64,000 bases of DNA from Edaphobacter aggregans DSM 19364 (GTDB taxonomy: Bacteria; Acidobacteriota; Terriglobia; Terriglobales; Acidobacteriaceae): contig NZ_JQKI01000013.1 in the NCBI RefSeq assembly GCF_000745965.1, positions 62,001 through 126,000 on the forward strand, read 5' to 3'. Below the pieces are notes generated by a model. The model was not told the origin of the DNA and searched no databases. It worked only from the letters and a program-made list of their open reading frames with translations. Shown here piece by piece: positions 1 through 64,000 of the stretch. The translations under genes and the position numbers were made by a program. Numbering within the stretch: the stretch's first letter is position 1; every line of letters begins with the position of its first letter.

Positions 1-276
1 GCTCGCAGCCGGAACCGCCTCACTCAGATCCGCCGTCAGCCCCCACACCACGTCCCCATCGCCCGCCATCGCCTCGATAAAATCCCCCGCATACCCATGG
101 CTCCCCGGGAGGCTCGTCACCCGGTGAACACGACAGCTCTCCAGGTCTCTCCTCGCGCCATCGTCCGATCCCGCACCACCTTGACCCCACGCCCCCATCG
201 TGGCCGCGACAACGCACACAACCAGCGCCAGCCTCTTCCACCCGACACCCCCGCGACCAATGTGCATGACTGCCAT
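1..276 (-). CDS. Secreted protein, N-terminal fragment (runs off left edge)
   Basis: The reading frame is open from an ATG at 276 to the left edge, giving 92 codons. The first 32 residues look like a Sec signal peptide: a basic stretch (GWKR) followed by a hydrophobic core (LALVVCVVAATMGAW) and a likely cleavage site before GQGG. The mature part begins with a small/acidic linker and then a mixed sequence (DLESCRVHRVTSLPG). No family is recognised from this fragment. A second in-frame ATG at 267 is an alternative start. The other-strand frames here lack any signal-peptide logic, which is why this frame is preferred. Confidence 0.6.
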   Translation of the reverse strand, partial: MAVMHIGRGGVGWKRLALVVCVVAATMGAWGQGGAGSDDGARRDLESCRVHRVTSLPGSHGYAGDFIEAMAGDGDVVWGLTADLSEAVPAAS

Positions 277-376
277 GACCGGAACACCCCCACTCCGCTC
301 GAGCACTCACCTCAAATCTACTGCGATGCGCGTTTATTGCAAGGTTTGCAAATACAGCAGCTCGCTCTACCCCCAC

Positions 377-1453
377 CTACGTGCGGACAGAGGAGAAGTC
401 CGGCAAAAAGAAAAAGACAATCGCCAGGATGACATAGACGGCCAACAACTGCACTCCTTCAAGCCAGTTTGTCTCTCCGTCCGACGCAACCTGGCCCGTG
501 ATCAGGATCGAAAGAAAGATCGCCAATACCTCCGCAGGAGTGAATGCGAGGTCCATCGGTTGCGGCCCGATAAAGCGACTCAAAATCACAAGCAGCGGTG
601 CTACGAGCAACGCGATTTGAATGCTGCTTCCCACCGCGATGCCGAACGATAGCTCCATCTTGTCTTTCATTGCTGCGAACACCGCAGTGCTATGCTCCGC
701 CGCATTGCCAATGATGGCCACGACGATCACGCCGACGAAGACCTGTGTCATTCCAAATGCAGCGGCAGCCTGCTGTACCGATCCAACTAAAATCTCGCTG
801 ATCCACGCAATCAGCGCCGTAGCGACAGCCAGCGTAATCACGGATCGGACCAGACTGACGGGCTTTTCCTCGTGCTCCGTCGAGTCCGCACCTCCACCCT
901 GAAATAAAGACTTGTGCGTGTAAAGGGAAAAGATCAGGTGCGCCACATACGTCAGAAGAAGAACGATCGCAATGTCGAGGCCCAGCCGGTTCTCCAGTTG
1001 GTGCGGCCCATAGTTTTTCAAATGATGAAAGGCTGCCGGAACGATGAGCCCGACCGCGGCCAGCGTAAGCAGTATCGCCTGTGCACTGGCCGCAGTCGGA
1101 TTGAACCTCTGAGACTTATAGCGCAACCCTCCGGCAAAGGCAGACAACCCAAATACCAGAAGAACATTGCCAATGATCGATCCCGTCAGAGATGCCTTCA
1201 CCACATCGTAAAGGCCCCTCTGCAGAGCGGCGATCGCGATGATCAACTCGGCTGCATTGCCGAACGTTGCGTTCAACAAACCGCCGATCCCCTCCCCTAA
1301 CCGGTGAGCGATCTGCTCTGTCGCACGCCCCAGTATTCCTGCAAGAGGAACAATCGACAGACACGCTGTTATGAAAATGTAGGTGTGGGCCTCTGGCCGA
1401 AGCAGTTCAAGCCCGATCGTGATCGGTACAAAGACAAGCAGCCATTTGAGCAT
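377..1453 (-). CDS. cax: Calcium/proton antiporter (CaCA family, CAX/ChaA type)
   Basis: An integral membrane protein of 358 residues that should exchange Ca2+ (or another cation) for H+ across the inner membrane. The family signature is two internally repeated alpha motifs: GNAAELIIAI at residues 65-74 and GNAAEHSTAV at 249-258. Their glutamates form the ion-binding site in characterised CAX proteins. About ten hydrophobic segments are visible, with an acidic/basic loop near residues 185-200 separating the halves. Length fits bacterial CAX. No clear Shine-Dalgarno is seen before the ATG. It stands alone, with a 516-base upstream gap. Substrate specificity cannot be read from the sequence. 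Confidence 0.92.
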   Translation of the reverse strand: MLKWLLVFVPITIGLELLRPEAHTYIFITACLSIVPLAGILGRATEQIAHRLGEGIGGLLNATFGNAAELIIAIAALQRGLYDVVKASLTGSIIGNVLLVFGLSAFAGGLRYKSQRFNPTAASAQAILLTLAAVGLIVPAAFHHLKNYGPHQLENRLGLDIAIVLLLTYVAHLIFSLYTHKSLFQGGGADSTEHEEKPVSLVRSVITLAVATALIAWISEILVGSVQQAAAAFGMTQVFVGVIVVAIIGNAAEHSTAVFAAMKDKMELSFGIAVGSSIQIALLVAPLLVILSRFIGPQPMDLAFTPAEVLAIFLSILITGQVASDGETNWLEGVQLLAVYVILAIVFFFLPDFSSVRT

Positions 1454-1969
1454 AAAGGTCTACTAAAAATAGCCTCTACCCTCCCGGGATGCAACAAAGC
1501 GGCCCTTGGGACAGCTCAACGTCCCTCAACAATTGAGGCGATCTAACGCCATCAATCGGCTGTCTCACCGGCTTCCGGTTAGCCGACGATGCAGAAGTAA
1601 CGTTGTTGATCAACACCAGCCGTGCCCACCAGTGACACCGGATCACTCGGCTGCATCCATATAGCATCGACTCCAGTAATTCCCCGAGGAAAAACTTCTG
1701 CCCCACCTTGGCTCCATTGACACAGGGTTGTCCCCACCGCTTCCACACCTGCGCCCTCCAGCTAAAACGCCGAGTTCAACTGCGAGTACGCCAGGAAGGG
1801 CACATCCAACAGCGATATTCCATCCATCTCCGGAACCCCGCAACGCATCTTGTGGAGTGCACCCAGACTGAAACACGATCCAGTGGAATCCAACCATCGG
1901 TTTTCTTGAAAGGAGCAATCTAACCTTTGAGGGGCCTATCAACGAACTGCCTTACGGAGATGTCGTGTC
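1454..1969. other. Intergenic region between divergent cax and DUF2490 gene
   Basis: This 516-base stretch carries no convincing gene. The short frames that cross it on both strands have no recognisable domain and no ribosome-binding site. It must hold the promoters of the two divergent genes. Its base composition is less GC-rich than the flanking cax gene. Confidence 0.6.
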
Positions 1970-2764
1970 TTGGTAAAACTTTTTTGGAGTCTTGCAGCCG
2001 TCTTATTTGCTTCCTCTCCCGAGCTTGGCTTTGCACAGAGCACACCTCCGCTTCGCGGTGCTGAAAAGTCTTCCTGGTACATGTATTTTGGAGATCATCC
2101 CGTCACAAAAAACTATGGTATTCACCTGGAGGCACAGTATCGTGCGCAAGGTGTTGGACAAGAACCAACTCAGCTCCTGTTGCGTCCCGGCATTGTCCGG
2201 TACTTTCCGAAAAACATCGTGGTCTCTGTGCTATATGCGTATGTGCGCGACTACCCTTTCCAGGGTGGACCACTTGCGGACAGTCGACGCACCGGGCCTC
2301 AACCGGAGCAGCGGTTAGCGGAGGAGTTTCGCTGGACACACACACTAGCGAATTATTCAGGCAAGCGGGCAACGGCGCAGCATCGATTTCGACTGGAGCA
2401 GCGTTGGCTTGGTCAGAGTAGCGAAGGACAGGGTGTATACGATTGGCATTTCGGCGAGCGTGCGCGATATCGCCTCTATACGCAGTTCCCACTGCCTTTC
2501 AACACGAAGGATGCCCGGCCAGACTATTTTGCGGCATATGACGAGGTGCTGGTTCGTTTCGGACCTCATGGTGGGACATCTGCACTCGATCAGAACCGGA
2601 CGTACGGTGCCTTGGGGTGGAAACTTTCACCTGAATTCAATCTTGAAATCGGATACCTCCATCAATACCTTCCGAGGTCGAATGGATTCGTTGGCGAACA
2701 TAACAACGCTTTTCAGTTTTCCATAGCCTCTATCGCGCCGCTACGGAAGTTATTTGGTCGATAA
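1970..2764 (+). CDS. DUF2490 family outer-membrane-like protein
   Basis: 264 residues with an N-terminal signal peptide (hydrophobic core LAAVLFASSPELGFAQ). The body is aromatic-rich and alternating (SWYMYFGDHPV, YGIHLEAQYR, RHRFRLEQRW, ARYRLYTQFPL, LEIGYLHQY), typical of a small beta-barrel, and agrees with the DUF2490 pattern in which conserved Arg/Tyr strands recur. Function is unknown for the family. The start is TTG at 1970, 10 bases after GGAG at 1956-1959; the nearby ATG at 1960 is out of frame. GC content is visibly lower than in most neighbours, with many A/T third positions, so recent acquisition is possible. Confidence 0.8.
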   Translation: MVKLFWSLAAVLFASSPELGFAQSTPPLRGAEKSSWYMYFGDHPVTKNYGIHLEAQYRAQGVGQEPTQLLLRPGIVRYFPKNIVVSVLYAYVRDYPFQGGPLADSRRTGPQPEQRLAEEFRWTHTLANYSGKRATAQHRFRLEQRWLGQSSEGQGVYDWHFGERARYRLYTQFPLPFNTKDARPDYFAAYDEVLVRFGPHGGTSALDQNRTYGALGWKLSPEFNLEIGYLHQYLPRSNGFVGEHNNAFQFSIASIAPLRKLFGR

Positions 2765-2803
2765 GAGGTGTAAACCCGCAAAATGCTGTGAGACAACCGC
2801 ACT

Positions 2804-2850
2804 AACAACCCAAATCTGCAACAACCCAAATCTGCAACAACCCAAATCTG
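2804..2850. repeat. Short tandem repeat, 16-base unit, about three copies
   Basis: The unit CAACAACCCAAATCTG occurs at 2804-2818 (lacking its first base), 2819-2834 and 2835-2850 without mismatch. It directly abuts a copy of the dispersed repeat A at 2851. The rest of the 2765-3077 gap has no gene. Confidence 0.95.
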
Positions 2851-2876
2851 CCCCAAAATCGCGTGTCAAGCCCCAA
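2851..2876 (+). repeat. Dispersed intergenic repeat A, copy 1
   Basis: The core AAATCGCGTGTCAAGCCCC is present here and as its reverse complement at 15177-15202. A degenerate version lies near 58867-58893. All three copies are intergenic. Confidence 0.75.
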
Positions 2877-3001
2877 TATGAGCTATCTTAAACAAAACAA
2901 ACGTTTTGCGCGTTGCCGATTAATTACCTGCAGTTCGCTACAATTAAATCAGCGTCGAAAGTCTTGAGCCGCCAGCCCGGGTTCCAACCCTCAGTCAAAG
3001 A

Positions 3002-3077
3002 CCGGAAAACCGAAGTACCAACCTAAGTCTTCTTTTTCGAATACTTTGCACAAAAAGGCACGGGGGGGGAAGGGTAC
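3002..3077 (-). repeat. Dispersed intergenic repeat B, copy 1 (reverse orientation)
   Basis: Read on the minus strand it runs GGTACC, a C-run, CTTTTTGTGCAAAGTATTCG, then an AAGACTTAGGTTGGTACTTCGG end. It starts at the coaD stop codon. Matching copies lie at 47512-47570 and 58655-58732. No open frame or transposase is associated. The C-run of nine is striking. Confidence 0.85.
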
Positions 3078-3572
3078 CTAGACCCGGCTCGGCACTTTGG
3101 CCTTCAGCCGCTCCACCACCAGCGGAGGAACCAGCGCCGAGACGTCGCCGCCCAGCTGAAAGACACCCTTGATCAGCCGCGAGCTGACATATGTGTACTT
3201 CTCCGCCGGCATCATGAACAGCGTCTCCAGCTCCGGGTCCAGCTTCCGGTTCATCATCGCCATCTGGAACTCGTACTCGTAGTCCGAAATCGCCCGTATG
3301 CCGCGCAGAACCGCCTTCGCACCCTGCTCCCGGGCAAAATCGACCAGCAGCCCGTCGAAGGTCGTAACCGAAACGTTCCCGAAACCCCGGGTGGCCTCGG
3401 TGATCATCTCCACCCGCTCCGGAACCGTGAACAGCGGCGCGCCTTTCTCCGAGTTGCGCAGGATCGCCACCACCAGGTGGTCCACAATCTTCGCGCCCCG
3501 CGCGATCAGGTCCAAATGCCCGTTCGTCAGAGGGTCGAACGTCCCCGGATAGATTGCCTTGACCGTATGCAT
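3078..3572 (-). CDS. coaD: Phosphopantetheine adenylyltransferase
   Basis: Cytoplasmic enzyme of 164 residues that adenylylates 4'-phosphopantetheine with ATP to give dephospho-CoA, the penultimate step of coenzyme A synthesis. It shows the nucleotidyltransferase signature GTFDPLTNGH (residues 10-19), the central block VLRGIRAISDYEYEFQMA that closes the substrate site, NRKLDPELETLF, and the YTYVSSRLIK segment that corresponds to the ISSxxVR motif. Length and motif order are those of bacterial CoaD. It is divergent from the ECF sigma gene at 3670. Its 3' end runs straight into repeat B. Confidence 0.97.
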   Translation of the reverse strand: MHTVKAIYPGTFDPLTNGHLDLIARGAKIVDHLVVAILRNSEKGAPLFTVPERVEMITEATRGFGNVSVTTFDGLLVDFAREQGAKAVLRGIRAISDYEYEFQMAMMNRKLDPELETLFMMPAEKYTYVSSRLIKGVFQLGGDVSALVPPLVVERLKAKVPSRV

Positions 3573-3669
3573 CCCAATTGCAGCATACCTGCACCGTCGA
3601 AAATAATCTCTACGGCTGTAGTCCTACCCCGCCCAAACCCGTCTGTCTGGTTAGCCGGAACCGAAAAGC

Positions 3670-4266
3670 ATGTCCACCGACGCCATCACACCGAACCTCA
3701 TCCCCGACATGCAATCCACCGCGGCAGCGACCCCCTTCGACGACCTCGACGGCATCGTCGCCACCCACCAGCAGCGCATCTTCCGCTTCCTCCTCACCAG
3801 CCTCCGCGAGCCCGACATCGCCCACACCCTCACCCAGGAGACCTTCCTCCGCGCCTGGAGCACCCGCGCCTCCTTCCGCGGCGACTGCTCCATCGCCACC
3901 TGGCTCACCCGCATCGCCCTCAACCTCCTCCGCGACCACACCCGCACCCAGCGCTTCCGCTTCTGGCGCCGCGCCTCCGCCTCCTCCGTCGACGCCACCG
4001 AGATCGCCGCCTTCCTCCCACACCGCGACTCTCCCCTCGAATCCCGCCTCATCGCCTCCGAACAGATGACCCTCATCTGGCAGACCGTCGGCAGCCTCTC
4101 CGACCGCCAGCGCACCGTCTTCCTCCTCCGCTTCGTCGACGAGATGGAGCTCCCCGAGATCGCCGCCGCCACCGGCCTCCCTCTCAGCACCGTCAAGAGC
4201 CACCTCTACCGCGCCCTGGCCGCCATCCGCACGCGCCACGCCGCATCCACAAGGAAAACCCCGTGA
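3670..4266 (+). CDS. ECF-type RNA polymerase sigma factor (sigma-70 family)
   Basis: 198 residues with region 2 (HQQRIFRFLLTSLREPDIAHTLTQETFLRAWSTRASFRGDCSIATWLTRIALNLLRDHTR, about residues 33-93), a variable linker, and region 4 (LSDRQRTVFLLRFVDEMELPEIAAATGLPLSTVKSHLYRALAAIR, about 144-188) with its helix-turn-helix. Region 3 is missing, as in ECF sigma factors. It should direct polymerase to envelope-stress or similar promoters when released by its anti-sigma factor. The stop codon overlaps the GTG start of the anti-sigma gene (GTGA), so the two are translationally coupled. No strong Shine-Dalgarno is seen before its ATG. Confidence 0.93.
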   Translation: MSTDAITPNLIPDMQSTAAATPFDDLDGIVATHQQRIFRFLLTSLREPDIAHTLTQETFLRAWSTRASFRGDCSIATWLTRIALNLLRDHTRTQRFRFWRRASASSVDATEIAAFLPHRDSPLESRLIASEQMTLIWQTVGSLSDRQRTVFLLRFVDEMELPEIAAATGLPLSTVKSHLYRALAAIRTRHAASTRKTP

Positions 4267-4790
4267 CTCCACACCTCACCCACGAACAGCTCTCGGACCT
4301 CATCCTCACCCAACCGACCGCGGACTTCCACGAGGCCGGCCGCCTCGATATGCTGCGGGACCACCTCCGCAGCTGCGAGCGCTGCTCCTCCGACCTCGCC
4401 CAACTCCGGGACTCGCTGGCAGCCTTCCGCTCCACCGCCGACGGCTGGGCCACCAGCGAGTGGAGCCGCCCGCGCACCAGCCAGCTGCTGCTCTCCACTC
4501 CGCCCCGTGCAGGCCTCTGGGGGAGCCTCCCCCTGCCCGCCCTCTGGGCCGCCGCAGCCACACTCGTCGTCGCCATCACCCTTCCGCTCGCACTGCACCA
4601 CGACTCCCCGGCCACCCCAAAGACCCCGGCGGCCACCGTCACCCCCCAGCCCCAAAGCAGCCAGTCCGACGAAGCTCTTCTAGAAGAGATCGACGAGACG
4701 CTCTCCTCCTCAATCCCCTCCCCGATGCAGCCGCTCGACGACCCCACGGCCGGCCGGCACAACCAGCTCAACGATCAAAGGAAGAACTGA
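4263..4790 (+). CDS. Zinc-binding transmembrane anti-sigma factor
   Basis: 175 residues starting at the GTG that overlaps the sigma-factor stop. The N-terminal part holds a zinc-binding anti-sigma (ZAS-like) motif, HLRSCERC (H-x3-C-x2-C, about residues 33-40), inside helices that would grip the sigma factor. A single hydrophobic segment (LPALWAAAATLVVAITLPLAL) follows near 95-115. The remainder is a Pro/Thr/Gln-rich periplasmic tail ending in an acidic helix. Gene order sigma/anti-sigma/periplasmic sensor supports a signal passing from the periplasm to the sigma factor. How the anti-sigma factor is inactivated is not evident. Confidence 0.85.
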   Translation: MTPHLTHEQLSDLILTQPTADFHEAGRLDMLRDHLRSCERCSSDLAQLRDSLAAFRSTADGWATSEWSRPRTSQLLLSTPPRAGLWGSLPLPALWAAAATLVVAITLPLALHHDSPATPKTPAATVTPQPQSSQSDEALLEEIDETLSSSIPSPMQPLDDPTAGRHNQLNDQRKN

Positions 4791-4791
4791 C

Positions 4792-5604
4792 ATGACACGA
4801 CACCATCTCCTCACTCTGGCCTCTCTCTCTCTTCTGTGCACCTCCTCCGCCCTGGCTCAAACAACCTCCACGGCCCCCGCGCCTCCGCCACCACCGGACG
4901 GCCCGGCTCCAAGGGCACATGCCAAGACCGTCCGCGACGTCCAGTACCGCGTCGTCACCCCCGGTGTCCCGGGGTCGCGCGCCGATCTCCGCATCGCGCC
5001 TCCCGGCATCTGGTGGAAGAATCCTGACATCATCCAGAAGCTCTCCCTTACCGCCGACCAGCAGAAGCGCATGGACGACATCTTTCAGCAGAGCCGCATC
5101 CAGTTGATCGACTTGAAGGCCAACGTCGAAAAGCAAGAAGTCATGCTCGAACCCATGCTCTCGGCCAATCCTCCCGACACTAACAAGGTCCTCGCACAGA
5201 TCGACCACGTCGCCAGCGCCCGCGCCGAACTTGAGAAGGCAAACGCCCGCATGCTCCTCGGCATCCGCGGCGTTCTCTCCGCCGATCAGTGGACCAAGCT
5301 CCAGGCCGAGCAGCGCGAGAATCGCCGCATGATGTTCAAGTTCCAGCCCGGACCCGGGGGGCCCGGAGGACCTGGAGGACCGGACATGATGTTCAAAGGT
5401 CCGAAAGGCCCCGGCGGCCCCGAGAGCTTCAGGGGACCGGGACTTTCCATAGAGCGCGGGCTCTCCGTCGGACCTCATGGCCCGCTCAGTATGCTTGAAC
5501 TTCCTCCGCTGCCTTCAGGCGACTCCATCGGAGTCTTCAGCGAAGAGCCGGGCGTGACCATCGACCTTCTGGACTCCGCTCCCGACGACGACCTCGATCT
5601 CTAG
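4792..5604 (+). CDS. Periplasmic Spy/CpxP-like protein (LTxxQ motifs)
   Basis: 270 residues with a signal peptide (LLTLASLSLLCTSSALAQ). Residues about 85-185 form a helical region with two LTxxQ-type motifs, LTADQQ and LSADQW, as in the Spy/CpxP fold used for periplasmic chaperoning or stress sensing. It is followed by a glycine/proline tract resembling collagen (GPGGPGGPGGPDMM, GPKGPGGP) and an acidic C-terminus. A ribosome-binding site (AAGGAAG) precedes the ATG, which lies one base after the anti-sigma stop, so the three genes are one operon. By analogy it may feed back on the sigma/anti-sigma pair; that is inference. Confidence 0.8.
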   Translation: MTRHHLLTLASLSLLCTSSALAQTTSTAPAPPPPPDGPAPRAHAKTVRDVQYRVVTPGVPGSRADLRIAPPGIWWKNPDIIQKLSLTADQQKRMDDIFQQSRIQLIDLKANVEKQEVMLEPMLSANPPDTNKVLAQIDHVASARAELEKANARMLLGIRGVLSADQWTKLQAEQRENRRMMFKFQPGPGGPGGPGGPDMMFKGPKGPGGPESFRGPGLSIERGLSVGPHGPLSMLELPPLPSGDSIGVFSEEPGVTIDLLDSAPDDDLDL

Positions 5605-5643
5605 AAAGCGGCTCAACGGAGCCGGAGTAATCTGCCTGAAATC

Positions 5644-5677
5644 AGAAAGCCACTCACCGCGAGGCGAGTGGCTTTCT
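5644..5677. terminator. Bidirectional intrinsic terminator between sigma operon and recA
   Basis: A perfect 12-base stem (AGAAAGCCACTC / GAGTGGCTTTCT) with a 10-base loop, followed on the plus strand by an A/T-rich ATATTTATTT tail. It sits between two convergent genes and can serve both. Confidence 0.85.
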
Positions 5678-5701
5678 ATATTTATTTCGAATCCAGAAGG
5701 T

Positions 5702-6778
5702 CTACGAACGGCGGCTCTTGACGGCCTCGGTGGCCGCAGCGGCTCCGTTCACCGGCACCGCCGGAACCTCGGGAGTTCCGTCGCTGGCCCCGATCCCGAG
5801 CTTCTTACGAAGCTCCGCATCGATGCGGCCGAAGGTGTCCTTGTTCTCTTTCAGGAAGTTGCGAACGTTCTCGCGCCCCTGGCCGATGCGCTCGCCCGAG
5901 TAGCTGTACCACGCACCGCTCTTCTCGACGATGTTGTGCAGCACCGCGAGGTCCAGCACATCACCCTCGCGCGAGATGCCCTCGCCGTACAGGATGTCGA
6001 ACTCGGCCTCGCGGAAGGGCGCGGCCACCTTGTTCTTGACGATCTTGGTCTTGGTGCGCGAGCCCACCACGACTTCGCCGTCCTTCACCGCGCCAATGCG
6101 ACGGATGTCGATGCGCACCGAGGAGTAGAACTTCAGCGCGCGGCCGCCGGTCGTCGTCTCCGGGTTGCCGAACATGACGCCGATCTTGTCGCGAATTTGA
6201 TTGATAAAGATCAGGCAGGTGCGCGACTTCGCCACCGTTCCCGTCAGCTTCCTCAACGCCTGGCTCATCAAACGAGCCTGCAAACCCATGTGCGAGTCGC
6301 CCATCTCGCCGTCGATCTCGGCCTTCGGCACCAGCGCCGCCACCGAGTCGACCACCAGCACGTCGATCGCACCCGACTTCACCAGAGCATCCACAATCTC
6401 CAGCGCCTGTTCGCCGTAGTCCGGCTGGCTCACCAGCAGGTTGTCCACGTCGACGCCCAGCTTCTTCGCATACGCCGGATCGAGCGCATGTTCGGCGTCC
6501 ACAAACGCCGCCAGTCCGCCCGCCTTCTGCGCCTCGGCGATGATCTGCAGCGTAATCGTCGTCTTACCCGATGACTCCGGCCCGAAGATCTCGACCACGC
6601 GTCCGCGCGGAACGCCACCGACTCCAAGCGCCGCGTCAAACGAGATCGAACCAGTGGAGATGACTGAGATCGGGACAATCGCCTCCTTGGCTCCGAGCCT
6701 CATAATCGAGCCCTTGCCGAACTGCTTCTCAAGCTGTGAAAGCGCTGTCTCTATCGCCTTATTACGGTCATCTGCCAC
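5702..6778 (-). CDS. recA: Recombinase RecA
   Basis: 358 residues; the ATP-dependent DNA strand-exchange protein and SOS co-protease. Walker A GPESSGKT is at residues 66-73 and the preceding MAW-type segment GSIMRLG is intact. Loop regions ([54 protein letters not shown]) and the C-terminal domain are complete, followed by an Ala/Pro-rich tail. GAGGAG lies 8 bases before the ATG. Its promoter carries a palindrome next to the -10 element, described separately. Confidence 0.99.
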
Positions 6779-6811
6779 GAAAACTCTCCTCTGGTGGTAA
6801 CGTCAAAGCGG

Positions 6812-6840
6812 ATTCTAGCATTTAAATGCGGGATAGCAAA
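6812..6840 (-). promoter_or_regulatory. recA promoter with 12-base palindrome in the spacer
   Basis: On the minus strand a -10 element TAGAAT (6817-6812) is preceded by a 17-base spacer and a weak -35 TTTGCT (6840-6835). A perfect palindrome GCATTTAAATGC (6818-6829) abuts the -10. It is a plausible operator for an SOS-type repressor, but the LexA site of this group is not known to me, so the repressor is unassigned. Confidence 0.5.
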
Positions 6841-6883
6841 GAAAAAGCGAATACAACTACGGTCGCCGGATCTATCGGCCAGC

Positions 6884-8464
6884 TTAGCGTTTGAGAAGAT
6901 CCACCGGCTGGTTCACATCCTCGATGCGGAAGTGCGAGGCCAGCGCCGGATGCCTCTCCGCCACCGTCCTATACATCTCCCACGCCACGCGGCGATAGCT
7001 GAAGTGTCCAGCAACGCCCGAGCGCAGCTCGGAGATGTAGAGCGCCTCGGCAAAGTCCATCTTGAACATCGCGCGGCAGCGCGTTCCCAGCGGAAGCAGA
7101 TACTGCGCCGACTGCTCAGCCTCGGGAACGCCTGAGTCGCGGAGCGCCCGATAGGCTGCGAACGCCGCGTCCATGGCTGCCTTGTACTCGCCTTCGAGGT
7201 TGGCTTCGGCGAGCGTCGGCTGGCCCGGGCAGGTTGGTTCGTCGTAGCCATGCGCGTCGGTGAAGCCCTGCAGAAGCTGCACGCAGCGGCGGTGGCGGTG
7301 CATGTCGCGGAAGCCGCCGATGTCCATCAGGATGTCGAAGCGGAAGCCCTGGCCGGCGCTGAAGCTGCGTAGAAGCTCGTCGTGGCGTCCGCGATGCTTC
7401 GTTCCCAGCGCGATCAGGTCGTCGCGCCGCGCCGCCGTCAGCGCAGCCACGTTCGCGCGAACCTGACGGTACGAGTAGTGGCAGTGCGGATAGAGCAGCG
7501 AGGTTGCCAGCTCCACCTCGAGCGACTCGGTGTCGTCGAGCAGATCGACGACTGGAGCGGGATCGATCGGCTGACCAGCCATCAGCTCCGCAGCCGCAGC
7601 GGTTAGCTCCCTGCGGCTCTCCGCAAGGTAAGGGTTCGGTGACGCGTACTTCACCAGCGTCGGCGCTGTCGCCACGGGACGCATCAGCAGCTCGGTTACG
7701 CGCGCGGCGCAGTTTCCATCGACCGAGCCGATCTCCTCGCAAAGCACCTTCGCATCCATCTGATGCACGTTCCACGCGGGCTCGGTTGCGGCGCGACGAA
7801 GCTTCTCGGCGATCTGCCGTACTTCGGCAAAGGGGCTGGTGAGCAGCCGCGAGACCTGCGTCTCCAGCGTGCGCGCGTTGACGATCTGGCCGAGCGAAGT
7901 GTTAGTCGCCAACGGAAGCAGATAGCGCGCGACATCGAAGGCGCGCGCCTTGAGCGTGCGCTCGTACGCCTCGGGCTTCATCTCCTCGGGACGCGGAATC
8001 GCCGCCTTCAGGCCGTCGAGCATCCCGACGCCGATGCGCTGGTAGGCCTTGAAGAGCGCCTCGACGGCCGCGGTAAACGCAGCAGTCTGCGGGCCTAGAT
8101 CGGGCGTGTACCAGCCTGAACGGCGGAAGTCCTGGTAGCGCGTCGAGCGCTCCTGACCGTCCCAGCGCTGCTCGTCGACCAGCTCGATGGCGGCCAGCAG
8201 GCTCAGCCGCTCGATGGCAAACGGAATGTGCGCGAGGTCGGCGATAGAGCGATGACCGTACTGGAAATAAAAGGTGTTGAGGAACTGCTCGGCGCGCTGC
8301 GAGCTGATCTCCGTCAGCGACTCCTTCATGCTCAGCGCAGAGCGGGAGTACTTGGCCATCGCGTACGCAAGGACCTCGGGGTCGGCTCCGTGAATGGCAT
8401 AGACATCGGTTTCGCTGGGTGCTGGATTGCCTGCAGAAGGGAGATTCTTCGGATCGCCTGACAT
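6884..8464 (-). CDS. Two-domain ThyX-like (FAD-dependent thymidylate synthase family) protein
   Basis: 526 residues, about twice a normal ThyX. The N-terminal half has the ThyX frame HRSIADLAH ... FAIERLSLLAAIELVDEQR ... STRYQDF (residues 71-113), but the signature RHR is replaced by EQR (98-100). The C-terminal half repeats the pattern: residues around 350-400 include RFDILMDIGGFRDMHRHRRCVQLLQGF, with RHR intact at 390-392. Classical ThyX transfers a methylene group to dUMP using FAD and NADPH. Whether this fused form does so, or has another flavin role, cannot be told. The gene is divergent from fabG. Confidence 0.8.
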   Translation of the reverse strand: MSGDPKNLPSAGNPAPSETDVYAIHGADPEVLAYAMAKYSRSALSMKESLTEISSQRAEQFLNTFYFQYGHRSIADLAHIPFAIERLSLLAAIELVDEQRWDGQERSTRYQDFRRSGWYTPDLGPQTAAFTAAVEALFKAYQRIGVGMLDGLKAAIPRPEEMKPEAYERTLKARAFDVARYLLPLATNTSLGQIVNARTLETQVSRLLTSPFAEVRQIAEKLRRAATEPAWNVHQMDAKVLCEEIGSVDGNCAARVTELLMRPVATAPTLVKYASPNPYLAESRRELTAAAAELMAGQPIDPAPVVDLLDDTESLEVELATSLLYPHCHYSYRQVRANVAALTAARRDDLIALGTKHRGRHDELLRSFSAGQGFRFDILMDIGGFRDMHRHRRCVQLLQGFTDAHGYDEPTCPGQPTLAEANLEGEYKAAMDAAFAAYRALRDSGVPEAEQSAQYLLPLGTRCRAMFKMDFAEALYISELRSGVAGHFSYRRVAWEMYRTVAERHPALASHFRIEDVNQPVDLLKR

Positions 8465-8495
8465 GGTGAGACTCAGAATACGTCATCGCGCTTCG

Positions 8496-8501
8496 TATAA
8501 T
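8496..8501 (+). promoter_or_regulatory. -10 element of fabG
   Basis: A consensus TATAAT lies 26 bases before the fabG ATG. No good -35 is found 16-18 bases upstream. The fabG ribosome-binding site GGAGG follows, 4 bases before the ATG. Confidence 0.5.
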
Positions 8502-8527
8502 GCGAATGGTTGACTTAACGGAGGTAC

Positions 8528-9274
8528 ATGAGCACTCTCAACGGTCGTATCGCATTGGTAACAGGAGCTTCGCAGGGCATCGGGCGCGCCTGCGCACTTG
8601 AGCTGGCCCGCCGCGGCGCCCAGGTCGCACTTGCTGCACGCAACGCAGACAAACTCGCCGAGGTTGCCCAGGAGATTACAGCCGCCGGTGGAACCGCCAA
8701 GGCCTACATCCTCGACATCTCCAGCGAAGAGTCCATCAAGGCCGGAGCCAAGGCTGTCCTCGCCGACTTCGGCAAGGTCGAGATCCTCGTCAACAACGCC
8801 GGAATCACCCGCGACATCCTCTCCATGCGCATGAAGCGCGCCGACTGGGACAGCGTCCTCACCACCAACCTCACCGGGGCCTTTCTGCTCACGCAGGCCG
8901 TCATGTCGGCCATGGTCAAGAACCGCTGGGGCCGCATCATCAACATCACCTCGGTCGTAGGCGAGACCGGCCAGGCGGGCCAGGCTAACTACGCCGCCTC
9001 CAAGGCCGGCCTCATCGGCCTCACCAAGTCGCTCGCCCGCGAGCTCGCCAGCCGGACCATCACCGTCAACGCCGTCGCCCCCGGCTACATCGAGACCGCG
9101 ATGACCTCCGTCCTTACCGACGACCAGAAGAAGGCAAATTTCCAGTACATTCCGCTGGGCCGCGTCGGGACCGACCTCGACGTCGCCCACGCCGTCGCCT
9201 TCCTCGCCTCCGAGGAAGCCAGCTACATCACCGGTCACACGCTCGACGTGAACGGCGGAATGTACATGGGCTGA
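8528..9274 (+). CDS. fabG: 3-oxoacyl-[acyl-carrier-protein] reductase FabG (SDR family)
   Basis: 248 residues of a classical short-chain dehydrogenase. It shows the NADP-binding TGASQGIG (12-19), NNAG (89-92), catalytic Ser142, Tyr155 and Lys159 (YAASK), and the C-terminal GHTLDVNGGMYMG typical of FabG. It would reduce 3-oxoacyl-ACP in the fatty acid elongation cycle in the cytoplasm. Other acyl-ACP genes are not adjacent; an acetyltransferase gene follows after 3 bases and is likely co-transcribed. Because SDRs are numerous, the FabG assignment rests on overall sequence pattern and the terminal motif. Confidence 0.9.
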   Translation: MSTLNGRIALVTGASQGIGRACALELARRGAQVALAARNADKLAEVAQEITAAGGTAKAYILDISSEESIKAGAKAVLADFGKVEILVNNAGITRDILSMRMKRADWDSVLTTNLTGAFLLTQAVMSAMVKNRWGRIINITSVVGETGQAGQANYAASKAGLIGLTKSLARELASRTITVNAVAPGYIETAMTSVLTDDQKKANFQYIPLGRVGTDLDVAHAVAFLASEEASYITGHTLDVNGGMYMG

Positions 9275-9277
9275 GCC

Positions 9278-9778
9278 ATGCCGCAGATCGTCATCAGGCA
9301 GGCCACAGGCGAGCAGGACATCGCCACGGTGCGCCGCCTGATGCGCGAGTACAGCGAGCACCTCGCCAGCAATCGCTCCGGTGCAGCAAGCATCTGCCTG
9401 ACCAACTACGAGAGCGAACTCGCGAAGCTCCCTGAGGGCTATCTCACGATTCTCCTGGCAGAGGTCGATGGCGCCTCCGCAGGCTGTGTCGCCATACGAC
9501 AGATCATCCGGACCGAGCGCGCCTGCGAGATGAAGCGCCTATGGGTCGGCAACGGCTTCCGCGGCCTCGGTCTGGGACGGAGCCTCATCGAACGCTCGCT
9601 CGCATGGGCGACGGAAGCTGGATTCGAAGCGATGTACCTCGATACCGTTCCCGCTGCCATGCCCGAGGCAAACCGCCTCTACGCCAGCTACGGTTTCGTT
9701 CCCGTCGACCGATACAACGACAACGATGTCGCCGGGGTGCAGTTCTTCTGCAAATCATTGAAAGATAAGAACGTCTGA
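9278..9778 (+). CDS. GNAT family N-acetyltransferase
   Basis: 166 residues with a GNAT core. The acetyl-CoA binding motif A is MKRLWVGNGFRGLGLGRSLIERSLAWATEAGF (about residues 85-116, with the R-G-x-G-x-G/A turn), followed by MYLDTVPAAMPEANRLYASYGFVPV. The substrate is unknown; the C-terminal strand (GVQFFCKSL) is compatible with small-molecule or amino-acid acceptors. The ATG is 3 bases downstream of the fabG stop, so it is probably part of the same transcript. Confidence 0.9.
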   Translation: MPQIVIRQATGEQDIATVRRLMREYSEHLASNRSGAASICLTNYESELAKLPEGYLTILLAEVDGASAGCVAIRQIIRTERACEMKRLWVGNGFRGLGLGRSLIERSLAWATEAGFEAMYLDTVPAAMPEANRLYASYGFVPVDRYNDNDVAGVQFFCKSLKDKNV

Positions 9779-9950
9779 TAACGCCTGAAAGTTTGTTGTT
9801 GTATTTGGTTCCTTTCTGGCGCGGGGTTCAAGTAAGGGTTAAGGTTTCGCCGTGTAACCGGCTCTGGATGAACCTCGGCTGGTACGGACTTTCTGCCCTG
9901 ACCGAAGATAGGGATTGACCAAGTGATGGCGTGTGTTTACTTTGTGGCTA

Positions 9951-10364
9951 ATGGCCGACATGCAAACACTTCCTTCCGAGATGGAGAACGAGTCCAGAGA
10001 GGCTCTTTCAATTGCAATGAACATTGGAAACACGATCCGGGGCTACCGGCTGCAGAAAGGAATGTCGCAGGGCGACATCGAGAAGCGGACCGGATTGCTG
10101 CGCTGCTACCTCTCGCGGGTGGAGAACGGCCACACGGTTCCCTCACTCGAGACGCTGCAGAAGATCGCCCGCGCTCTGGATCTCCAGTTGGCCGAGTTCT
10201 TCGCCGAAGAGATTGTCAGCAAGGAGATGTCATCGCTGCACCTCGGCGAGGATGAGATCCGCTTCCTGACGCAGGTACAGCGCTACTCGGCGCACCTGGG
10301 AGAGAGCGACCGTCGGCTGCTGCTGGCGATGGTGAGGAAGTTCGCCCAGACGACCCTAAGTTAG
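9951..10364 (+). CDS. XRE-family helix-turn-helix regulator
   Basis: About 137 residues. A Cro/CI-type helix-turn-helix spans roughly residues 25-83 (IGNTIRGYRLQKGMSQGDIEKRTGLLRCYLSRVENGHTVPSLETLQKIARALDLQLAEFF). The C-terminal 50 residues (LGEDEIRFLTQVQRYSAHLGESDRRLLLAMVRKFAQ) form a helical tail of no recognised family. It likely represses or activates a small regulon. An upstream GTG at 9933 is in frame; ATG at 9951 is chosen because neither has a clear Shine-Dalgarno and the added six residues look non-coding. ATG 9960 is also possible. Confidence 0.82.
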   Translation: MADMQTLPSEMENESREALSIAMNIGNTIRGYRLQKGMSQGDIEKRTGLLRCYLSRVENGHTVPSLETLQKIARALDLQLAEFFAEEIVSKEMSSLHLGEDEIRFLTQVQRYSAHLGESDRRLLLAMVRKFAQTTLS

Positions 10365-10390
10365 TGGTTATTGATTAGTGGTTCGTGATT

Positions 10391-10423
10391 AGAGGACGGA
10401 AGGCCGTCGGCCTTCCGTCCTCT
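10391..10423. terminator. Bidirectional intrinsic terminator
   Basis: A perfect 15-base stem (AGAGGACGGAAGGCC / GGCCTTCCGTCCTCT) with a 3-base loop GTC, between the convergent XRE and rhomboid genes. A closely related hairpin (GAAGGAAGGCC / GGCCTTCCTTC) occurs at 11382-11408. Confidence 0.85.
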
Positions 10424-10452
10424 CTTTGCGTCCGCTATTCCCTACCCCTGTC

Positions 10453-11268
10453 TTACCTGAGATTGGCGATCCAGTAGCCGAAGAGGGCCAGGATGAAGGC
10501 GGCTCCGGCGAAGGTGAGCTTCTGCCGTTCTAGATATCGGGTCCGGCCGCTGGTCATGCGTGGAACCAGAGGAACCCCGAGAGCCAGGCCGGAGAGAAAG
10601 CCGCCGACGTGAGCCGAGTTGTCGATACGAATCACGGGTAGGATGACGGTTCCGAGGCCAATGATGAGGTTGAGGCCGGCGAACTGGATGACCGAACGGC
10701 GCAGGCGGTGAAGCTCAAAGGACGGAATGGGAAGCTTCTTGTTGGAGAGCAGGACGATGAGGATACCTGCAATCCCGAAGACGGCGCCTGATGCTCCGGC
10801 CCCGACCGAGACAAAGTCACGCATGAGGATGTTGACCAGGAGACTGAGCAGGTTGCCGGCGACTCCGGTGAGGAGGTAGACGGCGATCATTCCCAGCGGG
10901 CCGAGCAGTGGCTCTCCGAGGAGGCCGAGGTTCCAGAGGCACCACATGTTGGTCGCGATGTGGATGAGTCCGACGTGAACAAAAGTGGCGGTGAGCAGCC
11001 GGTACCACTGCCCATGCAGGATGAGCCAGGCGTTGGCCGCTCCGAAGTGCCTGAGCTGGTCGACGGTTGGATCGCTGGGGGAGACACCGTGGAGGACCAT
11101 CCAGACGAAGACGGCGCAGTTGATTCCGACCAGCACGTAGGTTCCCGGCGCCGAGAGGATGCTGCGCGGTCTGCGACGCGGCGGAGGCGGCGGCTCGGCG
11201 ACATAAGCGCCCGGTGGATCGACTGGCGGAAGGAGTTCGCCTTCCGGCTGAGAAGAAGAAGATGACAT
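10453..11268 (-). CDS. Rhomboid family intramembrane serine protease
   Basis: 271 residues. A Pro-rich cytoplasmic N-terminus (about 40 residues) is followed by about seven hydrophobic segments. Catalytic features are Ser160 in GASGAVFG and His220 in SAHVGGFLSG; the oxyanion Asn107 lies in HIATNMW. It would cleave transmembrane helices of unidentified substrates within the inner membrane. The final segment after residue 245 is an extra C-terminal helix. The gene is flanked on both sides by strong hairpins and short AGGGAGTAGGGA-type repeats, suggesting a monocistronic transcript. Confidence 0.93.
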   Translation of the reverse strand: MSSSSSQPEGELLPPVDPPGAYVAEPPPPPRRRPRSILSAPGTYVLVGINCAVFVWMVLHGVSPSDPTVDQLRHFGAANAWLILHGQWYRLLTATFVHVGLIHIATNMWCLWNLGLLGEPLLGPLGMIAVYLLTGVAGNLLSLLVNILMRDFVSVGAGASGAVFGIAGILIVLLSNKKLPIPSFELHRLRRSVIQFAGLNLIIGLGTVILPVIRIDNSAHVGGFLSGLALGVPLVPRMTSGRTRYLERQKLTFAGAAFILALFGYWIANLR

Positions 11269-11297
11269 GATGGTCTCTTGTCTAAGCTATCAAATCA

Positions 11298-11331
11298 GGG
11301 AGTAGGGAATAGGGAGTAGGGAGTAGAGAGA
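11298..11331 (+). repeat. AGGGAGT/AGGGAAT heptamer repeat; inverted partner at 11412-11445
   Basis: Several copies of a TAGGGAGT-like heptamer lie here. The complementary version (TATTCCCTGTTCCCTAC) follows at 11412-11445, on the far side of the hairpin at 11382-11408, and a short piece appears at 10434-10447. The arms could pair in RNA or DNA around the terminator. Confidence 0.6.
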
Positions 11332-11381
11332 GAAAGGCGCCGAAGATGAGAAGAAGAAGCAAAGGACACTCTACAAAATCG

Positions 11382-11408
11382 TGAAGGAAGGCCGATGGCC
11401 TTCCTTCA
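11382..11408. terminator. Intrinsic terminator between zinc-finger membrane protein and rhomboid genes
   Basis: A 12-base stem (TGAAGGAAGGCC / GGCCTTCCTTCA) with loop GAT, in the gap between two leftward genes. It nearly duplicates the hairpin at 10391-10423. Confidence 0.75.
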
Positions 11409-11448
11409 TCTTTCTATTCCCTGTTCCCTACTTTCCAATTCCCTGCCG

Positions 11449-11955
11449 CTAAGCTGCTTTGGTGAAGCGGTCGCGGACCTGAGCTGGGATGCGTTGCTGC
11501 ACGATCTCGCCGAGGAAGCCGGGAAGCGGCGTAGCGATGGCGACCAGAACCCAGAGCAGTGTTGAGAGGACAAGTCCGGTGACGGCGACAGCCTCAAGCG
11601 ATATGGCAACGGCGTGAGCCTGGTACAGGTGCACTTGCACCCTGCCGATGTGCGAGATCAGCTCGACCCGGTGGATGATGACGGCCGCCAGAAGGAAGGC
11701 GACGATGGAGAGTGTGCTGATGGAGATCAGGAGGACATCGATGGTGCGGGCGATGTGCTGGCGCTTGCGGCAGTGGGCGCACTCCGTCAGGTGCTGCTCG
11801 TAGTCTGTGCGCATGGCCGGCGAGAGTCCCGAGATGTCATAACGCCAACCCGAGAGAATGTCTCCGACTACCTGATCGGTACAGGAGGCGGAACGTTCGC
11901 GGCGGTTGGCAAAAGGTCCTAACGCTGCTGTTTTCATTGCTCTATCAGACTTCAT
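11449..11955 (-). CDS. Membrane protein with zinc-finger-like HxxxCxxC motif
   Basis: 168 residues (or 162 if the second Met is used). Residues about 55-65 hold HLTECAHC, an H-x3-C-x2-C motif like the zf-HC2/anti-sigma zinc finger. Two or three membrane segments follow: VLLISISTLSIVAFLLAAVII, then AVAISLEAVAVTGLVLSTLLWVLVAIA, and a short C-terminal basic tail. No sigma factor lies next to it, so an anti-sigma role is only a possibility. It may share a transcript with the hydrolase upstream at 12061, 105 bases away. No closer family is recognised. Confidence 0.7.
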   Translation of the reverse strand: MKSDRAMKTAALGPFANRRERSASCTDQVVGDILSGWRYDISGLSPAMRTDYEQHLTECAHCRKRQHIARTIDVLLISISTLSIVAFLLAAVIIHRVELISHIGRVQVHLYQAHAVAISLEAVAVTGLVLSTLLWVLVAIATPLPGFLGEIVQQRIPAQVRDRFTKAA

Positions 11956-12060
11956 TCTACTGGTTTTGATAGCACTGCGGAAGGAAAAGATTCCTTTTGG
12001 TGGAAGCTCAGAAGGTAACTCGGAGCCATTCGCCGGAGTATGCTACTCAGCTGGCTAGAC

Positions 12061-13026
12061 TTAGAGGCAGATCGGCTCCAGTGGCGCCGATTGTTCGGCG
12101 AGAAGGATTCGGTTGCCGAGGAGAGTCGGATGGCTGGAAAGGGCCTGTTCGGCGGCGAGGCGGGCGAGTTCGGGAACGTTGTTCGACTCCGACAGATGTC
12201 CGAGGACGATGTAGGAGGCTGCGCCGTCGTAGTCGCGCTCGAGGAACTCGGCGGTGGCGAGATTGGAGAGATGGCCGACGCGGGAGAGTACACGCTGCTT
12301 CACGCTCCAGGGATATGGTCCATCCTTGAGCATCTCGAGGTCGTGATTGGACTCGAGCAGGAGGACGTCGATGCGTTTGAGCGCCGCCTTGACGTTCGGC
12401 GGCATGTAACCGAGGTCCGTTGCGAGCGCCATGCGGGCGCCTTCGGCGGAGAAGACGAAGCCGCAGGGATCGGCGGCGTCATGTGGGATGGTGAACGGCG
12501 TGACACTGATGTCGCCGATCGAGAACGAACAGCCGGAGCGGAAGTACTCGACCGCGGGAAGGAACGTCGGATCGGGCTTCGCGCGCGCGGGCTCTGGTTC
12601 GGGCTCGTCGGGATCCTCGGCTGCCTGCTCGGCTGAGCCGGAAGACTCGACGGCGGCGGACATGCTGTCGCAGATTCCGGGCTCGGGCTCGCTGTCGCGG
12701 GCCTCTTTTTCGCGCTGGACGTGATCGAGCCATTGCGCGTAGGACATCGTTGTGCGCGGGGTGAGCATGCGGACCCAGGCGCGATGCGTGGGCTCGGTGA
12801 AGTAGACCGGTATGCCGAGCTTGCGGGCGAGGACACCGAGACCGGCGACGTGATCCTGGTGCTCGTGGGTGATGAGGATGGCGTCGAGGGCTCGAGGGTC
12901 TTCACCAGCGAGGTTCATGCGCCGGAGAAGCTCGCGGCAGGAGAGTCCGGCGTCGACCAGCACGCGCGTGGTGGAAGAGGAGATGACAGTGCTGTTTCCT
13001 TTGGAGCCGGAGGCGAGCACGGTCAT
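12061..13026 (-). CDS. MBL-fold hydrolase of the WalJ/YycJ type
   Basis: 321 residues of a metallo-beta-lactamase fold. The N-terminal strand (MTVLASGSKGNSTVI) and zinc motif THEHQDH (His54, His56, Asp58, His59) are those of the YycJ/WalJ group, 5'-3' exonuclease-like enzymes linked in firmicutes to wall metabolism and DNA repair. C-terminal elements ESNHDLEML and LGHLSESNN are also typical. Relative to the usual length of about 260 it carries an acidic insertion near residues 100-160 (repeated EPEPE). Start chosen at 13026 because AAGGGA then has good spacing; ATGs at 13032 and 13035 are too close to it. Confidence 0.85.
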   Translation of the reverse strand: MTVLASGSKGNSTVISSSTTRVLVDAGLSCRELLRRMNLAGEDPRALDAILITHEHQDHVAGLGVLARKLGIPVYFTEPTHRAWVRMLTPRTTMSYAQWLDHVQREKEARDSEPEPGICDSMSAAVESSGSAEQAAEDPDEPEPEPARAKPDPTFLPAVEYFRSGCSFSIGDISVTPFTIPHDAADPCGFVFSAEGARMALATDLGYMPPNVKAALKRIDVLLLESNHDLEMLKDGPYPWSVKQRVLSRVGHLSNLATAEFLERDYDGAASYIVLGHLSESNNVPELARLAAEQALSSHPTLLGNRILLAEQSAPLEPICL

Positions 13027-13087
13027 GCGCATCATTCCCTTACGATACGCCGGACTGCTGTGGAGATAAGGACAGGAGGTGCTTGCG

Positions 13088-13306
13088 ATGGTTCTGGGTA
13101 ACAAAGGAAAGGGAAATGATTTTCCCTCGGGCATCGCAAATTCCGGTCACACCATGGGCCATTGTCGGTGCGGAAAGCCCGAATTGTCGGCTAAGTTATT
13201 GATTTTTATAGATATTTTTTATTCTGTCCTCTCAGCTGGAATGGTCTCGTATGTGCTTTCCCTTTGGCATAGTCCAAGTGAAGCGATAGGTTCGCGCCCC
13301 AAGTGA
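13088..13306 (+). CDS. Possible small membrane protein, 72 residues
   Basis: A short frame with a well-placed ribosome-binding site (AGGAGG at 13074-13079, 8 bases before the ATG). It has one hydrophobic stretch (LLIFIDIFYSVLSAGMVSYVLSLW) preceded by a Cys/His cluster (HTMGHCRCGK). No family is recognised. The region is A/T-rich, which can create spurious hydrophobic codons, so this is tentative. Confidence 0.25.
   Translation: MVLGNKGKGNDFPSGIANSGHTMGHCRCGKPELSAKLLIFIDIFYSVLSAGMVSYVLSLWHSPSEAIGSRPK
13161..13190. promoter_or_regulatory. Direct repeat ATTGTCGG, 22-base spacing, upstream of PEP-CTERM gene
   Basis: ATTGTCGG occurs at 13161-13168 and 13183-13190, two helical turns apart, about 175 bases before the PEP-CTERM start. 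It could be a binding site for a dimeric activator. The intergenic stretch 13027-13363 has no other recognised element. Confidence 0.3.
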
Positions 13307-13363
13307 CGCGCTCACTTAATCTCTGTGATTTGGGCATTTTCAATCGGAAGGGTTGTGCACATA

Positions 13364-13993
13364 ATGAAACGGGCTATTCTCCTTGGTTCTCTCGCAGTGA
13401 TTCTGGGCCTTGCTTCCTCTTCGGCCTCCGCAGACACGATTTTCACACTCACACAAAATGGATGTTCCGGCGGATGCGGCGCTGGACCATTTGGCACCAT
13501 TACGCTCTCGCAGACGGGAGCCAACGTCAACGTGACCCTAGCTCTGGCATCTGCCAACAATGAGCGTTTCGCCGGCACTGGCGCTGGCGATGCTCTGGAG
13601 TTCAACGTATTGAATGCCGTGACTGGGGACATCACAAATATTAGTTCGGGTTTTGCTCTCGGACCGTCGCCGGACAGCGCTTCTACCTTCGGAAGCTTCC
13701 TGTTCTCGGTAGAATGCACAACCTGCCAAGGCGGCCAGAGCGGCAATTCGCATGGCCCTCTGTCCTTCACGGTGCAGAATGCATTGATCTCGGATTTTGT
13801 TGCGAATGCTGGTGGCTATTACTTCGCCTCCGACATCGCTGTCACCCTCGACAAGTCAACCAATACAGGCAACGTGGCAGCTATCGGGCCTGGAACCACG
13901 CCGCCTTCGGTTCCGGAGCCGTCGACGCTGATGCTGTTTGGCACTGGCGTGACCGCTCTCGGTGGCCTGATTCGCCGCCGGTTTGCAGCCTGA
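13364..13993 (+). CDS. PEP-CTERM sorted secreted protein
   Basis: 209 residues. A signal peptide (ILLGSLAVILGLASSSASA) leads into a Ser/Thr/Gly-rich extracellular domain with two close cysteine pairs (NGCSGGCG and CTTCQGG). The C-terminus is a complete PEP-CTERM sorting signal: VPEPSTLML, a hydrophobic helix, then RRRFAA. Such proteins are processed by an exosortase and are often tied to exopolysaccharide; no exosortase is in this window. Start ATG at 13364 chosen over the longer frame because it gives a clean signal peptide. Base composition is lower in GC than the flanks. Confidence 0.88.
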   Translation: MKRAILLGSLAVILGLASSSASADTIFTLTQNGCSGGCGAGPFGTITLSQTGANVNVTLALASANNERFAGTGAGDALEFNVLNAVTGDITNISSGFALGPSPDSASTFGSFLFSVECTTCQGGQSGNSHGPLSFTVQNALISDFVANAGGYYFASDIAVTLDKSTNTGNVAAIGPGTTPPSVPEPSTLMLFGTGVTALGGLIRRRFAA

Positions 13994-14033
13994 ACGAGTT
14001 TGTTGGATACAGGAGCCAACGATAGCCCTGAAG

Positions 14034-14066
14034 AGCCTGGGCCTTCCTTACCGGAAGGTTCGGGCT
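14034..14066. terminator. Intrinsic terminator after PEP-CTERM gene
   Basis: AGCC...CCTTCC / GGAAGG...GGCT with a small internal loop, followed by TTTTC. It lies between convergent genes. Confidence 0.7.
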
Positions 14067-14079
14067 TTTCGTATTGCCG

Positions 14080-14328
14080 TCAGGGCAGCGGGAGCGGTGG
14101 AGGCGGTGCGACGTTGACGATGTCGGCGAGCAGGATGGAGTGCGTCGCTCCCTGTCGGGGGAGGAAGCCTGTACCTGCGGGATCGACCTCGACACAGAAG
14201 AGGTCGGGGGTTTCGCCCTCGTCGACGACGATGATGATCTGGACGAGAAGACGCTGGCCATGCGCGGTCTCGAGAACGACGACCTGGTCGAGACTCGATT
14301 TAAGGAAGGCTAGCTGGTCTTCTTTCAT
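14080..14328 (-). CDS. Hypothetical protein, 82 residues
   Basis: A short protein beginning MKEDQLAFLKSSLDQVVVLETAHGQRLLVQIIIVVDEG, apparently alternating strand pattern, with an acidic centre (EGETPDLFCVEVD) and a proline C-terminus (VAPPPPLPLP). GGTGGA lies 4 bases before the ATG, supporting this start over the longer frame. It follows the maoC gene by 55 bases on the same strand. No family is recognised; a small beta-barrel resembling a Sm-like or SH3-like fold is possible but speculative. Confidence 0.6.
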   Translation of the reverse strand: MKEDQLAFLKSSLDQVVVLETAHGQRLLVQIIIVVDEGETPDLFCVEVDPAGTGFLPRQGATHSILLADIVNVAPPPPLPLP

Positions 14329-14383
14329 GATTCCACCGCGTGTTTCATGGTTCAACCGCGTGTGTGATCGTTCGACCGGTTCA

Positions 14384-14842
14384 TCATGCAACCGGATGAC
14401 GGAGCGGGGCGAGGAAGTTGACGGTGGAGCGAAGGACGACCTCGTCGCGCTGGTTGAGGGCAAGGGTGCGGGTGCGGACGACGCCGTAGTCCTTGCGCGA
14501 GTTGGACTGGCGGACGCCGACGACTTCGATTTCGGTGCGGATGGTGTCGCCGGGACGGACGGGGTGGGTCCAGCGCATCTCCTCTACGCCGGCGCCGATC
14601 ATGCCTCCGGCGACGGTGATGGACTGGACTCGCAACCGCATGACGATGGCGGCGGTGAGCCAGCCTGAGGCGGCGAGACCTTTGAAGAAGGAACCTTCGC
14701 CTGCGGCCTCGTCGAGGTGAAAGGGCTGGGGATCGTACTTCTGCCCGAACTCCTTGATCTCTTCGGCGGTTACCTTGGCGCTGCCGACCGAGTTCATCTT
14801 CTGGCCGACGTAGAAGTCTTCAAAGTATAGCTCTTGGGGCAT
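14384..14842 (-). CDS. MaoC-like (R)-hydratase family protein
   Basis: 152 residues with a hot-dog fold pattern. Residues FGQKYDPQPFHLDEAAGEGSFFKGLAASGWLTAAIVMRL (about 32-70) match the MaoC catalytic segment, with Asp and His in the D-PQPFH motif. Later strands MRWTHPVRPGDTIRTEIEV and GVVRTRTLALNQRDEVVL are standard. It would hydrate enoyl-CoA or a similar thioester. It is not adjacent to other beta-oxidation genes, although a 3-hydroxyacyl-CoA dehydrogenase gene is 600 bases upstream on the same strand. Confidence 0.88.
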   Translation of the reverse strand: MPQELYFEDFYVGQKMNSVGSAKVTAEEIKEFGQKYDPQPFHLDEAAGEGSFFKGLAASGWLTAAIVMRLRVQSITVAGGMIGAGVEEMRWTHPVRPGDTIRTEIEVVGVRQSNSRKDYGVVRTRTLALNQRDEVVLRSTVNFLAPLRHPVA

Positions 14843-15176
14843 CTGGCGGTTCCCTCATGTTTTTGGTTACGACGCTTCAGTGTATCGGGTTTACGACGAT
14901 CCTGGGGTACCCCTCCCCCATTGTCGAGCTATGTTTCCTGTTTTCAGCAATATACTCGTTTTGAACAGGATAAAATATTCCATTGAAAGGGTTTAACTGT
15001 AAAAATATAGAAAACAAATGAGTTAGCTTCACGCAGGAGAGGCCCGGAGTGGTCCCGAGCCTTTGCTTCTTCGATCCTTAGTTCTATTTTAGCGGGTTTG
15101 AAGGAATTGATCGGCACCTCTTACTTGTGGGGTAAGTTGCATATTTCAAATGGTTTGCGGGGGATTTTGGGAATGT

Positions 15177-15202
15177 GGGGGCTTGACACGCGATTTTGCT
15201 GG
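15177..15202 (-). repeat. Dispersed intergenic repeat A, copy 2
   Basis: Reverse complement of the element at 2851-2876; the shared core is GGGGCTTGACACGCGATTTTG. Confidence 0.75.
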
Positions 15203-15247
15203 GTTTTTGGTAATTCATGCGTGCTCGAGGCGAGGTCGAAGGGGGAG

Positions 15248-15434
15248 AGTGTCCGGGCTAAAGCCCGGACCTACCTCAGAGGCAACGGCAAAAAGCGAAA
15301 ATGCTGAGATTCTTCCCCTTCGGCTCGCTTCGCTGACTCAGGGTCAGAATGACGGCATAGACAACGGCAGCAGCAACGGCAAGAACAACAGCAAAAGCAA
15401 ATGCGGGGGTTCTTCGCTTCGCTCAGAATGACGG
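15248..15434 (+). repeat. Composite repeat cassette, copy 1 (degenerate)
   Basis: Order of parts: palindrome GTCCGGGCtaaaGCCCGGAC (15251-15270), the link CCTACCTCAGAGGCAA, a short run of GGCAAC/GGCAAA-like hexamers, a CTTCGGCTCGCTTCGCTGACTCAGG...GAATGACGG palindromic element (15309-15355), more AACGGCA/CAGCAA hexamers (15361-15402), and a second TTCTTCGCTTCGCTCAGAATGACGG element (15409-15434). The same order recurs in copy 2 at 16388-16738. Confidence 0.8.
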
Positions 15435-15460
15435 GCGATGGTGGTGGAAACGAGACCGTG

Positions 15461-16315
15461 CTAGGCGTAGGTGTAGAAGCCGCGGCCGGATTTGCGGCCT
15501 AGCCAGCCGGCGTCGACCATGCGGATGAGGAGGGGGCAGGGGCGGTACTTAGGGTCGCCGATGCCTTGTTCGAGGACGCGCATGATGTCGAGGCAGACGT
15601 CGAGGCCGATGAAATCAGCCAGGGTGAGGGGGCCCATGGGGTGGGCCATGCCGAGTTGGAAGACCTTGTCGACGGCCTCGGGGGTGGCGACGCCTTCCAT
15701 GACGGCGTAGATGGCCTCGTTGATGAGAGGCATGAGGACGCGGTTGGAGACGAAGCCGGCGGCGTCGTTGACCTCGACGGGGGTCTTGCCGAGCTGGAGG
15801 GCGAGGGCGTGGACGGCGTCGAAGGTGGGCTGCGAGGTCTGGAGGCCGCGGATGATCTCGACGAGCTGCATGACGGGGACGGGGTTGAAGAAGTGCATGC
15901 CGATGACCTGGGTGGGGCGACGGGTCTGGGCGGCGAGTTTGGTGATTGAGATGGAGCTGGTGTTGGTGGCGAGAATGACCTCGGGGCGGAGGATGTGGTC
16001 GAGGTTGCGGAAGAGGGCTGATTTTATTTCGAGGCGCTCGGTGGCGGCCTCGATGGCGAGGTCGGCGGCTGCGAGGTGGCTGATGTTGGTGTGGGGGGCG
16101 ATGCGGGAGTGGGCCTCGTCGGCCTGTTGCTGGGTGAGTTTTTCTTTGGCTACCTCGCGGACGAGGTTTTTGTGGATGGTGGCGAGGGCGCGGTCGAGCG
16201 CGGGCTGATCGATGTCGTAGAGGAGGACGTGGAGGCCGGAGCGGGCTGCGACGTGGGCGATGCCGTTGCCCATGGTTCCGGCGCCGAGGACAGCGATGGT
16301 TTGGATCGGAGGCAT
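15461..16315 (-). CDS. 3-hydroxyacyl-CoA (3-hydroxybutyryl-CoA) dehydrogenase
   Basis: 284 residues. The N-terminal Rossmann segment IAVLGAGTMGNGIAHVAARSG (about 6-26) binds NAD(H). TNTSSISITKLAAQTRRPTQVIGMHFFNPVPVMQLVEI carries the catalytic His of HFFNP, with Asn in VNDAAGFVSNRVL nearby. The C-terminal helical domain ends with DAGWLGRKSGRGFYTY, typical of the stand-alone enzyme. It oxidises 3-hydroxyacyl-CoA in fatty acid or butyrate metabolism. The frame stays open upstream through the hexamer array to 16810, adding Phe-Ala repeats; start 16315 is chosen because the fold begins there. Confidence 0.94.
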   Translation of the reverse strand: MPPIQTIAVLGAGTMGNGIAHVAARSGLHVLLYDIDQPALDRALATIHKNLVREVAKEKLTQQQADEAHSRIAPHTNISHLAAADLAIEAATERLEIKSALFRNLDHILRPEVILATNTSSISITKLAAQTRRPTQVIGMHFFNPVPVMQLVEIIRGLQTSQPTFDAVHALALQLGKTPVEVNDAAGFVSNRVLMPLINEAIYAVMEGVATPEAVDKVFQLGMAHPMGPLTLADFIGLDVCLDIMRVLEQGIGDPKYRPCPLLIRMVDAGWLGRKSGRGFYTYA

Positions 16316-16396
16316 GGGGCGAAGTTTAGCAGGTGGCGTGTTTGAGGAAGACAACCCCAGGGGCTGAAGCCCCTTTTGTTGGCGCGAGAGAGTGTC

Positions 16397-16410
16397 CGGG
16401 CTAAAGCCCG
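16397..16410. repeat. Palindrome of composite cassette, copy 2
   Basis: CGGGCtaaaGCCCG followed by CACCTACCTCAGAGGCAA, as in copy 1 at 15251. A related GGGGCTGAAGCCCC palindrome lies just upstream at about 16360-16373. Confidence 0.8.
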
Positions 16411-16423
16411 CACCTACCTCAGA

Positions 16424-16695
16424 GGCAAAAGCAACGACAAAGGCAACGGCAAAGGCAACGGCAACGGCGAAGGCGAAGGCAAAAGCAAAGGCAAAGGCAA
16501 AGGCAAAAGCAAAGGCAAAGGCAAAGGCAAAAGCATAAGGCAAGAGCAAAAGCAACGGCAAAGGCAAAGGCAAAGGCAAAGGCAAAGGCAAAGGCAAAGG
16601 CAAAGGCAAAAGCAAAAGCAAAAGCAAAAGCAACGGCAAAGGCAAAAGCAACGGCAAAGGCAAAAGCAACGGCAAAGGCAAAAGCAAAAGCAAAA
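16424..16695. repeat. Hexamer tandem array (GGCAAA / AGCAAA / GGCAAC variants)
   Basis: About 272 bases, roughly 45 six-base units of the form (G/A)GCAA(A/C). Variants are interspersed, giving higher-order 12- and 18-base periods. A single break (GCATAAGGCAAGAGC) occurs near 16532. Both strands stay open: Gly-Lys/Gln-Arg repeats on plus, Phe-Ala repeats on minus. Purine/pyrimidine strand bias is strong. The array sits between two palindromic elements and separates the dehydrogenase and PP2C genes. Confidence 0.97.
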
Positions 16696-16697
16696 TG

Positions 16698-16738
16698 CAG
16701 GTCCTTCGACTCCGCTGCGCTTCGCTCAGGATGACAAT
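16698..16738 (+). repeat. REP-like palindromic element (TCCTTCGACTC...GCTCAGGATGACA)
   Basis: CAGGTCCTTCGACTCCGCTGCGCTTCGCTCAGGATGACAA is an imperfect palindrome closing copy 2 of the composite cassette. Relatives lie at 15309, 15409, 20541 and 58979. No transposase of the RAYT type is in the window. The gap 16316-16840 holds no gene. Confidence 0.85.
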
Positions 16739-16840
16739 TTCTGTGGAGGGGCCTGCACCTGTGCATGCGAGTGCCTCAGTGTGGAGGCGCGTGCATCTGT
16801 GATGATGCATGCTCTCAATCCATGAGCGTTGCGGGTGGGA

Positions 16841-17704
16841 CTATGCGGTGGCGAGGGCTACGAGGAGGACGGTGATGTTGTCGGCGCCGCCGCGTGCGTT
16901 GGCGGCCTCGACGAGCTTCTTGCAGGCGGTGTGGAGGCTGGCTTCGGAGACGGGAGAGGCGGCCTGGTAGAGGATGGCGGTGATCTCGGCGTCGCTGAGC
17001 TCGCGGGTGAGGCCATCGGAGGCGAGGAGGTAGAGGTCGCCGGGGCGGGGGCGGTAGCCGTGGATCTCGGGGTCGACGGTGGCCTGGGAGCCGACGGCGC
17101 GGGTGATGAGGTTGCGCATGGGGGATTCGGCGGCCTGGGCGGCGGTGATCTGGCCGGCGCGGAGCTGCTCTTCGACGAGGGAGTGGTCACAGGTGAGTTG
17201 CTTGAAGTTGCCGCGGCGCAGGAGGTAGCCGCGGCTGTCGCCGACGTGGACGAGCCAGAGGGTGGGCGGGTCAGTAGAGCGCGCGTTGGGATGGTTGCGC
17301 GCGGTGGGCTTGGGGCTTTCGTCTTCGGCGCGGGTGGGGATGGGCGCGTGGAGGAGGCCGACGAGGGTGGTTCCCATGCCGGAGAGCTGAGGCGTGTTCC
17401 GGGCCTGCTGGTAGACGGCGGTGTTGGCGGCCTGGACGGCGGCGTTGATGCGCGACTGGATGCGCGCGGGCGGGGCTCCGTCGGGAGCGAGCTGGGCGAG
17501 GAATGTCTCGGCGGCGAGATGGCTGGCGACTTCGCCGCCGGCGGCTCCGCCCATGCCGTCGCAGACGACGAAGACACCGGAGACGGGAGAGGCAGCGCAG
17601 GCGTCCTGGTTGTTGCGGCGAACGCGCCCGCGATCGGACAACATTGCGTAGATGATCTTATTGGCTGCCACGAACGAAAATTTGATACGCAGAAAACGAT
17701 ACAC
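16841..17704 (-). CDS. PP2C-family serine/threonine protein phosphatase
   Basis: 287 residues with the PPM/PP2C order of motifs: AMLSDRGRVRRNNQDA (about 20-35), VFVVCDGMGGAAGGEVAS (metal-binding Asp-Gly), GMGTTLVGLL, LWLVHVGDSRGYLLRRGNFKQLTCDHSLVEEQ, ITRAVGSQATVDPEI, DLYLLASDGLTRELSD and GGADNITVLLVAL. It should remove phosphate from Ser/Thr residues in the cytoplasm using two Mn2+/Mg2+. An insertion of about 30 residues (TRAEDESPKPTARNHPNA) interrupts the middle. The start is GTG at 17704; GTG 17671 is an alternative, while ATG 17644 would cut the first strand. No partner kinase is adjacent. Confidence 0.9.
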   Translation of the reverse strand: MYRFLRIKFSFVAANKIIYAMLSDRGRVRRNNQDACAASPVSGVFVVCDGMGGAAGGEVASHLAAETFLAQLAPDGAPPARIQSRINAAVQAANTAVYQQARNTPQLSGMGTTLVGLLHAPIPTRAEDESPKPTARNHPNARSTDPPTLWLVHVGDSRGYLLRRGNFKQLTCDHSLVEEQLRAGQITAAQAAESPMRNLITRAVGSQATVDPEIHGYRPRPGDLYLLASDGLTRELSDAEITAILYQAASPVSEASLHTACKKLVEAANARGGADNITVLLVALATA

Positions 17705-17762
17705 GCAAGTCGGTCGAAGGCAAAGGCTGAGTTAGTGTTAGGAGGGACGAAAGGAATGTGGG

Positions 17763-18617
17763 ATGGACCGGGGTGGTAACCGCATCGTGCTGGCGGACAA
17801 TCTGAAGGCGCTCGGGGAGATGGAGAGCGGGTCGGTGGAGCTGATCTACGTCGATCCGCCGTTCAATACGGGCCGGGAGCAGCACAGGCCACAGATGAAG
17901 ACGGTGCGGGACGAGGCCGGGGATCGCGTGGGCTTTGGCGGGAGGCGCTACCGGACGGAGAGGGTGACGGGCGAGAGAGCCGGGGCGGGATACGGGGATC
18001 GCTTCGACGACTTCATTGGATTTATGCGGCCGCGGATGGAGGAGGCGTATCGCGTGCTGTCGGCGGCGGGGTCGCTGTTCTTCCACATCGACTACCGCGA
18101 GGTGCACTACGCGAAGGTGATGCTGGACGAAGTGTTCAGCAGGGACGGCGTGTGCGGGCGGGAGTGCTTTCAGAACGAGATCATCTGGGCGTACGACTAT
18201 GGCGCCCGGTCGAAGAAGAAGTGGCCGGCGAAGCACGACAACATTCTTTGGTACACGAAGGACCCGAGGCGCTACACGTTCAATTTGGAGGAGTGCGACC
18301 GGATTCCTTATATGGCTCCGGGGCTGGTGGGCGAGGAGAAGGCGGCTCGGGGGAAGACTCCGACGGATGTGTGGTGGCACACGATCGTTTCGCCTACGGG
18401 GAAGGAAAAGACTGGCTATGCGACGCAGAAGCCGTTGGGGGTGCTGGAGCGGATTGTGAAGGTGCACTCGAACGCGGGGGAGACGGTGCTGGATTTTTTT
18501 GCGGGGAGCGGGACGGCGGGCGAAGCAGCGGCGAAGAATGGCCGCAGGTTTGTGATGGTTGACGAGAATCCGGAGGCGGTGAAGGTGATGCGGCGAAGGC
18601 TGGCGAGGTATCTGTAA
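17763..18617 (+). CDS. Orphan beta-class DNA methyltransferase (N6-adenine or N4-cytosine)
   Basis: 284 residues. Motif IV, DPPFNTG, is at residues 31-37. The AdoMet-binding motif I, FFAGSGTAGEAA, comes at 245-256 near the C-terminus. This IV-before-I order defines the beta class, as in CcrM, HinfI and type III Mod subunits. A region around residues 135-205 (QNEIIWAYDYGARSKKKWPAKHDNILWYTK) is typical of the family. Its recognition site is unknown. No restriction gene is adjacent, so it is an orphan, possibly regulatory, methylase or a relic. Between PP2C (divergent) and the phosphoesterase (convergent, 12 bases away). Confidence 0.88.
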   Translation: MDRGGNRIVLADNLKALGEMESGSVELIYVDPPFNTGREQHRPQMKTVRDEAGDRVGFGGRRYRTERVTGERAGAGYGDRFDDFIGFMRPRMEEAYRVLSAAGSLFFHIDYREVHYAKVMLDEVFSRDGVCGRECFQNEIIWAYDYGARSKKKWPAKHDNILWYTKDPRRYTFNLEECDRIPYMAPGLVGEEKAARGKTPTDVWWHTIVSPTGKEKTGYATQKPLGVLERIVKVHSNAGETVLDFFAGSGTAGEAAAKNGRRFVMVDENPEAVKVMRRRLARYL

Positions 18618-18629
18618 TGGCTGCGTAGT

Positions 18630-19541
18630 TTACGAAGCTACGGCCTTGAAACCGTAGGTCTCGTAGTGGGTGGTCATTCTGCCGTTGGCTACGTTGACTA
18701 TGGTGAAGCCCTCGGGGGTTCCCATGCGGATTCCCTTCCACCAGTTGCCGCAGATGGCTCCGCTGGTGATGTAGTTGACCCCTTTGTAGTCGACGTTCTC
18801 GTTGATGTGGGTGTGGCCCTGGAGGACTCCGATTACGTTGTGGCCTTCAAAGAGGGCGAGGACCTCGTTGGCGTTGGCGACGGTGAGGGAGTGGTGCGCG
18901 GAGAGGCTGGCCGACTCGGGGACGTAGGAGGCGAAGGCCGAGACGAGGGGGATGTGGACGGAGACGATGATGGGGGTTGATTTGGGGAGCGCGGCGAGGT
19001 CGGCGGCGAGCCACTTGAGCTGCTCGGCATCGATGCGGCCTTCGTAGGCGCGGTCGTCGGTGACGCCGATGGAGTCGAGGACGGCGAAGTGATGGCCCTT
19101 GTGGTCGAAGGAGTAGAAGCGCTTGCCGAAGCGGTCTTCGAAGAGTTTTTTGCCGTACTGGGGGTCGGTGGGCGGGATGCCGCTGGCGGGGTAGATGCCG
19201 AGGACGTCGTGGTTGCCGATGGTGTGGTAGACCTTCAGGCCGAGGTCCTGCTCGGTCTTGTCGTAGAGGTCGAAGAGGGCGAGGGCGCGCTGCTTGGGGA
19301 CGCCGAGGGCGTCGAAGACGTGGTCCCCGCCCTGGATGGCGAAGTCGGCCTTGAAGGTGCGGGCCTTTTTGTAGGCCATGCTGGTGCCGATGGCGGCGTT
19401 GAGCTCGGGCTGAATGTGAGCGTCGGTGACGAAGAGGAAGGAGAAGGGCTCGGGTGTGGCGGCGAAGAGGGAGCGCGGGGCGGCCGCGGCGAGGCTGGTG
19501 GCTCCGAGGAGGGTGAGGAAGTCGCGGCGTGTGGTGTTCAC
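18630..19541 (-). CDS. Tat-exported metallophosphoesterase
   Basis: 303 residues. The N-terminus has a twin-arginine signal (TTRRDFLTLLGATSLAAAAPRSLFA). The calcineurin-like phosphoesterase motifs follow in order: FVTDAHI (D-x-H), GGDHVFD, TIGNHDVLG (GNHD), VSVHIPLV and LQGHTHINENVDY (GHTH). These ligate two metal ions. It would act in the periplasm on a phosphodiester or phosphomonoester; the substrate is not evident. It is convergent with the methyltransferase and divergent from the VKOR gene. Confidence 0.92.
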   Translation of the reverse strand: MNTTRRDFLTLLGATSLAAAAPRSLFAATPEPFSFLFVTDAHIQPELNAAIGTSMAYKKARTFKADFAIQGGDHVFDALGVPKQRALALFDLYDKTEQDLGLKVYHTIGNHDVLGIYPASGIPPTDPQYGKKLFEDRFGKRFYSFDHKGHHFAVLDSIGVTDDRAYEGRIDAEQLKWLAADLAALPKSTPIIVSVHIPLVSAFASYVPESASLSAHHSLTVANANEVLALFEGHNVIGVLQGHTHINENVDYKGVNYITSGAICGNWWKGIRMGTPEGFTIVNVANGRMTTHYETYGFKAVAS

Positions 19542-19630
19542 GAGGACATTTTAGCTCCCGGTTAGCTCCGATATGTGACGGCGGGAAGAATGCGGAAAGG
19601 GCGTGGAGGCGGGGCATCGCAGACGCGTCG

Positions 19631-19636
19631 TAGAAT
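19631..19636 (+). promoter_or_regulatory. -10 element TAGAAT immediately upstream of VKOR start
   Basis: TAGAAT ends 7 bases before the ATG at 19644, which would place transcription start at or next to the start codon. No -35 and no Shine-Dalgarno are visible. The arrangement recurs before mqnC (20721-20726). Confidence 0.35.
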
Positions 19637-19643
19637 CAAAGCG

Positions 19644-20117
19644 ATGAAATATCTGGTGGCTCTGCTGGCTGTGGTGGGGATCGTGGTCTCGTCGATGGCG
19701 CTGCATGTGCATTACATGGACCCGGCGAAGGCTCCTCCTTGCGCGGTGACGGAGAAGTTCGACTGCGGGACGGTGAATCACAGCCGGTTCGCGGTGTTTC
19801 CTCCGCGGACGTTCGATGAGGACCCGAAGGGCGGAGTGCATGTTCCGATTGCAGCGGTGGGGATCGCGGGTTATGCGCTGATTGCGGTGCTGGCGCTGGC
19901 GGGGTGGTGGTGGCTGGCGTTCCAGGCCTCGCTAGTCGCGTTCATGTTTGCTTGCTTTCTGAGTTACCTTGAGGCCTACGTGCTGGAGAAGTGGTGCATT
20001 TATTGCCTGTGGTCGCAGGGGATCATCACGATGATTTTGCTGGTGACGGGCTGCGTGCTGGCGGCGCAGAGGATGCGGACGCGAAAGCTGGCGACGGTGG
20101 AAAGGCAGGCTCTTTGA
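19644..20117 (+). CDS. Vitamin K epoxide reductase (VKOR) family disulfide-forming protein
   Basis: 157 residues with four or so membrane segments. The conserved cysteines of the family are present: a loop pair Cys33 and Cys41 (PCAVTEKFDC) and the active CxxC Cys118-Ile-Tyr-Cys121. Bacterial VKOR homologues oxidise a thioredoxin-like partner in the periplasm and pass electrons to quinone, replacing DsbB. No DsbA is fused or adjacent. Start taken at the ATG giving the first membrane helix; the longer frame upstream adds only polar residues. A hypothetical coiled-coil gene follows after 1 base. Confidence 0.9.
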   Translation: MKYLVALLAVVGIVVSSMALHVHYMDPAKAPPCAVTEKFDCGTVNHSRFAVFPPRTFDEDPKGGVHVPIAAVGIAGYALIAVLALAGWWWLAFQASLVAFMFACFLSYLEAYVLEKWCIYCLWSQGIITMILLVTGCVLAAQRMRTRKLATVERQAL

Positions 20118-20118
20118 T

Positions 20119-20499
20119 ATGTGGCCGAGGGTTCTGATGCAGCTGGTGGAGTTGTTACCGCATGTGGCGCGGCTGGTGCCGATCGCCGACAGGTACTTTG
20201 CCTCGAAGCAGGCGGGCGAGCGGGCCAACCAGGCGGCGCTGGCGGCGATGGCCGAGGGTGTGCAGGCGGACCTGGGGCAGGTGACGAAGGCGCACGCGGG
20301 GCTGTATCGCAAGATGCAGGAGCAGGAGGCGCAGATCGCCGAGATGCGCGATGAGGTTCGGCAGGCGCGGACGGCGATGGAGCAGCGCGTGGAGACGCTG
20401 GAGCGCAGGCTGGCGGCGGCGAGCCGATGGATCAAAGTTGGGGTAAGTTTGAACGTGGTGCTGTTGCTCATCATTGTGGGTTTGCTGCTTAGGAAGTAG
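20119..20499 (+). CDS. Coiled-coil protein with C-terminal membrane anchor
   Basis: 126 residues. Residues about 30-100 are strongly helical and heptad-like (LGQVTKAHAGLYRKMQEQEAQIAEMRDEVRQARTAMEQRVETLERRL), predicted coiled coil. A single hydrophobic helix (VGVSLNVVLLLIIVGLLL) closes the protein, followed by RK, so it is likely tail-anchored with the coil in the cytoplasm. It begins one base after the VKOR stop and so shares its transcript. No family is recognised. Confidence 0.75.
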   Translation: MWPRVLMQLVELLPHVARLVPIADRYFASKQAGERANQAALAAMAEGVQADLGQVTKAHAGLYRKMQEQEAQIAEMRDEVRQARTAMEQRVETLERRLAAASRWIKVGVSLNVVLLLIIVGLLLRK

Positions 20500-20540
20500 T
20501 GGGCTGGCTGTTGCGGGTTCATTGGCTGCGCGGAGAAAAC

Positions 20541-20691
20541 GCAGGTCCTTCGACTGCGCGGCTGCGCCGCTTCGCTCAGGATGACAATTCTGGTGGTGAG
20601 ACCTTTGGGATGACAATTCTGGTGCCGGGGCCTTTGGGATGACAATTCTCGTGGTGGGGCCTACGAAATGACAATTCTCGTGGTGGGGCGG
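20541..20691 (+). repeat. REP-like element followed by a 29-base tandem repeat
   Basis: The palindromic element CAGGTCCTTCGACTGCGCGG...CGCTTCGCTCAGGATGACA (20541-20586) has its tail ATGACAATTCTGGTGGTGGGG amplified: units start at 20581, 20610, 20639 and 20668, period exactly 29, the last one partial. The gap between the coiled-coil gene and mqnC holds nothing else but the mqnC promoter. Confidence 0.9.
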
Positions 20692-20720
20692 AGGAATATG
20701 TTGCTGCGGCCTGCCAGCGG

Positions 20721-20726
20721 TAGAAT
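20721..20726 (+). promoter_or_regulatory. -10 element TAGAAT upstream of mqnC
   Basis: TAGAAT ends 6 bases before the mqnC ATG, implying a leaderless or nearly leaderless transcript. A TTGCTG at 20701 is only 14 bases upstream, too close for a normal -35. Confidence 0.35.
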
Positions 20727-20732
20727 GGGGTT

Positions 20733-21779
20733 ATGGGAATCAGCCGCGAACAAGCGCTCGACTGCTTTAGAAGCGACGACCTGATCGGGATTGGCATGGA
20801 GGCCGATGCGGTGCGGCGGCGACTGCATCCGGAGGGCGTGGTCAGCTACATCATCGACCGCAACATCAACTACACGAACTTCTGCACGGAGTATTGCACC
20901 TTCTGCGCGTTCTATCGGCCGCTGAAGGGCAAGCTGGCGAGCGAGGGGTACATCCTCGACTTCGAGACGATCTACGAGAAGATTCGCGAGACCGAGGAGA
21001 TGGGCGGCACGGGCGTGCTGATGCAGGGCGGCCTGCATCCTGATTTGAAGATCGACTGGTTCGAGCGGCTGTTTCGCGGGATCAAGGAGAGGTTCCCGAA
21101 TATCTGGCTGCACTGCCTGAGCGCGAGCGAGATTCTGGCGATCGCGGAGTACTCGGAGCTGAGCCTGAGGGACACGATCATGCGGCTGCGCGATGCGGGC
21201 TTGCAGTCGATTCCCGGAGGCGGCGCGGAGATTCTGGACGATGACGTTCGGCATAAGATTGCGCGGCTGAAGTGCAAGACTGCGGACTGGGTGAGCGTGC
21301 ATCGCACGGCGCATGAGCTGGGGATGCGGACGACCGCGACGATGATGTTCGGCGTGGGCGAAACGTTTGAGCAGAGGGTGAATCACTTCGACGTGGTGCG
21401 GCGGCTGCAGGAGGAGACGGGCGGATTCACGGCGTTTATCCCGTGGACTTTTCAGCCGAACAATACCGCTCTGGGCGGGCGCGGATGGGATGAGGCCACG
21501 TCGGTCGAGTATCTGAAGACGCTGGCGATCTCGCGAATGTATCTCGACAATATTGAGAATGTGCAGTCGAGCTGGGTGACGCAGGGGCTGAAGGTGCTTC
21601 AGATGGGCCTGCGGTTCGGCGGCAATGATGTGGGCTCGGTGATGCTGGAAGAGAACGTTGTGAAGGCTGCGGGCACCTCGAACTGCACGACCGAGGAGGA
21701 GCTGCGGCGTGTGATTCGGGATGCGGGCTTCAGGCCGGTGCAGCGGGATACTTTGTACCGGACGATGTTTTTGAATTAG
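20733..21779 (+). CDS. mqnC: Cyclic dehypoxanthinyl futalosine synthase
   Basis: 348 residues of a radical SAM enzyme. The cluster motif CTEYCTFC (Cys51, Cys55, Cys58) follows INYTNF, as in MqnC/MqnE. GGTGVLMQGGLHPDLKIDW, SIPGGGAEIL, TTATMMFGVGET and the C-terminal GGNDVGSVMLEENVV are characteristic of MqnC. It cyclises dehypoxanthine futalosine in the futalosine route to menaquinone, indicating that this organism uses that route rather than MenABCDEF. Other mqn genes are not in the window. Complete, normal length. Confidence 0.95.
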   Translation: MGISREQALDCFRSDDLIGIGMEADAVRRRLHPEGVVSYIIDRNINYTNFCTEYCTFCAFYRPLKGKLASEGYILDFETIYEKIRETEEMGGTGVLMQGGLHPDLKIDWFERLFRGIKERFPNIWLHCLSASEILAIAEYSELSLRDTIMRLRDAGLQSIPGGGAEILDDDVRHKIARLKCKTADWVSVHRTAHELGMRTTATMMFGVGETFEQRVNHFDVVRRLQEETGGFTAFIPWTFQPNNTALGGRGWDEATSVEYLKTLAISRMYLDNIENVQSSWVTQGLKVLQMGLRFGGNDVGSVMLEENVVKAAGTSNCTTEEELRRVIRDAGFRPVQRDTLYRTMFLN

Positions 21780-21856
21780 GTAGAATCGCTTCGAACGACG
21801 TTCAGCCCTCGCTGGAGCCCCAACTGTTTTCTCTCATTCCATCTCTGCTTTCCTCC

Positions 21857-23497
21857 GTGACGTCGATGCTCGCGCTGCTGATGGCCCCGCGCGGACTCTC
21901 GCATTATTGGAAGTCGCACTATCTGGACCAGACGTTCAAGGGGCTGTATCGGTGGAACTCGTTCGATACGGCGCTGCTGATTCCCTACTTCCTCGTGATG
22001 GTGATTCTGGCGTTCTACGGCATCCACCGGTATCAACTGGTGTGGCTGTACTACAAGAACAGGAAAAATGCGGCGAAGTGGAATGAGCCTCCGGCGCAGT
22101 TTGAGGAAGACAAGCTGCCGTTTGTGACGGTCCAGCTTCCGATCTACAACGAGCAGTTTGTGATCGACCGGTTGATCGATGCGTGCTGCCGGCTGGATTA
22201 TCCGCGGGACCGGTTCGAGATCCAGGTGCTGGACGATTCGACCGATGAGACGACCGAGGTTGCGGCGCAGATCGTCGAGCGGTATGCGCGCGGATTTGCG
22301 GGAATGGAGCCGCAACCGATCACGTACATCCACCGTACGAATCGGCATGGATTCAAGGCGGGCGCGCTGGATGCGGGGCTGAAGTCGGCGAAGGGCGAGT
22401 TCGTGGCGATCTTCGATGCGGACTTCGTTCCTCCGCGCGAGTGGGTGATGCAGGTGATTCATCACTTCGCGGAGCCTGAGGTTGGCATGGTGCAGACGCG
22501 GTGGACGCACCTGAACCGCGACTACAGCTTTCTGACGCAGGTGGAGGCGATTCTGCTGGACGGCCACTTTGTGCTGGAGCACGGCGGCCGCTCGCGCGCA
22601 GGAGTGTTCTTCAACTTCAACGGCACGGCGGGGATGTGGCGGCGCGAGACGATCGGAAGCGCGGGTGGATGGCAGCACGACACGCTGACCGAAGACACGG
22701 ATTTGAGCTATCGCGCGCAGATGGTGGGCTGGAGGTTCAAGTACCTGCAGGATGTGGAGTGCCCGGCTGAGCTGCCGATCGAGATGACGGCGTTCAAGAC
22801 GCAGCAGGCGCGGTGGGCGAAGGGGCTGATTCAGACAGGAAAGAAGATTCTTCCGCGGGTGATGAAGAGCGACCGGCCGTGGCACACGAAGCTGGAGGCG
22901 TGGTATCACCTGACGGCGAACCTCAGCTATCCGCTGATGATTGTGCTGAGCGTGCTGCTGATGCCGGCGATGATTATCCGCAGCTGGCAGGGGTGGCTGC
23001 AGATGCTGCTGATCGACCTGCCGCTGTTTATGGCGAGCACGATGTCGATCTCGAGCTTCTACCTGGTGAGCCAGAAGGAGCTGTTTCCGAAGAACTGGTT
23101 CAAGACGTTTCTGTACCTGCCGTTCCTGATGGCCCTGGGTGTTGGGCTGACGATCACGAATGCGAAGGCCGTGATGGAGGCGCTGTTTGGGGTGCAGTCG
23201 GCGTTCGCGCGCACGCCGAAGTATCGCGTGGCAAAGAAGGGCGAGAAGAGCCAGGCAAAGAAGTATCGCAAGCGGCTGGGAATTATTCCTTGGATTGAAC
23301 TGGCGATCGGCTGCTTCTTTGCGCTGACGGTCTGGTACGCGTTTATCACGGAGAACTACTTCACTGTTCCGTTCCTCGTGCTCTTCGTCTTCGGCTATTG
23401 GTACACGGGCCTGCTAAGCCTGCTGCAGGGGCGGTTCGAGCGGTTTGGGGCGGCCGGGCAGGAGTTCCACGAGAAGCCGTATCCGATGGGAATATAG
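21857..23497 (+). CDS. Family 2 glycosyltransferase, cellulose/mannan-synthase-like
   Basis: 546 residues. One N-terminal membrane helix (about 37-55) is followed by the cytoplasmic GT2 domain with VQLPIYNEQFV, VLDDSTDETTE (126-134), FDADFVPP (186-193), TEDTDLSYR (278-286) and QQARWAKG (316-323), the D,D,D,Q(Q/R)xRW pattern of processive beta-glycan synthases. Four or more membrane helices follow. It would polymerise a beta-linked glycan from nucleotide sugar; the closest pattern is the CSLA/mannan-synthase type. No BcsB-like partner is adjacent. Start is GTG at 21857; ATG at 21866 is equally possible, and neither has a good ribosome-binding site. Confidence 0.9.
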   Translation: MTSMLALLMAPRGLSHYWKSHYLDQTFKGLYRWNSFDTALLIPYFLVMVILAFYGIHRYQLVWLYYKNRKNAAKWNEPPAQFEEDKLPFVTVQLPIYNEQFVIDRLIDACCRLDYPRDRFEIQVLDDSTDETTEVAAQIVERYARGFAGMEPQPITYIHRTNRHGFKAGALDAGLKSAKGEFVAIFDADFVPPREWVMQVIHHFAEPEVGMVQTRWTHLNRDYSFLTQVEAILLDGHFVLEHGGRSRAGVFFNFNGTAGMWRRETIGSAGGWQHDTLTEDTDLSYRAQMVGWRFKYLQDVECPAELPIEMTAFKTQQARWAKGLIQTGKKILPRVMKSDRPWHTKLEAWYHLTANLSYPLMIVLSVLLMPAMIIRSWQGWLQMLLIDLPLFMASTMSISSFYLVSQKELFPKNWFKTFLYLPFLMALGVGLTITNAKAVMEALFGVQSAFARTPKYRVAKKGEKSQAKKYRKRLGIIPWIELAIGCFFALTVWYAFITENYFTVPFLVLFVFGYWYTGLLSLLQGRFERFGAAGQEFHEKPYPMGI

Positions 23498-23499
23498 AC

Positions 23500-23943
23500 A
23501 TGGATTTGCAGGCTCTGGCTGATCAACATCCTTTGAAGTTTGTCATTGGTTTTGTCGCATACTTTTGTACGCTTTGGCTGGTAGTCAGCTTTGTACTGAG
23601 TTTCGTTTCGGGATGGCACCGCCTCCATGCTTCATTTCCAGCGTCTGATAGACCGCTCGCGAAGAGGTCTTTGACGAGCGGGACCTTTCGTTACATTGTG
23701 GGATATCACAATGTGCTCTGGCTCAGTAGCAACCGGGAAGGATTGTACCTAGGGATATTGTTTCTATTCCGCTTCGGACACCCTCCCCTCTTTATTCCAT
23801 GGTCTGAGATTGAAGTACGCCCCGAAAAGAGGTTTTTGGTTTTCCGTATGCGTACACTCATTCTCGGAAGAGAAGACCGGGTTCGACTGACGCTGAAGGG
23901 AAAGTTTGTAGCAAAACTTCTGAACAACCGAGAATCGTTATGA
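23500..23943 (+). CDS. Hypothetical membrane protein, 147 residues
   Basis: One long N-terminal membrane helix (FVIGFVAYFCTLWLVVSFVLSFVSGW) is followed by a beta-rich soluble part (GYHNVLWLSSNREGLYLGILFLFRFGHPPLFIPWSEIEVRPEKRFLVFRMRTLILG) that resembles a PH-like sheet. No family is recognised. It starts 2 bases after the glycosyltransferase stop and overlaps the peptidase gene by ATGA. Its codons are clearly poorer in G/C than both neighbours, which suggests later insertion into the operon. Confidence 0.75.
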   Translation: MDLQALADQHPLKFVIGFVAYFCTLWLVVSFVLSFVSGWHRLHASFPASDRPLAKRSLTSGTFRYIVGYHNVLWLSSNREGLYLGILFLFRFGHPPLFIPWSEIEVRPEKRFLVFRMRTLILGREDRVRLTLKGKFVAKLLNNRESL

Positions 23944-25304
23944 AGCTTCGCTGTGTTCTTGCGCTTGTATTTCTTTGCACCCCGATTACCTTGTGTGCAC
24001 TCGATTCTGTCCCCAAGGCGGAGTACCGCCAGCGGCGCGTTGCCCTGGCCGGCAAGCTGGAGGGTGGGGTTGCCGTGTTGTTTGCGGCCGAGGAGCCGGT
24101 GTTGGACTTCATGCCGTACCGGCAGGATGAGGACTTCTACTATCTGACGGGGTGGAACGAGCCGGGGGCTGCGCTGGTAATCATTGGGCCGGGTCCGGAG
24201 AGGACGACGCGGCTGGGCGATGTGGTTCCCGCGCATGGGTACAGCGAGATTCTCTTTCTGCCGGCGCGCGACCTGATCACCGAGAAGTACACAGGTGCGA
24301 AGTTGGACGCGGCTTCCCCAGGTGCTGCGGAGAAGATTGGGGTGGATGCCGTGATGCCGATCACTTCTCTGCCCGAGGTGATGACGAAGTTCGTGGGCGA
24401 GGACCGGAGGCGTGGGCAGACGATCTGGTCGCAGCTGGATAGCCAGCAGTCGAAGGCGGCGGTGGACTTCTCGGCGGCGGCGCTGGGGATTGGCGCGGGA
24501 CTGCAGGCGCACGATGTGCGCACGCTGACGATGGCGCTGCGCACGGTGAAGAGTCCGGCAGAGATCGAGCTGATCCGCAAGGCGACGAACGCTTCGATGG
24601 CGTCGCAGCTGGCGGGGATGCGGGCGATCAAGCCGGGCGTGCGCGAGCGGATGGTTGCTGGCGTTGAGATTGCGAAGATGATGCAGGAGGGATGCGAGCG
24701 GCCGAGCTATGCGCCGATCGTGGGTTCGGGCGAGAACTCGACGACGCTGCACTACTCGGAGAATTCGGCGACGATGAAGGCCGGGGGCGTGGTGGTGATC
24801 GACGAGGCGGGCGAGTACAGCATGTATGCGTCGGACATTACGCGCACGATGCCTGTCGACGGTCACTTTACGGCGCGGCAGAAGGAGATCTACGACATTG
24901 TGCTGGGTGCGCAGCGGGCGGCGTCGGCGGCGTTTGTCGCGGGCAAGATGAGGCTGGGCGGCGTCACGCAACGCGGGCCTGAGGTGAAGGACACGCTGGA
25001 CAAGGTTGCGTTCGACTACATCAACACGCACGGCAAGGACCTGCACGGCGAGCCGCTGGGCAAGTACTTCGTGCATGGGCTGGGGCACTCGGTGGGGATC
25101 AACGTGCATGACCCGATGGATTACTCGAAGCCGCTGGACAAAGGGATGGTGTTCACGATCGAGCCGGGCATCTACATTCCGGAGGAAGGCATCGGCGTGC
25201 GCATCGAGGACGTCTTCTACGTGGACGCGGACGGCAAGCTGGTGGATCTGGTCGCCGATCTTCCGCATGAGGCGAGTGGCGTTGAGGCTGCGATGAAGCA
25301 GTAA
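23940..25304 (+). CDS. Secreted aminopeptidase P family (M24B) metallopeptidase
   Basis: 454 residues. A signal peptide (LALVFLCTPITLCA) precedes an aminopeptidase-P N-terminal domain (YRQRRVALAGKLEGGVAVLFAAEE, DFYYLTGWNEPGAALVI). The M24 'pita-bread' domain carries the metal ligands: Asp in VVIDEAGEY, Asp in ASDITRTM, His in HGLGHSVGINVHD, Glu in TIEPGIYIPEEG and Glu in RIEDVF. It would remove N-terminal residues before proline from peptides outside the inner membrane. The ATGA overlap with the preceding gene indicates coupled translation. Confidence 0.93.
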   Translation: MKLRCVLALVFLCTPITLCALDSVPKAEYRQRRVALAGKLEGGVAVLFAAEEPVLDFMPYRQDEDFYYLTGWNEPGAALVIIGPGPERTTRLGDVVPAHGYSEILFLPARDLITEKYTGAKLDAASPGAAEKIGVDAVMPITSLPEVMTKFVGEDRRRGQTIWSQLDSQQSKAAVDFSAAALGIGAGLQAHDVRTLTMALRTVKSPAEIELIRKATNASMASQLAGMRAIKPGVRERMVAGVEIAKMMQEGCERPSYAPIVGSGENSTTLHYSENSATMKAGGVVVIDEAGEYSMYASDITRTMPVDGHFTARQKEIYDIVLGAQRAASAAFVAGKMRLGGVTQRGPEVKDTLDKVAFDYINTHGKDLHGEPLGKYFVHGLGHSVGINVHDPMDYSKPLDKGMVFTIEPGIYIPEEGIGVRIEDVFYVDADGKLVDLVADLPHEASGVEAAMKQ

Positions 25305-25325
25305 GTCTGTGTTCCATGCAGACAG

Positions 25326-25354
25326 AAAGGCCCGGCGATTTTTGCCGGGCCTTT
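25326..25354. terminator. Intrinsic terminator after M24 peptidase
   Basis: Perfect 11-base stem AAAGGCCCGGC / GCCGGGCCTTT with loop GATTTTT. It lies between convergent genes. Confidence 0.85.
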
Positions 25355-25373
25355 GCTTTCGCTGATGTGATCT

Positions 25374-26351
25374 CTACCAACGGATGCCGACGGTAACCGG
25401 GAAGAATCCGGTGCGCTTGTTGTTCTCCGGGTAGAGGCCGTTGATCGAGTTCGTGCTCTGCGAGTTGTCGACCCACTCGTACCGGGCCTCGGCGTAGAGC
25501 TTCTCGGAGGCGAAGCGCGAGAAGCGGTAGGTGAAGCCGATGCCGCCGCTCAGGCCGCCTGCGTTGTTGGAGTAGTGATCGAAGGTCTGGTTCTGGGTGA
25601 AGACGTAGCAGAAGCCGAAGAAGTCGCAGTAGACGCCGGTCTGGGGCAGGGTAAAGTTCGTGATCTTGCGGTAGAAGCCGCCGCCGCCGATGACATACGC
25701 GCCCTTCGTGTCGGACTGGTAGAAGGTGTACATCGGGTTGAGCGTAATGGACCAGATGTGCGCATTGCCGTCGAGGCCTTGGAAGCTGACGGGGTTTCCG
25801 TTCTGATCGACGACGCCGAGGGAGTTGTAGCGGGCGAACTGGCGGTCGAGGTTGCCGCCGGTAAGGCCGAACTTGTCGTAGTCGTACTGGAGCAGCACGC
25901 CGAACTTCTTGTTGAAGTTGTAGCCGCCGGCGGCCTGGAACTTCCAGCTCAGGTCGAGTTCCTTGCCGGAGGAGCCGGTCGGCGAGACGAATCCGCCGCC
26001 GGCAGCGAAGGTGTACTTATTCGAGCCGTCGGGATGGTGCCATTTGTCGCTGTAGTTGGGGCGGCGGCTGTAGGGGCGGCGCGGCGGGGGCTGCTCTGCG
26101 CCGGTACGAAGGTCGAAGTCCTCAGCCGATGCCGTCTCGTCGGCGCCAACGCTTGAGCTGTAGCTGAGGTTTTCGGGCTTCGTGAGATCTACGGGAGCCA
26201 TCAGGAGAGCCTTGAGATTGATTGCCTTTCCCGGTTGCGCCGAGGAGGAATCCTGTGCGTGAAGAGAGAGCGTGGCAGCAGCGCCGAGGAGAGTAATGGC
26301 CGCAGTACGAACCAGCGCCGCAGTGAGACTATTCCTTTTGATCAAGTGCAT
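25374..26351 (-). CDS. Outer-membrane beta-barrel protein
   Basis: 325 residues. A signal peptide (LVRTAAITLLGAAATLSLHA) is followed by a Pro/Arg/Tyr-rich linker (PPPRRPYSRRPNYSDKW) and then alternating strands (KYTFAAGGGFVSP, FQAAGGYNFNKKFGVLLQYDYDKFGL, WSITLNPMYTFY, GAYVIGGGGFYRKI, GGIGFTYRFS, KLYAEARYEWVD), closing with PVTVGIRW, an aromatic-terminated strand as in BamA substrates. It resembles acidobacterial OmpW/OprF-like small barrels. Start ATG 26351 has GGGAG 8 bases upstream; the longer frame to 26855 runs antisense over the RNase gene and is not credible. Confidence 0.85.
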   Translation of the reverse strand: MHLIKRNSLTAALVRTAAITLLGAAATLSLHAQDSSSAQPGKAINLKALLMAPVDLTKPENLSYSSSVGADETASAEDFDLRTGAEQPPPRRPYSRRPNYSDKWHHPDGSNKYTFAAGGGFVSPTGSSGKELDLSWKFQAAGGYNFNKKFGVLLQYDYDKFGLTGGNLDRQFARYNSLGVVDQNGNPVSFQGLDGNAHIWSITLNPMYTFYQSDTKGAYVIGGGGFYRKITNFTLPQTGVYCDFFGFCYVFTQNQTFDHYSNNAGGLSGGIGFTYRFSRFASEKLYAEARYEWVDNSQSTNSINGLYPENNKRTGFFPVTVGIRW

Positions 26352-26494
26352 CCGTGTGACTCCCTGTGATCGGTACTTCCTGAAGATCAGTAACCCTGTT
26401 TGGGCGGGCTTGTTGTGTATGTAAGACGCAGAAATCCGGACTTTGGATATACGGCAAGATGCCGGGTTTGTGACGGTTACAGGAGAACACAAAA

Positions 26495-26519
26495 AGGGGC
26501 ACCCGTTTGGGATGCCCCT
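26495..26519 (-). terminator. Intrinsic terminator of the RNase E/G gene
   Basis: On the minus strand AGGGGCATCC / GGGTGCCCCT forms a stem with an A/C mismatch, loop AAAC, followed by TTTTTGTG. It lies 23 bases past the stop codon. Confidence 0.85.
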
Positions 26520-26541
26520 AATCACGCAGAAATCGCGGGCT

Positions 26542-29500
26542 CTAGTGAATGTCGAACTGCTCGGGATGAAGGCTGGGGTCGGACTTGACGAGGATGGTCT
26601 TGCCGACGATCTCCTCCATCTCCTGCAACCACTTGGTGGATGACTTGAGCTGCTTGACGACATCGGGATGGACGCGCAGCATGACGTCGCCGCGATCGAG
26701 GTGACGCGCCATCTTGCGCATCTCGACGTAGATGTCGTTGCAGACGGTGACGGGCGACTTGACCATGCCGGTACCGGCGCAGACGTTGCACTGCGTGGAG
26801 AGCGTGCGCTCGAGCGACTGCTTGACGCGCTTGCGCGTGATAGCGACGAGACCAAAGTCGTTGAACTGAAGAATCTTCGATGGAGCGCGATCGCTCTTCA
26901 GCTCCTCTTCGAGTGCAGCCATGACGCGGTTGCGATTCTTGCGCTCGTCCATGTCGATGAAGTCGATGATGATGATGCCGCCGAGGTCGCGCAGGCGAAT
27001 CTGGCGCACGATCTCGGGGATGGCGTCGAGGTTGGTCTTGACGATAGTGTCCTCGAGCCGCGCCGTCTTGCCGACGTACTTGCCGGTGTTGATGTCGATG
27101 GCGACGAGTGCCTCGGTCTGGTTGATGACGATGGAGCCGCCGGACTTGAGCCAGACCTTGGAACGCAGCGCCTTGTTGATCTCTTCCGTGATGCCGAACT
27201 GCTCGAAGAGCGGTGTCTCCTTGGTGTAGAGCTTGACGCGGCGGATGAGCGAGGGCTGGAAGCGCTGCAGGAAGCGCAGCACGCGCTCGTACTCACTCTC
27301 GCTGTCGACCCAGATGGCGGAGAAGGTGTCGGTGACCTGGTCGCGCAGAATGCGCTCGACGAGGTTGAGGTCGTGGTAGATGAGCGCAGGCGATTTCGAA
27401 GACTCGGAGCGCTGCTTGATGTCGGCCCAGAGGTTGAGCAGGAAGCGCAGATCGCTGCGCAGCTCCTCTTCTGTTGCGCCGGCTGCGGCGGTGCGGACGA
27501 TGAAGCCGCCGGCGGCGTCGCCCTTCTCGCTGAGCAGGATCTCCTTCAGGCGGCGGCGCTCGGAGTCGGACTCGATCTTGCGCGAGACGCCGGTGTGGTT
27601 GACGGTGGGCATGAAGACCAGGAAGCGTCCGGGAAGGGCGATGTGCGAGGTGATGCGCGCGCCCTTCTTGGCGATGGGCTCCTTGGCGATCTGAACCAGG
27701 ATCTCCTGGCCGGGCTTCAGCAGCTCGCTGATAGCGGGAAGATTGGTCGCCTGCATGGAGCTGCGGCCACGGCCACGTCCGCCGTTGCGATCGCGGTCTA
27801 CGCCGCCGCCTCCTCCGGCGTGACGGGCGCGGTCGCGTCCACCACGACGGCCATCGCGACGTCCGCGGCGACGGTCGAAGTCGTGCGAGCGATCGGTCGC
27901 CGGAACCGTGCCGTCAGGTTCGGCGGCGGCCAGCGGCTCGCCCTCGACGTCCTCTTCCTGGACGAAGCCGTCTTCGGTCTCCTCGGCCTCGTCGATCTGG
28001 TCGGCCTCGAAGGTCTCGAAGCTGCCGTCGTGGATCGCGTCCTCTTCCTCTAGGTCGTCTTCGTCTTCGACGCCGGAGCGCGTGATCTCGTCGATCGACA
28101 TCTCGCGGATCATCGTGCCGAGGTCGGCTGCGCCCTCGAGCGTCTCCTCCTCGTCGAGATCGTCGAGCTCTTCGACGGACGAGGCATGCAGCATGGCGGT
28201 GTCGTAGTCCTCATCGTCGATCACTTCCTCTTCGATCGCTCCGGTGCCGGGCTCGAAGGCCTGGTGCGCGGCCTCGGCCTCGACGGGGTCGGCGACGACC
28301 GGCGCGGGCGAGTCCATCTCGCCGCTGCCGTGGATCGAGGTGATCTCGTGGGTGACGCCTTCGGGCTCGTGCGCGGGTGTGGGGTGGATATGCTCTGCCT
28401 GCGGCTCGGGCGCGGCGGGGCTGAGCTCAAGCTGCTCGATCTCGGCGTGGGGCAGCTCGGTGTGTTCCTCGGGATGCCCAAGGACGGTCTCTTCGACCTC
28501 GGGCTCAACCTCCTCCGGCGCGCTCTGGCGGAACTCGCTGGGCGGAATGGGGTCGAAGCGGTAGGAGACGGAGGCTTCGGTGGGCTCGTAGTCGGCCGGC
28601 TCGGCGAGCTTCGTGGGCTGCGCCTCGCTCACAATCGTCTCTTCGATGGCCTCCGGCACGGCGGCTACGGATTCCGGGACAGCGATGGCGGTGGTTTCAG
28701 CGACGGGCTGCTGGCGCTCCTGCCTGCGATGGCGCGAGAGCGACTCGCCGGGGAGCACGAGGCCGCCGTCCCAGCCGGCTGGAATCTCGAAGCTGGGAGC
28801 GGAGGGGGCGGCCACGACCGGCTCGGCCAGCTTTGGTGCGCTTGCCTGCGGCTGCTCGCCACTGGTGCGATACTTCGAGAGCGACTCGCCGGGGAGCACG
28901 ATCGGCTCGAGCGCCGGTGCATCCTGCGCAGCCGTCTCGTCATATGCGCTCTCGATGCCGTAGAAGGAGGTGCGGGGAGCAAAGCCTCGTGGGACGCGGC
29001 GTCCGCCACGTTCGCGGTCACGGCCGCCGCGGCCACGATCGTCGCGCCCGCCACGATCGCCTCTTCCGGAGCGGTCTGTGCTTCCAGAACGGTCGCCGCG
29101 GTTGAAGCTCTCCTGCGGGAACTCGTTAACTCCGGAGGCGAATCCTGGAGCGGCGGCCTCACGCTGCGGTTCGGCTGAGCCGTCGATCTCGAGGGACGAC
29201 TCGTAGGGGTCGGTGTCCGCCACATTGGCCTGCGGCTCTGTGGCTCCGATGGCCTGCTGGCGTGCATCGTCGCGCTGGCCACGGCCACGGCGGCGTCCGC
29301 GGCGTCCGCGCCAGCGGCGGCTTCCATCGGCTCCGGGAGCGCCTTCGCCGAGTGCGGCCTCGGGCTGGTCGGCGCGGATCTCTTCGCTTGGCTCGTCTGC
29401 GACGTAGTTTTCTTCTGTGGGATACGGTGCGGGGTACGGGGTCTCGGCCTCAGGTGATGCGGCGTACTCGGCGGGCTGGCGGTCCCGATTGCCGCCACGG

Positions 29501-29940
29501 TCGCGGCGGTCACGCCGGCCACGGCCTCCGCGGCCACGGTCTCCGCGGTCGGAACGCTCCGACGGACGCTCCCCAGAACGACCCGAATCGTCGCCTAGTT
29601 GGTTGCCCTCAAGGGTTACTGGCTCGCGGCTTCCGCGGTCGCGGCCGTCGCGGCCGTCGCGGCGTCCGCCGCGCTGCGATCCCTCGGCCTCGAAGTCGGC
29701 CGAATCTCCGGCCTCCTCCATAAAGTCTGTGATGTAGAGGAAGGCGTCACGCTCGAGGCCAATGTCCACGAAGCTGGACTGCATGCCCGGCAGCACGCGG
29801 GTTACGCGGCCGTTATAGATCGAACCGGCCAAGGTGTATTCGTTTTCGCGCTCGTAGTAGATCTCGGTGAGTGCGTCGTTTTCGACGATGGCAAGCCGCG
29901 TCTCATGCGGCGTGCTTGAAATATAGATTTCCTTCGACAT
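26542..29940 (-). CDS. RNase E/G family endoribonuclease with large insertion in the S1 domain
   Basis: 1132 residues. Residues 1-76 are the first half of the S1 RNA-binding domain (MSKEIYISSTPHETRLAIVE ... GSIYNGRVTRVLPGMQSSFVDIG). Residues about 77-733 form a low-complexity insertion: Arg/Gly/Asp tracts (RDRGGRGRRDRRDRGG), a Pro/Glu-rich middle with two LPGESLS(K/R)-x-R repeats, and an acidic block. The second half of S1 (LKPGQEILVQIAKEPIAKKGARITSHIALPGRFLVFMP) resumes at about 734. Then come the RNase H-like and DNase I-like domains with catalytic Asp in VAIDINTG and IIIDFIDMD, and the zinc-link CNVCAGTG. It cuts single-stranded RNA in decay and rRNA maturation. Start at 29940 is where the fold begins. 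Confidence 0.93.
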   Translation of the reverse strand: MSKEIYISSTPHETRLAIVENDALTEIYYERENEYTLAGSIYNGRVTRVLPGMQSSFVDIGLERDAFLYITDFMEEAGDSADFEAEGSQRGGRRDGRDGRDRGSREPVTLEGNQLGDDSGRSGERPSERSDRGDRGRGGRGRRDRRDRGGNRDRQPAEYAASPEAETPYPAPYPTEENYVADEPSEEIRADQPEAALGEGAPGADGSRRWRGRRGRRRGRGQRDDARQQAIGATEPQANVADTDPYESSLEIDGSAEPQREAAAPGFASGVNEFPQESFNRGDRSGSTDRSGRGDRGGRDDRGRGGRDRERGGRRVPRGFAPRTSFYGIESAYDETAAQDAPALEPIVLPGESLSKYRTSGEQPQASAPKLAEPVVAAPSAPSFEIPAGWDGGLVLPGESLSRHRRQERQQPVAETTAIAVPESVAAVPEAIEETIVSEAQPTKLAEPADYEPTEASVSYRFDPIPPSEFRQSAPEEVEPEVEETVLGHPEEHTELPHAEIEQLELSPAAPEPQAEHIHPTPAHEPEGVTHEITSIHGSGEMDSPAPVVADPVEAEAAHQAFEPGTGAIEEEVIDDEDYDTAMLHASSVEELDDLDEEETLEGAADLGTMIREMSIDEITRSGVEDEDDLEEEDAIHDGSFETFEADQIDEAEETEDGFVQEEDVEGEPLAAAEPDGTVPATDRSHDFDRRRGRRDGRRGGRDRARHAGGGGGVDRDRNGGRGRGRSSMQATNLPAISELLKPGQEILVQIAKEPIAKKGARITSHIALPGRFLVFMPTVNHTGVSRKIESDSERRRLKEILLSEKGDAAGGFIVRTAAAGATEEELRSDLRFLLNLWADIKQRSESSKSPALIYHDLNLVERILRDQVTDTFSAIWVDSESEYERVLRFLQRFQPSLIRRVKLYTKETPLFEQFGITEEINKALRSKVWLKSGGSIVINQTEALVAIDINTGKYVGKTARLEDTIVKTNLDAIPEIVRQIRLRDLGGIIIIDFIDMDERKNRNRVMAALEEELKSDRAPSKILQFNDFGLVAITRKRVKQSLERTLSTQCNVCAGTGMVKSPVTVCNDIYVEMRKMARHLDRGDVMLRVHPDVVKQLKSSTKWLQEMEEIVGKTILVKSDPSLHPEQFDIH

Positions 29941-30472
29941 TGTGCTCTGCTCTTCTTTCTGCCCGATGGTGGGCGGCAGACGAGGCGGAGAGCATCGGGA
30001 GTCTTCCTTTGCGATCGCTAAGGAAGACTCACCATTGGGACGGACAGGGTGCGGGAGGAGCGTAGACTCGATTGGACGATGAACGGAGATCCGTTCACGA
30101 GATGGGTAAACCACTCTGCCCGCGGGGCCCGGGAACGGGATGGTGCGGGACCGCAGAGATCGGATACGCCAGGGGAATCTTCGAGCAGCAGCTGCGGGCA
30201 TGCGGACTTTGTGACCATAACAACCTCAAGATCAATCGCTTGAGGCGGGGCCGTTTGCCATCCGGATGCACTCATCTTCCCTGAAACCTGTCCGGCCAAC
30301 GGATTCGATCTCTCGCCTGGCCGGCCTTTTCTTCAAATCTTGTTCGCCGCTCTCCGGCGCGTGCGCCTGGCAGGAGCGGGGATAAAACACTGACGTGGCA
30401 TCTACCGCCGGTCAGGTGCTGTCCCTAGTATTGCACTAAAGACGAGACAGCCGCCAGTGGGGGGAGAGTTCT
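29941..30472. other. Long structured intergenic region upstream of the RNase gene
   Basis: No gene is supported in these 532 bases. Several hairpins are visible: GAACGG-agat-CCGTTC (30081-30096), CCTCAAG-n8-CTTGAGG (30224-30245), and CCGGCCA-n19-TGGCCGG followed by CCTTTTCTTC (30292-30330), a possible plus-strand terminator. The region may be a long 5' untranslated leader of the RNase mRNA (E. coli rne is autoregulated through such a leader) or may encode a small RNA on the plus strand. Neither is proven. Confidence 0.4.
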
Positions 30473-31573
30473 TCAGTTAACAAACCTGCGCATCCGGACG
30501 TTCATGACGATTCCGAGGGCGAGGAAGGTGAACAGGATGGACGATCCGCCGTAGCTCATCAGCGGCAGGGGAATTCCAGTCACCGGCATCAGCCCCACGA
30601 CCATGCCGACGTTGACGGCGATCTGAAAGGTGATGACGGCGACGACCCCCATGATGAGGAAGGCTCCGGGCAGGTCGGCGGCGGTCTGCGCGTTCTGGAT
30701 CAGTCGCATGAGGATGAGGAAGTAGAGCAGTAGCACGCCAACCGCGCCGACGAAGCCGTGCTCCTCGCAGAAGGCCGCGAAGATGAAGTCGGTGTAGGGG
30801 ATGGGCAGGAAGTCGCCCTGGGTCTGGGTTCCTTTGTTGGCTCCCTTGCCCCAGATGCCTCCCGAGCCGACGGCGATGAGCGACTGGCGGATCTGGTAGC
30901 CCTTGCCCTTGGGGTCGGCGTCGGGGTCGATGAACGAGGTCAGGCGAGCTTTCTGATAGGGCTTCAGCAGCTTGCCGCTCTTCCAGGCGCCTCCGATGAG
31001 CACGGCGAAGATCAACGCGAGAATCGCAGCCTGTTTGAAGCGGATTCCGCCGAGGAAGAGCCCGCAGAGCAGCACCGGGAGGTAAGTGAGCGAGGTTCCC
31101 ATGTCCGGCTGCGCCAGCACCAGCATCATCGGGACGCAAACCAGGACGAAGGCCTTACCGATGTCGGTCCAGCTGAGTTCCCTGCCCCCGAGGTTCCAGA
31201 AGTATCGCGCCACGGCGATGATCAGAACGAGCTTGACCCACTCCGAGGGCTGGAAGTGAACGCCGCCGCCGAGATTGATCCAGCGGCGCGCGCCCAGCAC
31301 CTTCTGGCCGACCAGCTTGACGGCAATCAGCGAGAGGATGCTGATTCCATAGGCCCAGGGGACGATGTCAATCAGGCGGTGATAGTCGATCATCGAGACG
31401 AGAAACAGCAGCACGATGCCTACGACGAGGAATTCGATCTGCTTGGTCTCGAAGCCGTGGAACTTGGTGTGCAGCGTCGCCGACTTGATCTCGAGCACGC
31501 TGATGACCGACAGCAGCATGACGAAGCCGAGAAGGACCCAGTCGAAGTCGCGGTAAGAGGAGAGACGAAACAT
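30473..31573 (-). CDS. rodA: Rod-shape peptidoglycan glycosyltransferase RodA (SEDS)
   Basis: 366 residues with ten membrane segments. SEDS motifs are clear: GARRWINLGGGVHFQPSEWVKLVLI, LAQPDMGTSLTYLPVLL (with the catalytic Asp in QPDMG), GYQIRQSLIAVGSGGIWGKG, TDFIFAAFCEEHGFVG and VGLMPVTGIPLPLMSYGGSS. RodA polymerises glycan strands from lipid II during elongation, paired with the class B PBP encoded upstream (mrdA). The start follows the Uma2 gene by 33 bases. Complete and of usual length. Confidence 0.96.
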   Translation of the reverse strand: MFRLSSYRDFDWVLLGFVMLLSVISVLEIKSATLHTKFHGFETKQIEFLVVGIVLLFLVSMIDYHRLIDIVPWAYGISILSLIAVKLVGQKVLGARRWINLGGGVHFQPSEWVKLVLIIAVARYFWNLGGRELSWTDIGKAFVLVCVPMMLVLAQPDMGTSLTYLPVLLCGLFLGGIRFKQAAILALIFAVLIGGAWKSGKLLKPYQKARLTSFIDPDADPKGKGYQIRQSLIAVGSGGIWGKGANKGTQTQGDFLPIPYTDFIFAAFCEEHGFVGAVGVLLLYFLILMRLIQNAQTAADLPGAFLIMGVVAVITFQIAVNVGMVVGLMPVTGIPLPLMSYGGSSILFTFLALGIVMNVRMRRFVN

Positions 31574-31606
31574 ACTTGCTCAGTTCGGTTGGATCAGGGA
31601 GTCGCC

Positions 31607-32149
31607 CTAGTCCTGATCGAGAACCGAAAAGACCTCCGCAACATTCACCTGAATCGACGTTCCGGCGACGGCCAGTTCGGCCTCGCGAACCACCTCAAAG
31701 CCGTCTGCCGTGTATCTGCGGGCCTCGCGCGCATCGGAATCGAAACACCACACGTGCTCGACTCCCATGGTGAGGTAGTCGTTCAGGCGCGCTCGGATCT
31801 TTGCCCAGGTATCTTCCGGACTCAGGACCTCAATGCAGAGCAGCGGGGCCTCCCGGACGATGCGGTTCACCTTTTGCCCGCGGCGCAGAACCAGCAGGTC
31901 GGGAATCCGTAAGCGCTTCGGGCCGACCTGAAGACGACACTCCGGAACGGTGATCACTCCCCATTCCTTCTCATGGTTTCCAAAGATTCTATCCAGAAGG
32001 TGCAGCACACGTCCGCGCTCGTATTCGCCCACGTTCCGCTCTTCGACCCTCCCGTCCACATAGTCGCAGTCAGGCCGATAGCTTGTTCGTAGGTACTCCT
32101 CTTCGGAGATAAAGCGCTCTTCCGCCGAAATTGCATGGGCCGTAGCCAT
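31607..32149 (-). CDS. Uma2-family (DUF820) PD-(D/E)XK nuclease-like protein
   Basis: 180 residues matching the Uma2 pattern: ISEEEYLRTSYRPDCDYVDGRVEERN (N-terminal recognition of the fold), GNHEKEWGVITVPECRLQV, RIPDLLVLRRGQ (catalytic Asp of PD), APLLCIEVLSPEDTWAKIRARLNDYLTMGVEHVWCFD (Glu-x-Leu-Ser pair typical of Uma2). Function of the family is not settled; it is a restriction-like fold without known targets. It sits between mrdA and rodA with gaps of 37 and 33 bases, same strand, so it is almost certainly co-transcribed with the elongasome genes. Confidence 0.88.
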   Translation of the reverse strand: MATAHAISAEERFISEEEYLRTSYRPDCDYVDGRVEERNVGEYERGRVLHLLDRIFGNHEKEWGVITVPECRLQVGPKRLRIPDLLVLRRGQKVNRIVREAPLLCIEVLSPEDTWAKIRARLNDYLTMGVEHVWCFDSDAREARRYTADGFEVVREAELAVAGTSIQVNVAEVFSVLDQD

Positions 32150-32186
32150 AGCCTTAGTATGCTCCCCGCTCTGCTCTGATGTCCCG

Positions 32187-34118
32187 TTAATTGCTGGTCG
32201 GCCGCGGCGGCGCTGTGGTCGTAGCGGTTCCTTCCGGAGCCGATGAAGCTGTCGTCACCGGCTTTGGTGTCTCGGCGATGCGGATGTTGTTGTTACGCTT
32301 CCGCTGCTTCTCCACAAAAACATTGATAATTCCTGATGCGAGCCTGGCGGAGTTATTGCCCCAGTAGCCGTGCTCCCACAGAACTGCTACGACGATGTCG
32401 GGGTTGCGACGGGGTGTCATTCCTACAAACCAGGCGTTAGGAATGGTGCTCTTGTTCGTGCTGTTCTTCTGACGCCCGCCGACGACGTCCGCCGTCCCGG
32501 TCTTACCTGCGAAGTCGATGCCTTCCAGGCGGGCAATGTAGGCAGTACCAATCGGTGAGGACGTTACGGCGTACATGGCGTCGGTGATCGTCTGCCAGTT
32601 CTCAGGGGAAAGAGGAATGGTCTTTTCGCCGGACCCGGGAAAGGTCTCATGAACCGCTTCCAGTTCCTCCGGAGGAATTTCATCAGGAAAGACAACATGG
32701 GGACGCCGGAGGACTCCGCCTGAGGCGATGCCGGAGAGCGCACGAGCGAGTTGGATGGGGGTTGCGGTGACAGCACCCTGACCGATGCCGACCGATATCG
32801 TCTCGCCGGCGTACCACTTTTCGTGGAAGTTCCTCATCTTCCAGACGGTTGAGGGTACGGTGCCCGAGACCTCGTCGGGGAGGTCGATACCGGTCTTCTG
32901 CCCTAAGCCGACAGAGTTAGCGTACCGAGCCATGGTGTCAATACCGAGGCGGTCGGCGAGCGTGTAATAGAAGGTATCGCACGAGTAGGGGATGGCGTTG
33001 TCGATGGTGACCATACCGTGGTTGCGGTCGCAGGAGAAGTAGTGTCCGTAGAAGGTCGCACCGTGATTGCAGGGCACGTGCATGGTTTGGGCGATGCCTT
33101 CCTGAAGCCCAGCGTAGGACATGATGATCTTGAATGTCGATCCCGGGGCCAGCTGGGCCTGGATGGCCTTGTTTAGAAGAGGATGGTCGGGATTGGTGAG
33201 GATCTCGTTCCAGTAGCTCTTCGAGAGCCGGACGGAGAACTGGTTGGGATCGAAGGTGGGGCGCGAGGCAAGAGCAAGAATCTCGCCGGTATGCGGGTCC
33301 ATCGCGACGATCGCACCAGTCTTGCCTTCCAGAGCTTTTTCGGCAGCTATCTGAATATCGAGATCGATGGTCAGCTTGAGGTCCTTACCCGGCTGCGCGA
33401 GCGTCTGGCCGAGACGGCCTATCTCCTTGCCGTGCGAATTGACGATGACGTCGCGACTGCCGTCGACGCCGCGCAGCACAGCGTCGTAGGTGGCCTCGAC
33501 GCCTGACTTTCCGACCACGTCGCCCGGCTGATAAAAGGCGTACTTCGATTTGTTGAGGTCGTCCTCGGAGATCTCGCCGACGTAGCCGATGAGGTGCGCC
33601 GCGAAGCCATCGCGCGGATAGAGGCGGCGCTGCTCGTCGAGCGTCTCGAGTTCGGGTAGCTCGTTGCGATGGGCCTCGATGAAGGCCTGCTCGTCGGGAG
33701 TGATGTCCTGCTTGAGCGGAATGGGCTGATACTTCGGAGAGGACTGATAGCGCTTGATGGTGGCTTGAATCTGGTCGACGGAGATGTGAAGCCCCTGCGC
33801 GATCAGCGGCAGGTCCACGTTCAGGTCCTTCACCTGCTCCCGCAGCAGGAAGCAGGATACGGACGGGTAGTTATCCACCAGCAGCCGGCCTTCGCGATCG
33901 AAGAGCCTGCCGCGCGGCGCAAGCACAGGGACCTTGCGGATGCGGTTGGCCTCGGCCAGCGCGCGGAAGTTGTCCGCACCCACAACCTCCAGGCGCCACA
34001 GGCCGGCGGCCAGAATCACAAGCACGAGCGCGATGATGTACTGCGCGGCGTGCAGCTTCGATGCCGGCAGCTTTTCGGCCTTGCCCAGCTCCAGCTCGCT
34101 TTGTGGGGTCAGTTCCAT
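32187..34118 (-). CDS. mrdA: Penicillin-binding protein 2 (class B transpeptidase)
   Basis: 643 residues. A single N-terminal membrane anchor (IIALVLVILAAGLWRLEVV) precedes the dimerisation domain (LAPRGRLFDREGRLLVDNYPS) and the transpeptidase domain with SxxK (APGSTFK, near residue 327), SxN-position SCD (IPYSCDTFYY) and KTG (FAGKTGTAD). It cross-links peptidoglycan during elongation, in complex with RodA, MreC and MreD. The C-terminus has a Thr/Ala/Pro-rich tail. The gene lies 36 bases downstream of mreD. Confidence 0.96.
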   Translation of the reverse strand: MELTPQSELELGKAEKLPASKLHAAQYIIALVLVILAAGLWRLEVVGADNFRALAEANRIRKVPVLAPRGRLFDREGRLLVDNYPSVSCFLLREQVKDLNVDLPLIAQGLHISVDQIQATIKRYQSSPKYQPIPLKQDITPDEQAFIEAHRNELPELETLDEQRRLYPRDGFAAHLIGYVGEISEDDLNKSKYAFYQPGDVVGKSGVEATYDAVLRGVDGSRDVIVNSHGKEIGRLGQTLAQPGKDLKLTIDLDIQIAAEKALEGKTGAIVAMDPHTGEILALASRPTFDPNQFSVRLSKSYWNEILTNPDHPLLNKAIQAQLAPGSTFKIIMSYAGLQEGIAQTMHVPCNHGATFYGHYFSCDRNHGMVTIDNAIPYSCDTFYYTLADRLGIDTMARYANSVGLGQKTGIDLPDEVSGTVPSTVWKMRNFHEKWYAGETISVGIGQGAVTATPIQLARALSGIASGGVLRRPHVVFPDEIPPEELEAVHETFPGSGEKTIPLSPENWQTITDAMYAVTSSPIGTAYIARLEGIDFAGKTGTADVVGGRQKNSTNKSTIPNAWFVGMTPRRNPDIVVAVLWEHGYWGNNSARLASGIINVFVEKQRKRNNNIRIAETPKPVTTASSAPEGTATTTAPPRPTSN

Positions 34119-34154
34119 GCTTGTTCCTGAACAGAAGTTAGACGTTTCATCGCG

Positions 34155-34679
34155 CTATTCGGGACGTTTCGTATAGTCGAGCAGAAGAAAGATCGGGACC
34201 GCAACCAAAGTGTTGGCCCCGGCCCGTATCAGCTCGTGGACCCACTGCAGATGGAGGTCGGCCTGTCCGAGCAGACGACGGTTGATGAGAAACAGGAGCA
34301 GGCTGTTCAGCAGCGAGAAGCCGAAGTTCATCACCACGCGCGTCGTGAGATTGTCCACGTCCACCTGCACGCCGATGCTGGACGCGATATACCCGATCAC
34401 CGACTTGGCCATGCCGTTGACGCCGATCGGACGGCCCGTCAGAGCGTCCTGCGCCAGGCCGATGGCTGCGCCGGTGAGGGTTCCGGCCGCGGGGTTGCGC
34501 CGCGAGACGGCGAAGAAGATTGCGACGATCAGGGGAAGGTCCAGGATGGACAGCCGCCAGTAGAGCTTCGCTAGCAGCACCTGCAAGACGATAGCCGCCA
34601 CAGGCACCAGCAGCGTGACCGCTGGCGAGAAGCTGTGCTCTTCGAGCTCTCGGCGGGATGTGTAACTCAGGCTCGGCAT
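34155..34679 (-). CDS. mreD: Rod-shape-determining protein MreD
   Basis: 174 residues with about five membrane segments (LLVPVAAIVLQVLLAKLYW, LPLIVAIFFAVS, AAIGLAQDALTGRPIGVNGMAKSVIGYIASSI, FGFSLLNSLLLFLI, AGANTLVAVPIFLLLDY). The G-LAQDALTG...G-x-NG-AKS motif is the MreD hallmark. It is an inner-membrane member of the elongasome. Start at 34679 chosen by position, 1 base after the mreC stop; the longer frame upstream is antisense-like basic sequence. Short but within the family range. Confidence 0.9.
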   Translation of the reverse strand: MPSLSYTSRRELEEHSFSPAVTLLVPVAAIVLQVLLAKLYWRLSILDLPLIVAIFFAVSRRNPAAGTLTGAAIGLAQDALTGRPIGVNGMAKSVIGYIASSIGVQVDVDNLTTRVVMNFGFSLLNSLLLFLINRRLLGQADLHLQWVHELIRAGANTLVAVPIFLLLDYTKRPE

Positions 34680-34680
34680 C

Positions 34681-35988
34681 TCAGTTGTCAGGACTCGTGG
34701 CCTCCGGCTTTGTCGTGTCTTTCTTCGTCGAGGGCGCTGCGGCATCTGCGGGCGGCGGTGCGGTCCGCTCGCCGGCTGGCGACGGCGTGGACGAGCTGGG
34801 AACATGGCCCTCAGGATGTCCGGCACCCGGTGTGAGCGAGGAGGCCGGCGGCGTCGTCCCCGGGGTGTAGCGGTCCGGATGCAGCGTCGGCAAAGGCTTC
34901 GGGACTACGCCCGCGGGATTTGCCGCGGTGGGCTTCTCCGCGTCTGCCGCGCCTGCCGGAGCATTCGGGTCCGGGGCGGTCTCTGCTTCATGAATGCTGG
35001 GCAGCCTGGCGGAGACGATCTGCGCGGCTGACTTCGCCGCGGCTTCGGCGGCGGCCTGATCGGCGGCGGCCTTTGCGGCGGCTATCTCCTGCGCCGTCGC
35101 GACTCCCTGGGCCAGGTCCTTCCGGGCCTGCGCGGTGAGATCGCTCTGCGTCCCCGTGATCACGAGGACTTCTTCGAGCTGGAAGAGGTTCGTTGCCGGC
35201 TTCACCACGATGGTCGTGTAGGGCTGGTGCTCCGGGTCCGGCGCGATCGACTCGATCGTTCCGACGTTCAGCCCGCGAGGATAGACCTGGTCACCGCCGG
35301 AGGTCAGGACCTGCTCGCCCGGCTTGATGCGGGAGTCCGGCGTGAGATTGTTGATCACGATGCGCCCGCCCTGGCTGCCGTGAAGAATCGCGCGGATGCG
35401 CGTCGAAGCCAGCAGGACGCCTGCGCCCGAGGTCTGGTCGTTAATCATCAACACCTGCGCGGTGTGCGGAAACACCTCGCGCAGCTTGCCGACGATGCCA
35501 TCGGGCGTAATCACGGCTTGGTCTACCTTCAGGCCGTCGCTCGCTCCCTTGTCGATGTAGAGCACGCGGGACTGGTCGGTGCCGCTGTTTCCAATGACCT
35601 GCGTTGCGACCGTCGAGGCCACGTAGTGCTGCTGGAACTTCAGCAGCTCCTGCAGGCGATGGCCCTGCATCGCGTCTTCGGCCAGCTGTGCCTGTTCCAG
35701 CCGCAGGCGCGCGATCTCGTTTTGCAGGTCGCGGTTCTGCTGACGGGTGTTGCGCAGGTCCACGTAGTTGGTCCATCCGTGGCGCACGTTGTAGCCGATG
35801 CCGTGAAAGAACCTCTCGAACGGCATGACGATCGCCACCACCCAGTGGCGCAGTAGCGTCACCTTCTCGCTGTCCGGGGCGCCCGACTCCACGGGACGGC
35901 GCACCTGGATGGCCAGGCCGATGGTCTGCGCCAGCAGGACCGTCACCAGGACCAGTACGTTTTTATATCGACTGAAGAAGGATTCCAT
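34681..35988 (-). CDS. mreC: Rod-shape-determining protein MreC with long Pro/Ala-rich tail
   Basis: 435 residues. A membrane anchor (VLVLVTVLLAQTIGLAIQV) and a coiled coil (RNTRQQNRDLQNEIARLRLEQAQLAED) lead into the two beta-domains (ATQVIGNSGTDQSRVLYIDKGASDGLKVDQAVITPDGIVGKL; HGSQGGRIVINNLTPDSRIKPGEQVLTSGGDQVYPRGLNVGTI). MreC is the periplasmic scaffold of the elongasome and activates PBP2. After residue about 285 it has an unusual 150-residue extension: Ala-rich helix (AAKAAADQAAAEAAAKSAAQ) then Pro/Thr-rich disordered sequence. First gene of the leftward operon; no mreB precedes it. Confidence 0.94.
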   Translation of the reverse strand: MESFFSRYKNVLVLVTVLLAQTIGLAIQVRRPVESGAPDSEKVTLLRHWVVAIVMPFERFFHGIGYNVRHGWTNYVDLRNTRQQNRDLQNEIARLRLEQAQLAEDAMQGHRLQELLKFQQHYVASTVATQVIGNSGTDQSRVLYIDKGASDGLKVDQAVITPDGIVGKLREVFPHTAQVLMINDQTSGAGVLLASTRIRAILHGSQGGRIVINNLTPDSRIKPGEQVLTSGGDQVYPRGLNVGTIESIAPDPEHQPYTTIVVKPATNLFQLEEVLVITGTQSDLTAQARKDLAQGVATAQEIAAAKAAADQAAAEAAAKSAAQIVSARLPSIHEAETAPDPNAPAGAADAEKPTAANPAGVVPKPLPTLHPDRYTPGTTPPASSLTPGAGHPEGHVPSSSTPSPAGERTAPPPADAAAPSTKKDTTKPEATSPDN

Positions 35989-36075
35989 GCGCTTGCACTT
36001 ATTATCCCGCGAGCAGCCCCGTCGTGCAGATTGGCGGCGCTGGTGCATCTTTGACGGCGGCTCCGCCCGCCCGTA

Positions 36076-37197
36076 TCAACCGCCCGCCGGAAAGATCACC
36101 TGGACAAACCGGACCAACCCCTCCCGCCAGACAATATAGCTGTGCGTCCCATCCGGTTCCTCGAAGTTGACCTGCTGCCCCTTCGCCTGCAGCCAGTCGG
36201 CCAGCCTACGGTTGTCACCGGCCAGCTCGTCGTCCTTGCCGCAGACCATCCAGACGAGCCGCCGCCCCGGGGCTTTTGGGGAAAACAACGCCAGCAGCTC
36301 CCCGAAGTCCTGATGCTGCAACGCGGCGCTCTCGCCGCCCACCCAGGCGAAGGTCTCCGGATGGTTCAGCCCGACGACGAGGCTCTCCAGCCCGCCCATC
36401 GAGGCGCCAAGGACCGCCCGCCCTGCAGCGTCCAGCCGGACGTTGTACGCCCCCTCGACCTGCGGGATCACCTCGGTCAGTAGAGCCTTGCTGAAGAGGC
36501 TGAGGTTCCGCGCTACAGCCGCACGGTCGTCCCAGACCTTGTAGTCCTTCGTGAAACTCATCTCGCCGTAGCCCAGGGGCATCACCACGACCATCGGCCG
36601 GGCCTTTCGCTCGGCGATCAGGTTGTCGAGAATGACGTCCGCCTGCGCGAACTCAACCCAGCTGCCGGCATCGTCCCCCCAGACATGCAGCAGATAGAGC
36701 ACGGGGTACGGCCGCGCCTTCGGGTCGTATCCCGGCGGGGTGTAGACCACGAACTCACTGCGGTTCGCCGGCAGCCCCACCACCGTCTTCGTCGTGTAGG
36801 TGTGATGGGTCACGGTGCCCCGCAGAGCAGCTGTCCGCTCCCACGGCTTCGGCGGTGTTCCCGGAATCGCCAGAAGGCTGTTGCCGTAACGCTTCGCGGG
36901 GTTCTGCGGATCGCGCACCGTCTCGGCGCGTCCATCCACCGCGAAGCGATAGCCGTAGATCTCCGGCGCGAGCGGCTCGGTCGTCACGGTCCAGACGCCA
37001 TCGTTTTCCTTGTGCATGGGAAGTCTCGCCGCGCGGTTCTCGAGCAGCAGCTCAACCTTTGCGGCCTTTGGTGCGGAGAACCGGAAGGTCACACTGCGGT
37101 CTGCGTGAGTCTCCGTCGAGCGAAACTTCGCCGCCTGCTGGGCTAACGCCGTCAGCCCGCAGCAGAGCACCGCTACCAGTCGCGCCGCACGCATCAT
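36076..37197 (-). CDS. Secreted CE1-like esterase (enterochelin-esterase/feruloyl-esterase type), paralogue 1
   Basis: 373 residues: signal peptide (LVAVLCCGLTALAQ), an immunoglobulin-like/CBM48-type domain (VTFRFSAPKAAKVELLLENRAARLPMHKENDGVWTVTTEPLAPEIYGYRFAVDG), then an alpha/beta-hydrolase of the D/CE1 group with LLHVWGDDAGSW, MPLGYGEM, nucleophile GASMGGLES, acid near CGKDDEL and His in GTHSYIVWREGL. It resembles esterases that release feruloyl or acetyl groups from xylan. The neighbouring paralogue at 37204 follows at 6 bases, same strand, so they are a tandem duplication. Substrate not determined. Confidence 0.88.
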   Translation of the reverse strand: MMRAARLVAVLCCGLTALAQQAAKFRSTETHADRSVTFRFSAPKAAKVELLLENRAARLPMHKENDGVWTVTTEPLAPEIYGYRFAVDGRAETVRDPQNPAKRYGNSLLAIPGTPPKPWERTAALRGTVTHHTYTTKTVVGLPANRSEFVVYTPPGYDPKARPYPVLYLLHVWGDDAGSWVEFAQADVILDNLIAERKARPMVVVMPLGYGEMSFTKDYKVWDDRAAVARNLSLFSKALLTEVIPQVEGAYNVRLDAAGRAVLGASMGGLESLVVGLNHPETFAWVGGESAALQHQDFGELLALFSPKAPGRRLVWMVCGKDDELAGDNRRLADWLQAKGQQVNFEEPDGTHSYIVWREGLVRFVQVIFPAGG

Positions 37198-37203
37198 TCC
37201 GCG

Positions 37204-38385
37204 CTACTTCTCCCCGAAGAGCAGCGGAGTGAAGTGAATCAGGTTATCGCGCCACACCGACCAGGTATGCCGACCCGGCGTCTCGATCTGGGTCACGGGC
37301 ATGTTCTTTCCCTTCAGCCACTCGATGAACTTCCGGTTTGGCGCGATCAGCTGATCGTCCACCCCGCAGGCGATCCACAGCAGCTTCAGGTCCGCCTTCT
37401 TCGGGTCAAGCGTTGCAAATGTCTGGGTGGCGTCCAGCTGATGGACCGCCGAGCTGAATCCGCCGACGTAGGCGAACATGTCCGTGTGCTCGAGCCCGAT
37501 CGTCAGCGACTCCAGGCCGCCCATCGAGAGCCCTGTGATGGCGCGGTCCTCGCGCCTCTTCGAGACGCGATACTCCGCCTCCACCTGCTGCAGGACCTCG
37601 GTCAGCAGGGACTTCTCGAAGAGGGAGACGTTGTGGTCGATGGTCGACGCGTGGTTCCAGACGTCGTGGTCGTGGACAAAGGCCATATCGCCGTAGCCCA
37701 GAGGCATCACCACCACCATCGGCTTGATCTTTCCCTCGGCCAGCAGATTGTCGAGGATCAGGTTCGCCTGTCCGACCGCGGTCCAGCCCGAGGCGTCGTC
37801 GCTCCAGCCGTGCAGCAAGTAGAGCACCGGATAAGACTGCTTCGCCTTCTCGTCGTAGCCCGGAGGCGTGTAGACGTAGTAGTCGCTCTGGTTCTCTGAC
37901 AGGCCAAGCACCGTCGCTGTCTTGTAGGTGTGATGGTGCACGATGCCGTGCGGAACGTCTCTTGCATCCCATGGCTGCGGTCCATCGCCCGGAACCTCGA
38001 CCAGGTTTGACAGACCCACCAGATTGGGAGTGGCCTGTGGATTCGAGCTGTCCAGCCGCGATATTCCATCGACAACGAAATGATAGCCGTAGATCTCCGG
38101 AGCCATCGCAGGCGTCGTCACCGACCAGATACCGTCTGCATCCTTCTCCATGGGCAGCGGCGCGCCGTTCACATCGATCGCCACTGCAGCCTTCAGGGCC
38201 GCCGGATCGCGGTACCGAAACGTAATGGTGCGATCGGCGTGGACCTCGGGCGAACGGACCGGCCCTGCTGGTCGTACGGCCTGATCGGCCGGTTGCGCAG
38301 GCTTCTGGGGCGGCTGTGCCGCAGCCGCGAGGGAAATAATCGCCAGGGACAATGTAAGAGAAAGATTCCAAAGGGTGTACTTCAT
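37204..38385 (-). CDS. Secreted CE1-like esterase, paralogue 2
   Basis: 393 residues with the same plan as its neighbour: signal peptide (LSLTLSLAIISLAAAA), proline linker, E-set domain (ITFRYRDPAALKAAVAIDVNGAPLPMEKDADGIWSVTTPAMAPEIYGYHFVVDG), catalytic domain with LLHGWSDDASGW, MPLGYGDM, nucleophile GLSMGGLES, CGVDDQL and GRHTWSVWRDNL. The two share long identical stretches (VVYTPPGYD-like, PMVVVMPLGYG, SMGGLES). Start at 38385 chosen because the longer frame upstream is antisense to era. It is divergent from era with an inverted repeat between them. Confidence 0.9.
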   Translation of the reverse strand: MKYTLWNLSLTLSLAIISLAAAAQPPQKPAQPADQAVRPAGPVRSPEVHADRTITFRYRDPAALKAAVAIDVNGAPLPMEKDADGIWSVTTPAMAPEIYGYHFVVDGISRLDSSNPQATPNLVGLSNLVEVPGDGPQPWDARDVPHGIVHHHTYKTATVLGLSENQSDYYVYTPPGYDEKAKQSYPVLYLLHGWSDDASGWTAVGQANLILDNLLAEGKIKPMVVVMPLGYGDMAFVHDHDVWNHASTIDHNVSLFEKSLLTEVLQQVEAEYRVSKRREDRAITGLSMGGLESLTIGLEHTDMFAYVGGFSSAVHQLDATQTFATLDPKKADLKLLWIACGVDDQLIAPNRKFIEWLKGKNMPVTQIETPGRHTWSVWRDNLIHFTPLLFGEK

Positions 38386-38412
38386 ACGGGAGAAGTGTAA
38401 CTGAAGAAACGC

Positions 38413-38429
38413 CGCCGCATAATGCGGCG
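38413..38429. promoter_or_regulatory. 17-base inverted repeat between divergent esterase and era
   Basis: CGCCGCAT-a-ATGCGGCG is a perfect 8+1+8 inverted repeat. It lies 15 bases before the era ATG and 28 bases before the esterase start, overlapping a CATAAT -10-like element, so it could be an operator. Confidence 0.35.
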
Positions 38430-38443
38430 CATAATAAGGAGCA

Positions 38444-39490
38444 ATGGCATTTCGCTCCGGTTTCGTCTCCATCATCGGCCGCCCCAACGCGGGCAAGTCC
38501 ACCTTGCTGAACGCCCTGCTCGGCCAGAAGCTCGCAATCGTCACCCACAAGCCCCAGACGACGCGCACGCGCATCCATGGCGTTCTTGAAGTTCCTCTGC
38601 GCAAGAAGACGAAGACCGACGCCGGCCGCCCCGCTGCCCAGGTCGTCCTCGTCGATACGCCCGGCATCCACAAGCCCGCCACGCAGCTTGATCGCCGCAT
38701 GATGCAGGAGGTGCAGGACGCGCTCGAGTCGCGCGACCTCGTACTCTTTATCGTCGACGTCACGCACCGTCTGCCGCGCGAGAACGACGATACCAACAAA
38801 TCTCCCACAGCGCAGCGGCGCAAGCTCTCCGCCGCGGAAGACGACTTCGCGCTCTCCTTCGTCAGCAAACTCTCCTGCCCGGTCATCCTCGTGCTCAACA
38901 AGATCGACGCTGTTCCCAAAGCCGATCTTCTCCCGCTGATCGCGCACTGGAGCGCGCTGCATAACTTCGCTGCCGTGATTCCCATCTCCGCACGCAAGAA
39001 GCAGGGCCTCGACCTTCTGCTCGACCAGACGGTCGCGCAGCTTCCAGATGGTCAGCGCTACTTCCCCAAGCACCAGCTGACCGACCAGCCCGAGCGCTTC
39101 CTCGTCGCCGAGATCATCCGCGAGAAGATCCTTCTGCTCACCGGCGAAGAGGTCCCCTACGCGACCGCCGTCGTCATCGAGAAGTACGAAGAGCCTGCCT
39201 CGATGCGAAAGACGAAGGACGGCAAGCTGCCTGTGACGAAGATCGCCGCGGCAATCTTCTGCGAGCGCGCCGGCCAGAAGGCCATCCTGATCGGAAAGAA
39301 CGGCGAGATGCTGAAGCGCATCGGAACCACGGCCCGCAAGGAGATCGAATCTCTCATCGGGACCCGGGTCTTCCTCGAACTCTTCGTGAAGGTGCATGAG
39401 GACTGGCGCAGCTCCTCCACCTTCGTCGAAGACCTGGACTGGCGCCGGCAGCTGGAAGAGATCGCCGCCAAACAGGGCACCGGACACTGA
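38444..39490 (+). CDS. era: GTPase Era
   Basis: 348 residues. The G domain has GRPNAGKST (G1, 12-20), TTRTRIHG (G2), VDTPGIH (G3), NKID (G4) and SARKKQG (G5). The C-terminal KH domain includes IFCERAGQKAILIGKNGEMLKRIGTTARKEIE. Era assists 16S rRNA 3' maturation and 30S assembly. Compared with the usual 300 residues it has two insertions: LEVPLRKKTKTDAGRPAAQ after G2 and a basic/acidic segment NDDTNKSPTAQRRKLSAAED before G4. AAGGAG lies 2 bases before the ATG. Confidence 0.96.
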   Translation: MAFRSGFVSIIGRPNAGKSTLLNALLGQKLAIVTHKPQTTRTRIHGVLEVPLRKKTKTDAGRPAAQVVLVDTPGIHKPATQLDRRMMQEVQDALESRDLVLFIVDVTHRLPRENDDTNKSPTAQRRKLSAAEDDFALSFVSKLSCPVILVLNKIDAVPKADLLPLIAHWSALHNFAAVIPISARKKQGLDLLLDQTVAQLPDGQRYFPKHQLTDQPERFLVAEIIREKILLLTGEEVPYATAVVIEKYEEPASMRKTKDGKLPVTKIAAAIFCERAGQKAILIGKNGEMLKRIGTTARKEIESLIGTRVFLELFVKVHEDWRSSSTFVEDLDWRRQLEEIAAKQGTGH

Positions 39491-39608
39491 TTCCCTGCTA
39501 CACTCAAGCCCTTCCTATGACTGCCTGAATCGCGCGTGTCCCTGCCCGAAGCTGCTCTTGGTTCTCGGGCCTCGCTACGCCTTCCAAACGGTTCAGGAGA
39601 TCCTCGCA

Positions 39609-40160
39609 ATGTCATCGCCACTTATTATCAAAGAAATTCGTACGCTTCGCCTGGCGCTAGTCGCGATTACACCCGACACCATCCTCGCCGAGCAGGCCGC
39701 CGACGGCGACTTCCATCTGCTCGGCGCGGCCATCGGCTGCACGATTCATCCCGAGTGGCCTCCCATTCACTGGGAGCCGCACGTCCTCACCTTCATGCTC
39801 AATCAATTCGCCGCTCATCCGGACCAGGCCAGCTGGCACCGCTATGTTGCGTTGCCGGAGCCGAATGGAGCGCGCACGCTGATCGGCTGTCTGGGAGCCT
39901 TCGCCAAAGACGATCCGCCCGCCACATGCGAGATCGGCTACAGCATCCTGCCATCCTTTGAAGGCCGGGGCTACGCGACCGAAGGCACGCGCGCTCTGAT
40001 CGATCACCTGCGCGCGGACACGCGAATTACCAGCATCATCGCCCACACGTTTCCGTCGCTCACAGGCTCCATTCGGGTGATGGAGAAGTGCGGCCTCGTC
40101 TTCGATGGCGACGGAGCAGAGCCCGGAACCATTCGCTATCGACTGCGACTTCGGCCGTGA
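39609..40160 (+). CDS. GNAT family acetyltransferase (RimJ/RimL type)
   Basis: 183 residues. Start ATG at 39609, giving MSSPLIIKEIRTLRLALVAITPD, a RimJ/RimL-like opening. The acetyl-CoA site is CEIGYSILPSFEGRGYATEGTRALIDHLRAD, followed by IIAHTFPSLTGSIRVMEKCGLVFDGDG, the usual asparagine-like substitution region (S-x-RVMEK-GL). The acceptor is unknown; ribosomal protein N-termini or amino-acid-like molecules are typical for the group. The longer frame running from inside era is not credible. Confidence 0.85.
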   Translation: MSSPLIIKEIRTLRLALVAITPDTILAEQAADGDFHLLGAAIGCTIHPEWPPIHWEPHVLTFMLNQFAAHPDQASWHRYVALPEPNGARTLIGCLGAFAKDDPPATCEIGYSILPSFEGRGYATEGTRALIDHLRADTRITSIIAHTFPSLTGSIRVMEKCGLVFDGDGAEPGTIRYRLRLRP

Positions 40161-40330
40161 TCGCGAGCTTCTTTCGCGGTGCAGTCTCTTGCCAGCCGAG
40201 ACGATGCGCTCATCTTGACGGCGAATAAACTGAGCCCATATTCTCCTCCAACTAAACAATCGCTGGCTTTTGTTACCGCCAGCGGCGTGCCGCGACACCT
40301 TGCACCTTACAACCATGAAAGGCGGGAAGT

Positions 40331-41314
40331 TTGCCCACTGGTTACCTGCAGCAAAGCCTCCGCACCGATCGACGCAGTTTTCTAAGGCTCTCCGCACAGG
40401 CCGCCGCAGCGCTTGCCCTTGAATACAACGGCTTGGCGCAAAAACCGATAGCGCCCCGCTATGAACCCTTCGCGCTTGGCCTTCTCATCAAACCGTTCCC
40501 GGATCCCGACAAAGCGATAGCCGTCGTCCGCCAGCTCGGAATACCCACTTGCTTCCTCTCGCTGGACGATTACATCGGCAAGTTCACCCCGGTACTCGCC
40601 TCTACGCTGCGTGACTCTCTCGACCGGCACCAGGTCATCGCCACCACCGCCGAGGTCGTCCGCCCCGAACCACTCAAGTGGAACTTCCTCGACGGTCCTT
40701 CGACCATTGGAGTCGTTCCCCGCGCCTACCGCGCTGCGCGCGTTGATGCGCTCAAGCAGACGTCCGACTTCGCGAAGCTGCTCGGCATCGACAAGGTGCA
40801 GACGCACTGCGGATTCATCCCGGAGAACCCGCGCGATCCGCTCTACGAAGAGACTATTGCCGCTATTCGTGAACTCACGCTGCACTGCGCCGGCAACGGC
40901 CAGCGCTTCCTCATGGAGACCGGCCAGGAGACCCCGACCACAATGCTTCGCGTCATCCGGGACATCAATCATCCAGCGCTGGGCGTCGGCCTCGACACCG
41001 CTAACCTGATTCTCTACGGCAAGGCCAACCCCGTCGACGCAGTCAAGATCCTCGGTCCGTATGTTCGCTCCACGCACGCCAAGGACGGCAAGTGGCCGAC
41101 GAATCCGTCGGAGCTCGGCGAAGAGGTCGTCATCGGCAAGGGTGAGGTCGACTTCGCGAAGGTCCTGAGCGGCCTGCGCTCTGCGGGCTACAAGGGCGCG
41201 GTTACCATCGAACGTGAGACCTCCGGCCCGCAGCAGATCGAAGACGTCCGCCAGGAGAAGCTCTACCTCGAGCGCATCCTTGCGCAGATGAAGGATCTTG
41301 CGCAGTTTGGCTGA
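40331..41314 (+). CDS. Exported sugar-phosphate isomerase/epimerase-like TIM-barrel protein
   Basis: 327 residues. A twin-arginine-like signal (TDRRSFLRLSAQAAAALALEYNGLAQ) suggests Tat export. The TIM-barrel of the AP endonuclease 2/xylose-isomerase-like family follows, with KVQTHCGFIPENPRD, FLMETGQETPTTML, LGVGLDTANLILYG, VRSTHAKDGKW, GKGEVDFAKVL and VTIERET as metal and substrate elements. It likely epimerises or isomerises a sugar derivative. The start is TTG at 40331 with GGCGGGA just before it; no ATG in frame is available upstream. Confidence 0.82.
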   Translation: MPTGYLQQSLRTDRRSFLRLSAQAAAALALEYNGLAQKPIAPRYEPFALGLLIKPFPDPDKAIAVVRQLGIPTCFLSLDDYIGKFTPVLASTLRDSLDRHQVIATTAEVVRPEPLKWNFLDGPSTIGVVPRAYRAARVDALKQTSDFAKLLGIDKVQTHCGFIPENPRDPLYEETIAAIRELTLHCAGNGQRFLMETGQETPTTMLRVIRDINHPALGVGLDTANLILYGKANPVDAVKILGPYVRSTHAKDGKWPTNPSELGEEVVIGKGEVDFAKVLSGLRSAGYKGAVTIERETSGPQQIEDVRQEKLYLERILAQMKDLAQFG

Positions 41315-41322
41315 AGGAATGA

Positions 41323-42702
41323 CTATTCCTTGACCGTCACGCCCAGCGCCTTCATCTTGCGGTAGAGATGGCTGCGCTCGAGCCCCAGCCCCTCGGCCGC
41401 GCGGCTCACGTTGCCGTGAAATTCGTCCAGTTTCTTCAGGATGAACTCACGCTCGTAAGCCTCGCGCGCCTCCACCAGACTTGAGAACTCCTCGCTCTTC
41501 GTGTTGATGCGTCCCGACTCCGTGAGCTTCGGTCCGCGATACACCAGCATCGGCAGGTGCTTCTTCTCGATGCGATTTATCTTCGGGTTCAGGATCAGCA
41601 CGCGCTCCACCAGGTTGCGCAGCTCGCGCACGTTCCCCGGCCAGTGATACTGGCGCAGCGCAGCCAGCGCATCCTCGGTCATCTCCATGTGCGGTCTGCC
41701 GTAGCGCGGGCCGAACTCCTCGAGAAACTCCTTCACCAGAAGCGGGATGTCTTCCTTGCGATCGCGCAACGGTGGGACGTAAAACGGAATTACGTTCAGG
41801 CGATAAAAGAGGTCCTCGCGAAAGTTTCCGCGCGCGATCTCTTCTTCGAGGTCCTTGTTGGTCGCCGCAATCACGCGCACATCCACGTGAACCGGATGCG
41901 AGGCACCTACCGGAAGAAATCTCTGCTCGTCGAGCGCGCGCAACACCTTCGCCTGCGTCTTCAGGCTCATGTCGCCCACTTCATCCAGGAACAGCGTGCC
42001 GCCGTCGGCGCGCTCGAAGGTTCCGCGCTTCTCCTGCGGGCCCCCGAGAACCGCGCCGTGGCGGTAGCCGAAGAGTTCGCTCTCAATGTAATCCTCAGGA
42101 ATCGCCGCGCAGTTCAGCTCGACGAAGGGGCGGTCCTTGCGCAGGCTCGCCGCATGCATCGCCTTGCCGATCAGCTCCTTGCCGGTGCCGCTCTCGCCGT
42201 AGATCAGCACGCGGCCATTGGTTGGGGCCATCAGCTTGATCTGCTGGCGCAACGCCTTCATCGCCACGCTCTGTCCGGTCACGTTCGACCGCGACGTCAG
42301 CTGCCGCGCAAACTCCGCGTTGTCCTCGCGCATCTGCCGTGCGCGCATCGCGTTCTTCACCACGATCAGCGTCCGCTCGAGCGACAACGGCTTCTCGAGA
42401 AAGTCGTACGCCCCCAGCTTCGTCGCACGCACTGCGGCCTCAATGGTTCCGTGACCGCTGATGATGACGACCTCGGGAACGCTGGCGTTCTCCAGCCGAC
42501 GAATCTCTCCCAGCGTCTCCAGTCCGTCGCGATCCGGCAGCCAGATGTCCAGCAGCACCACATCGTAGTCGGCGTCGCGCACCAGTTCCAGCGCCTCGGT
42601 GGCGGTCGCGCTGGTCGTCACCACGTATCCCTCTTCGCGCAGGATGCCCTCGAGGGACTCGCGAATCTCCGCCTCGTCGTCGACGATCAACACGTGGTTC
42701 AA
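41323..42702 (-). CDS. ntrX: NtrC-family response regulator (NtrX-like) with degenerate GAFTGA
   Basis: 459 residues. Receiver domain with phospho-acceptor Asp52 (LLDIWLPDRDG); AAA+ domain with Walker A GESGTGKE (169-176) and Walker B GGTLFLDEVGDM (234-245); C-terminal Fis-type helix-turn-helix (GNVSRAAEGLGLERSHLYRKMKALG). In the L1 loop, where sigma54 activators have GAFTGA, the sequence is GAVLGG (216-221; ELFGYRHGAVLGGPQEKRGTFE). That change predicts poor or no contact with sigma54. The start overlaps the kinase stop by 4 bases. NtrX assignment follows from its sensor partner. Confidence 0.9.
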   Translation of the reverse strand: MNHVLIVDDEAEIRESLEGILREEGYVVTTSATATEALELVRDADYDVVLLDIWLPDRDGLETLGEIRRLENASVPEVVIISGHGTIEAAVRATKLGAYDFLEKPLSLERTLIVVKNAMRARQMREDNAEFARQLTSRSNVTGQSVAMKALRQQIKLMAPTNGRVLIYGESGTGKELIGKAMHAASLRKDRPFVELNCAAIPEDYIESELFGYRHGAVLGGPQEKRGTFERADGGTLFLDEVGDMSLKTQAKVLRALDEQRFLPVGASHPVHVDVRVIAATNKDLEEEIARGNFREDLFYRLNVIPFYVPPLRDRKEDIPLLVKEFLEEFGPRYGRPHMEMTEDALAALRQYHWPGNVRELRNLVERVLILNPKINRIEKKHLPMLVYRGPKLTESGRINTKSEEFSSLVEAREAYEREFILKKLDEFHGNVSRAAEGLGLERSHLYRKMKALGVTVKE

Positions 42703-45107
42703 GCCGTCACTCCCCCGTTGCCGTGCACCGCTGTTGCAGACCCTTCTTGTCCCCCATCCGCGCCTGCAGCGGCCCTCAGCTCGATGATGAACTTCGCGCC
42801 GGCGGGGACATTCTTCTCCGCGCGAATCGTCCCCTGATGTTCCTGAACGATCTTCGCCGCAATCGCGAGCCCCAGCCCGGTGCCGCGCTGCTTGGTCGAA
42901 AAGTACGGCAGAAAGAGGCGTTCGCGCATCTCGTCCGTCAGGCCGGAACCCGTATCTGCGACGGTCAGTTCCACCATGCCGTTCTCGAGCAGGCTCGTCG
43001 TGATTCTCAGCTCGCGCAGCAGGCTCGACTGCATCGCCTCTGCCGCATTGTCGATAAGGTTGCCGATCGCGCGCTTCAGCGCCTCAGGGTCGGCCATCAC
43101 CAGCGGAAGATTCTTGCCCATCCACTTGACGACCGTGATGGTCTGCATACGCCCCGCAAACATCGCCAGCGAGTTCTCGACGATGGTGTTGAGGTCCGCG
43201 GGCCGCGGCTGCGCCGTCGGAAACTCGGCGAGCGCGCCAAACTGATCCACCAGTGACCGCATGCTCTCCACCGAGCTCGAGATCACCTCGCTCGACCGGT
43301 GTATCACCGCGGGCGAAGGCGACTCGATCGCGTGGAAACGCAGCGTCTCCGCCAGCCGGTCGATGTGCCTCCGAATCTGCTCGGCGCTCAGCGAGATCGG
43401 CGTCAGCGGGTTCTTGATCTCATGCGCCACGCGTCGCGCGACCTCCTTCCACGCCGACTGCTTTTGCGCACGCAGAAGCTCCGTCGCGTTCTCCAGCACA
43501 ATCACGTAGCCCCTGTGCTCGCGGCGCATGCGCTCGTTGCCGATCGGTGTCTCGAGCAGCGCAACCGTCGCCAGCAGGTTCAGCGTGGCGCCAAACTCTC
43601 CTTCGGGAGGAGTCATATCGACCTCGCTCGACGCCGAGCCCATCCGGTGGCTGCGCTTGATCAGCCGATCGAGCACCTCGGCAACGTCCTTCGGAAATAC
43701 CTCCTCCATCGGACAGCCCAGAAACGGCCTCTGCCCGCCGGGGTCCATCATCTCGCTCAGCGCGCGGTTCGCCAGAATAATGCGCCGCTCCGGGTCGAGA
43801 GTCGCCACGCCGTTCGGAATCGTCTCGAGCATCGTCTCCAGCTCGCCCCTACGCGCCTCGAGCGCCGAGTTCGCTGCACTCAGCTGAATCGTCGACTCGT
43901 CAACGGCCCTGCGGCTGCCCTCAAGGTCGGCGGCCATGTGGTTGAAGCTCCCCACCAGCTCGCCCAGCTCCTCGGTCGCGCTCTCCTTCACGCGATGCGC
44001 ATAGTCGCCCGCGGCGATCGCCTCCATCGCGTCTGCCAAGGCCTCCACGGGCTTCGTCACCTGCTTTGAAAGATGCAACGCCAGCCAGCTTGAAGCGAAC
44101 AGCGCCAGGCATGTCATCATCAGCAGCAACATCATGTAGAGGTTGCGCAGTTGGCGCCGTCCACGAAACAGCGTCCAGTACTGGTCGGCAGCCGAGCGCA
44201 GCCGCGTCATCGTCGCCGCCATGCCGTGCGGCATCGGCAGGCCCACCACCACCACCTGCCCCTGCCGCATCGTCGCGGAGCCCAGCGCATAGTCCGTATC
44301 GCCCAGGCTGAAGACAGGCTCGTCGGTGCGCTTCGCTGCCTCCAGAATCGCCGCGTCCGTGGGGCCTTTCAGCGGCTGGCCTTCGGTCAGCTGGCCATCG
44401 CGCACCACTCTCGAACCGCCGGCGCTTATGCCGCCCTGCTCCGGAAGCCACGTCCTCACCTGCGCGGTTGCTCCGTCGCTGCTGGGCACGTGGAACGAAG
44501 CCGCTGCGCGTCCTTCCTCGTACACCACGGCAAAGCCGTTCTGCAGCGTGATCTCGTGCTGGCGCAGCACAGCTTCCATCTCGCTGCGAGTCATTCGCAG
44601 AGCCGTCGCAGCTTTGCCCCGCTGCAGTTTGGTCTCCAGTAGGCGCGACGCAATCGAATCCGCCTCCGCACGCGCATTCGCCGTCGTATAGCGAGCCAGC
44701 TCGAAAGCCATCCGGTTCGCGTCGTCGCGCATCTCCGTCACCGGCTGCGAGAACCAGCGATCCACCGCGCGATTCAGCAACAGATAGCTGAAGGCGAACA
44801 TGAACGAGATCGGAAGCAGGCTCACCAGCACCGCTCCCCACAGCATCCTCGTTCGCAGCCTCGTCCCCATCACGCGGCTGCGCTGGTCCGCATACAGCTT
44901 CAGGACGTTGCGAACCAGCATCACCAGCACGGCCACGAAGAGCAGAAACGCCACCACCGACAGGCCCGTGTAGATGAAGATCTGACCCGTCGTCTCCGGA
45001 TCGAGAAAGCGCTTATTGAAGGCATTCAGGGCCGCGAGCGCGACAAACAGCACGAGCAGGCAGGTCCCCAGCACGAGGATCTTTCGCCTGTTGTCCGTGA
45101 TGGCCAT
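42699..45107 (-). CDS. ntrY: NtrY-like membrane sensor histidine kinase
   Basis: 802 residues. Membrane helices near 10-30, 40-65 and 90-110, a large periplasmic loop (about 115-320), a further helix near 325-350, HAMP (VTKPVEALADAMEAIAAGDYAHRVKE), a PAS domain (LETIPNGVATLDPERRIILANRAL), HisKA (RVAHEIKNPLTPISLSAEQIRRH, His near 560) and HATPase (NLIDNAAEAMQ, DTGSGLTDEM, GTGLGLAIA). It should phosphorylate the adjoining NtrX-like regulator. The gene lies 22 bases after ald on the same strand, so ald-ntrY-ntrX form an operon. Ligand unknown. Confidence 0.92.
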   Translation of the reverse strand: MAITDNRRKILVLGTCLLVLFVALAALNAFNKRFLDPETTGQIFIYTGLSVVAFLLFVAVLVMLVRNVLKLYADQRSRVMGTRLRTRMLWGAVLVSLLPISFMFAFSYLLLNRAVDRWFSQPVTEMRDDANRMAFELARYTTANARAEADSIASRLLETKLQRGKAATALRMTRSEMEAVLRQHEITLQNGFAVVYEEGRAAASFHVPSSDGATAQVRTWLPEQGGISAGGSRVVRDGQLTEGQPLKGPTDAAILEAAKRTDEPVFSLGDTDYALGSATMRQGQVVVVGLPMPHGMAATMTRLRSAADQYWTLFRGRRQLRNLYMMLLLMMTCLALFASSWLALHLSKQVTKPVEALADAMEAIAAGDYAHRVKESATEELGELVGSFNHMAADLEGSRRAVDESTIQLSAANSALEARRGELETMLETIPNGVATLDPERRIILANRALSEMMDPGGQRPFLGCPMEEVFPKDVAEVLDRLIKRSHRMGSASSEVDMTPPEGEFGATLNLLATVALLETPIGNERMRREHRGYVIVLENATELLRAQKQSAWKEVARRVAHEIKNPLTPISLSAEQIRRHIDRLAETLRFHAIESPSPAVIHRSSEVISSSVESMRSLVDQFGALAEFPTAQPRPADLNTIVENSLAMFAGRMQTITVVKWMGKNLPLVMADPEALKRAIGNLIDNAAEAMQSSLLRELRITTSLLENGMVELTVADTGSGLTDEMRERLFLPYFSTKQRGTGLGLAIAAKIVQEHQGTIRAEKNVPAGAKFIIELRAAAGADGGQEGSATAVHGNGGVTA

Positions 45108-45129
45108 CGCTCCGCCTCTCTCCGAGCGG

Positions 45130-46242
45130 CTACACCAGCTCCGCTACGGACTTCCACTCGCGCCTCTGCGCCGCCGCCACTGCCTCATACGTCAGAACGC
45201 CGTCGTACGTATTCACGCCCTCGGCGATGCCATTGTCTTCCTTGATCGCCGCCTTGGCACCAACTTTCGCGAGCCTCATCACATATGGGAACGTCGCATT
45301 GGTCAGCGCGAGCGTCGACGTATTCGGAACCGCCGCCGGCATGTTCGTCACGCAGTAGTGCACCACGCCGTCCACCACGTACGAAGGATCGCTGTGCGTC
45401 GTCGGGCGCGCGGTCTCGATGCAACCGCCCTGGTCGATCGCCACGTCCACGATCACCGCGCCCTTCTTCATCTTCGCGACCATCGTCTTGGTGACGATCT
45501 TCGGCGCCGCCGCTCCCGGAATCAGCACGCCGCCCACCAGCAGATCTGCCTCGCGCGCCGCGCGCTCAATGTTGTAGCTGTTCGAGGCCATGGTGAAGAC
45601 GCGCCCGTTGAAGATATCGTCCAACTCGCGCAGCCGGTTCAGGCTCAGGTCCACCAGCGTCACCTTCGCTCCCATGCCCAGAGCCATCTTCGCCGCGTTC
45701 GTTCCCACCACGCCGCCGCCGATGATGCACACGTTCCCTGGAGGCACACCCGGAACTCCACCCAGCAGCAGCCCGCGGCCGCCGTGCTCCTTGGTCAGAT
45801 ACTCCGCGCCTACCTGCACGCTCAGCCGCCCGGCGACCTCGCTCATCGGCGTCAGCAGAGGCAGCGCTCCGGTACGGTCGCGCACCGTCTCATAGGCGAT
45901 GCCAGTAACCTTCTTCTTCAGCAGGGCGTCCGTCAGCTCGGTCAGCGGAGCCAGGTGCAGGTAGGTAAACAGCACCAGCCCCTCGCGGAAGTGCCGGTAC
46001 TCCGACTCCACCGGTTCCTTTACCTTCACCACCATCTCGGCACGGCGCCACACGTCGTCGGCGGATGCCACCATCTTGGCGCCCGCGGCCTCGTACTCCT
46101 CGTCCGGCATGGCCGAAAGCGCTCCCGCCTTCTGCTCCACCAGAACCGTATGTCCAGCTTCAACCAGCGCCTTAACACCCGCCGGGGTTACGCCTACACG
46201 GCTCTCGTGGTCTTTCACTTCCTTCGGCACGCCAAGAATCAT
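45130..46242 (-). CDS. ald: Alanine dehydrogenase
   Basis: 370 residues. N-terminal [36 protein letters not shown] and [17 protein letters not shown] are the AlaDH/PNT signatures. [29 protein letters not shown] is the NAD-binding Rossmann loop. [40 protein letters not shown] matches the catalytic end. It interconverts L-alanine with pyruvate and ammonia. Start at 46242 because GGAG lies 10 bases upstream and the family N-terminus begins there. First gene of the ald-ntrYX operon, so nitrogen control of alanine use is a reasonable inference. Confidence 0.95.
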
Positions 46243-46405
46243 TGTTATCTCACTCCGTACCCCGATTGTATCTATTCGTGACAATCCCGGGCCGCTGCGC
46301 TACTTTGCCTCCAGGAGCGCAAAACACCTCTTCCCGCAGTACACTCGCAGGAAAGCCTTACAATAGCGGTAATACCTCTGCCCTCTAGGAACGAACCAGC
46401 CCAAA

Positions 46406-47470
46406 ATGTCTTCGAACAACTTTCAGACGCGTTACTCCCGCATCCACAATATGCGGTCCCTCTTCAGCCTGTTTTCGAGCGATCTCGCCATTGATCTCGG
46501 CACGGCCAACACCCTCGTCTACGCTGCCGGCAAGGGAATCATCGTCAACGAGCCCTCCATCATCGCAGTGAACAAGGTCACCAACGAGGTCGAGGCCGTC
46601 GGTAAAGAGGCCAAGGACATGCTCGGCCGCACCCCCGGCAACATCGTCGCCATCAAGCCCATGAAGGACGGCGTCATCGCCGACTTCCGGCACACGGAGA
46701 AGATGCTGAACTACTTCATCCAGAAGGCGCACAACCGCAAGATGATGGTGCACCCGCGTATCGTCATCGGCGTGCCCTCCGAGATCACCCAGGTTGAAAA
46801 GCGCGCCGTCATGGACTCCGCTTATCGGGCGAAGGCATCCGAGGTCCACCTCGTCGAGCAGGCGATGGTCGCCGCGATTGGCGCGGGTTTGCCCATCACC
46901 GAGCCCGGCGGAAACATGGTCGTCGACATCGGCGGAGGTACCACGGACATCGCCGTCATCTCGCTGGCAGGCATTGTGTATTCGCGCTCGGTCCGGGTGG
47001 CCGGGAACCAGATGGACGAGGCTGTCATCACGTACCTGAAGCGGAAGTACAACCTGCTGATCGGCGAGCGCACCGGCGAGCAGATCAAGATGCAGCTCGG
47101 CTCCGCCTACATTCTCGACAAGCCGCTCTCGATGGAGGTCAAGGGACGCAATCTGATCGAAGGCGTGCCGAAGACCATCACCATCGACGACTCCGAGATC
47201 CGCGAAGCCCTCTCCGAGTGCATCGCGACGATCATCAACGCCATTCGAGTTGCCCTCGAGCGCACCCCGCCCGAGCTCTCGGCCGACATCTCCGACCGCG
47301 GCATCGTCCTCACGGGCGGCGGCGCGCTCATCAAGAACCTCGACAAGCGCATCCGCGAGGAGACGGGCCTGCCGGTCTCTATCGCCGACGACCCGCTGGC
47401 CTCAGTCGTGCTCGGAACCGGCAAGATGCTCTCGGACTTCAAGCTCCTCCGCAAGATCTCGATCGACTAG
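46406..47470 (+). CDS. mreB: Actin-like rod-shape protein MreB
   Basis: 354 residues. FSSDLAIDLGTANTLVYAAGKGIIVNEPSI (phosphate-1), MLGRTPGNIVAIKPMKDGVIADF, VVDIGGGTTDIAVISLAGIV (phosphate-2), GERTGEQIKMQLGSAY and RGIVLTGGGALIKNLDK (adenosine) are all present. It forms membrane-bound filaments that position the elongasome. It is complete, but sits about 10 kb away from mreCD and is transcribed the opposite way. Start ATG 46406 is at the head of a 15-residue extension; ATG 46451 (MRSLFSLF) would be the more usual N-terminus. Confidence 0.97.
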   Translation: MSSNNFQTRYSRIHNMRSLFSLFSSDLAIDLGTANTLVYAAGKGIIVNEPSIIAVNKVTNEVEAVGKEAKDMLGRTPGNIVAIKPMKDGVIADFRHTEKMLNYFIQKAHNRKMMVHPRIVIGVPSEITQVEKRAVMDSAYRAKASEVHLVEQAMVAAIGAGLPITEPGGNMVVDIGGGTTDIAVISLAGIVYSRSVRVAGNQMDEAVITYLKRKYNLLIGERTGEQIKMQLGSAYILDKPLSMEVKGRNLIEGVPKTITIDDSEIREALSECIATIINAIRVALERTPPELSADISDRGIVLTGGGALIKNLDKRIREETGLPVSIADDPLASVVLGTGKMLSDFKLLRKISID

Positions 47471-47511
47471 CCCTAAGTGCCCTATTCCGCTATCTGGCGC
47501 GGATAGGGCCC

Positions 47512-47570
47512 CCCTCCTGTCTTTTTGTGCAAGGCATTCAATCGTTGCACGTTAGCCTGGTACCTTCCTC
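47512..47570 (+). repeat. Dispersed intergenic repeat B, copy 2
   Basis: CCCCCCTCCTGTCTTTTTGTGCAAGG-CATTCAATCGTTGCACGTTAGCCTGGTACCTTC, the most diverged of the three copies, 41 bases after the mreB stop in the same orientation as mreB. Confidence 0.75.
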
Positions 47571-47600
47571 CTAGAGCGACAATTTGCCAGTATCATGTAT

Positions 47601-47611
47601 GGCATAATGCC
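47601..47611. promoter_or_regulatory. Palindrome GGCATAATGCC upstream of antitoxin gene
   Basis: A 5+1+5 palindrome that overlaps a TAATGC -10-like element and lies 13 bases before the antitoxin ATG. It fits an autoregulatory operator, as in many Xre-antitoxin promoters. Confidence 0.4.
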
Positions 47612-47624
47612 GGAAGAGGTTCCT

Positions 47625-48038
47625 ATGGCTGCGCACCCCAATATCGGTGACTACATCGGAGTTACACCGAAGTCTCAGTTCGACCTGGCCGAGATTGTGG
47701 AGCAGGGGCTCCCTACGGAGACGGTTGCGCTTCTGCGGGATAAGGGGCTGACCTTCTCCGAAGTCTCGGAGATCGTGATCTCGCCGCGAACCCTGCAGCA
47801 CCGCAGGGCGCGGGGCGAGCACCTCTCGCATGAGGAGACCGACCGGCTGGTTCGCCTGGCGCGAATCGCCGTACTGGCCGAGGAGGTCTTTGGAGACCGC
47901 GAGAAGGCGCTTGGGTGGCTTCGGTCGCAAGACGAACGCATCGGCAATCGATCCCCTCTAAGCCTGCTGCACACCGAATCCGGCGGCCGGCTGGTGGAGG
48001 ACATGCTGTGGCAGATCGATGAAGGCGTGTACGTGTGA
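47625..48038 (+). CDS. Xre/ParS-like antitoxin of a RES toxin-antitoxin pair
   Basis: 137 residues. A helical N-terminus (QFDLAEIVEQGLPTETVALLRDKGLTFSEVSEIVISPRTLQHRRARGEHLSHEETDRLVRLARI) corresponds to the Xre-like helix-turn-helix domain of MbcA/ParS antitoxins. The C-terminus (EEVFGDREKALGWLRSQDERIGNRSPLSLLHTESGGRLVEDMLWQIDEGVYV) is the DUF2384 toxin-binding domain. Start ATG at 47625 is favoured because GGAAGAGG lies 5 bases upstream; ATG 47595 is also in frame. The stop overlaps the toxin GTG by four bases (GTGA). Confidence 0.9.
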   Translation: MAAHPNIGDYIGVTPKSQFDLAEIVEQGLPTETVALLRDKGLTFSEVSEIVISPRTLQHRRARGEHLSHEETDRLVRLARIAVLAEEVFGDREKALGWLRSQDERIGNRSPLSLLHTESGGRLVEDMLWQIDEGVYV

Positions 48039-48502
48039 GGACGCTGTGGCGAATCAGCAGGCACAGCGATCTGGAAGGGCTGGGCGGAGAAAAGACAGAG
48101 GGCCGCTGGCACACGGCTGGAAGAGGCAAACGCATCGTCTACCTGGCCGAGCATCCTGCGCTGGCTTTAGTCGAGGTGCTCGTCAATCTGAGAGGCACTC
48201 CGGAGTTCTTCCCCGAAAGCTATCGGCTGATGAAGATCCATGTGGCGGATGGCACCTCGACCGATGCGGTCGCGCCGGAGAACTTGAATCCAAGCTGGCG
48301 TGAGGACAGCAAATCGACGCAGATGCTGGGAGACGCGTGGCTTGAAGGCTCCTACTCTGCGCTGCTTGCCGTGCCTTCTGCGCCGTCGCCGGAGTCAACG
48401 AATTATTTGCTGAACCCGCGTCACTCGGATGCAAGCAGAGTGACGGTCGAGTGGTCGCGGTGGATAGCATACGATCAACGCCTCTTCCGGGTGCGCAAGT
48501 AG
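48035..48502 (+). CDS. RES-domain toxin (NAD+ phosphorylase/ADP-ribosyltransferase-like)
   Basis: 155 residues. Family active-site residues are in place: Arg24 in GGEKTEGRWH, Tyr36 in RIVYLAEHPALALVEVL with Glu47. The Ser/Asn-containing block near the end (STNYLLNPRHSDASRV) matches the remaining motif. RES toxins deplete NAD+ and stop growth unless bound by the Xre/DUF2384 antitoxin. Translationally coupled to its antitoxin by the GTGA overlap. The pair sits between mreB and the CorC gene as an isolated module. Confidence 0.9.
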   Translation: MRTLWRISRHSDLEGLGGEKTEGRWHTAGRGKRIVYLAEHPALALVEVLVNLRGTPEFFPESYRLMKIHVADGTSTDAVAPENLNPSWREDSKSTQMLGDAWLEGSYSALLAVPSAPSPESTNYLLNPRHSDASRVTVEWSRWIAYDQRLFRVRK

Positions 48503-48512
48503 GCAAACGTAC

Positions 48513-49889
48513 TTAGAAGGTGCTGGATGGATGTCCCGTCAGGCTGACCCGTACGCGATCGATTCGGCGATCCGTTGAGGACAGAACCTCCAGCCGCAGG
48601 CCGTCCTGCTCCACCACCTCGCCCGGAGCCGGGATGTGGCCCGCGATCTCGGAGACCAGCCCTCCCAGCGTCGTCGACTCGTAGCGCTCCGGCAGCCGCA
48701 GCGGATCGGACTCCTCCTCGTGCGCTACCGGCTCTTCGGTTGTCTCGCCGTCCTCAACGGGGCGTGTCTCGGCGTGCTCCATCTGGTCGGCGAACAGCTC
48801 CTTCAGCCGCGCGACCTCGAAGCTTCCCGGCACGGTGTACGAGCCGTCGGGGCCGAGCACAGGAGCCTCGTCGGGCTCCGGCTCATCGTGCTCGTCGGCG
48901 ATGTCGCCCACGATGGCCTCGAGCAGGTCTTCGATGGATACCAGGCCCGCGACGCCGCCGTACTCGTCGATGACGATGCGCATGTGCTGCTTCTCGCGCT
49001 GCATCTCGCGCAGAAGCTCGGCGACCTTCTTGGTCTCCGGCACAAAGGCGGCGGGCCGCTGAATCTGCGCCACGGTTCGGGTTCCGGCTTCGATGTCGAG
49101 CACCTTCAGCAGGTCGCGCGCGAAGGCGATTCCGGTAACGTGATCGAGTGATTCCGCGTAGACGGGAACGCGCGAGAAGGCGTGCTCGTTGATCTCCGCG
49201 GTAAACTCGCGCAGCGTCATCGTCCCGGAAACGGCGAAGATCTCCGGCCGCGGCGTCATCACCTCGCTTACTACCTTGTCGCCGAACTCGACGACAGAGC
49301 GCACAAGCTCGCGGTCCGACTCCTCGAGGATTCCCTCCTCTTCGCCGGCCTCGAGCAGCGCCTCCATCGCCTCGGAAGGATGCTCCTCCTCCTTCGTGTC
49401 CTCAGGCTCCGCCAGCGCCGCGATCGACAGCAGCAGCTGCAGCACGATCGTCACCGGCAGGATGAGGTAGAAGAGCACCTGAAGCACGATGGTGAGCTTG
49501 CGAATCCAGAGTCCTCGCGAGCGGGCAAAGAGGATCTGCGGAATCAGGCGGTCGAAGATGAGGATCAGCAGGATCAGCTCGGCCGCCCCGCGGGCAATCG
49601 CTCCCGTGCCTGGAATCTCCACCAGCGCATTCGTGTTCTGGTAGAGATGCAGCCCCCACAGCAGCGCGATCGCGGCCAGCGTCAGCTGGCGCAGCACCGA
49701 GGCCGACAGCGCGATCGACTCGCGCCCGAGCCGCAGCCGCGGCTCGATCGTCTGCTCCCAGGTGTCGATGTTGTCCTGGTACTCGCGGGCAAGAAACTTG
49801 CCCATCTCCGAGTAGACGCGGTCGACGTAAGCGGCCAGCGCGAGCACGGCCAGCAGCAGCGTCATCGTGATGAAGTATCCGAGGCTCAT
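48513..49889 (-). CDS. CorC/HlyC family protein with CBS pair
   Basis: 458 residues. An N-terminal DUF21-like membrane part (helices near 5-20, 65-80, 100-125, 132-160) is followed by the CorC region with tandem CBS domains (SEVMTPRPEIFAVSGTMTLREFTAEINEHAFSRVPVYAESLDHVTGIAFARDLL; RPAAFVPETKKVAELLREMQREKQHMRIVIDEYGGVAGLVSIEDLLEAIVGDI) and the C-terminal CorC_HlyC domain (DEAPVLGPDGSYTVPGSFEVARLKELF). It may be a cation transport regulator. The ATG overlaps the ybeY stop by 4 bases. It is longer than E. coli CorC, which lacks the membrane part. Confidence 0.93.
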   Translation of the reverse strand: MSLGYFITMTLLLAVLALAAYVDRVYSEMGKFLAREYQDNIDTWEQTIEPRLRLGRESIALSASVLRQLTLAAIALLWGLHLYQNTNALVEIPGTGAIARGAAELILLILIFDRLIPQILFARSRGLWIRKLTIVLQVLFYLILPVTIVLQLLLSIAALAEPEDTKEEEHPSEAMEALLEAGEEEGILEESDRELVRSVVEFGDKVVSEVMTPRPEIFAVSGTMTLREFTAEINEHAFSRVPVYAESLDHVTGIAFARDLLKVLDIEAGTRTVAQIQRPAAFVPETKKVAELLREMQREKQHMRIVIDEYGGVAGLVSIEDLLEAIVGDIADEHDEPEPDEAPVLGPDGSYTVPGSFEVARLKELFADQMEHAETRPVEDGETTEEPVAHEEESDPLRLPERYESTTLGGLVSEIAGHIPAPGEVVEQDGLRLEVLSSTDRRIDRVRVSLTGHPSSTF

Positions 49890-50395
49890 GCGCGCCGCCT
49901 CTTCGCCGCCGTCTTCCTTCGCGGCGCGCGCGCAGGCCGAGCCGGCGAACCTGTTGTGCGCTCGATCAGCGTCGCGGGCAGCTTCAGCTCACGGCGCAGT
50001 TCGGCCTCGCGAGCGGCCATCTCGCCGGAGTCCACCTCGTGGTCCATTCCGGTCAAATGAAGCAGGCCGTGCAGCATCAGAACGCGAACCTCTTCGCCCA
50101 GCGAGTGGCCGAAGCTCTCCGCCTGCCGCGCTGCCGTATCGAGCGAGATGGCGAGGTCGCCCGCGTGCTGCGCAGCGATCTCCTCCGGAGCGGGAAAGCT
50201 GAGCACGTCGGTCGGCTTGTTCTTGCCGCGGAAGTCGCGATTGAGGCGTTTGATCTCGGCGTCTGAGGTAAGGAGCACCTCGACTGCGCCCGCAAGCCCA
50301 ACCACCTCGCGGGCGCGGCGAAGGAAGCGCGTCAGGCCGGACTTCGCAGGCGGCATTGGATTGGAACGGGTACTGGGAGGTTCGATGGTGATCAT
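49886..50395 (-). CDS. ybeY: rRNA maturation endoribonuclease YbeY
   Basis: 169 residues. The zinc-binding motif HGLLHLTGMDHE (His109, His113, His119) and the upstream IKRLNRDFRGKNKPTDVLSFP block define YbeY, which trims 16S rRNA 3' ends and takes part in ribosome quality control. A basic C-terminal tail (SPARPARAPRRKTAAKRRR) extends past the usual end. ATG 50395 is preferred to the TTG at 50419. It lies between phoH and corC in the conserved phoH-ybeY-corC order. Confidence 0.94.
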   Translation of the reverse strand: MITIEPPSTRSNPMPPAKSGLTRFLRRAREVVGLAGAVEVLLTSDAEIKRLNRDFRGKNKPTDVLSFPAPEEIAAQHAGDLAISLDTAARQAESFGHSLGEEVRVLMLHGLLHLTGMDHEVDSGEMAAREAELRRELKLPATLIERTTGSPARPARAPRRKTAAKRRRA

Positions 50396-50486
50396 CGCTT
50401 GGTGGTGATCATCGCGCAAAGTGCAACGTCAGCAGAGTGAAGCGTTGTTCGCGCTCCCCTCTGCTGACGATAGTATCTCACTGCCG

Positions 50487-51524
50487 CTACTGCGGCTTCG
50501 CCACATGCTTGTCGCTTGCCAGCGATGGAGGCTCCGACATCGCAGACTCGCCCATCGAGAGCGGAAGCTCCTGCTGGGCGCGGCCGTAGCTGTCGTACGC
50601 GCGTACGATGCGCTGAACGAGGTGATGCCGCACCACGTCAACGTCCTCGAAGTGACAGAAGCGGATTCCCTCGACGCCGTCGAGGACGTGCAGCGCCTCG
50701 AAGAGCCCGGAACGTTTGGGGTTCGGCAGGTCGATCTGCGTCAGGTCGCCGGTGATGACGGCCTTCGAGCTGTTGCCGAGGCGCGTGACGAACATCTTCA
50801 TCTGCTCAGTCGTCGTGTTCTGCGCCTCGTCCATGATGATGAAGGCGTCATTGAGCGTGCGGCCGCGCATGAAGGCGAGCGGCGCGACCTCGATGACGTT
50901 CGATTCGAGCATCTTGTCGACCTTCTGCGGGTCGAGCAGGTCGTAGAGCGCGTCATAGAGCGGGCGCAGGTAGGGATCGACCTTCTCCTGGAGCGAGCCG
51001 GGAAGGAAGCCGAGGCGCTCGCCGGCTTCGACGGCCGGACGAACGAGGATGATGCGGCTGACCTTTTTGGCAACGAGCGCCGAGACCGCCATCGCGACGG
51101 CGAGGTAGGTCTTGCCGGTTCCGGCGGGGCCGAGGCCAAAGACCATGTCGTTCTGCTCGATCGCCTCGACGTACTTGCGCTGATTGGGCGAGCGCGGCTG
51201 AACCATTCGTTTGACGCCGTTCGAGCGCTGCTTTCCGGAATCGACCAGCGACCTCAGCGTCACGGCCTGATCGGCGACGACCATCTTGAGCATCCCGTGC
51301 AGCTCCCCGTTGTGCAGGTTCACGCCTGCTCGACGCAGCGCGTCGAAGTCCGCGAAGACGCGCTCCACCCGGGCGACGCTGTCGGCGTTGCCGGTCACAT
51401 GAATGGCGTCCGATCGAAGGTCGATCGTGACGTGTAGCCCGTCTTCTAACAGGCGTAGATTTTCGTCGTGGGTTCCGTAGAGGGGTTCGATACCTGGGGT
51501 GATTTCGATGGCTGTTCTGATCAA
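50487..51524 (-). CDS. phoH: PhoH family ATPase
   Basis: 345 residues. N-terminal KH-like region ([30 protein letters not shown]) followed by the PhoH ATPase: [32 protein letters not shown] with Walker A 132-139, [60 protein letters not shown] (Walker B), and [11 protein letters not shown]. It belongs to the YbeZ group, thought to work with YbeY in RNA metabolism. The start is TTG with a GGAGGT 12 bases upstream, looser than ideal, but no better start is in frame. Confidence 0.94.
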
Positions 51525-51955
51525 GTTTGGGGCTGACCTCCGTCAGGCGAAGCGCGGTTATCTTCTGCTTTATTGGATACAAGGTACGAGCGACAGGTTG
51601 CGGCCCGGTCAAGGCACGGCACAGGGAAGGTTGTTTGTGTGGGGGCTGCGACCGGGATGGCGAGAGTTGCCAATCGTGTGCCGAAGATGGGCACAGAGTA
51701 GCCCGCACCGGGACGCTCGTCAAGCCCCTGAATGATGGGGAATGAATCTAAAGGAATAACTGCGGCTGCCTCGGTCTGTTTGCCGGAAAACTGACCGGAA
51801 TGCAGGATTCCCGCCGTTCTTTCGGTTGACCTTAGCCTCGGATTTCCGTAGACTTAGAGATTGCAGAGGATGGTTCAGGCTGTGTTTCCGGCCAGCCTGA
51901 GGTCTGCATCCCAAATTCCCCGACACATAAGCGGGTCAGAAGAGAGAGTTTAAAC
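51525..51955. other. Intergenic region between phoH and rpsT
   Basis: The left part is the upstream region of phoH. The right part holds the rpsT promoter and leader. A CCCCtgaatgatGGGG hairpin lies near 51725-51740. No gene is seen. Confidence 0.6.
51826..51854 (+). promoter_or_regulatory. Sigma-70-type promoter of rpsT
   Basis: TTGACC (51826-51831), 17-base spacer, TAGACT (51849-51854). The leader to the ATG is about 95 bases; AGAGAGAG lies 8 bases before the ATG. This is the best-formed promoter in the window. Confidence 0.7.
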
Positions 51956-52231
51956 ATGGCAAATCATGTATCGTCGCTGAAGCGCGCACGCCAGACCGAG
52001 ACCAAGACTGCGGTCAACCGCGCCAACAAGAGCAAGCTCCGCGGAACCCTGCGCTCTCTGCGCGAGGCGATCGCCAAGGGCGACAGCAAGGACCTGAAGG
52101 CTGTCTACAGCGCCACCGTCTCGGTGCTCGACAAGAGCGTTCAAAAGGGCGTGATCCACAAGAACACGGCCAGCCGCTACAAGAGCCGCCTGAACGCCCG
52201 CGTGAAGGCTGCGGTCACCAAGGCCCCCTAA
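51956..52231 (+). CDS. rpsT: Ribosomal protein S20
   Basis: 91 residues: [86 protein letters not shown]. The basic three-helix bundle and [11 protein letters not shown] end are unmistakable. It binds the 5' domain of 16S rRNA. Monocistronic, with a strong promoter and a terminator 29 bases after its stop. Confidence 0.98.
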
Positions 52232-52259
52232 GCACCTTCCCCATCTACCAGTTCGACCG

Positions 52260-52284
52260 AGGCCAGCTTCTGAGGAGCTGGCCT
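52260..52284. terminator. Intrinsic terminator after rpsT
   Basis: Stem AGGCCAGCT / AGCTGGCCT with 7-base loop, followed by TCTTCATT. Also serves the convergent gene ending at 52288. Confidence 0.85.
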
Positions 52285-52287
52285 TCT

Positions 52288-53982
52288 TCATTGCTTCGGC
52301 GACCCCGGCTTTTGAGTCGTTCCGCTGGAATCTCCGGGATGCTCGCCCTCGTTGTAGAGAGTTGGCGGCTTTCGCGGCGATTCGGTTGGTGCGGAGCTCT
52401 CCGCTCCCGCTGTATTCGCCGGGCTCTCCTGCGGCTTCGATGTGGCAGCGTCATTCGAGGAATCTGTTCCTGCGGGAGGCGCCGGCGCAGCCTGTGGCGT
52501 GGGCGGCTGTGCGACCTCAGGCTCGCTTGTCTTTGCAGCCGGAGTGGCCTCAGGAGCCTGCGCGGGAGGATTTGCGGAGTCGCCGTTCGTCATATCGGCT
52601 GCCACGTCGCCGCCGCCCGCGCTCGCCTCTCCAAACTGCGCCATCGCGCCGTCGTCCTGCGGGGCGGAAGCCTCTGCCAGCTTTACCGCATCGCGTTCCT
52701 TCTCGGTCAGCGGCGGAAGGCTGTGAATCTCGATCGCATCCCCGCGAACTACCGCAAGGCTCATCCCGTCCGGGGAGAGCGCGAAGTTCTGCCCGGCACG
52801 CTCTACCGGCGAGGCATCGATGCGCAGCACCTGGCGGCCGCTGTCGGTCTGGTAGACGATGATGCTCTGACCGGCGACCAGCTCCGGGATGAGTGCGTCG
52901 GCCTGCACGACACCGCTGTGGGTCAGCACGCGGCTCATGGCAAATCGCCCGCCCTTAGGGGCGTAGTCGAACGTGGGAGCGATATAGCTCTCGGTCAGGT
53001 TCTGCTGCCACATCTGCTCGCCGCGCATGTTGAAGGCCCCGACTAGCTGCGGGGCGTGGTTGAGGCCGCAGCCGAAGGCGATGAACTCGCTGCGGCTCAC
53101 CAGGATCGGCACGGGCCTGCAGGTTGAGTCGAAGGCAGCGAGTTCCTTGACCTTGCCGCTGTAGGAGTGGAAGTCGAAAGCCCAGCGCCGCTGCCCCTGA
53201 TCGAGCATCGCAACGTAGCCGGCGGAGTTGGCAGGAATGCGTCCGGGAACCCGCGCGCGAAACCCGCCGCCCGGCCGCAGCCCTACTTCTTCGCCGGCCC
53301 TGGCCGACAGGCGAAAGAAGTTGATCTGCACGGGAGTCTCGGAAAACGCGCTCTCCTCCGTCGAGAGACCCGGCGTCGCGCCCGAACTCGTTGGCAGGAT
53401 TGCCTCTCGCTGCCGGTCCACCGTCTCGATGATCATCAGGTCGGCGTCGGGCGACAGCAGCACGCCGCCGATCCGGCGCTCGGTGGTAAGGAATGGCCTC
53501 TCCCGGAAGGCGTGGCCGCGAGCCAGGTTGACCATCGGGGCGAAGGTGGTGAGCGTGTCGCGAGTCCGCAGCATGAAGCGCCCTTTGCCGAGGTTCCACA
53601 GGTACTGGCCGTGGTCGTGGAAGCGCCATGAGGTGCGCGCCAGAACCTTGCCGCCGGGAACCTCCAGCAGCACGGCGTCAATCATGCGATCCTGGTCGGT
53701 AGGTGGACAGTCCGGCAGGCGCTTGAGCAGCCGCTTGGTGCTGTAGGTCAGCAGAAGATGCTTATCGTCGACAAAGTCAACCGTCAGCATAGAGCTGCCG
53801 GCGAGCAGAAACTGTGTGGAGAGAGGCTGGAAGCCCAAGGGCTCCAGCGGGATGCGCTCCGCCGGCTCAGGACCCTTGGCCACGGCGCATTTCGTCACAA
53901 ATACAGACACAACAACGAGCAGGAGAAGGCTCGAAAGCTTGCAGAGCCGGGGACTCGCGTGGATGATGCTGGGAACCGGCAT
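52288..53982 (-). CDS. Secreted hypothetical protein with propeller-like repeats and disordered tail
   Basis: 564 residues. Signal peptide (LSSLLLLVVVSVFVTKCAVA; a Cys near the end could be lipidated). The body (about 40-420) has recurring strand-rich blocks with D/W/G turns (LLLTYSTKRLLKRLPDCPP, WNLGKGRFMLRTRDTL, GGVLLSPDADLMIIETVD, SRSEFIAFGCGLN, GRQVLRIDASPVERAGQNFALSPDGMSLAVV) resembling a beta-propeller. The last 120 residues are a Pro/Ala/Glu disordered tail. No family is recognised. Divergent from the M13 peptidase with a 161-base gap. Confidence 0.7.
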   Translation of the reverse strand: MPVPSIIHASPRLCKLSSLLLLVVVSVFVTKCAVAKGPEPAERIPLEPLGFQPLSTQFLLAGSSMLTVDFVDDKHLLLTYSTKRLLKRLPDCPPTDQDRMIDAVLLEVPGGKVLARTSWRFHDHGQYLWNLGKGRFMLRTRDTLTTFAPMVNLARGHAFRERPFLTTERRIGGVLLSPDADLMIIETVDRQREAILPTSSGATPGLSTEESAFSETPVQINFFRLSARAGEEVGLRPGGGFRARVPGRIPANSAGYVAMLDQGQRRWAFDFHSYSGKVKELAAFDSTCRPVPILVSRSEFIAFGCGLNHAPQLVGAFNMRGEQMWQQNLTESYIAPTFDYAPKGGRFAMSRVLTHSGVVQADALIPELVAGQSIIVYQTDSGRQVLRIDASPVERAGQNFALSPDGMSLAVVRGDAIEIHSLPPLTEKERDAVKLAEASAPQDDGAMAQFGEASAGGGDVAADMTNGDSANPPAQAPEATPAAKTSEPEVAQPPTPQAAPAPPAGTDSSNDAATSKPQESPANTAGAESSAPTESPRKPPTLYNEGEHPGDSSGTTQKPGSPKQ

Positions 53983-54143
53983 AATGGCGCGCGTATCTCG
54001 CCCGGAAGGGCGTCCTGCCTTCTACTGTTTCACAGACGAAGGGTGCTCGCCAATGGAAGCACGAAGCGTCTGTCAACGGTAAACAATACCAGTGATACAA
54101 CATCAGAAGGTTCCAAACGGAAAGAATCGAAGGGAAGTGCAAG

Positions 54144-56258
54144 GTGAATATACAGAAGGTGGTTCCCCCTCGCGTGGCCGCGCTGAGTTTCGCGGCAACC
54201 CTGCTGGCGGCTGGGGTCGCGACCGGGGTTCAGGCACAGCAGAACAGCCGGCAGAGCCGGGTCGCTGACGACAAGACGGTCAGGGCCGAGGTCTACAAGG
54301 CCATTCCGGGCTTCGACTCCTCCTCCATCGACCCCTCTGTCGACCCCTGCACGGACTTCTACAAGTTCGCCTGCGGCAGGTTTGCCGCGAACCACCCGAT
54401 TCCCGCCGACCAGCCGGCAGTGGATGAGTTCTACGCTCTGTACAACGTGAACACGCAGTCGCTGAACAACATCCTGACCAAGGCCGCGGCCGGTGGGGAG
54501 AATCGCACGCCCAACGAGCAGAAGATCGGCGACTACTACAAGAGCTGCATCGACACCGACGCCATCGAGGCCAAGGGACTTGCTCCGCTGAAGCCGTACC
54601 TCGACAGGATTGACGCCCTCAACGACAAGAACGACCTCACCGCGCTGGTCGGCGAGTTGCAGCGCAACGGCATCGACGTCTTCTTCGGCTATGGCGAGCA
54701 GCAGGACTTCAAGGACGCGAGCAAGCAGATCGCGTTCGTCGACCAGAGCGGACTCGGCCTGCCCGAGCGCGACTACTATCTGCGCACCGGCGAGAAGGAC
54801 GAGACCGTCCGCAAGCAGTATGTGGAGCACGTAGCGAAGATGCTGACTCTGGCCGGCACGCCCGCCGAGCAGGCACAGAAGGACGCCACGGCGATGATGG
54901 CCTTCGAGACCGCGCTGGCCAAGGCCTCCATGCCGGTCACCGAACGGCGCGACCCGGAGAAGATCTATCACCTGCAGACCATCGAGATCTTTGAGCAGAC
55001 CTTTCCCGCGGATTCCTTCAATGCGTTTCGCGAGGCCATGCGCTCGCCCGAGATCAAGGAGCTGAACAATGCCAATCCGGCCTTCATCAACGCGATGATC
55101 GCCCAGGTGCAGGAGACCGATCTCGACACACTCAAGGCTTACATGCGCTACCACCTGCTGACGGGCGCGGCCAACCGTCTTCCCAAGCGCTTCGACGACG
55201 AGAACTTCGACTTCTACGGCCGCAAGCTAACGGGGCAGCCGCAGCAGAGCGCGCGCTGGAAGCGCTGCTCGAACGCTGTGAACGGCGCGCTGGGCGAGGC
55301 GCTGGGCGAGGTCTACGTCTCGCAGTACTTCGCCGGAGACAGCAAGGCGAAGATGCTGGAGATGGTCCACGACATCGAGAACGCGATGGAGCGCGACATC
55401 GATCAAGTGGATTGGATGTCCGCCGAGACCAAAGTGCGCGCCAAGGAGAAGCTGAAGGGCATCGCAAACAAGATCGGCTATCCGGACAAGTGGCGCGACT
55501 ACTCGAAGCTCGAGGTGAAGGCCGACGACGCGCTCGGCAACAAGTTCCGCGGGACGGCGTTCGAGAACGATCGCCAGCTCGGCAAGATCGGCCAACCGGT
55601 GGACCACAGCGAATGGGGCATGACGCCGCCGACCGTCAACGCCTACTACGACCCCAGCATGAACGACATCAACTTCCCCGCAGGCATTCTGCAGCCAGCC
55701 TTCTACGACCCCAAGCAGGATGATGCGGTGAACTATGGGCACATCGGCGCGGTCATCGGCCACGAGTTGACGCACGGCTTCGACGACGAAGGCCGCAAGT
55801 TCGACGCCAAGGGCAACCTGAGCGACTGGTGGACGGCCGAGGACGCGAAGAAGTTCGAGGCGCGGACCGACTGCCTGGTGAACCAGTACGGTTCCTTCAC
55901 TGCAGTCGATGACGTGAAGGTGAACGGCAAGCTGACGCTGGGCGAGAACACGGCCGACAACGGCGGCCTGGTGCTCGCATACATGGCGTATCTTGAGCGG
56001 GCGAAGATCAACAAGGTGGACCTGACGAAGAAGATCGACGGCTACACCTCACCGCAGCGCTTCTACATCGGGTACGCGCAGAACTACTGCGAGAACTCGC
56101 GGCCGGAGGTAATCCGCCAGCAGGTGCTCACCGATCCACACTCGCCGGATCACTTCCGCGTGACCGGCGCTATCGTCAACCAGCCGGGTTTTGCAGCGGC
56201 CTTCGGGTGCAAGAAGGGCACGCCGATGGTACCGGCCAACAGCTGCCGCGTCTGGTAG
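54144..56258 (+). CDS. Secreted M13 family zinc endopeptidase (PepO/neprilysin-like)
   Basis: 704 residues. Signal peptide (AALSFAATLLAAGVATGVQAQ), an opening motif SSSIDPSVDPCTDFYKFACGRF typical of M13, and the zinc site HELTH at 540-544 within IGHELTHGFDDEGRKFD. ENTADNGGLVLAYMAY provides the third ligand Glu. VNAYYDPSMNDINFPAGILQPAFYDP is the conserved NAY/F substrate-binding block, and the end CRVW is the family terminus. It would degrade short peptides outside the inner membrane. The start is GTG at 54144 with AAGG just upstream. Confidence 0.95.
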   Translation: MNIQKVVPPRVAALSFAATLLAAGVATGVQAQQNSRQSRVADDKTVRAEVYKAIPGFDSSSIDPSVDPCTDFYKFACGRFAANHPIPADQPAVDEFYALYNVNTQSLNNILTKAAAGGENRTPNEQKIGDYYKSCIDTDAIEAKGLAPLKPYLDRIDALNDKNDLTALVGELQRNGIDVFFGYGEQQDFKDASKQIAFVDQSGLGLPERDYYLRTGEKDETVRKQYVEHVAKMLTLAGTPAEQAQKDATAMMAFETALAKASMPVTERRDPEKIYHLQTIEIFEQTFPADSFNAFREAMRSPEIKELNNANPAFINAMIAQVQETDLDTLKAYMRYHLLTGAANRLPKRFDDENFDFYGRKLTGQPQQSARWKRCSNAVNGALGEALGEVYVSQYFAGDSKAKMLEMVHDIENAMERDIDQVDWMSAETKVRAKEKLKGIANKIGYPDKWRDYSKLEVKADDALGNKFRGTAFENDRQLGKIGQPVDHSEWGMTPPTVNAYYDPSMNDINFPAGILQPAFYDPKQDDAVNYGHIGAVIGHELTHGFDDEGRKFDAKGNLSDWWTAEDAKKFEARTDCLVNQYGSFTAVDDVKVNGKLTLGENTADNGGLVLAYMAYLERAKINKVDLTKKIDGYTSPQRFYIGYAQNYCENSRPEVIRQQVLTDPHSPDHFRVTGAIVNQPGFAAAFGCKKGTPMVPANSCRVW

Positions 56259-56279
56259 CTGACACAAGGCTGTCAACAG

Positions 56280-56304
56280 CGGGCGCGGCTCAAGGCTGCG
56301 CCCG
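56280..56304. terminator. Intrinsic terminator after M13 peptidase
   Basis: CGGGCGCGGC / GCTGCGCCCG stem with loop TCAAG, followed by TTTCATTT. Confidence 0.75.
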
Positions 56305-56328
56305 TTTCATTTGTGCGACAGTGGAAGT

Positions 56329-57246
56329 ATGTCTTTTGTCCACAAACGGCGCACTCTCGGCTTCGTCGCGTGCGCCATCGCCAGCTCGCTCTGGGGCTGC
56401 GGCTTCTTCTTCGGCAAGATCGCGTTGGCAGAGATGTCGTTCGCGCATATGGTGCTCTATCGGTTTCTCTTTGCAATGGCGGCGCTGGCTCCGCTGCTGG
56501 TAACGCATCGCCCCGGCCTTTCTCTTCGTGAGTGGCGCGTCCTTGCGACGGCATCCTTTCTCGGAGTTCCGGTTCAGTTCCTCATCCAGTTCTACGGGCT
56601 CTCGCTGACGACGGTCTCGCACGCCGCGCTGATGGTGGGGACGATGCCGGTGATCCTCGCGGTGGGTGCGACTCTGTTCGCGCATGAGCGCCTCGATGCG
56701 ACGGGCTGGATCGCGCTAGCCGTCTCGACGGCGGGTGCGGCGCTGATCGCGCTGGGTCGCCATGGCACGGGCGCAGGCGAGCCCTCGCTTGCGGGCGATC
56801 TGCTGATCGTGCTCTCGCTGGCGATCGCTCTGGGCTGGATTCTGCTCAACAAACGGCTGATGGATCGACACTCACCGATCGTCGTCACGGCGTACGGCCT
56901 GCTGCTGGGCACGCTGATGCTGCTGGTGTGGGTGCCGGTGCGCTACGGGATGCCACCGGTCGCGCACGTCTCGATGAAGGCGTGGCTGGCGCTGGCTGCC
57001 AGCGGCGTTCTGTGCACGGCGACGACGACGCTGCTGTGGAACTGGGGCATGACACAGGTTCCGGCGTCGCAGGCCGGGGTGCTGCTGAACATGGAGCCGC
57101 TGATCGGCAGCCTGCTCGGCGTCTTCGCGCTGGGTGAGCACCTGGGGCCGAGCGCGTGGACCGGTGGCGCGCTGATTCTGGGCGCGGCCATCACGCTGAC
57201 GACGCGCTCGAAGGCTCACGTGCCGGAGCACCAGCCTGCGGGTTGA
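56329..57246 (+). CDS. EamA/DMT family transporter
   Basis: 305 residues with ten hydrophobic segments arranged as two five-helix EamA repeats (ACAIASSLWGCGFFFGKIALAEM ... GTMPVILAVGATLFAHERLDATGWIALAVSTAGAALIAL; LLIVLSLAIALGWILLNKRLM ... LLNMEPLIGSLLGVFALGEHLGPSAWTGGALILGAAI). The -E-x-L-x-GxxLI ends of each repeat are typical. It probably exports a metabolite or amino acid. Start ATG at 56329 has GGAAG just before it. It is convergent with the MATE gene. Confidence 0.92.
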   Translation: MSFVHKRRTLGFVACAIASSLWGCGFFFGKIALAEMSFAHMVLYRFLFAMAALAPLLVTHRPGLSLREWRVLATASFLGVPVQFLIQFYGLSLTTVSHAALMVGTMPVILAVGATLFAHERLDATGWIALAVSTAGAALIALGRHGTGAGEPSLAGDLLIVLSLAIALGWILLNKRLMDRHSPIVVTAYGLLLGTLMLLVWVPVRYGMPPVAHVSMKAWLALAASGVLCTATTTLLWNWGMTQVPASQAGVLLNMEPLIGSLLGVFALGEHLGPSAWTGGALILGAAITLTTRSKAHVPEHQPAG

Positions 57247-57282
57247 CACGGCGGGCTTGGCGCGCAGCGGATCTTCAGGTCT

Positions 57283-58647
57283 TCAGGAGACGAGGCTTTT
57301 TTCGGGCAGCTTCTGCGTGGTGCGGTGCCAGACCGTCGTGAGCGCCACGCCTGCGACGATGAGCCCGGCACAGAGACCAAGCCAGAGGCCGACGGCCCCG
57401 TAGCCCATGCGGAAGCCTAGCCAGGAACCGACGGGAAGGCCGATGATCCAGTAGCCGATGATGTGGACGATGAGGCCGGCATGGGTGTTCCCTGCTCCGC
57501 GCAGAGCGCCGGTTGCGGTGATCTGCAGGCCGTCGAAGAACTGGAAGGCGGCGGCGACGAAGAGCAGGGGCACGGTGGCGGCGATGACGGCGGGGTCGGG
57601 GGTGAAGGCCCGCGCGATGGGGTGGGCGAAGAGGGCGAGGACGAGGGAGAAGGTCGCCATGATTCCAGCGCCGAGAAGGATCGAGGTCCAGCCGGCGGCG
57701 GCGGCTTCGCGAGGCGCCTTGCGTCCGATGGCTTGGCCGACGCGCACTGCGGCGGCGGCGGAGATGGCGAAGGGAACCATGAAGGTGAAGCTGGCGCAGT
57801 TTAATGCGATCTCGTGACCGGCCAGCTGGAGGGGGCCGAGGGTTCCGATGAGGAAGGTGACGGTGGCGAAGATGGCGATCTCGGTGAAGATGTGGGCGCC
57901 GGCGGGGGCGCCGAGGATGGTGAGGCGCTTGAGGCGCGCGGTCTCGATGTGGCGGAGCATGGAGCTGAGGCCGTAGTGGTGCTGGTGCTCGACCCGCCAG
58001 ACGGCGGCGACGACGAAGAGGGCGAGGTAGGCGCGCGAGATGGAGGTGGAGAGGCCGGAGCCTGCGATTCCGTAGGCGGGGATGTGGATGGGTCCCCAGG
58101 AGTGGCCGTAGATGAGGAGCCAGTTGCCGAGGACGTTGGTGAGGTTGGCGGTGATCAGGGCGAAGGCGATGGGGCGGACGTGGTTGAAGGCCTGCAGGTA
58201 GCGGCGGAGGGTGAAGTAGAGGAAGAGCGTGGGGGTTCCCCAGTTGAGCGCGTGGAGGAAGCGGATGGCTCCTTCCATGACCTGCGCGTTGATGGGCATG
58301 CGGCGCATCGCCAGCGGGGCGAGTTCGATGATTCCGAAGAGCGCGGCGGCGAGGATGGCGGCGAGGAGGAGGCCGTGGTAGAGCCAGCGGTTGGCCTCGT
58401 CGAAGCGGCCCGCTCCGTGGGATTGCGACAGGTAGGTGTCGAGCGAGAGCAGGACGCCGGCGATTCCGAAGGCGAGGGTGTTGTAGAGGACCTGGCCGAG
58501 GGCGGCGGAGGCGATGTTGACCGCGGCGTTCTGCATGTGGCCGATCATGACGGTGTCGACGATGCCCATCGCCATCCAGCCGAGTTCGGCCGCGATGAGG
58601 GGCAGGGCGAGGAGGAGGACGTTCCGGATCTGCTGCCGTGCGTTCAT
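57283..58647 (-). CDS. MATE family efflux transporter
   Basis: 454 residues with twelve membrane segments. LALPLIAAELGWMAMGIVDTVMIGHM is the MATE opening, with the charged Asp of helix 1. Later blocks are LNWGTPTLFLYFTLRRYLQAF, TLGPLQLAGHEIALNCASFTFMVPFAISAAAAVRVGQAIG and FQFFDGLQITATGALRGAGNT. It belongs to the NorM-like branch and would export cationic drugs or metabolites using H+ or Na+. Stop and start fit a single gene; repeat B copy 3 begins close to its start in opposite orientation. Confidence 0.94.
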   Translation of the reverse strand: MNARQQIRNVLLLALPLIAAELGWMAMGIVDTVMIGHMQNAAVNIASAALGQVLYNTLAFGIAGVLLSLDTYLSQSHGAGRFDEANRWLYHGLLLAAILAAALFGIIELAPLAMRRMPINAQVMEGAIRFLHALNWGTPTLFLYFTLRRYLQAFNHVRPIAFALITANLTNVLGNWLLIYGHSWGPIHIPAYGIAGSGLSTSISRAYLALFVVAAVWRVEHQHHYGLSSMLRHIETARLKRLTILGAPAGAHIFTEIAIFATVTFLIGTLGPLQLAGHEIALNCASFTFMVPFAISAAAAVRVGQAIGRKAPREAAAAGWTSILLGAGIMATFSLVLALFAHPIARAFTPDPAVIAATVPLLFVAAAFQFFDGLQITATGALRGAGNTHAGLIVHIIGYWIIGLPVGSWLGFRMGYGAVGLWLGLCAGLIVAGVALTTVWHRTTQKLPEKSLVS

Positions 58648-58654
58648 GGCTGCG

Positions 58655-58732
58655 GTACCTCCTCCCTCCCCTACTTTTTGCGCAAAGTATTCGAAACAGA
58701 AAACTTAGCCTGGTACTTCGATGTACCGGGGC
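58655..58732 (+). repeat. Dispersed intergenic repeat B, copy 3
   Basis: GGTACCTCCTCCCTCCCC, CTTTTTGCGCAAAGTATTCG, AAACAGAAAACTTAGCCTGG, TACTTCGATGTACCGGGG. It agrees with copy 1 over most of its length. The gap 58648-59074 also holds a terminator-like hairpin, repeat A copy 3 and a REP element; no gene is seen. Confidence 0.85.
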
Positions 58733-58754
58733 TTGTGGAAGTAGCAAAAAGGAA

Positions 58755-58775
58755 AGCCCCGGGGTCCGGGGCTTC
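58755..58775. terminator. Hairpin AAGCCCCGG-GGT-CCGGGGCTT
   Basis: Perfect 9-base stem with a 3-base loop, followed by CGGTTTTCG on the plus strand. It lies just past repeat B copy 3, with no upstream plus-strand gene to terminate. Confidence 0.65.
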
Positions 58776-58866
58776 GGTTTTCGATTGATGTTTTTATTCT
58801 ACCGGATCGGGTGGGGTAAATCGGCACTCTATAAATCTCTATTTATGATGGAGATAGGCCATTTTT

Positions 58867-58893
58867 GGACTTGACAGCGAGATTTGCTGGGGT
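58867..58893 (-). repeat. Dispersed intergenic repeat A, copy 3 (degenerate)
   Basis: GGACTTGACAGCGAGATTTGCTGGGG matches the reverse-oriented core with several substitutions. Confidence 0.5.
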
Positions 58894-58978
58894 TTTTGAG
58901 GTTTTTCCCCTGTGAAAATTCGTGCGGGCACAGATTTTATTCCCCACCGGATCGGGAGTGCGGGGATGGGCGAAATGC

Positions 58979-59008
58979 GGGGGTTCTTCGCTCCGCTCAG
59001 AATGACGG
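58979..59008 (+). repeat. REP-like element
   Basis: GGGGGTTCTTCGCTCCGCTCAGAATGACGG, nearly identical to the copy at 15405-15434. Confidence 0.8.
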
Positions 59009-59074
59009 TGCCAGGGCCGGAGCGGGGTCGTCGGAGAGATTCTTTACGGAGGCCGGATGCAGGAAAGTCAGATT

Positions 59075-59866
59075 TCAGTTGACCAGGCGGACCTCGTCGC
59101 CGGGGCGGATGGTGCCTTCGACGAGGACTGCGGCGTAGATCCCGGCTTTTCCGTCGTGCTCTCGAGCGACTCGCTTCATGACCTCGGGGTTGGGCTCGGC
59201 GGTGTTGGGATCGAGGGTGATCATCTTGCAGCGTGGGTCGCGGTCGACGATGGCGACCATCACCTTCTCGCCGATGCTGAGGGTGTGGCCGACGAACTGA
59301 TCTTCGGTGAAGCCTTCGCTGCTGCCGAGGTTGAGGTAGAGGTTGGCGCGGAAGCGGCGCTTGTCGAGCGAGGTGCCCAGTTCATCGCCGAGCCGCTCGA
59401 CGGTTTGGAGAGAGAAGAGGGAGAGCGGGCGGCAGTCGGTGAGAGCGCGTTCGGAGCGCATAAGGCGGAGGTGATGGCGCTCGCGCAGGCCCTCGCTCAA
59501 CAGATGAAGGAGAGCCGGGTCGTCGATGGGGATGGAGTTCCCATCGGGTGTCTGGACATCCACGGTGAGATCGTCCAGGCTGGGATAGACGGGAGTGACA
59601 CCAGGGGCGAGTGCTTCTGCCTCGGACTGATTTTCGGGCTTCATTGCCCGGTCGGCGTTGCGAAACTGAGGCTGGAAGAGGAGCATGTGTTCCCGTTCGC
59701 GGCCGGTGAGATAGGGAAATCCTGCGGGGGCTCCATCGTCGTGGATGGCGTAGATGCGATCGCCATAGATTCCGGAGAAGCCCGCAAAGGCGCTTTCCAG
59801 CTGTTGGCCGCGCATGCTTTTGACCGGGTAACGCCACAGGCTTTCCACCGTTCCTACGGTTTTCAT
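59075..59866 (-). CDS. MOSC domain protein
   Basis: 263 residues. An N-terminal MOSC_N barrel (VGTVESLWRYPVKSMRGQQLESA) precedes the MOSC domain (RPLSLFSLQTVERL, RRFRANLYLNL, GHTLSIGEKVMVAIVDRDPRCKMITLDP). The Cys of DPRCKM is the residue that ligates molybdenum or carries the sulfur in MOSC proteins such as mARC and YcbX. It may be a Mo-cofactor oxidoreductase for N-hydroxylated compounds. No partner ferredoxin domain is fused, unlike YcbX. Confidence 0.9.
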   Translation of the reverse strand: MKTVGTVESLWRYPVKSMRGQQLESAFAGFSGIYGDRIYAIHDDGAPAGFPYLTGREREHMLLFQPQFRNADRAMKPENQSEAEALAPGVTPVYPSLDDLTVDVQTPDGNSIPIDDPALLHLLSEGLRERHHLRLMRSERALTDCRPLSLFSLQTVERLGDELGTSLDKRRFRANLYLNLGSSEGFTEDQFVGHTLSIGEKVMVAIVDRDPRCKMITLDPNTAEPNPEVMKRVAREHDGKAGIYAAVLVEGTIRPGDEVRLVN

Positions 59867-59942
59867 AAGAGGTCCCTCCTGTGAGGAGGGATTGTAGACC
59901 TTTTTGCGGCGGACGTACTGTCGGTGCGGCGACCTGTTGGCG

Positions 59943-61283
59943 CTATTGCTTTTTGCCTTCGTGCTGCGCTCCGTTCTGGTAGATGACGAGGCGTGAGATG
60001 GTGTGGGTGGCGGGGTCGCGGAAGAACTCGACCTGGGCGTCGGCGACTTTGAGGAAGAAATGTGAATCGGATTCGGCGAAGACGTCGACGGGGTTCTGCT
60101 TGCCTAGCTTGGCGGAGAGGCGGGGGCCGTTGACGGCGATGACGAGATCGGCATCGAGGTCGGCTACGCGGTAGGTGCCCGCGTAGTCGGGGAGCGTGGT
60201 GGCGGGGAGGGTGATCTCTTTGCGTTCGGAGGGGAGGGTGAAGGGCTGGCCAAGGGCGGCGCGACTGAGGTAGCGTGCGACCTGATCGGGCGCGCCACCG
60301 GTGAGGTTGCCGAGGACGATGATGGTCAGTTTGTCGTCGGGGTAGTGGTTGAGGGACGTGTTGAAGCCCTCGATGCCTCCGCCGTGGGTGATGAGCTTGT
60401 GGCCGTCGACGGTGCGGATGAAGAGGCCGCAGCCGTAGTCGGACTTGTAGGGCGTGGTCATCTTTGCGAGCGACTCAGGCTTGAGAACTTTGCCGCCGAA
60501 GAGAGCTTGCTCCCACTTGAGCAGATCGCCGGTGGTGGAGTAGAGGGCCCCGGCGGAAAACGGGATGGTCATACTGATGTAGCCGTCGTGTTCGATGCCG
60601 CGGGGCGAGCGGCGATAGCCCTGGGCGCGCTGGGAGAGGATGGCGGCGTTGGAGTCGATGCCGGTGTCCTTCATGCCGAGCGGGGTGAAGATGTTTTGTT
60701 GCAGGAAGTCGGCGTAGGTCTGGCCGGAGACCTTTTCAATGAGGTAGCCGAGGAGGACGTAGCCAGAGTTGGAGTAGGAGAACTTGGTGCCGGGCTCGAA
60801 GTCGAGGGGCTTATCGCGGAAGCGTGCGACGAGCTCCGCAGGGTTGGTGTCCTTCCACTCGGTGGTGCGGTAGTCGGGAAAGCCTGTGAAGGAGGGGATG
60901 CCGGAGGTGTGGGTGAGGACGTTGTAGATGGTGATCTTGGACCAGGCGGCGGGGGCGTCGGGCATGTACTTGCTGACGGGGTCGTCGATGTTGAGCTTGC
61001 CGCGCTCCTGGAGGAGAAGGATGCCGGCGGCGGTGAACTGCTTGGTGATGGAGCCGAGGCGGAACCTTGTGGTGGGGGAGTTGGGGATCGACCACTCGAG
61101 GTCGGCGGAGCCGTAGCCCTGGTCGATGAGGGTGTGGCCGTCTTTGACGACGAGGACGGTGCCCATGAAGGTCTTTTCGCCGGCGTAGCTGGCGATGATC
61201 TGCTGCATGCGCGGGGTGGGGTTGGTTTGGGCGAGGGCGGAGAGAGGTGTGAGGCAGAGGAGGACGGCGGCGAATTGGCGCAT
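59943..61283 (-). CDS. Secreted class-C beta-lactamase-like serine hydrolase
   Basis: 446 residues. Signal peptide (FAAVLLCLTPLSALAQ), then the beta-lactamase/DD-peptidase fold with SxxK SITK (Ser78-Lys81), YSN (Tyr170-Asn172) and HGGG in LITHGGGIEGF in place of KTG. The last 90 residues (ITLPATTLPDYAGTYRVADLDADLVIAVNGPRLSAKL) form the lipocalin-like DUF3471-type domain often seen in this family. It may hydrolyse peptides or esters; resistance is not implied. Alone, with a 144-base gap to the threonine synthase gene. Confidence 0.9.
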   Translation of the reverse strand: MRQFAAVLLCLTPLSALAQTNPTPRMQQIIASYAGEKTFMGTVLVVKDGHTLIDQGYGSADLEWSIPNSPTTRFRLGSITKQFTAAGILLLQERGKLNIDDPVSKYMPDAPAAWSKITIYNVLTHTSGIPSFTGFPDYRTTEWKDTNPAELVARFRDKPLDFEPGTKFSYSNSGYVLLGYLIEKVSGQTYADFLQQNIFTPLGMKDTGIDSNAAILSQRAQGYRRSPRGIEHDGYISMTIPFSAGALYSTTGDLLKWEQALFGGKVLKPESLAKMTTPYKSDYGCGLFIRTVDGHKLITHGGGIEGFNTSLNHYPDDKLTIIVLGNLTGGAPDQVARYLSRAALGQPFTLPSERKEITLPATTLPDYAGTYRVADLDADLVIAVNGPRLSAKLGKQNPVDVFAESDSHFFLKVADAQVEFFRDPATHTISRLVIYQNGAQHEGKKQ

Positions 61284-61427
61284 GAGGCTCCTGTACGTTC
61301 GAGGACGGAAAATGTTCCTCGATGTAGGAGGCGATGCCGACGAAATACAGGGATATCTCCACTTCGCCGCTCACGATGAGTCTGTGAGCGGCTTCGGTCG
61401 AGATGACGCCATGACAAGCCGAGAATT

Positions 61428-62702
61428 CTATTGCGGGGTGATGATGCCTCCTACGGGGAGGCTGGTGGGCAGGGTGCCGGGGCGGCGGAGGTGCATGGCT
61501 TCGGCGGTCATGTCGGTGTACTTGAGGCCGGCTCCGGTGTTGAAGAGGACGACCTTGTCGGTGGGGGAGAGTTCGCCGGACTGGATGAGCTGGTCGTAGG
61601 CGGCGGTGGCGGCGGCTCCTTCCGGGGAGAGGAAGATGCCCTCATTGCGGGCGTAGTCGAGGATGCTGGCGAGGATAGTTGCGTCGTCGCTGGCGATGGC
61701 CTTGCCGCCGGATTTTTCCAGGATGTCGAGGATGATGTAGTCGCCGTAGGGCTTGGGGACGCGGAGGCCGGCGGCGAAGGTGTCGGCGTTGGGGAAGAAC
61801 TCGCTGGTGGGCTTGTGGTGGTCGAAGGCGGTGGCGATGGGGGCGCAGCCGGAGGCCTGGAGGGCGTACATCTTCGGGCGCCTGCCGGTGACCCAGCCTA
61901 GTGCTTCCATCTCTTCGAAGGCCTTCCACATGCCGATGAGGCCGACGCCTCCTCCGGTGGGGTAGAAGACGGCGTCGGGGTAGGTCCAGCCGAGCTGCTC
62001 GACTAGCTCGTAGCCCATGGTTTTTTTCCCTTCGACGCGGTAGGGCTCTTTCAACGTGGAGATGTCGAACCAGACTTCGTTCGCGGGGGTGTTGGAGTCT
62101 CTTTGCTGCTTGATGCGCTCGCCGACGATGCGGGCGCAGTCGGAGATGAGGCCGTCGATCAGGTTGACGTCGGCTCCGTAGGCGATGCCTTCGACGTAGT
62201 TGGCGAAGGGGACGTCCTGGGGCATGAAGATGTGGGCGGCGATTCCGGCGGCGGCGGCGTAGGCGGCGAGGGCTCCGGCGGCGTTGCCGGCGGAGGGCAC
62301 GGCGAGGTGCTGGAGGCCGTAGTGCTTCGCCATGGTGACGGCGAGGCCGAGGCCGCGGGCCTTGAAGGTGCCGGTGGGGTTGGCTCCCTCCTCCTTGATG
62401 TAGAGGCCGGGGTAGCGCTTGCTGTGAAGCATGGGGGTCCAGCCTTCGCCGAGGGTGACGGGGGCAACCGGATTATCTGGCGCACCGCTGGGAAGGACGT
62501 TTGCGTAGCGCCACATGCCGAGGCTCGTTGGGCTGGCCGCTGCGCGCGCGGCGATGTCTTCGCGGCGGGCGGTGCGCTTGAGCTCGTCCATATCGTAGCG
62601 GACGTAGAGGGAGCCGGCGCAGAGGGGGCAGAGGGTTTGGGGAGTTTCGGGGGAGACGTGGTTGTGGCAGCGGGAGCACTCGAGCGATGCGATACGGGGC
62701 AT
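61428..62702 (-). CDS. thrC: Threonine synthase
   Basis: 424 residues of the PLP-dependent fold type II. An N-terminal zinc ribbon (Cys9, Cys12, Cys25, Cys28) is followed by EGWTPMLHSKRYPGLYIKEEGANPTGTFKARGLGLAVTMAKHYG with the PLP lysine. AVPSAGNAAGALAAYAAAAG and YPTGGGVGLIGMWKAFEEME are phosphate and cofactor loops. It converts O-phosphohomoserine to threonine. The zinc-ribbon form is typical of archaeal and many bacterial threonine synthases. Divergent from the HAD gene. Confidence 0.92.
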   Translation of the reverse strand: MPRIASLECSRCHNHVSPETPQTLCPLCAGSLYVRYDMDELKRTARREDIAARAAASPTSLGMWRYANVLPSGAPDNPVAPVTLGEGWTPMLHSKRYPGLYIKEEGANPTGTFKARGLGLAVTMAKHYGLQHLAVPSAGNAAGALAAYAAAAGIAAHIFMPQDVPFANYVEGIAYGADVNLIDGLISDCARIVGERIKQQRDSNTPANEVWFDISTLKEPYRVEGKKTMGYELVEQLGWTYPDAVFYPTGGGVGLIGMWKAFEEMEALGWVTGRRPKMYALQASGCAPIATAFDHHKPTSEFFPNADTFAAGLRVPKPYGDYIILDILEKSGGKAIASDDATILASILDYARNEGIFLSPEGAAATAAYDQLIQSGELSPTDKVVLFNTGAGLKYTDMTAEAMHLRRPGTLPTSLPVGGIITPQ

Positions 62703-62744
62703 AGTTCGATGCTACCGGATGACGTGCGATGCGAGAATGGAGGG

Positions 62745-63725
62745 ATGGCTGATAGGAAGCGCCTGCGCATGGTGGCGGTGGATGTGGATGGGACGCTGCT
62801 GGGCGCCGACGGCAAGGTGAGCGCGCGGAATGTGGCGGCTCTGAAGGCGGCGGAGCGGGCCGGAGTGGAGGTCGTGATTGCGACGGGGCGGCGGCACAGC
62901 TATGCGATGAAGGTGCTTCGGGGGCTGGGGCTGAGCGAGGAGAGCGGGCTGATCAGCTCGAATGGCGGGGTGGTGCGGACGCTGGGGGGGCGGCTGCTGG
63001 AGAGGACTCTGCTGGAGCAGCGGACGGCGGAGTGGCTGTGCGGGCATATTGGGGAGTTTCGGCGGGCGCTGCTGGTGACGTTCGACCGTGTGCGGGAAGA
63101 CGGCGACGACACCCGCGGGGCGCTGGTGGTGGAGGAGATGGACGAGCTCAACGGCAGCATCGGGAAGTGGATGGCGGCAAATGAGCCTTATATCGAGAGG
63201 GTTGTACCGATGGAGGCGGCGCTGGGGCGCGAGGGGCTGATCCAGATGATGCTGTGCGGGACGATCGAGCGGATGCGGGAGGCGGAGGCGCTGCTGCTGG
63301 GTGATCCGAAGGTGGTGGGAGTGGGGCTGGAGCCGCTGGGAAGGAGCGAGGTTCGGCGGGAGGGCGCGGGGTTGGCGGCTGAGGGCGCGGCGCAGGCTGA
63401 GGCGGCGCTGCACCGGACGGAGTATCCGGAGAGGGATCTGAGCATCGTTGACATCCTGCCGGCGGGGTGCAGCAAGGGGCGGGCTCTGCTGGACCTGGCG
63501 CGGGAGCGCGGGGTGGAGCGGGAGGAGATTCTGGCGATCGGGGACAACTGGAACGATGTTTCGATGCTGGAGGCGGCGGGGAGCGCGGTGCTGATGGCGA
63601 ACGCTCCGGAGGACCTGAAGGAGGTTGCCGTGGGGCGTGGGTGGAGCGTGGGGGCGCACCATCTGGAGGACGGGGTGGCCGTGGCGGTAGAGGCAGTGCT
63701 GGATCGGGCGCTGCATGGGGTATGA
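62745..63725 (+). CDS. HAD superfamily (Cof/type IIB) phosphatase
   Basis: 326 residues. Motif I DVDGTLLG (Asp13, Asp15), motif II near VVIATGRRHSY, motif III Lys in SIVDILPAGCSKGRALL, and motif IV GDNWNDVSMLEAAG mark a Cof-type HAD with a C2B cap. Such enzymes hydrolyse sugar phosphates or flavin-type substrates. The stretch DELNGSIGKWMAANEPYIERVVPMEAALGREG lies in the cap. Start 62745 is chosen because the longer frame back to 62103 runs antisense to thrC. Confidence 0.9.
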   Translation: MADRKRLRMVAVDVDGTLLGADGKVSARNVAALKAAERAGVEVVIATGRRHSYAMKVLRGLGLSEESGLISSNGGVVRTLGGRLLERTLLEQRTAEWLCGHIGEFRRALLVTFDRVREDGDDTRGALVVEEMDELNGSIGKWMAANEPYIERVVPMEAALGREGLIQMMLCGTIERMREAEALLLGDPKVVGVGLEPLGRSEVRREGAGLAAEGAAQAEAALHRTEYPERDLSIVDILPAGCSKGRALLDLARERGVEREEILAIGDNWNDVSMLEAAGSAVLMANAPEDLKEVAVGRGWSVGAHHLEDGVAVAVEAVLDRALHGV

Positions 63726-63822
63726 GCCCGAGAGAGAGACGACGATCCGGCCAATGGCACGTTTGTGGGTGTAACGAGGGAGATCGTCAGTGCCAAGCAG
63801 TGGTAGGCTCTTGGGAGTGGCG

Positions 63823-64000
63823 ATGAGGCCCAGTCCGGTTTGGCGAGTCGTTCGCCTGGGATGTGCTGCCCTTGCGGTCGTCGCGATGGTGTGCCCGGTG
63901 TCGCGGGCGGCCGAGCATGTGACTTTGAAGAATGGGTTTGAGCTGGACTGCGTGCGTCGCGAGGCAGTGGGGGATCGCGTCCGGCTGTATCTGATAAGCG
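63823..64000 (+). CDS. Secreted protein, N-terminal fragment (runs off right edge)
   Basis: From the ATG at 63823 (GGGAG 6 bases upstream) the frame is open to the window end for 59 codons. It has a signal peptide with Arg-rich head and hydrophobic core (LGCAALAVVAMVCPVSRAA) and then EHVTLKNGFELDCVRREAVGDRVRLYL. From memory this opening resembles acidobacterial lytic-transglycosylase precursors, but the fragment is too short to be sure. Confidence 0.5.
   Translation, partial: MRPSPVWRVVRLGCAALAVVAMVCPVSRAAEHVTLKNGFELDCVRREAVGDRVRLYLIS

Follow-up and report, generated by a model that had tools for sequence, protein, structure and literature searches.

The window, the stretch of 64,000 nucleotides of Edaphobacter aggregans DSM 19364 DNA analysed here, carries a gene for an NtrX-like response regulator next to genes for a sensor kinase and an alanine dehydrogenase (Table 1). 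The regulator combines a receiver, an AAA+ and a Fis-type helix–turn–helix (HTH) domain and is encoded beside an NtrY-type kinase, the arrangement of NtrX proteins. Its AAA+ domain matches Sigma54_activat (PF00158) at 219 bits, and the best of the 117 NCBIfam models matched was NF051870 NtrX (497 bits over residues 3–455 of 459; runner-up, 398 bits). Because this score lies below the curated NF051870 cut-off of 600 bits, we call the protein NtrX-like; the kinase is called NtrY-like from its domains and neighbourhood, with no NtrY-named NCBIfam model among its 25 best rows. Given their spacing, ald, ntrY and ntrX look like one operon. A preliminary description of this DNA had recognized an NtrC-family activator with intact Walker A, Walker B, receiver and Fis domains, paired with an NtrY-like kinase and downstream of ald; this picture stands, with the kinase gene directly upstream of ntrX, ald upstream of the kinase gene, and the receiver Asp and the HTH also reading as intact. 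A structure model of the regulator was mediocre (mean pLDDT 68.5, pTM 0.47, residues 214–219 below 50), and we therefore base no structural claim on it.

Table 1. Features of the ald–ntrY–ntrX locus, in coordinates of the window
Feature	Position	Strand	Remarks
NtrX-like response regulator ORF	41323..42702	(-)	459 residues
Domains of the NtrX-like protein			receiver 4-111; AAA+ 142-306; lid 313-387; Fis-type HTH 414-452 (residues, from domain matches)
GAVLGG, eroded L1 loop at the GAFTGA site	42040..42057	(-)	residues 216-221
NtrY-like sensor kinase (HAMP, PAS, HisKA, HATPase_c)	42699..45107	(-)	4-base overlap with ntrX
Alanine dehydrogenase (ald)	45130..46242	(-)	start assigned to the internal ATG; separated from ntrY by 22 bases
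TACAAT, -10-like hexamer	46265..46270	(-)	starts 28 bases before the ald ATG; positioned by hand

At the site of the GAFTGA motif the regulator reads GAVLGG (codons GGC GCG GTT CTC GGG GGC, running 42057–42040), with ELFGYRHGAVLGG in the NtrX-like protein lying where the other activators of the genome have LFGHEKGAFTGA. The preliminary description had placed this replacement at 42036–42060, an interval within which the codons fall, and had named a sequencing error as what would undo it. Sequencing error and chance are both ruled out by the orthologs: one was found in 35 of 36 same-genus genomes searched, at 81–93% identity (the sole genome without a match is 63% complete), and Phe-Thr is absent from the loop in all 35. 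It is likewise absent in 80 of 80 loops of a second collection, the best 80 of 510 confirmed matches (69–94% identity), drawn from Edaphobacter, Granulicella, Terriglobus, Silvibacterium, Bryocella, Acidicapsa, Acidobacterium and other Acidobacteriaceae; the two collections overlap, and identical proteins were counted once in later tallies. The exact GAVLGG was seen in this genome only, its neighbours having GAVPGG, GAMPGG, GAVQGS and others, so the common feature is an eroded loop and not a Val-Leu replacement.

To these orthologs we added 30 loci and a further 100 from class and phylum searches, hand-chosen for spread among the matches listed. A match was found in 239 of 250 genomes in the class (E 1e-125 or better) and in 212 of 247 in the phylum (E 1e-122 or better), the loop being read in a minority of these matches. 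Repeats and four proteins shorter than 440 residues (L053, L085, L105 and L268) were dropped, reducing 241 rows, window included, to 215 distinct orthologs, which by our own patterns divide into 73 canonical-type loops (G[ASG][FY]TG followed by A, S or T), 4 GxFT variants, 32 with Thr changed to Pro or Ala and 106 degenerate loops. Between ELFG and the next conserved Gly, all 73 canonical orthologs have 14 residues and the degenerate ones 10–22; one Acidobacteriaceae protein scored by pattern as Pro type (L171) has a loop of 26. Together with the 101 degenerate rows of family f1, to which named loci were assigned by identity rather than by taxonomy lookup, L171 makes up an Acidobacteriaceae clade of 102 distinct orthologs (the f1 crown). 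Here the loop is a Gly/Pro-rich linker of 10–26 residues, 81% of them G, P, A, S, N or T vs 32% across the whole protein. Comparing the loop across acidobacterial NtrX homologues, as the preliminary description had proposed, thus shows the GAFTGA of sigma54-activating enhancer-binding proteins to be missing well beyond GAVLGG itself: FT occurs in 0 of the 102 clade loops. Its claim that the sigma54-contact motif is lost therefore holds clade-wide, with the refinement that the 102 sequences contain 79 different loops, of which GAVLGG is just one. We reject GAVLGG as a fixed motif on the basis of this variety, and a role for GAVLGG itself as a new contact motif appears unlikely. Elsewhere in the survey, L080 and L082 (f2), L085 (f4) and L191 (f1) have loops shortened in separate lineages, for example ELFGQGREGSAPQPG and ELFGDAKESRKG, a second route beside linker-type erosion.

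Site rates, which are relative within each set and computed on the columns of the window's protein, place the loop core (residues 218–224) at 2.77 vs 0.59 for the remaining AAA+ domain in the 102 clade members, making it the fastest seven-residue stretch of that domain, although the value comes from one alignment and a length-variable stretch is hard to align. The corresponding rates in the 73 canonical orthologs are 0.60 and 0.75. The HTH evolves slowly in the clade (0.48), and interdomain linkers are variable too (2.41 at residues 376–409). Invariant in all 102 are the Walker A Gly and Lys, the Walker B Asp-Glu, N197, R295, R301, R359 and the receiver Asp52. The ATPase features of sigma54 activators are accordingly all present, namely Walker A and B together with what we take, by comparison with the family and with a review's legend, to be the switch Asn, the arginine fingers and sensor II.

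The history of the loop was followed on a tree of 139 rows, built by a quick search under LG+G4 with the loop columns removed; the tree has no outgroup, so that the direction of change is inferred from nesting, and L085 was restored to it and labelled by hand. Kept and lost loops require five changes, four of them forced by strongly supported branches: the lost rows comprise one clade of 50 (f1 and f2), 9 of 12 f6 rows and single rows in f3, f4 and f8. Within the clade of 50, the six-residue loop has Pro or Ala in place of Thr in 11 of 14 f2 rows and in all 11 basal f1 rows (GAFPGA, GSFPGA and GSFAGA among them), and the free linker is found in the subclade containing the window's gene. Because many rows differ from the canonical loop by the Thr change alone, this pattern suggests stepwise erosion, in which Thr would have changed first and the loop eroded afterwards. 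GAFTNA replaces GAFTGA in L242 and L270 (families f49 and f70), deep rows that the tree groups as a pair.

Sigma54 itself has been retained. The check for rpoN that the preliminary description had suggested finds the gene in the window's genome, in 36 of 37 same-genus genomes (one of these a fragment) and in 55 of 61 genomes searched; the six genomes with no match include G008, G039 and G037, which are 90, 97 and 98% complete. Loss of sigma54 at the genome level is thus rejected as the cause of loop loss in the genus, and the regulator shares with GAFTGA-less NtrC-type proteins the combination of an absent GAFTGA and a present rpoN. All 25 other activator domains scoring at least 205 bits in the window's genome keep [FY]T, some with altered ends (GAFTSA, GAFTDA, GAFTGT); L030 (79 bits), weaker AAA+ matches, fragments and one domain divided between two overlapping frames fall outside this count. 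The divided domain (L028 and L029, G000:C46:28319-28820) lies 1.8 kb before an intact activator-type domain and reflects a frameshift, either a genuine one or one introduced by the assembly. L030 (G000:C7:102282-103220 (+), 313 aa) is an AAA+ protein of the sigma54-activator type with no receiver, no L1 loop and an altered Walker B (VDGAEE). It has matches in 13 of 41 genomes including its own, all within the genus and the other 12 at 40–61% identity; in the five relatives that were read the loop region is strongly variable and none has GAFTGA.

Where at least 4.9 kb of upstream sequence was available, ald was found ahead of ntrYX and in the same orientation in 40 of 54 f1-crown loci vs none of the 10 basal f1 loci, the 21 other lost loci and the 61 kept loci; this count leaves out the window and many same-genus loci with shorter flanks and may miss an ald beyond the fetched stretch. 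The link to ald is thus seen only in the clade with a fully eroded loop. Of 23 distinct same-genus regions preceding ald, 20 contain the hexamer TACAAT (mean of shuffles, 1.1), which in 18 of them lies 28–58 bases ahead of the ald ATG; beyond the genus it was found in only 1 of 29 upstream regions of other clade members, and by eye no clear -35 box precedes it. A strict -24/-12 pattern occurs upstream of ald in 0 of 52 regions, which says little since shuffles also yield almost none, and counts of the loose GG-N10-GC are close to those expected by chance or lower (genus, 15 of 23 vs 18.8; others, 25 of 29 vs 23.7). Nearby sigma54 promoters, tried as a marker of coupling across loci with at least 3 kb upstream, gave no clear signal: sites lie in 4 of 96 lost and 9 of 69 kept loci, or 0.14 vs 0.09 per canonical locus and 0.05 vs 0.11 per lost locus. 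As canonical loci have no clear excess either, this locus never clearly marked coupling to sigma54.

Motif counts against shuffles in the 300 bases upstream of ald (52 regions) gave no convincing NtrX site. CAAN2-5TTG was found in 4 of 23 genus regions (shuffled, 4.4) and 10 of 29 from the remainder of the clade (5.7; reached by 13 of 300 shuffles), and GCAN9TGC in 4 of 23 (1.6; reached by 23 of 300) and 4 of 29 (2.2; reached by 57 of 300), the window's own region having one GCAN9TGC. Counts over all regions together were 12 of 52 vs 7.9 for CAAN3-5TTG and 18 of 52 vs 11.9 for TTGN3-7CAA; an unguided dyad search returned CGGC (9 of 23, against at most 8 in 50 shuffled sets) and ATGCGG (3 of 23, against at most 2 in shuffled sets). 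In the window ald stands back to back with mreB (45130-47470). Of 24 same-genus rows that have ald (L086-L122, two genomes being represented twice), 23 have mreB farther upstream and encoded on the other strand. The window also has a PBP2-like gene at 32187-34118, and ntrYX may accordingly belong to a neighbourhood concerned with cell shape. Regulation of the cell envelope by NtrYX is reported in PMC7240162, and known NtrYX systems have also been tied to the cell envelope, the cell cycle, redox and acid responses. In suggesting control of nitrogen genes the preliminary description goes too far, although its central idea holds; any nitrogen role of the regulator would be conjectural.

We consider it probable that NtrX in this clade has become uncoupled from sigma54 and works in a non-sigma54 mode, by analogy most likely at sigma70-type promoters. 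The L1 tip that would contact sigma54 has been eroded to a variable Gly/Pro linker, with key receiver, ATP-handling and HTH residues strongly constrained and rpoN retained. In the mechanism that we propose, NtrY would phosphorylate NtrX at Asp52, and NtrX would bind DNA through its Fis-type HTH and activate or repress sigma70-type promoters, perhaps among them the promoter of its own ald–ntrY–ntrX operon. The -10-like element bears only on this last promoter. The preserved AAA+ site would then serve nucleotide-controlled assembly or DNA binding rather than remodelling of the sigma54 holoenzyme. According to the review PMC7175178, GAFTGA mutants mostly cannot activate, being impaired in hydrolysing ATP, in communication between subunits or in binding sigma54.

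How the ATPase is used is where the readings part. A ring ATPase kept under purifying selection after dropping its sigma54 contact, with ATP turnover reused at sigma70 promoters and intermediates surviving from a process repeated in several lineages (GAFTGA-type, then GSFPGA/GSFAGA-type, then free linker), is a tentative proposal that we rate as rather unlikely. It is doubtful, though a serious possibility, that NtrX is a phosphorylation-controlled repressor or dimeric DNA binder only, its AAA+ domain binding ATP without hydrolysing it; this is a narrower form of the uncoupled model, with the same loss of sigma54 contact and a difference on ATP. It gains from the closest solved structure by both sequence and fold, that of Brucella NtrX, which is also without GAFTGA and reportedly shows neither ATPase activity nor oligomerisation, and from Sinorhizobium meliloti, where, in the extracts available, phosphorylated NtrX binds promoters and lowers the expression of some genes. 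The catalytic Walker B Glu, the arginine fingers and sensor II, invariant in the 102 members, seem more than such a protein needs, an argument tempered by the similar motifs that Brucella NtrX keeps in the alignment.

The conserved ATPase residues would fit some residual remodelling activity too, and so lend something to the idea that NtrX still works with sigma54 polymerase, either by a contact of a non-canonical kind or by joining mixed rings in which another activator supplies GAFTGA. In the same direction point the coexistence of rpoN with 25 [FY]T activators and a 2025 study (PMC12421884) which, in its available part, has loopless Caulobacter NtrC mutants still raising some sigma54 genes, flagellar ones among them, and which limits how certain uncoupling can be. 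The position of contact is nevertheless the fastest seven-residue stretch of the AAA+ domain and spans 10–26 residues, unlike a contact surface, and we regard continued use of sigma54 as improbable. Scarcely credible is a loop decaying in a gene that is losing its function altogether: the repeated losses would suit it, but no ortholog row listed in the genus, family or class searches has an internal stop, and the remaining AAA+ domain and the HTH evolve slowly.

Uncoupling from sigma54 thus remains our preferred reading, and it suggests a gradual departure from sigma54 that enhancer-binding proteins can make repeatedly within a single phylum and with no loss of ATPase residues. Since intermediates survive, the proposed order, Thr change first and loop erosion later, can be tested. 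The case also cautions that a PF00158 protein is not always a sigma54 activator, the regulator here being matched in 239 of 250 class genomes. It is of moderate interest in that the loop was lost repeatedly, intermediates survive and the residues of the ATPase are preserved.

The preliminary description had likened the regulator to Rhodobacter proteins acting with sigma70, an apt analogy since alphaproteobacterial NtrC and NtrX proteins without GAFTGA are known: as far as the available text of PMC10274813 goes, Caulobacter crescentus and Rhodobacter capsulatus NtrC lack the motif, act at sigma70 promoters and require aspartyl phosphorylation for activation, and Caulobacter NtrX is implied to lack it as well. 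Those two differ from the window's protein in being NtrC and not NtrX, in having the loop deleted and in belonging to Alphaproteobacteria. For Acidobacteria, the portions of the open-licence literature available to us contained no report of GAFTGA-less NtrX or enhancer-binding proteins, which is weak evidence of novelty. Brucella abortus NtrX (5m7n/5m7o/5m7p) is the best PDB sequence match (358 bits, nearly full length) and, from the weak model of the window's protein, also the best Foldseek match; its partner kinase is NtrY, as for the regulator here, and GAFTGA is absent with a four-residue gap at L1 in the alignment. Its loop is thus shortened, whereas most clade members have a Gly/Pro linker of normal length or longer. 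Acidobacterial NtrX proteins with GAFTGA or GSFTGA, orthologs at about 52–63% identity and with an NtrY-matching kinase gene just upstream in most loci read, differ in their slow L1 loop of fixed length and in having no upstream ald in the 61 kept loci counted. Loss of the loop in Acidobacteriota looks separate from that in Brucella, because the phylum is a different one and GAFTGA-type loops persist in those deeper acidobacterial orthologs that were read. NtrX and NtrC proteins without GAFTGA being already known from Alphaproteobacteria, what is new here is apparently a separate and repeated loss within the Acidobacteriota.
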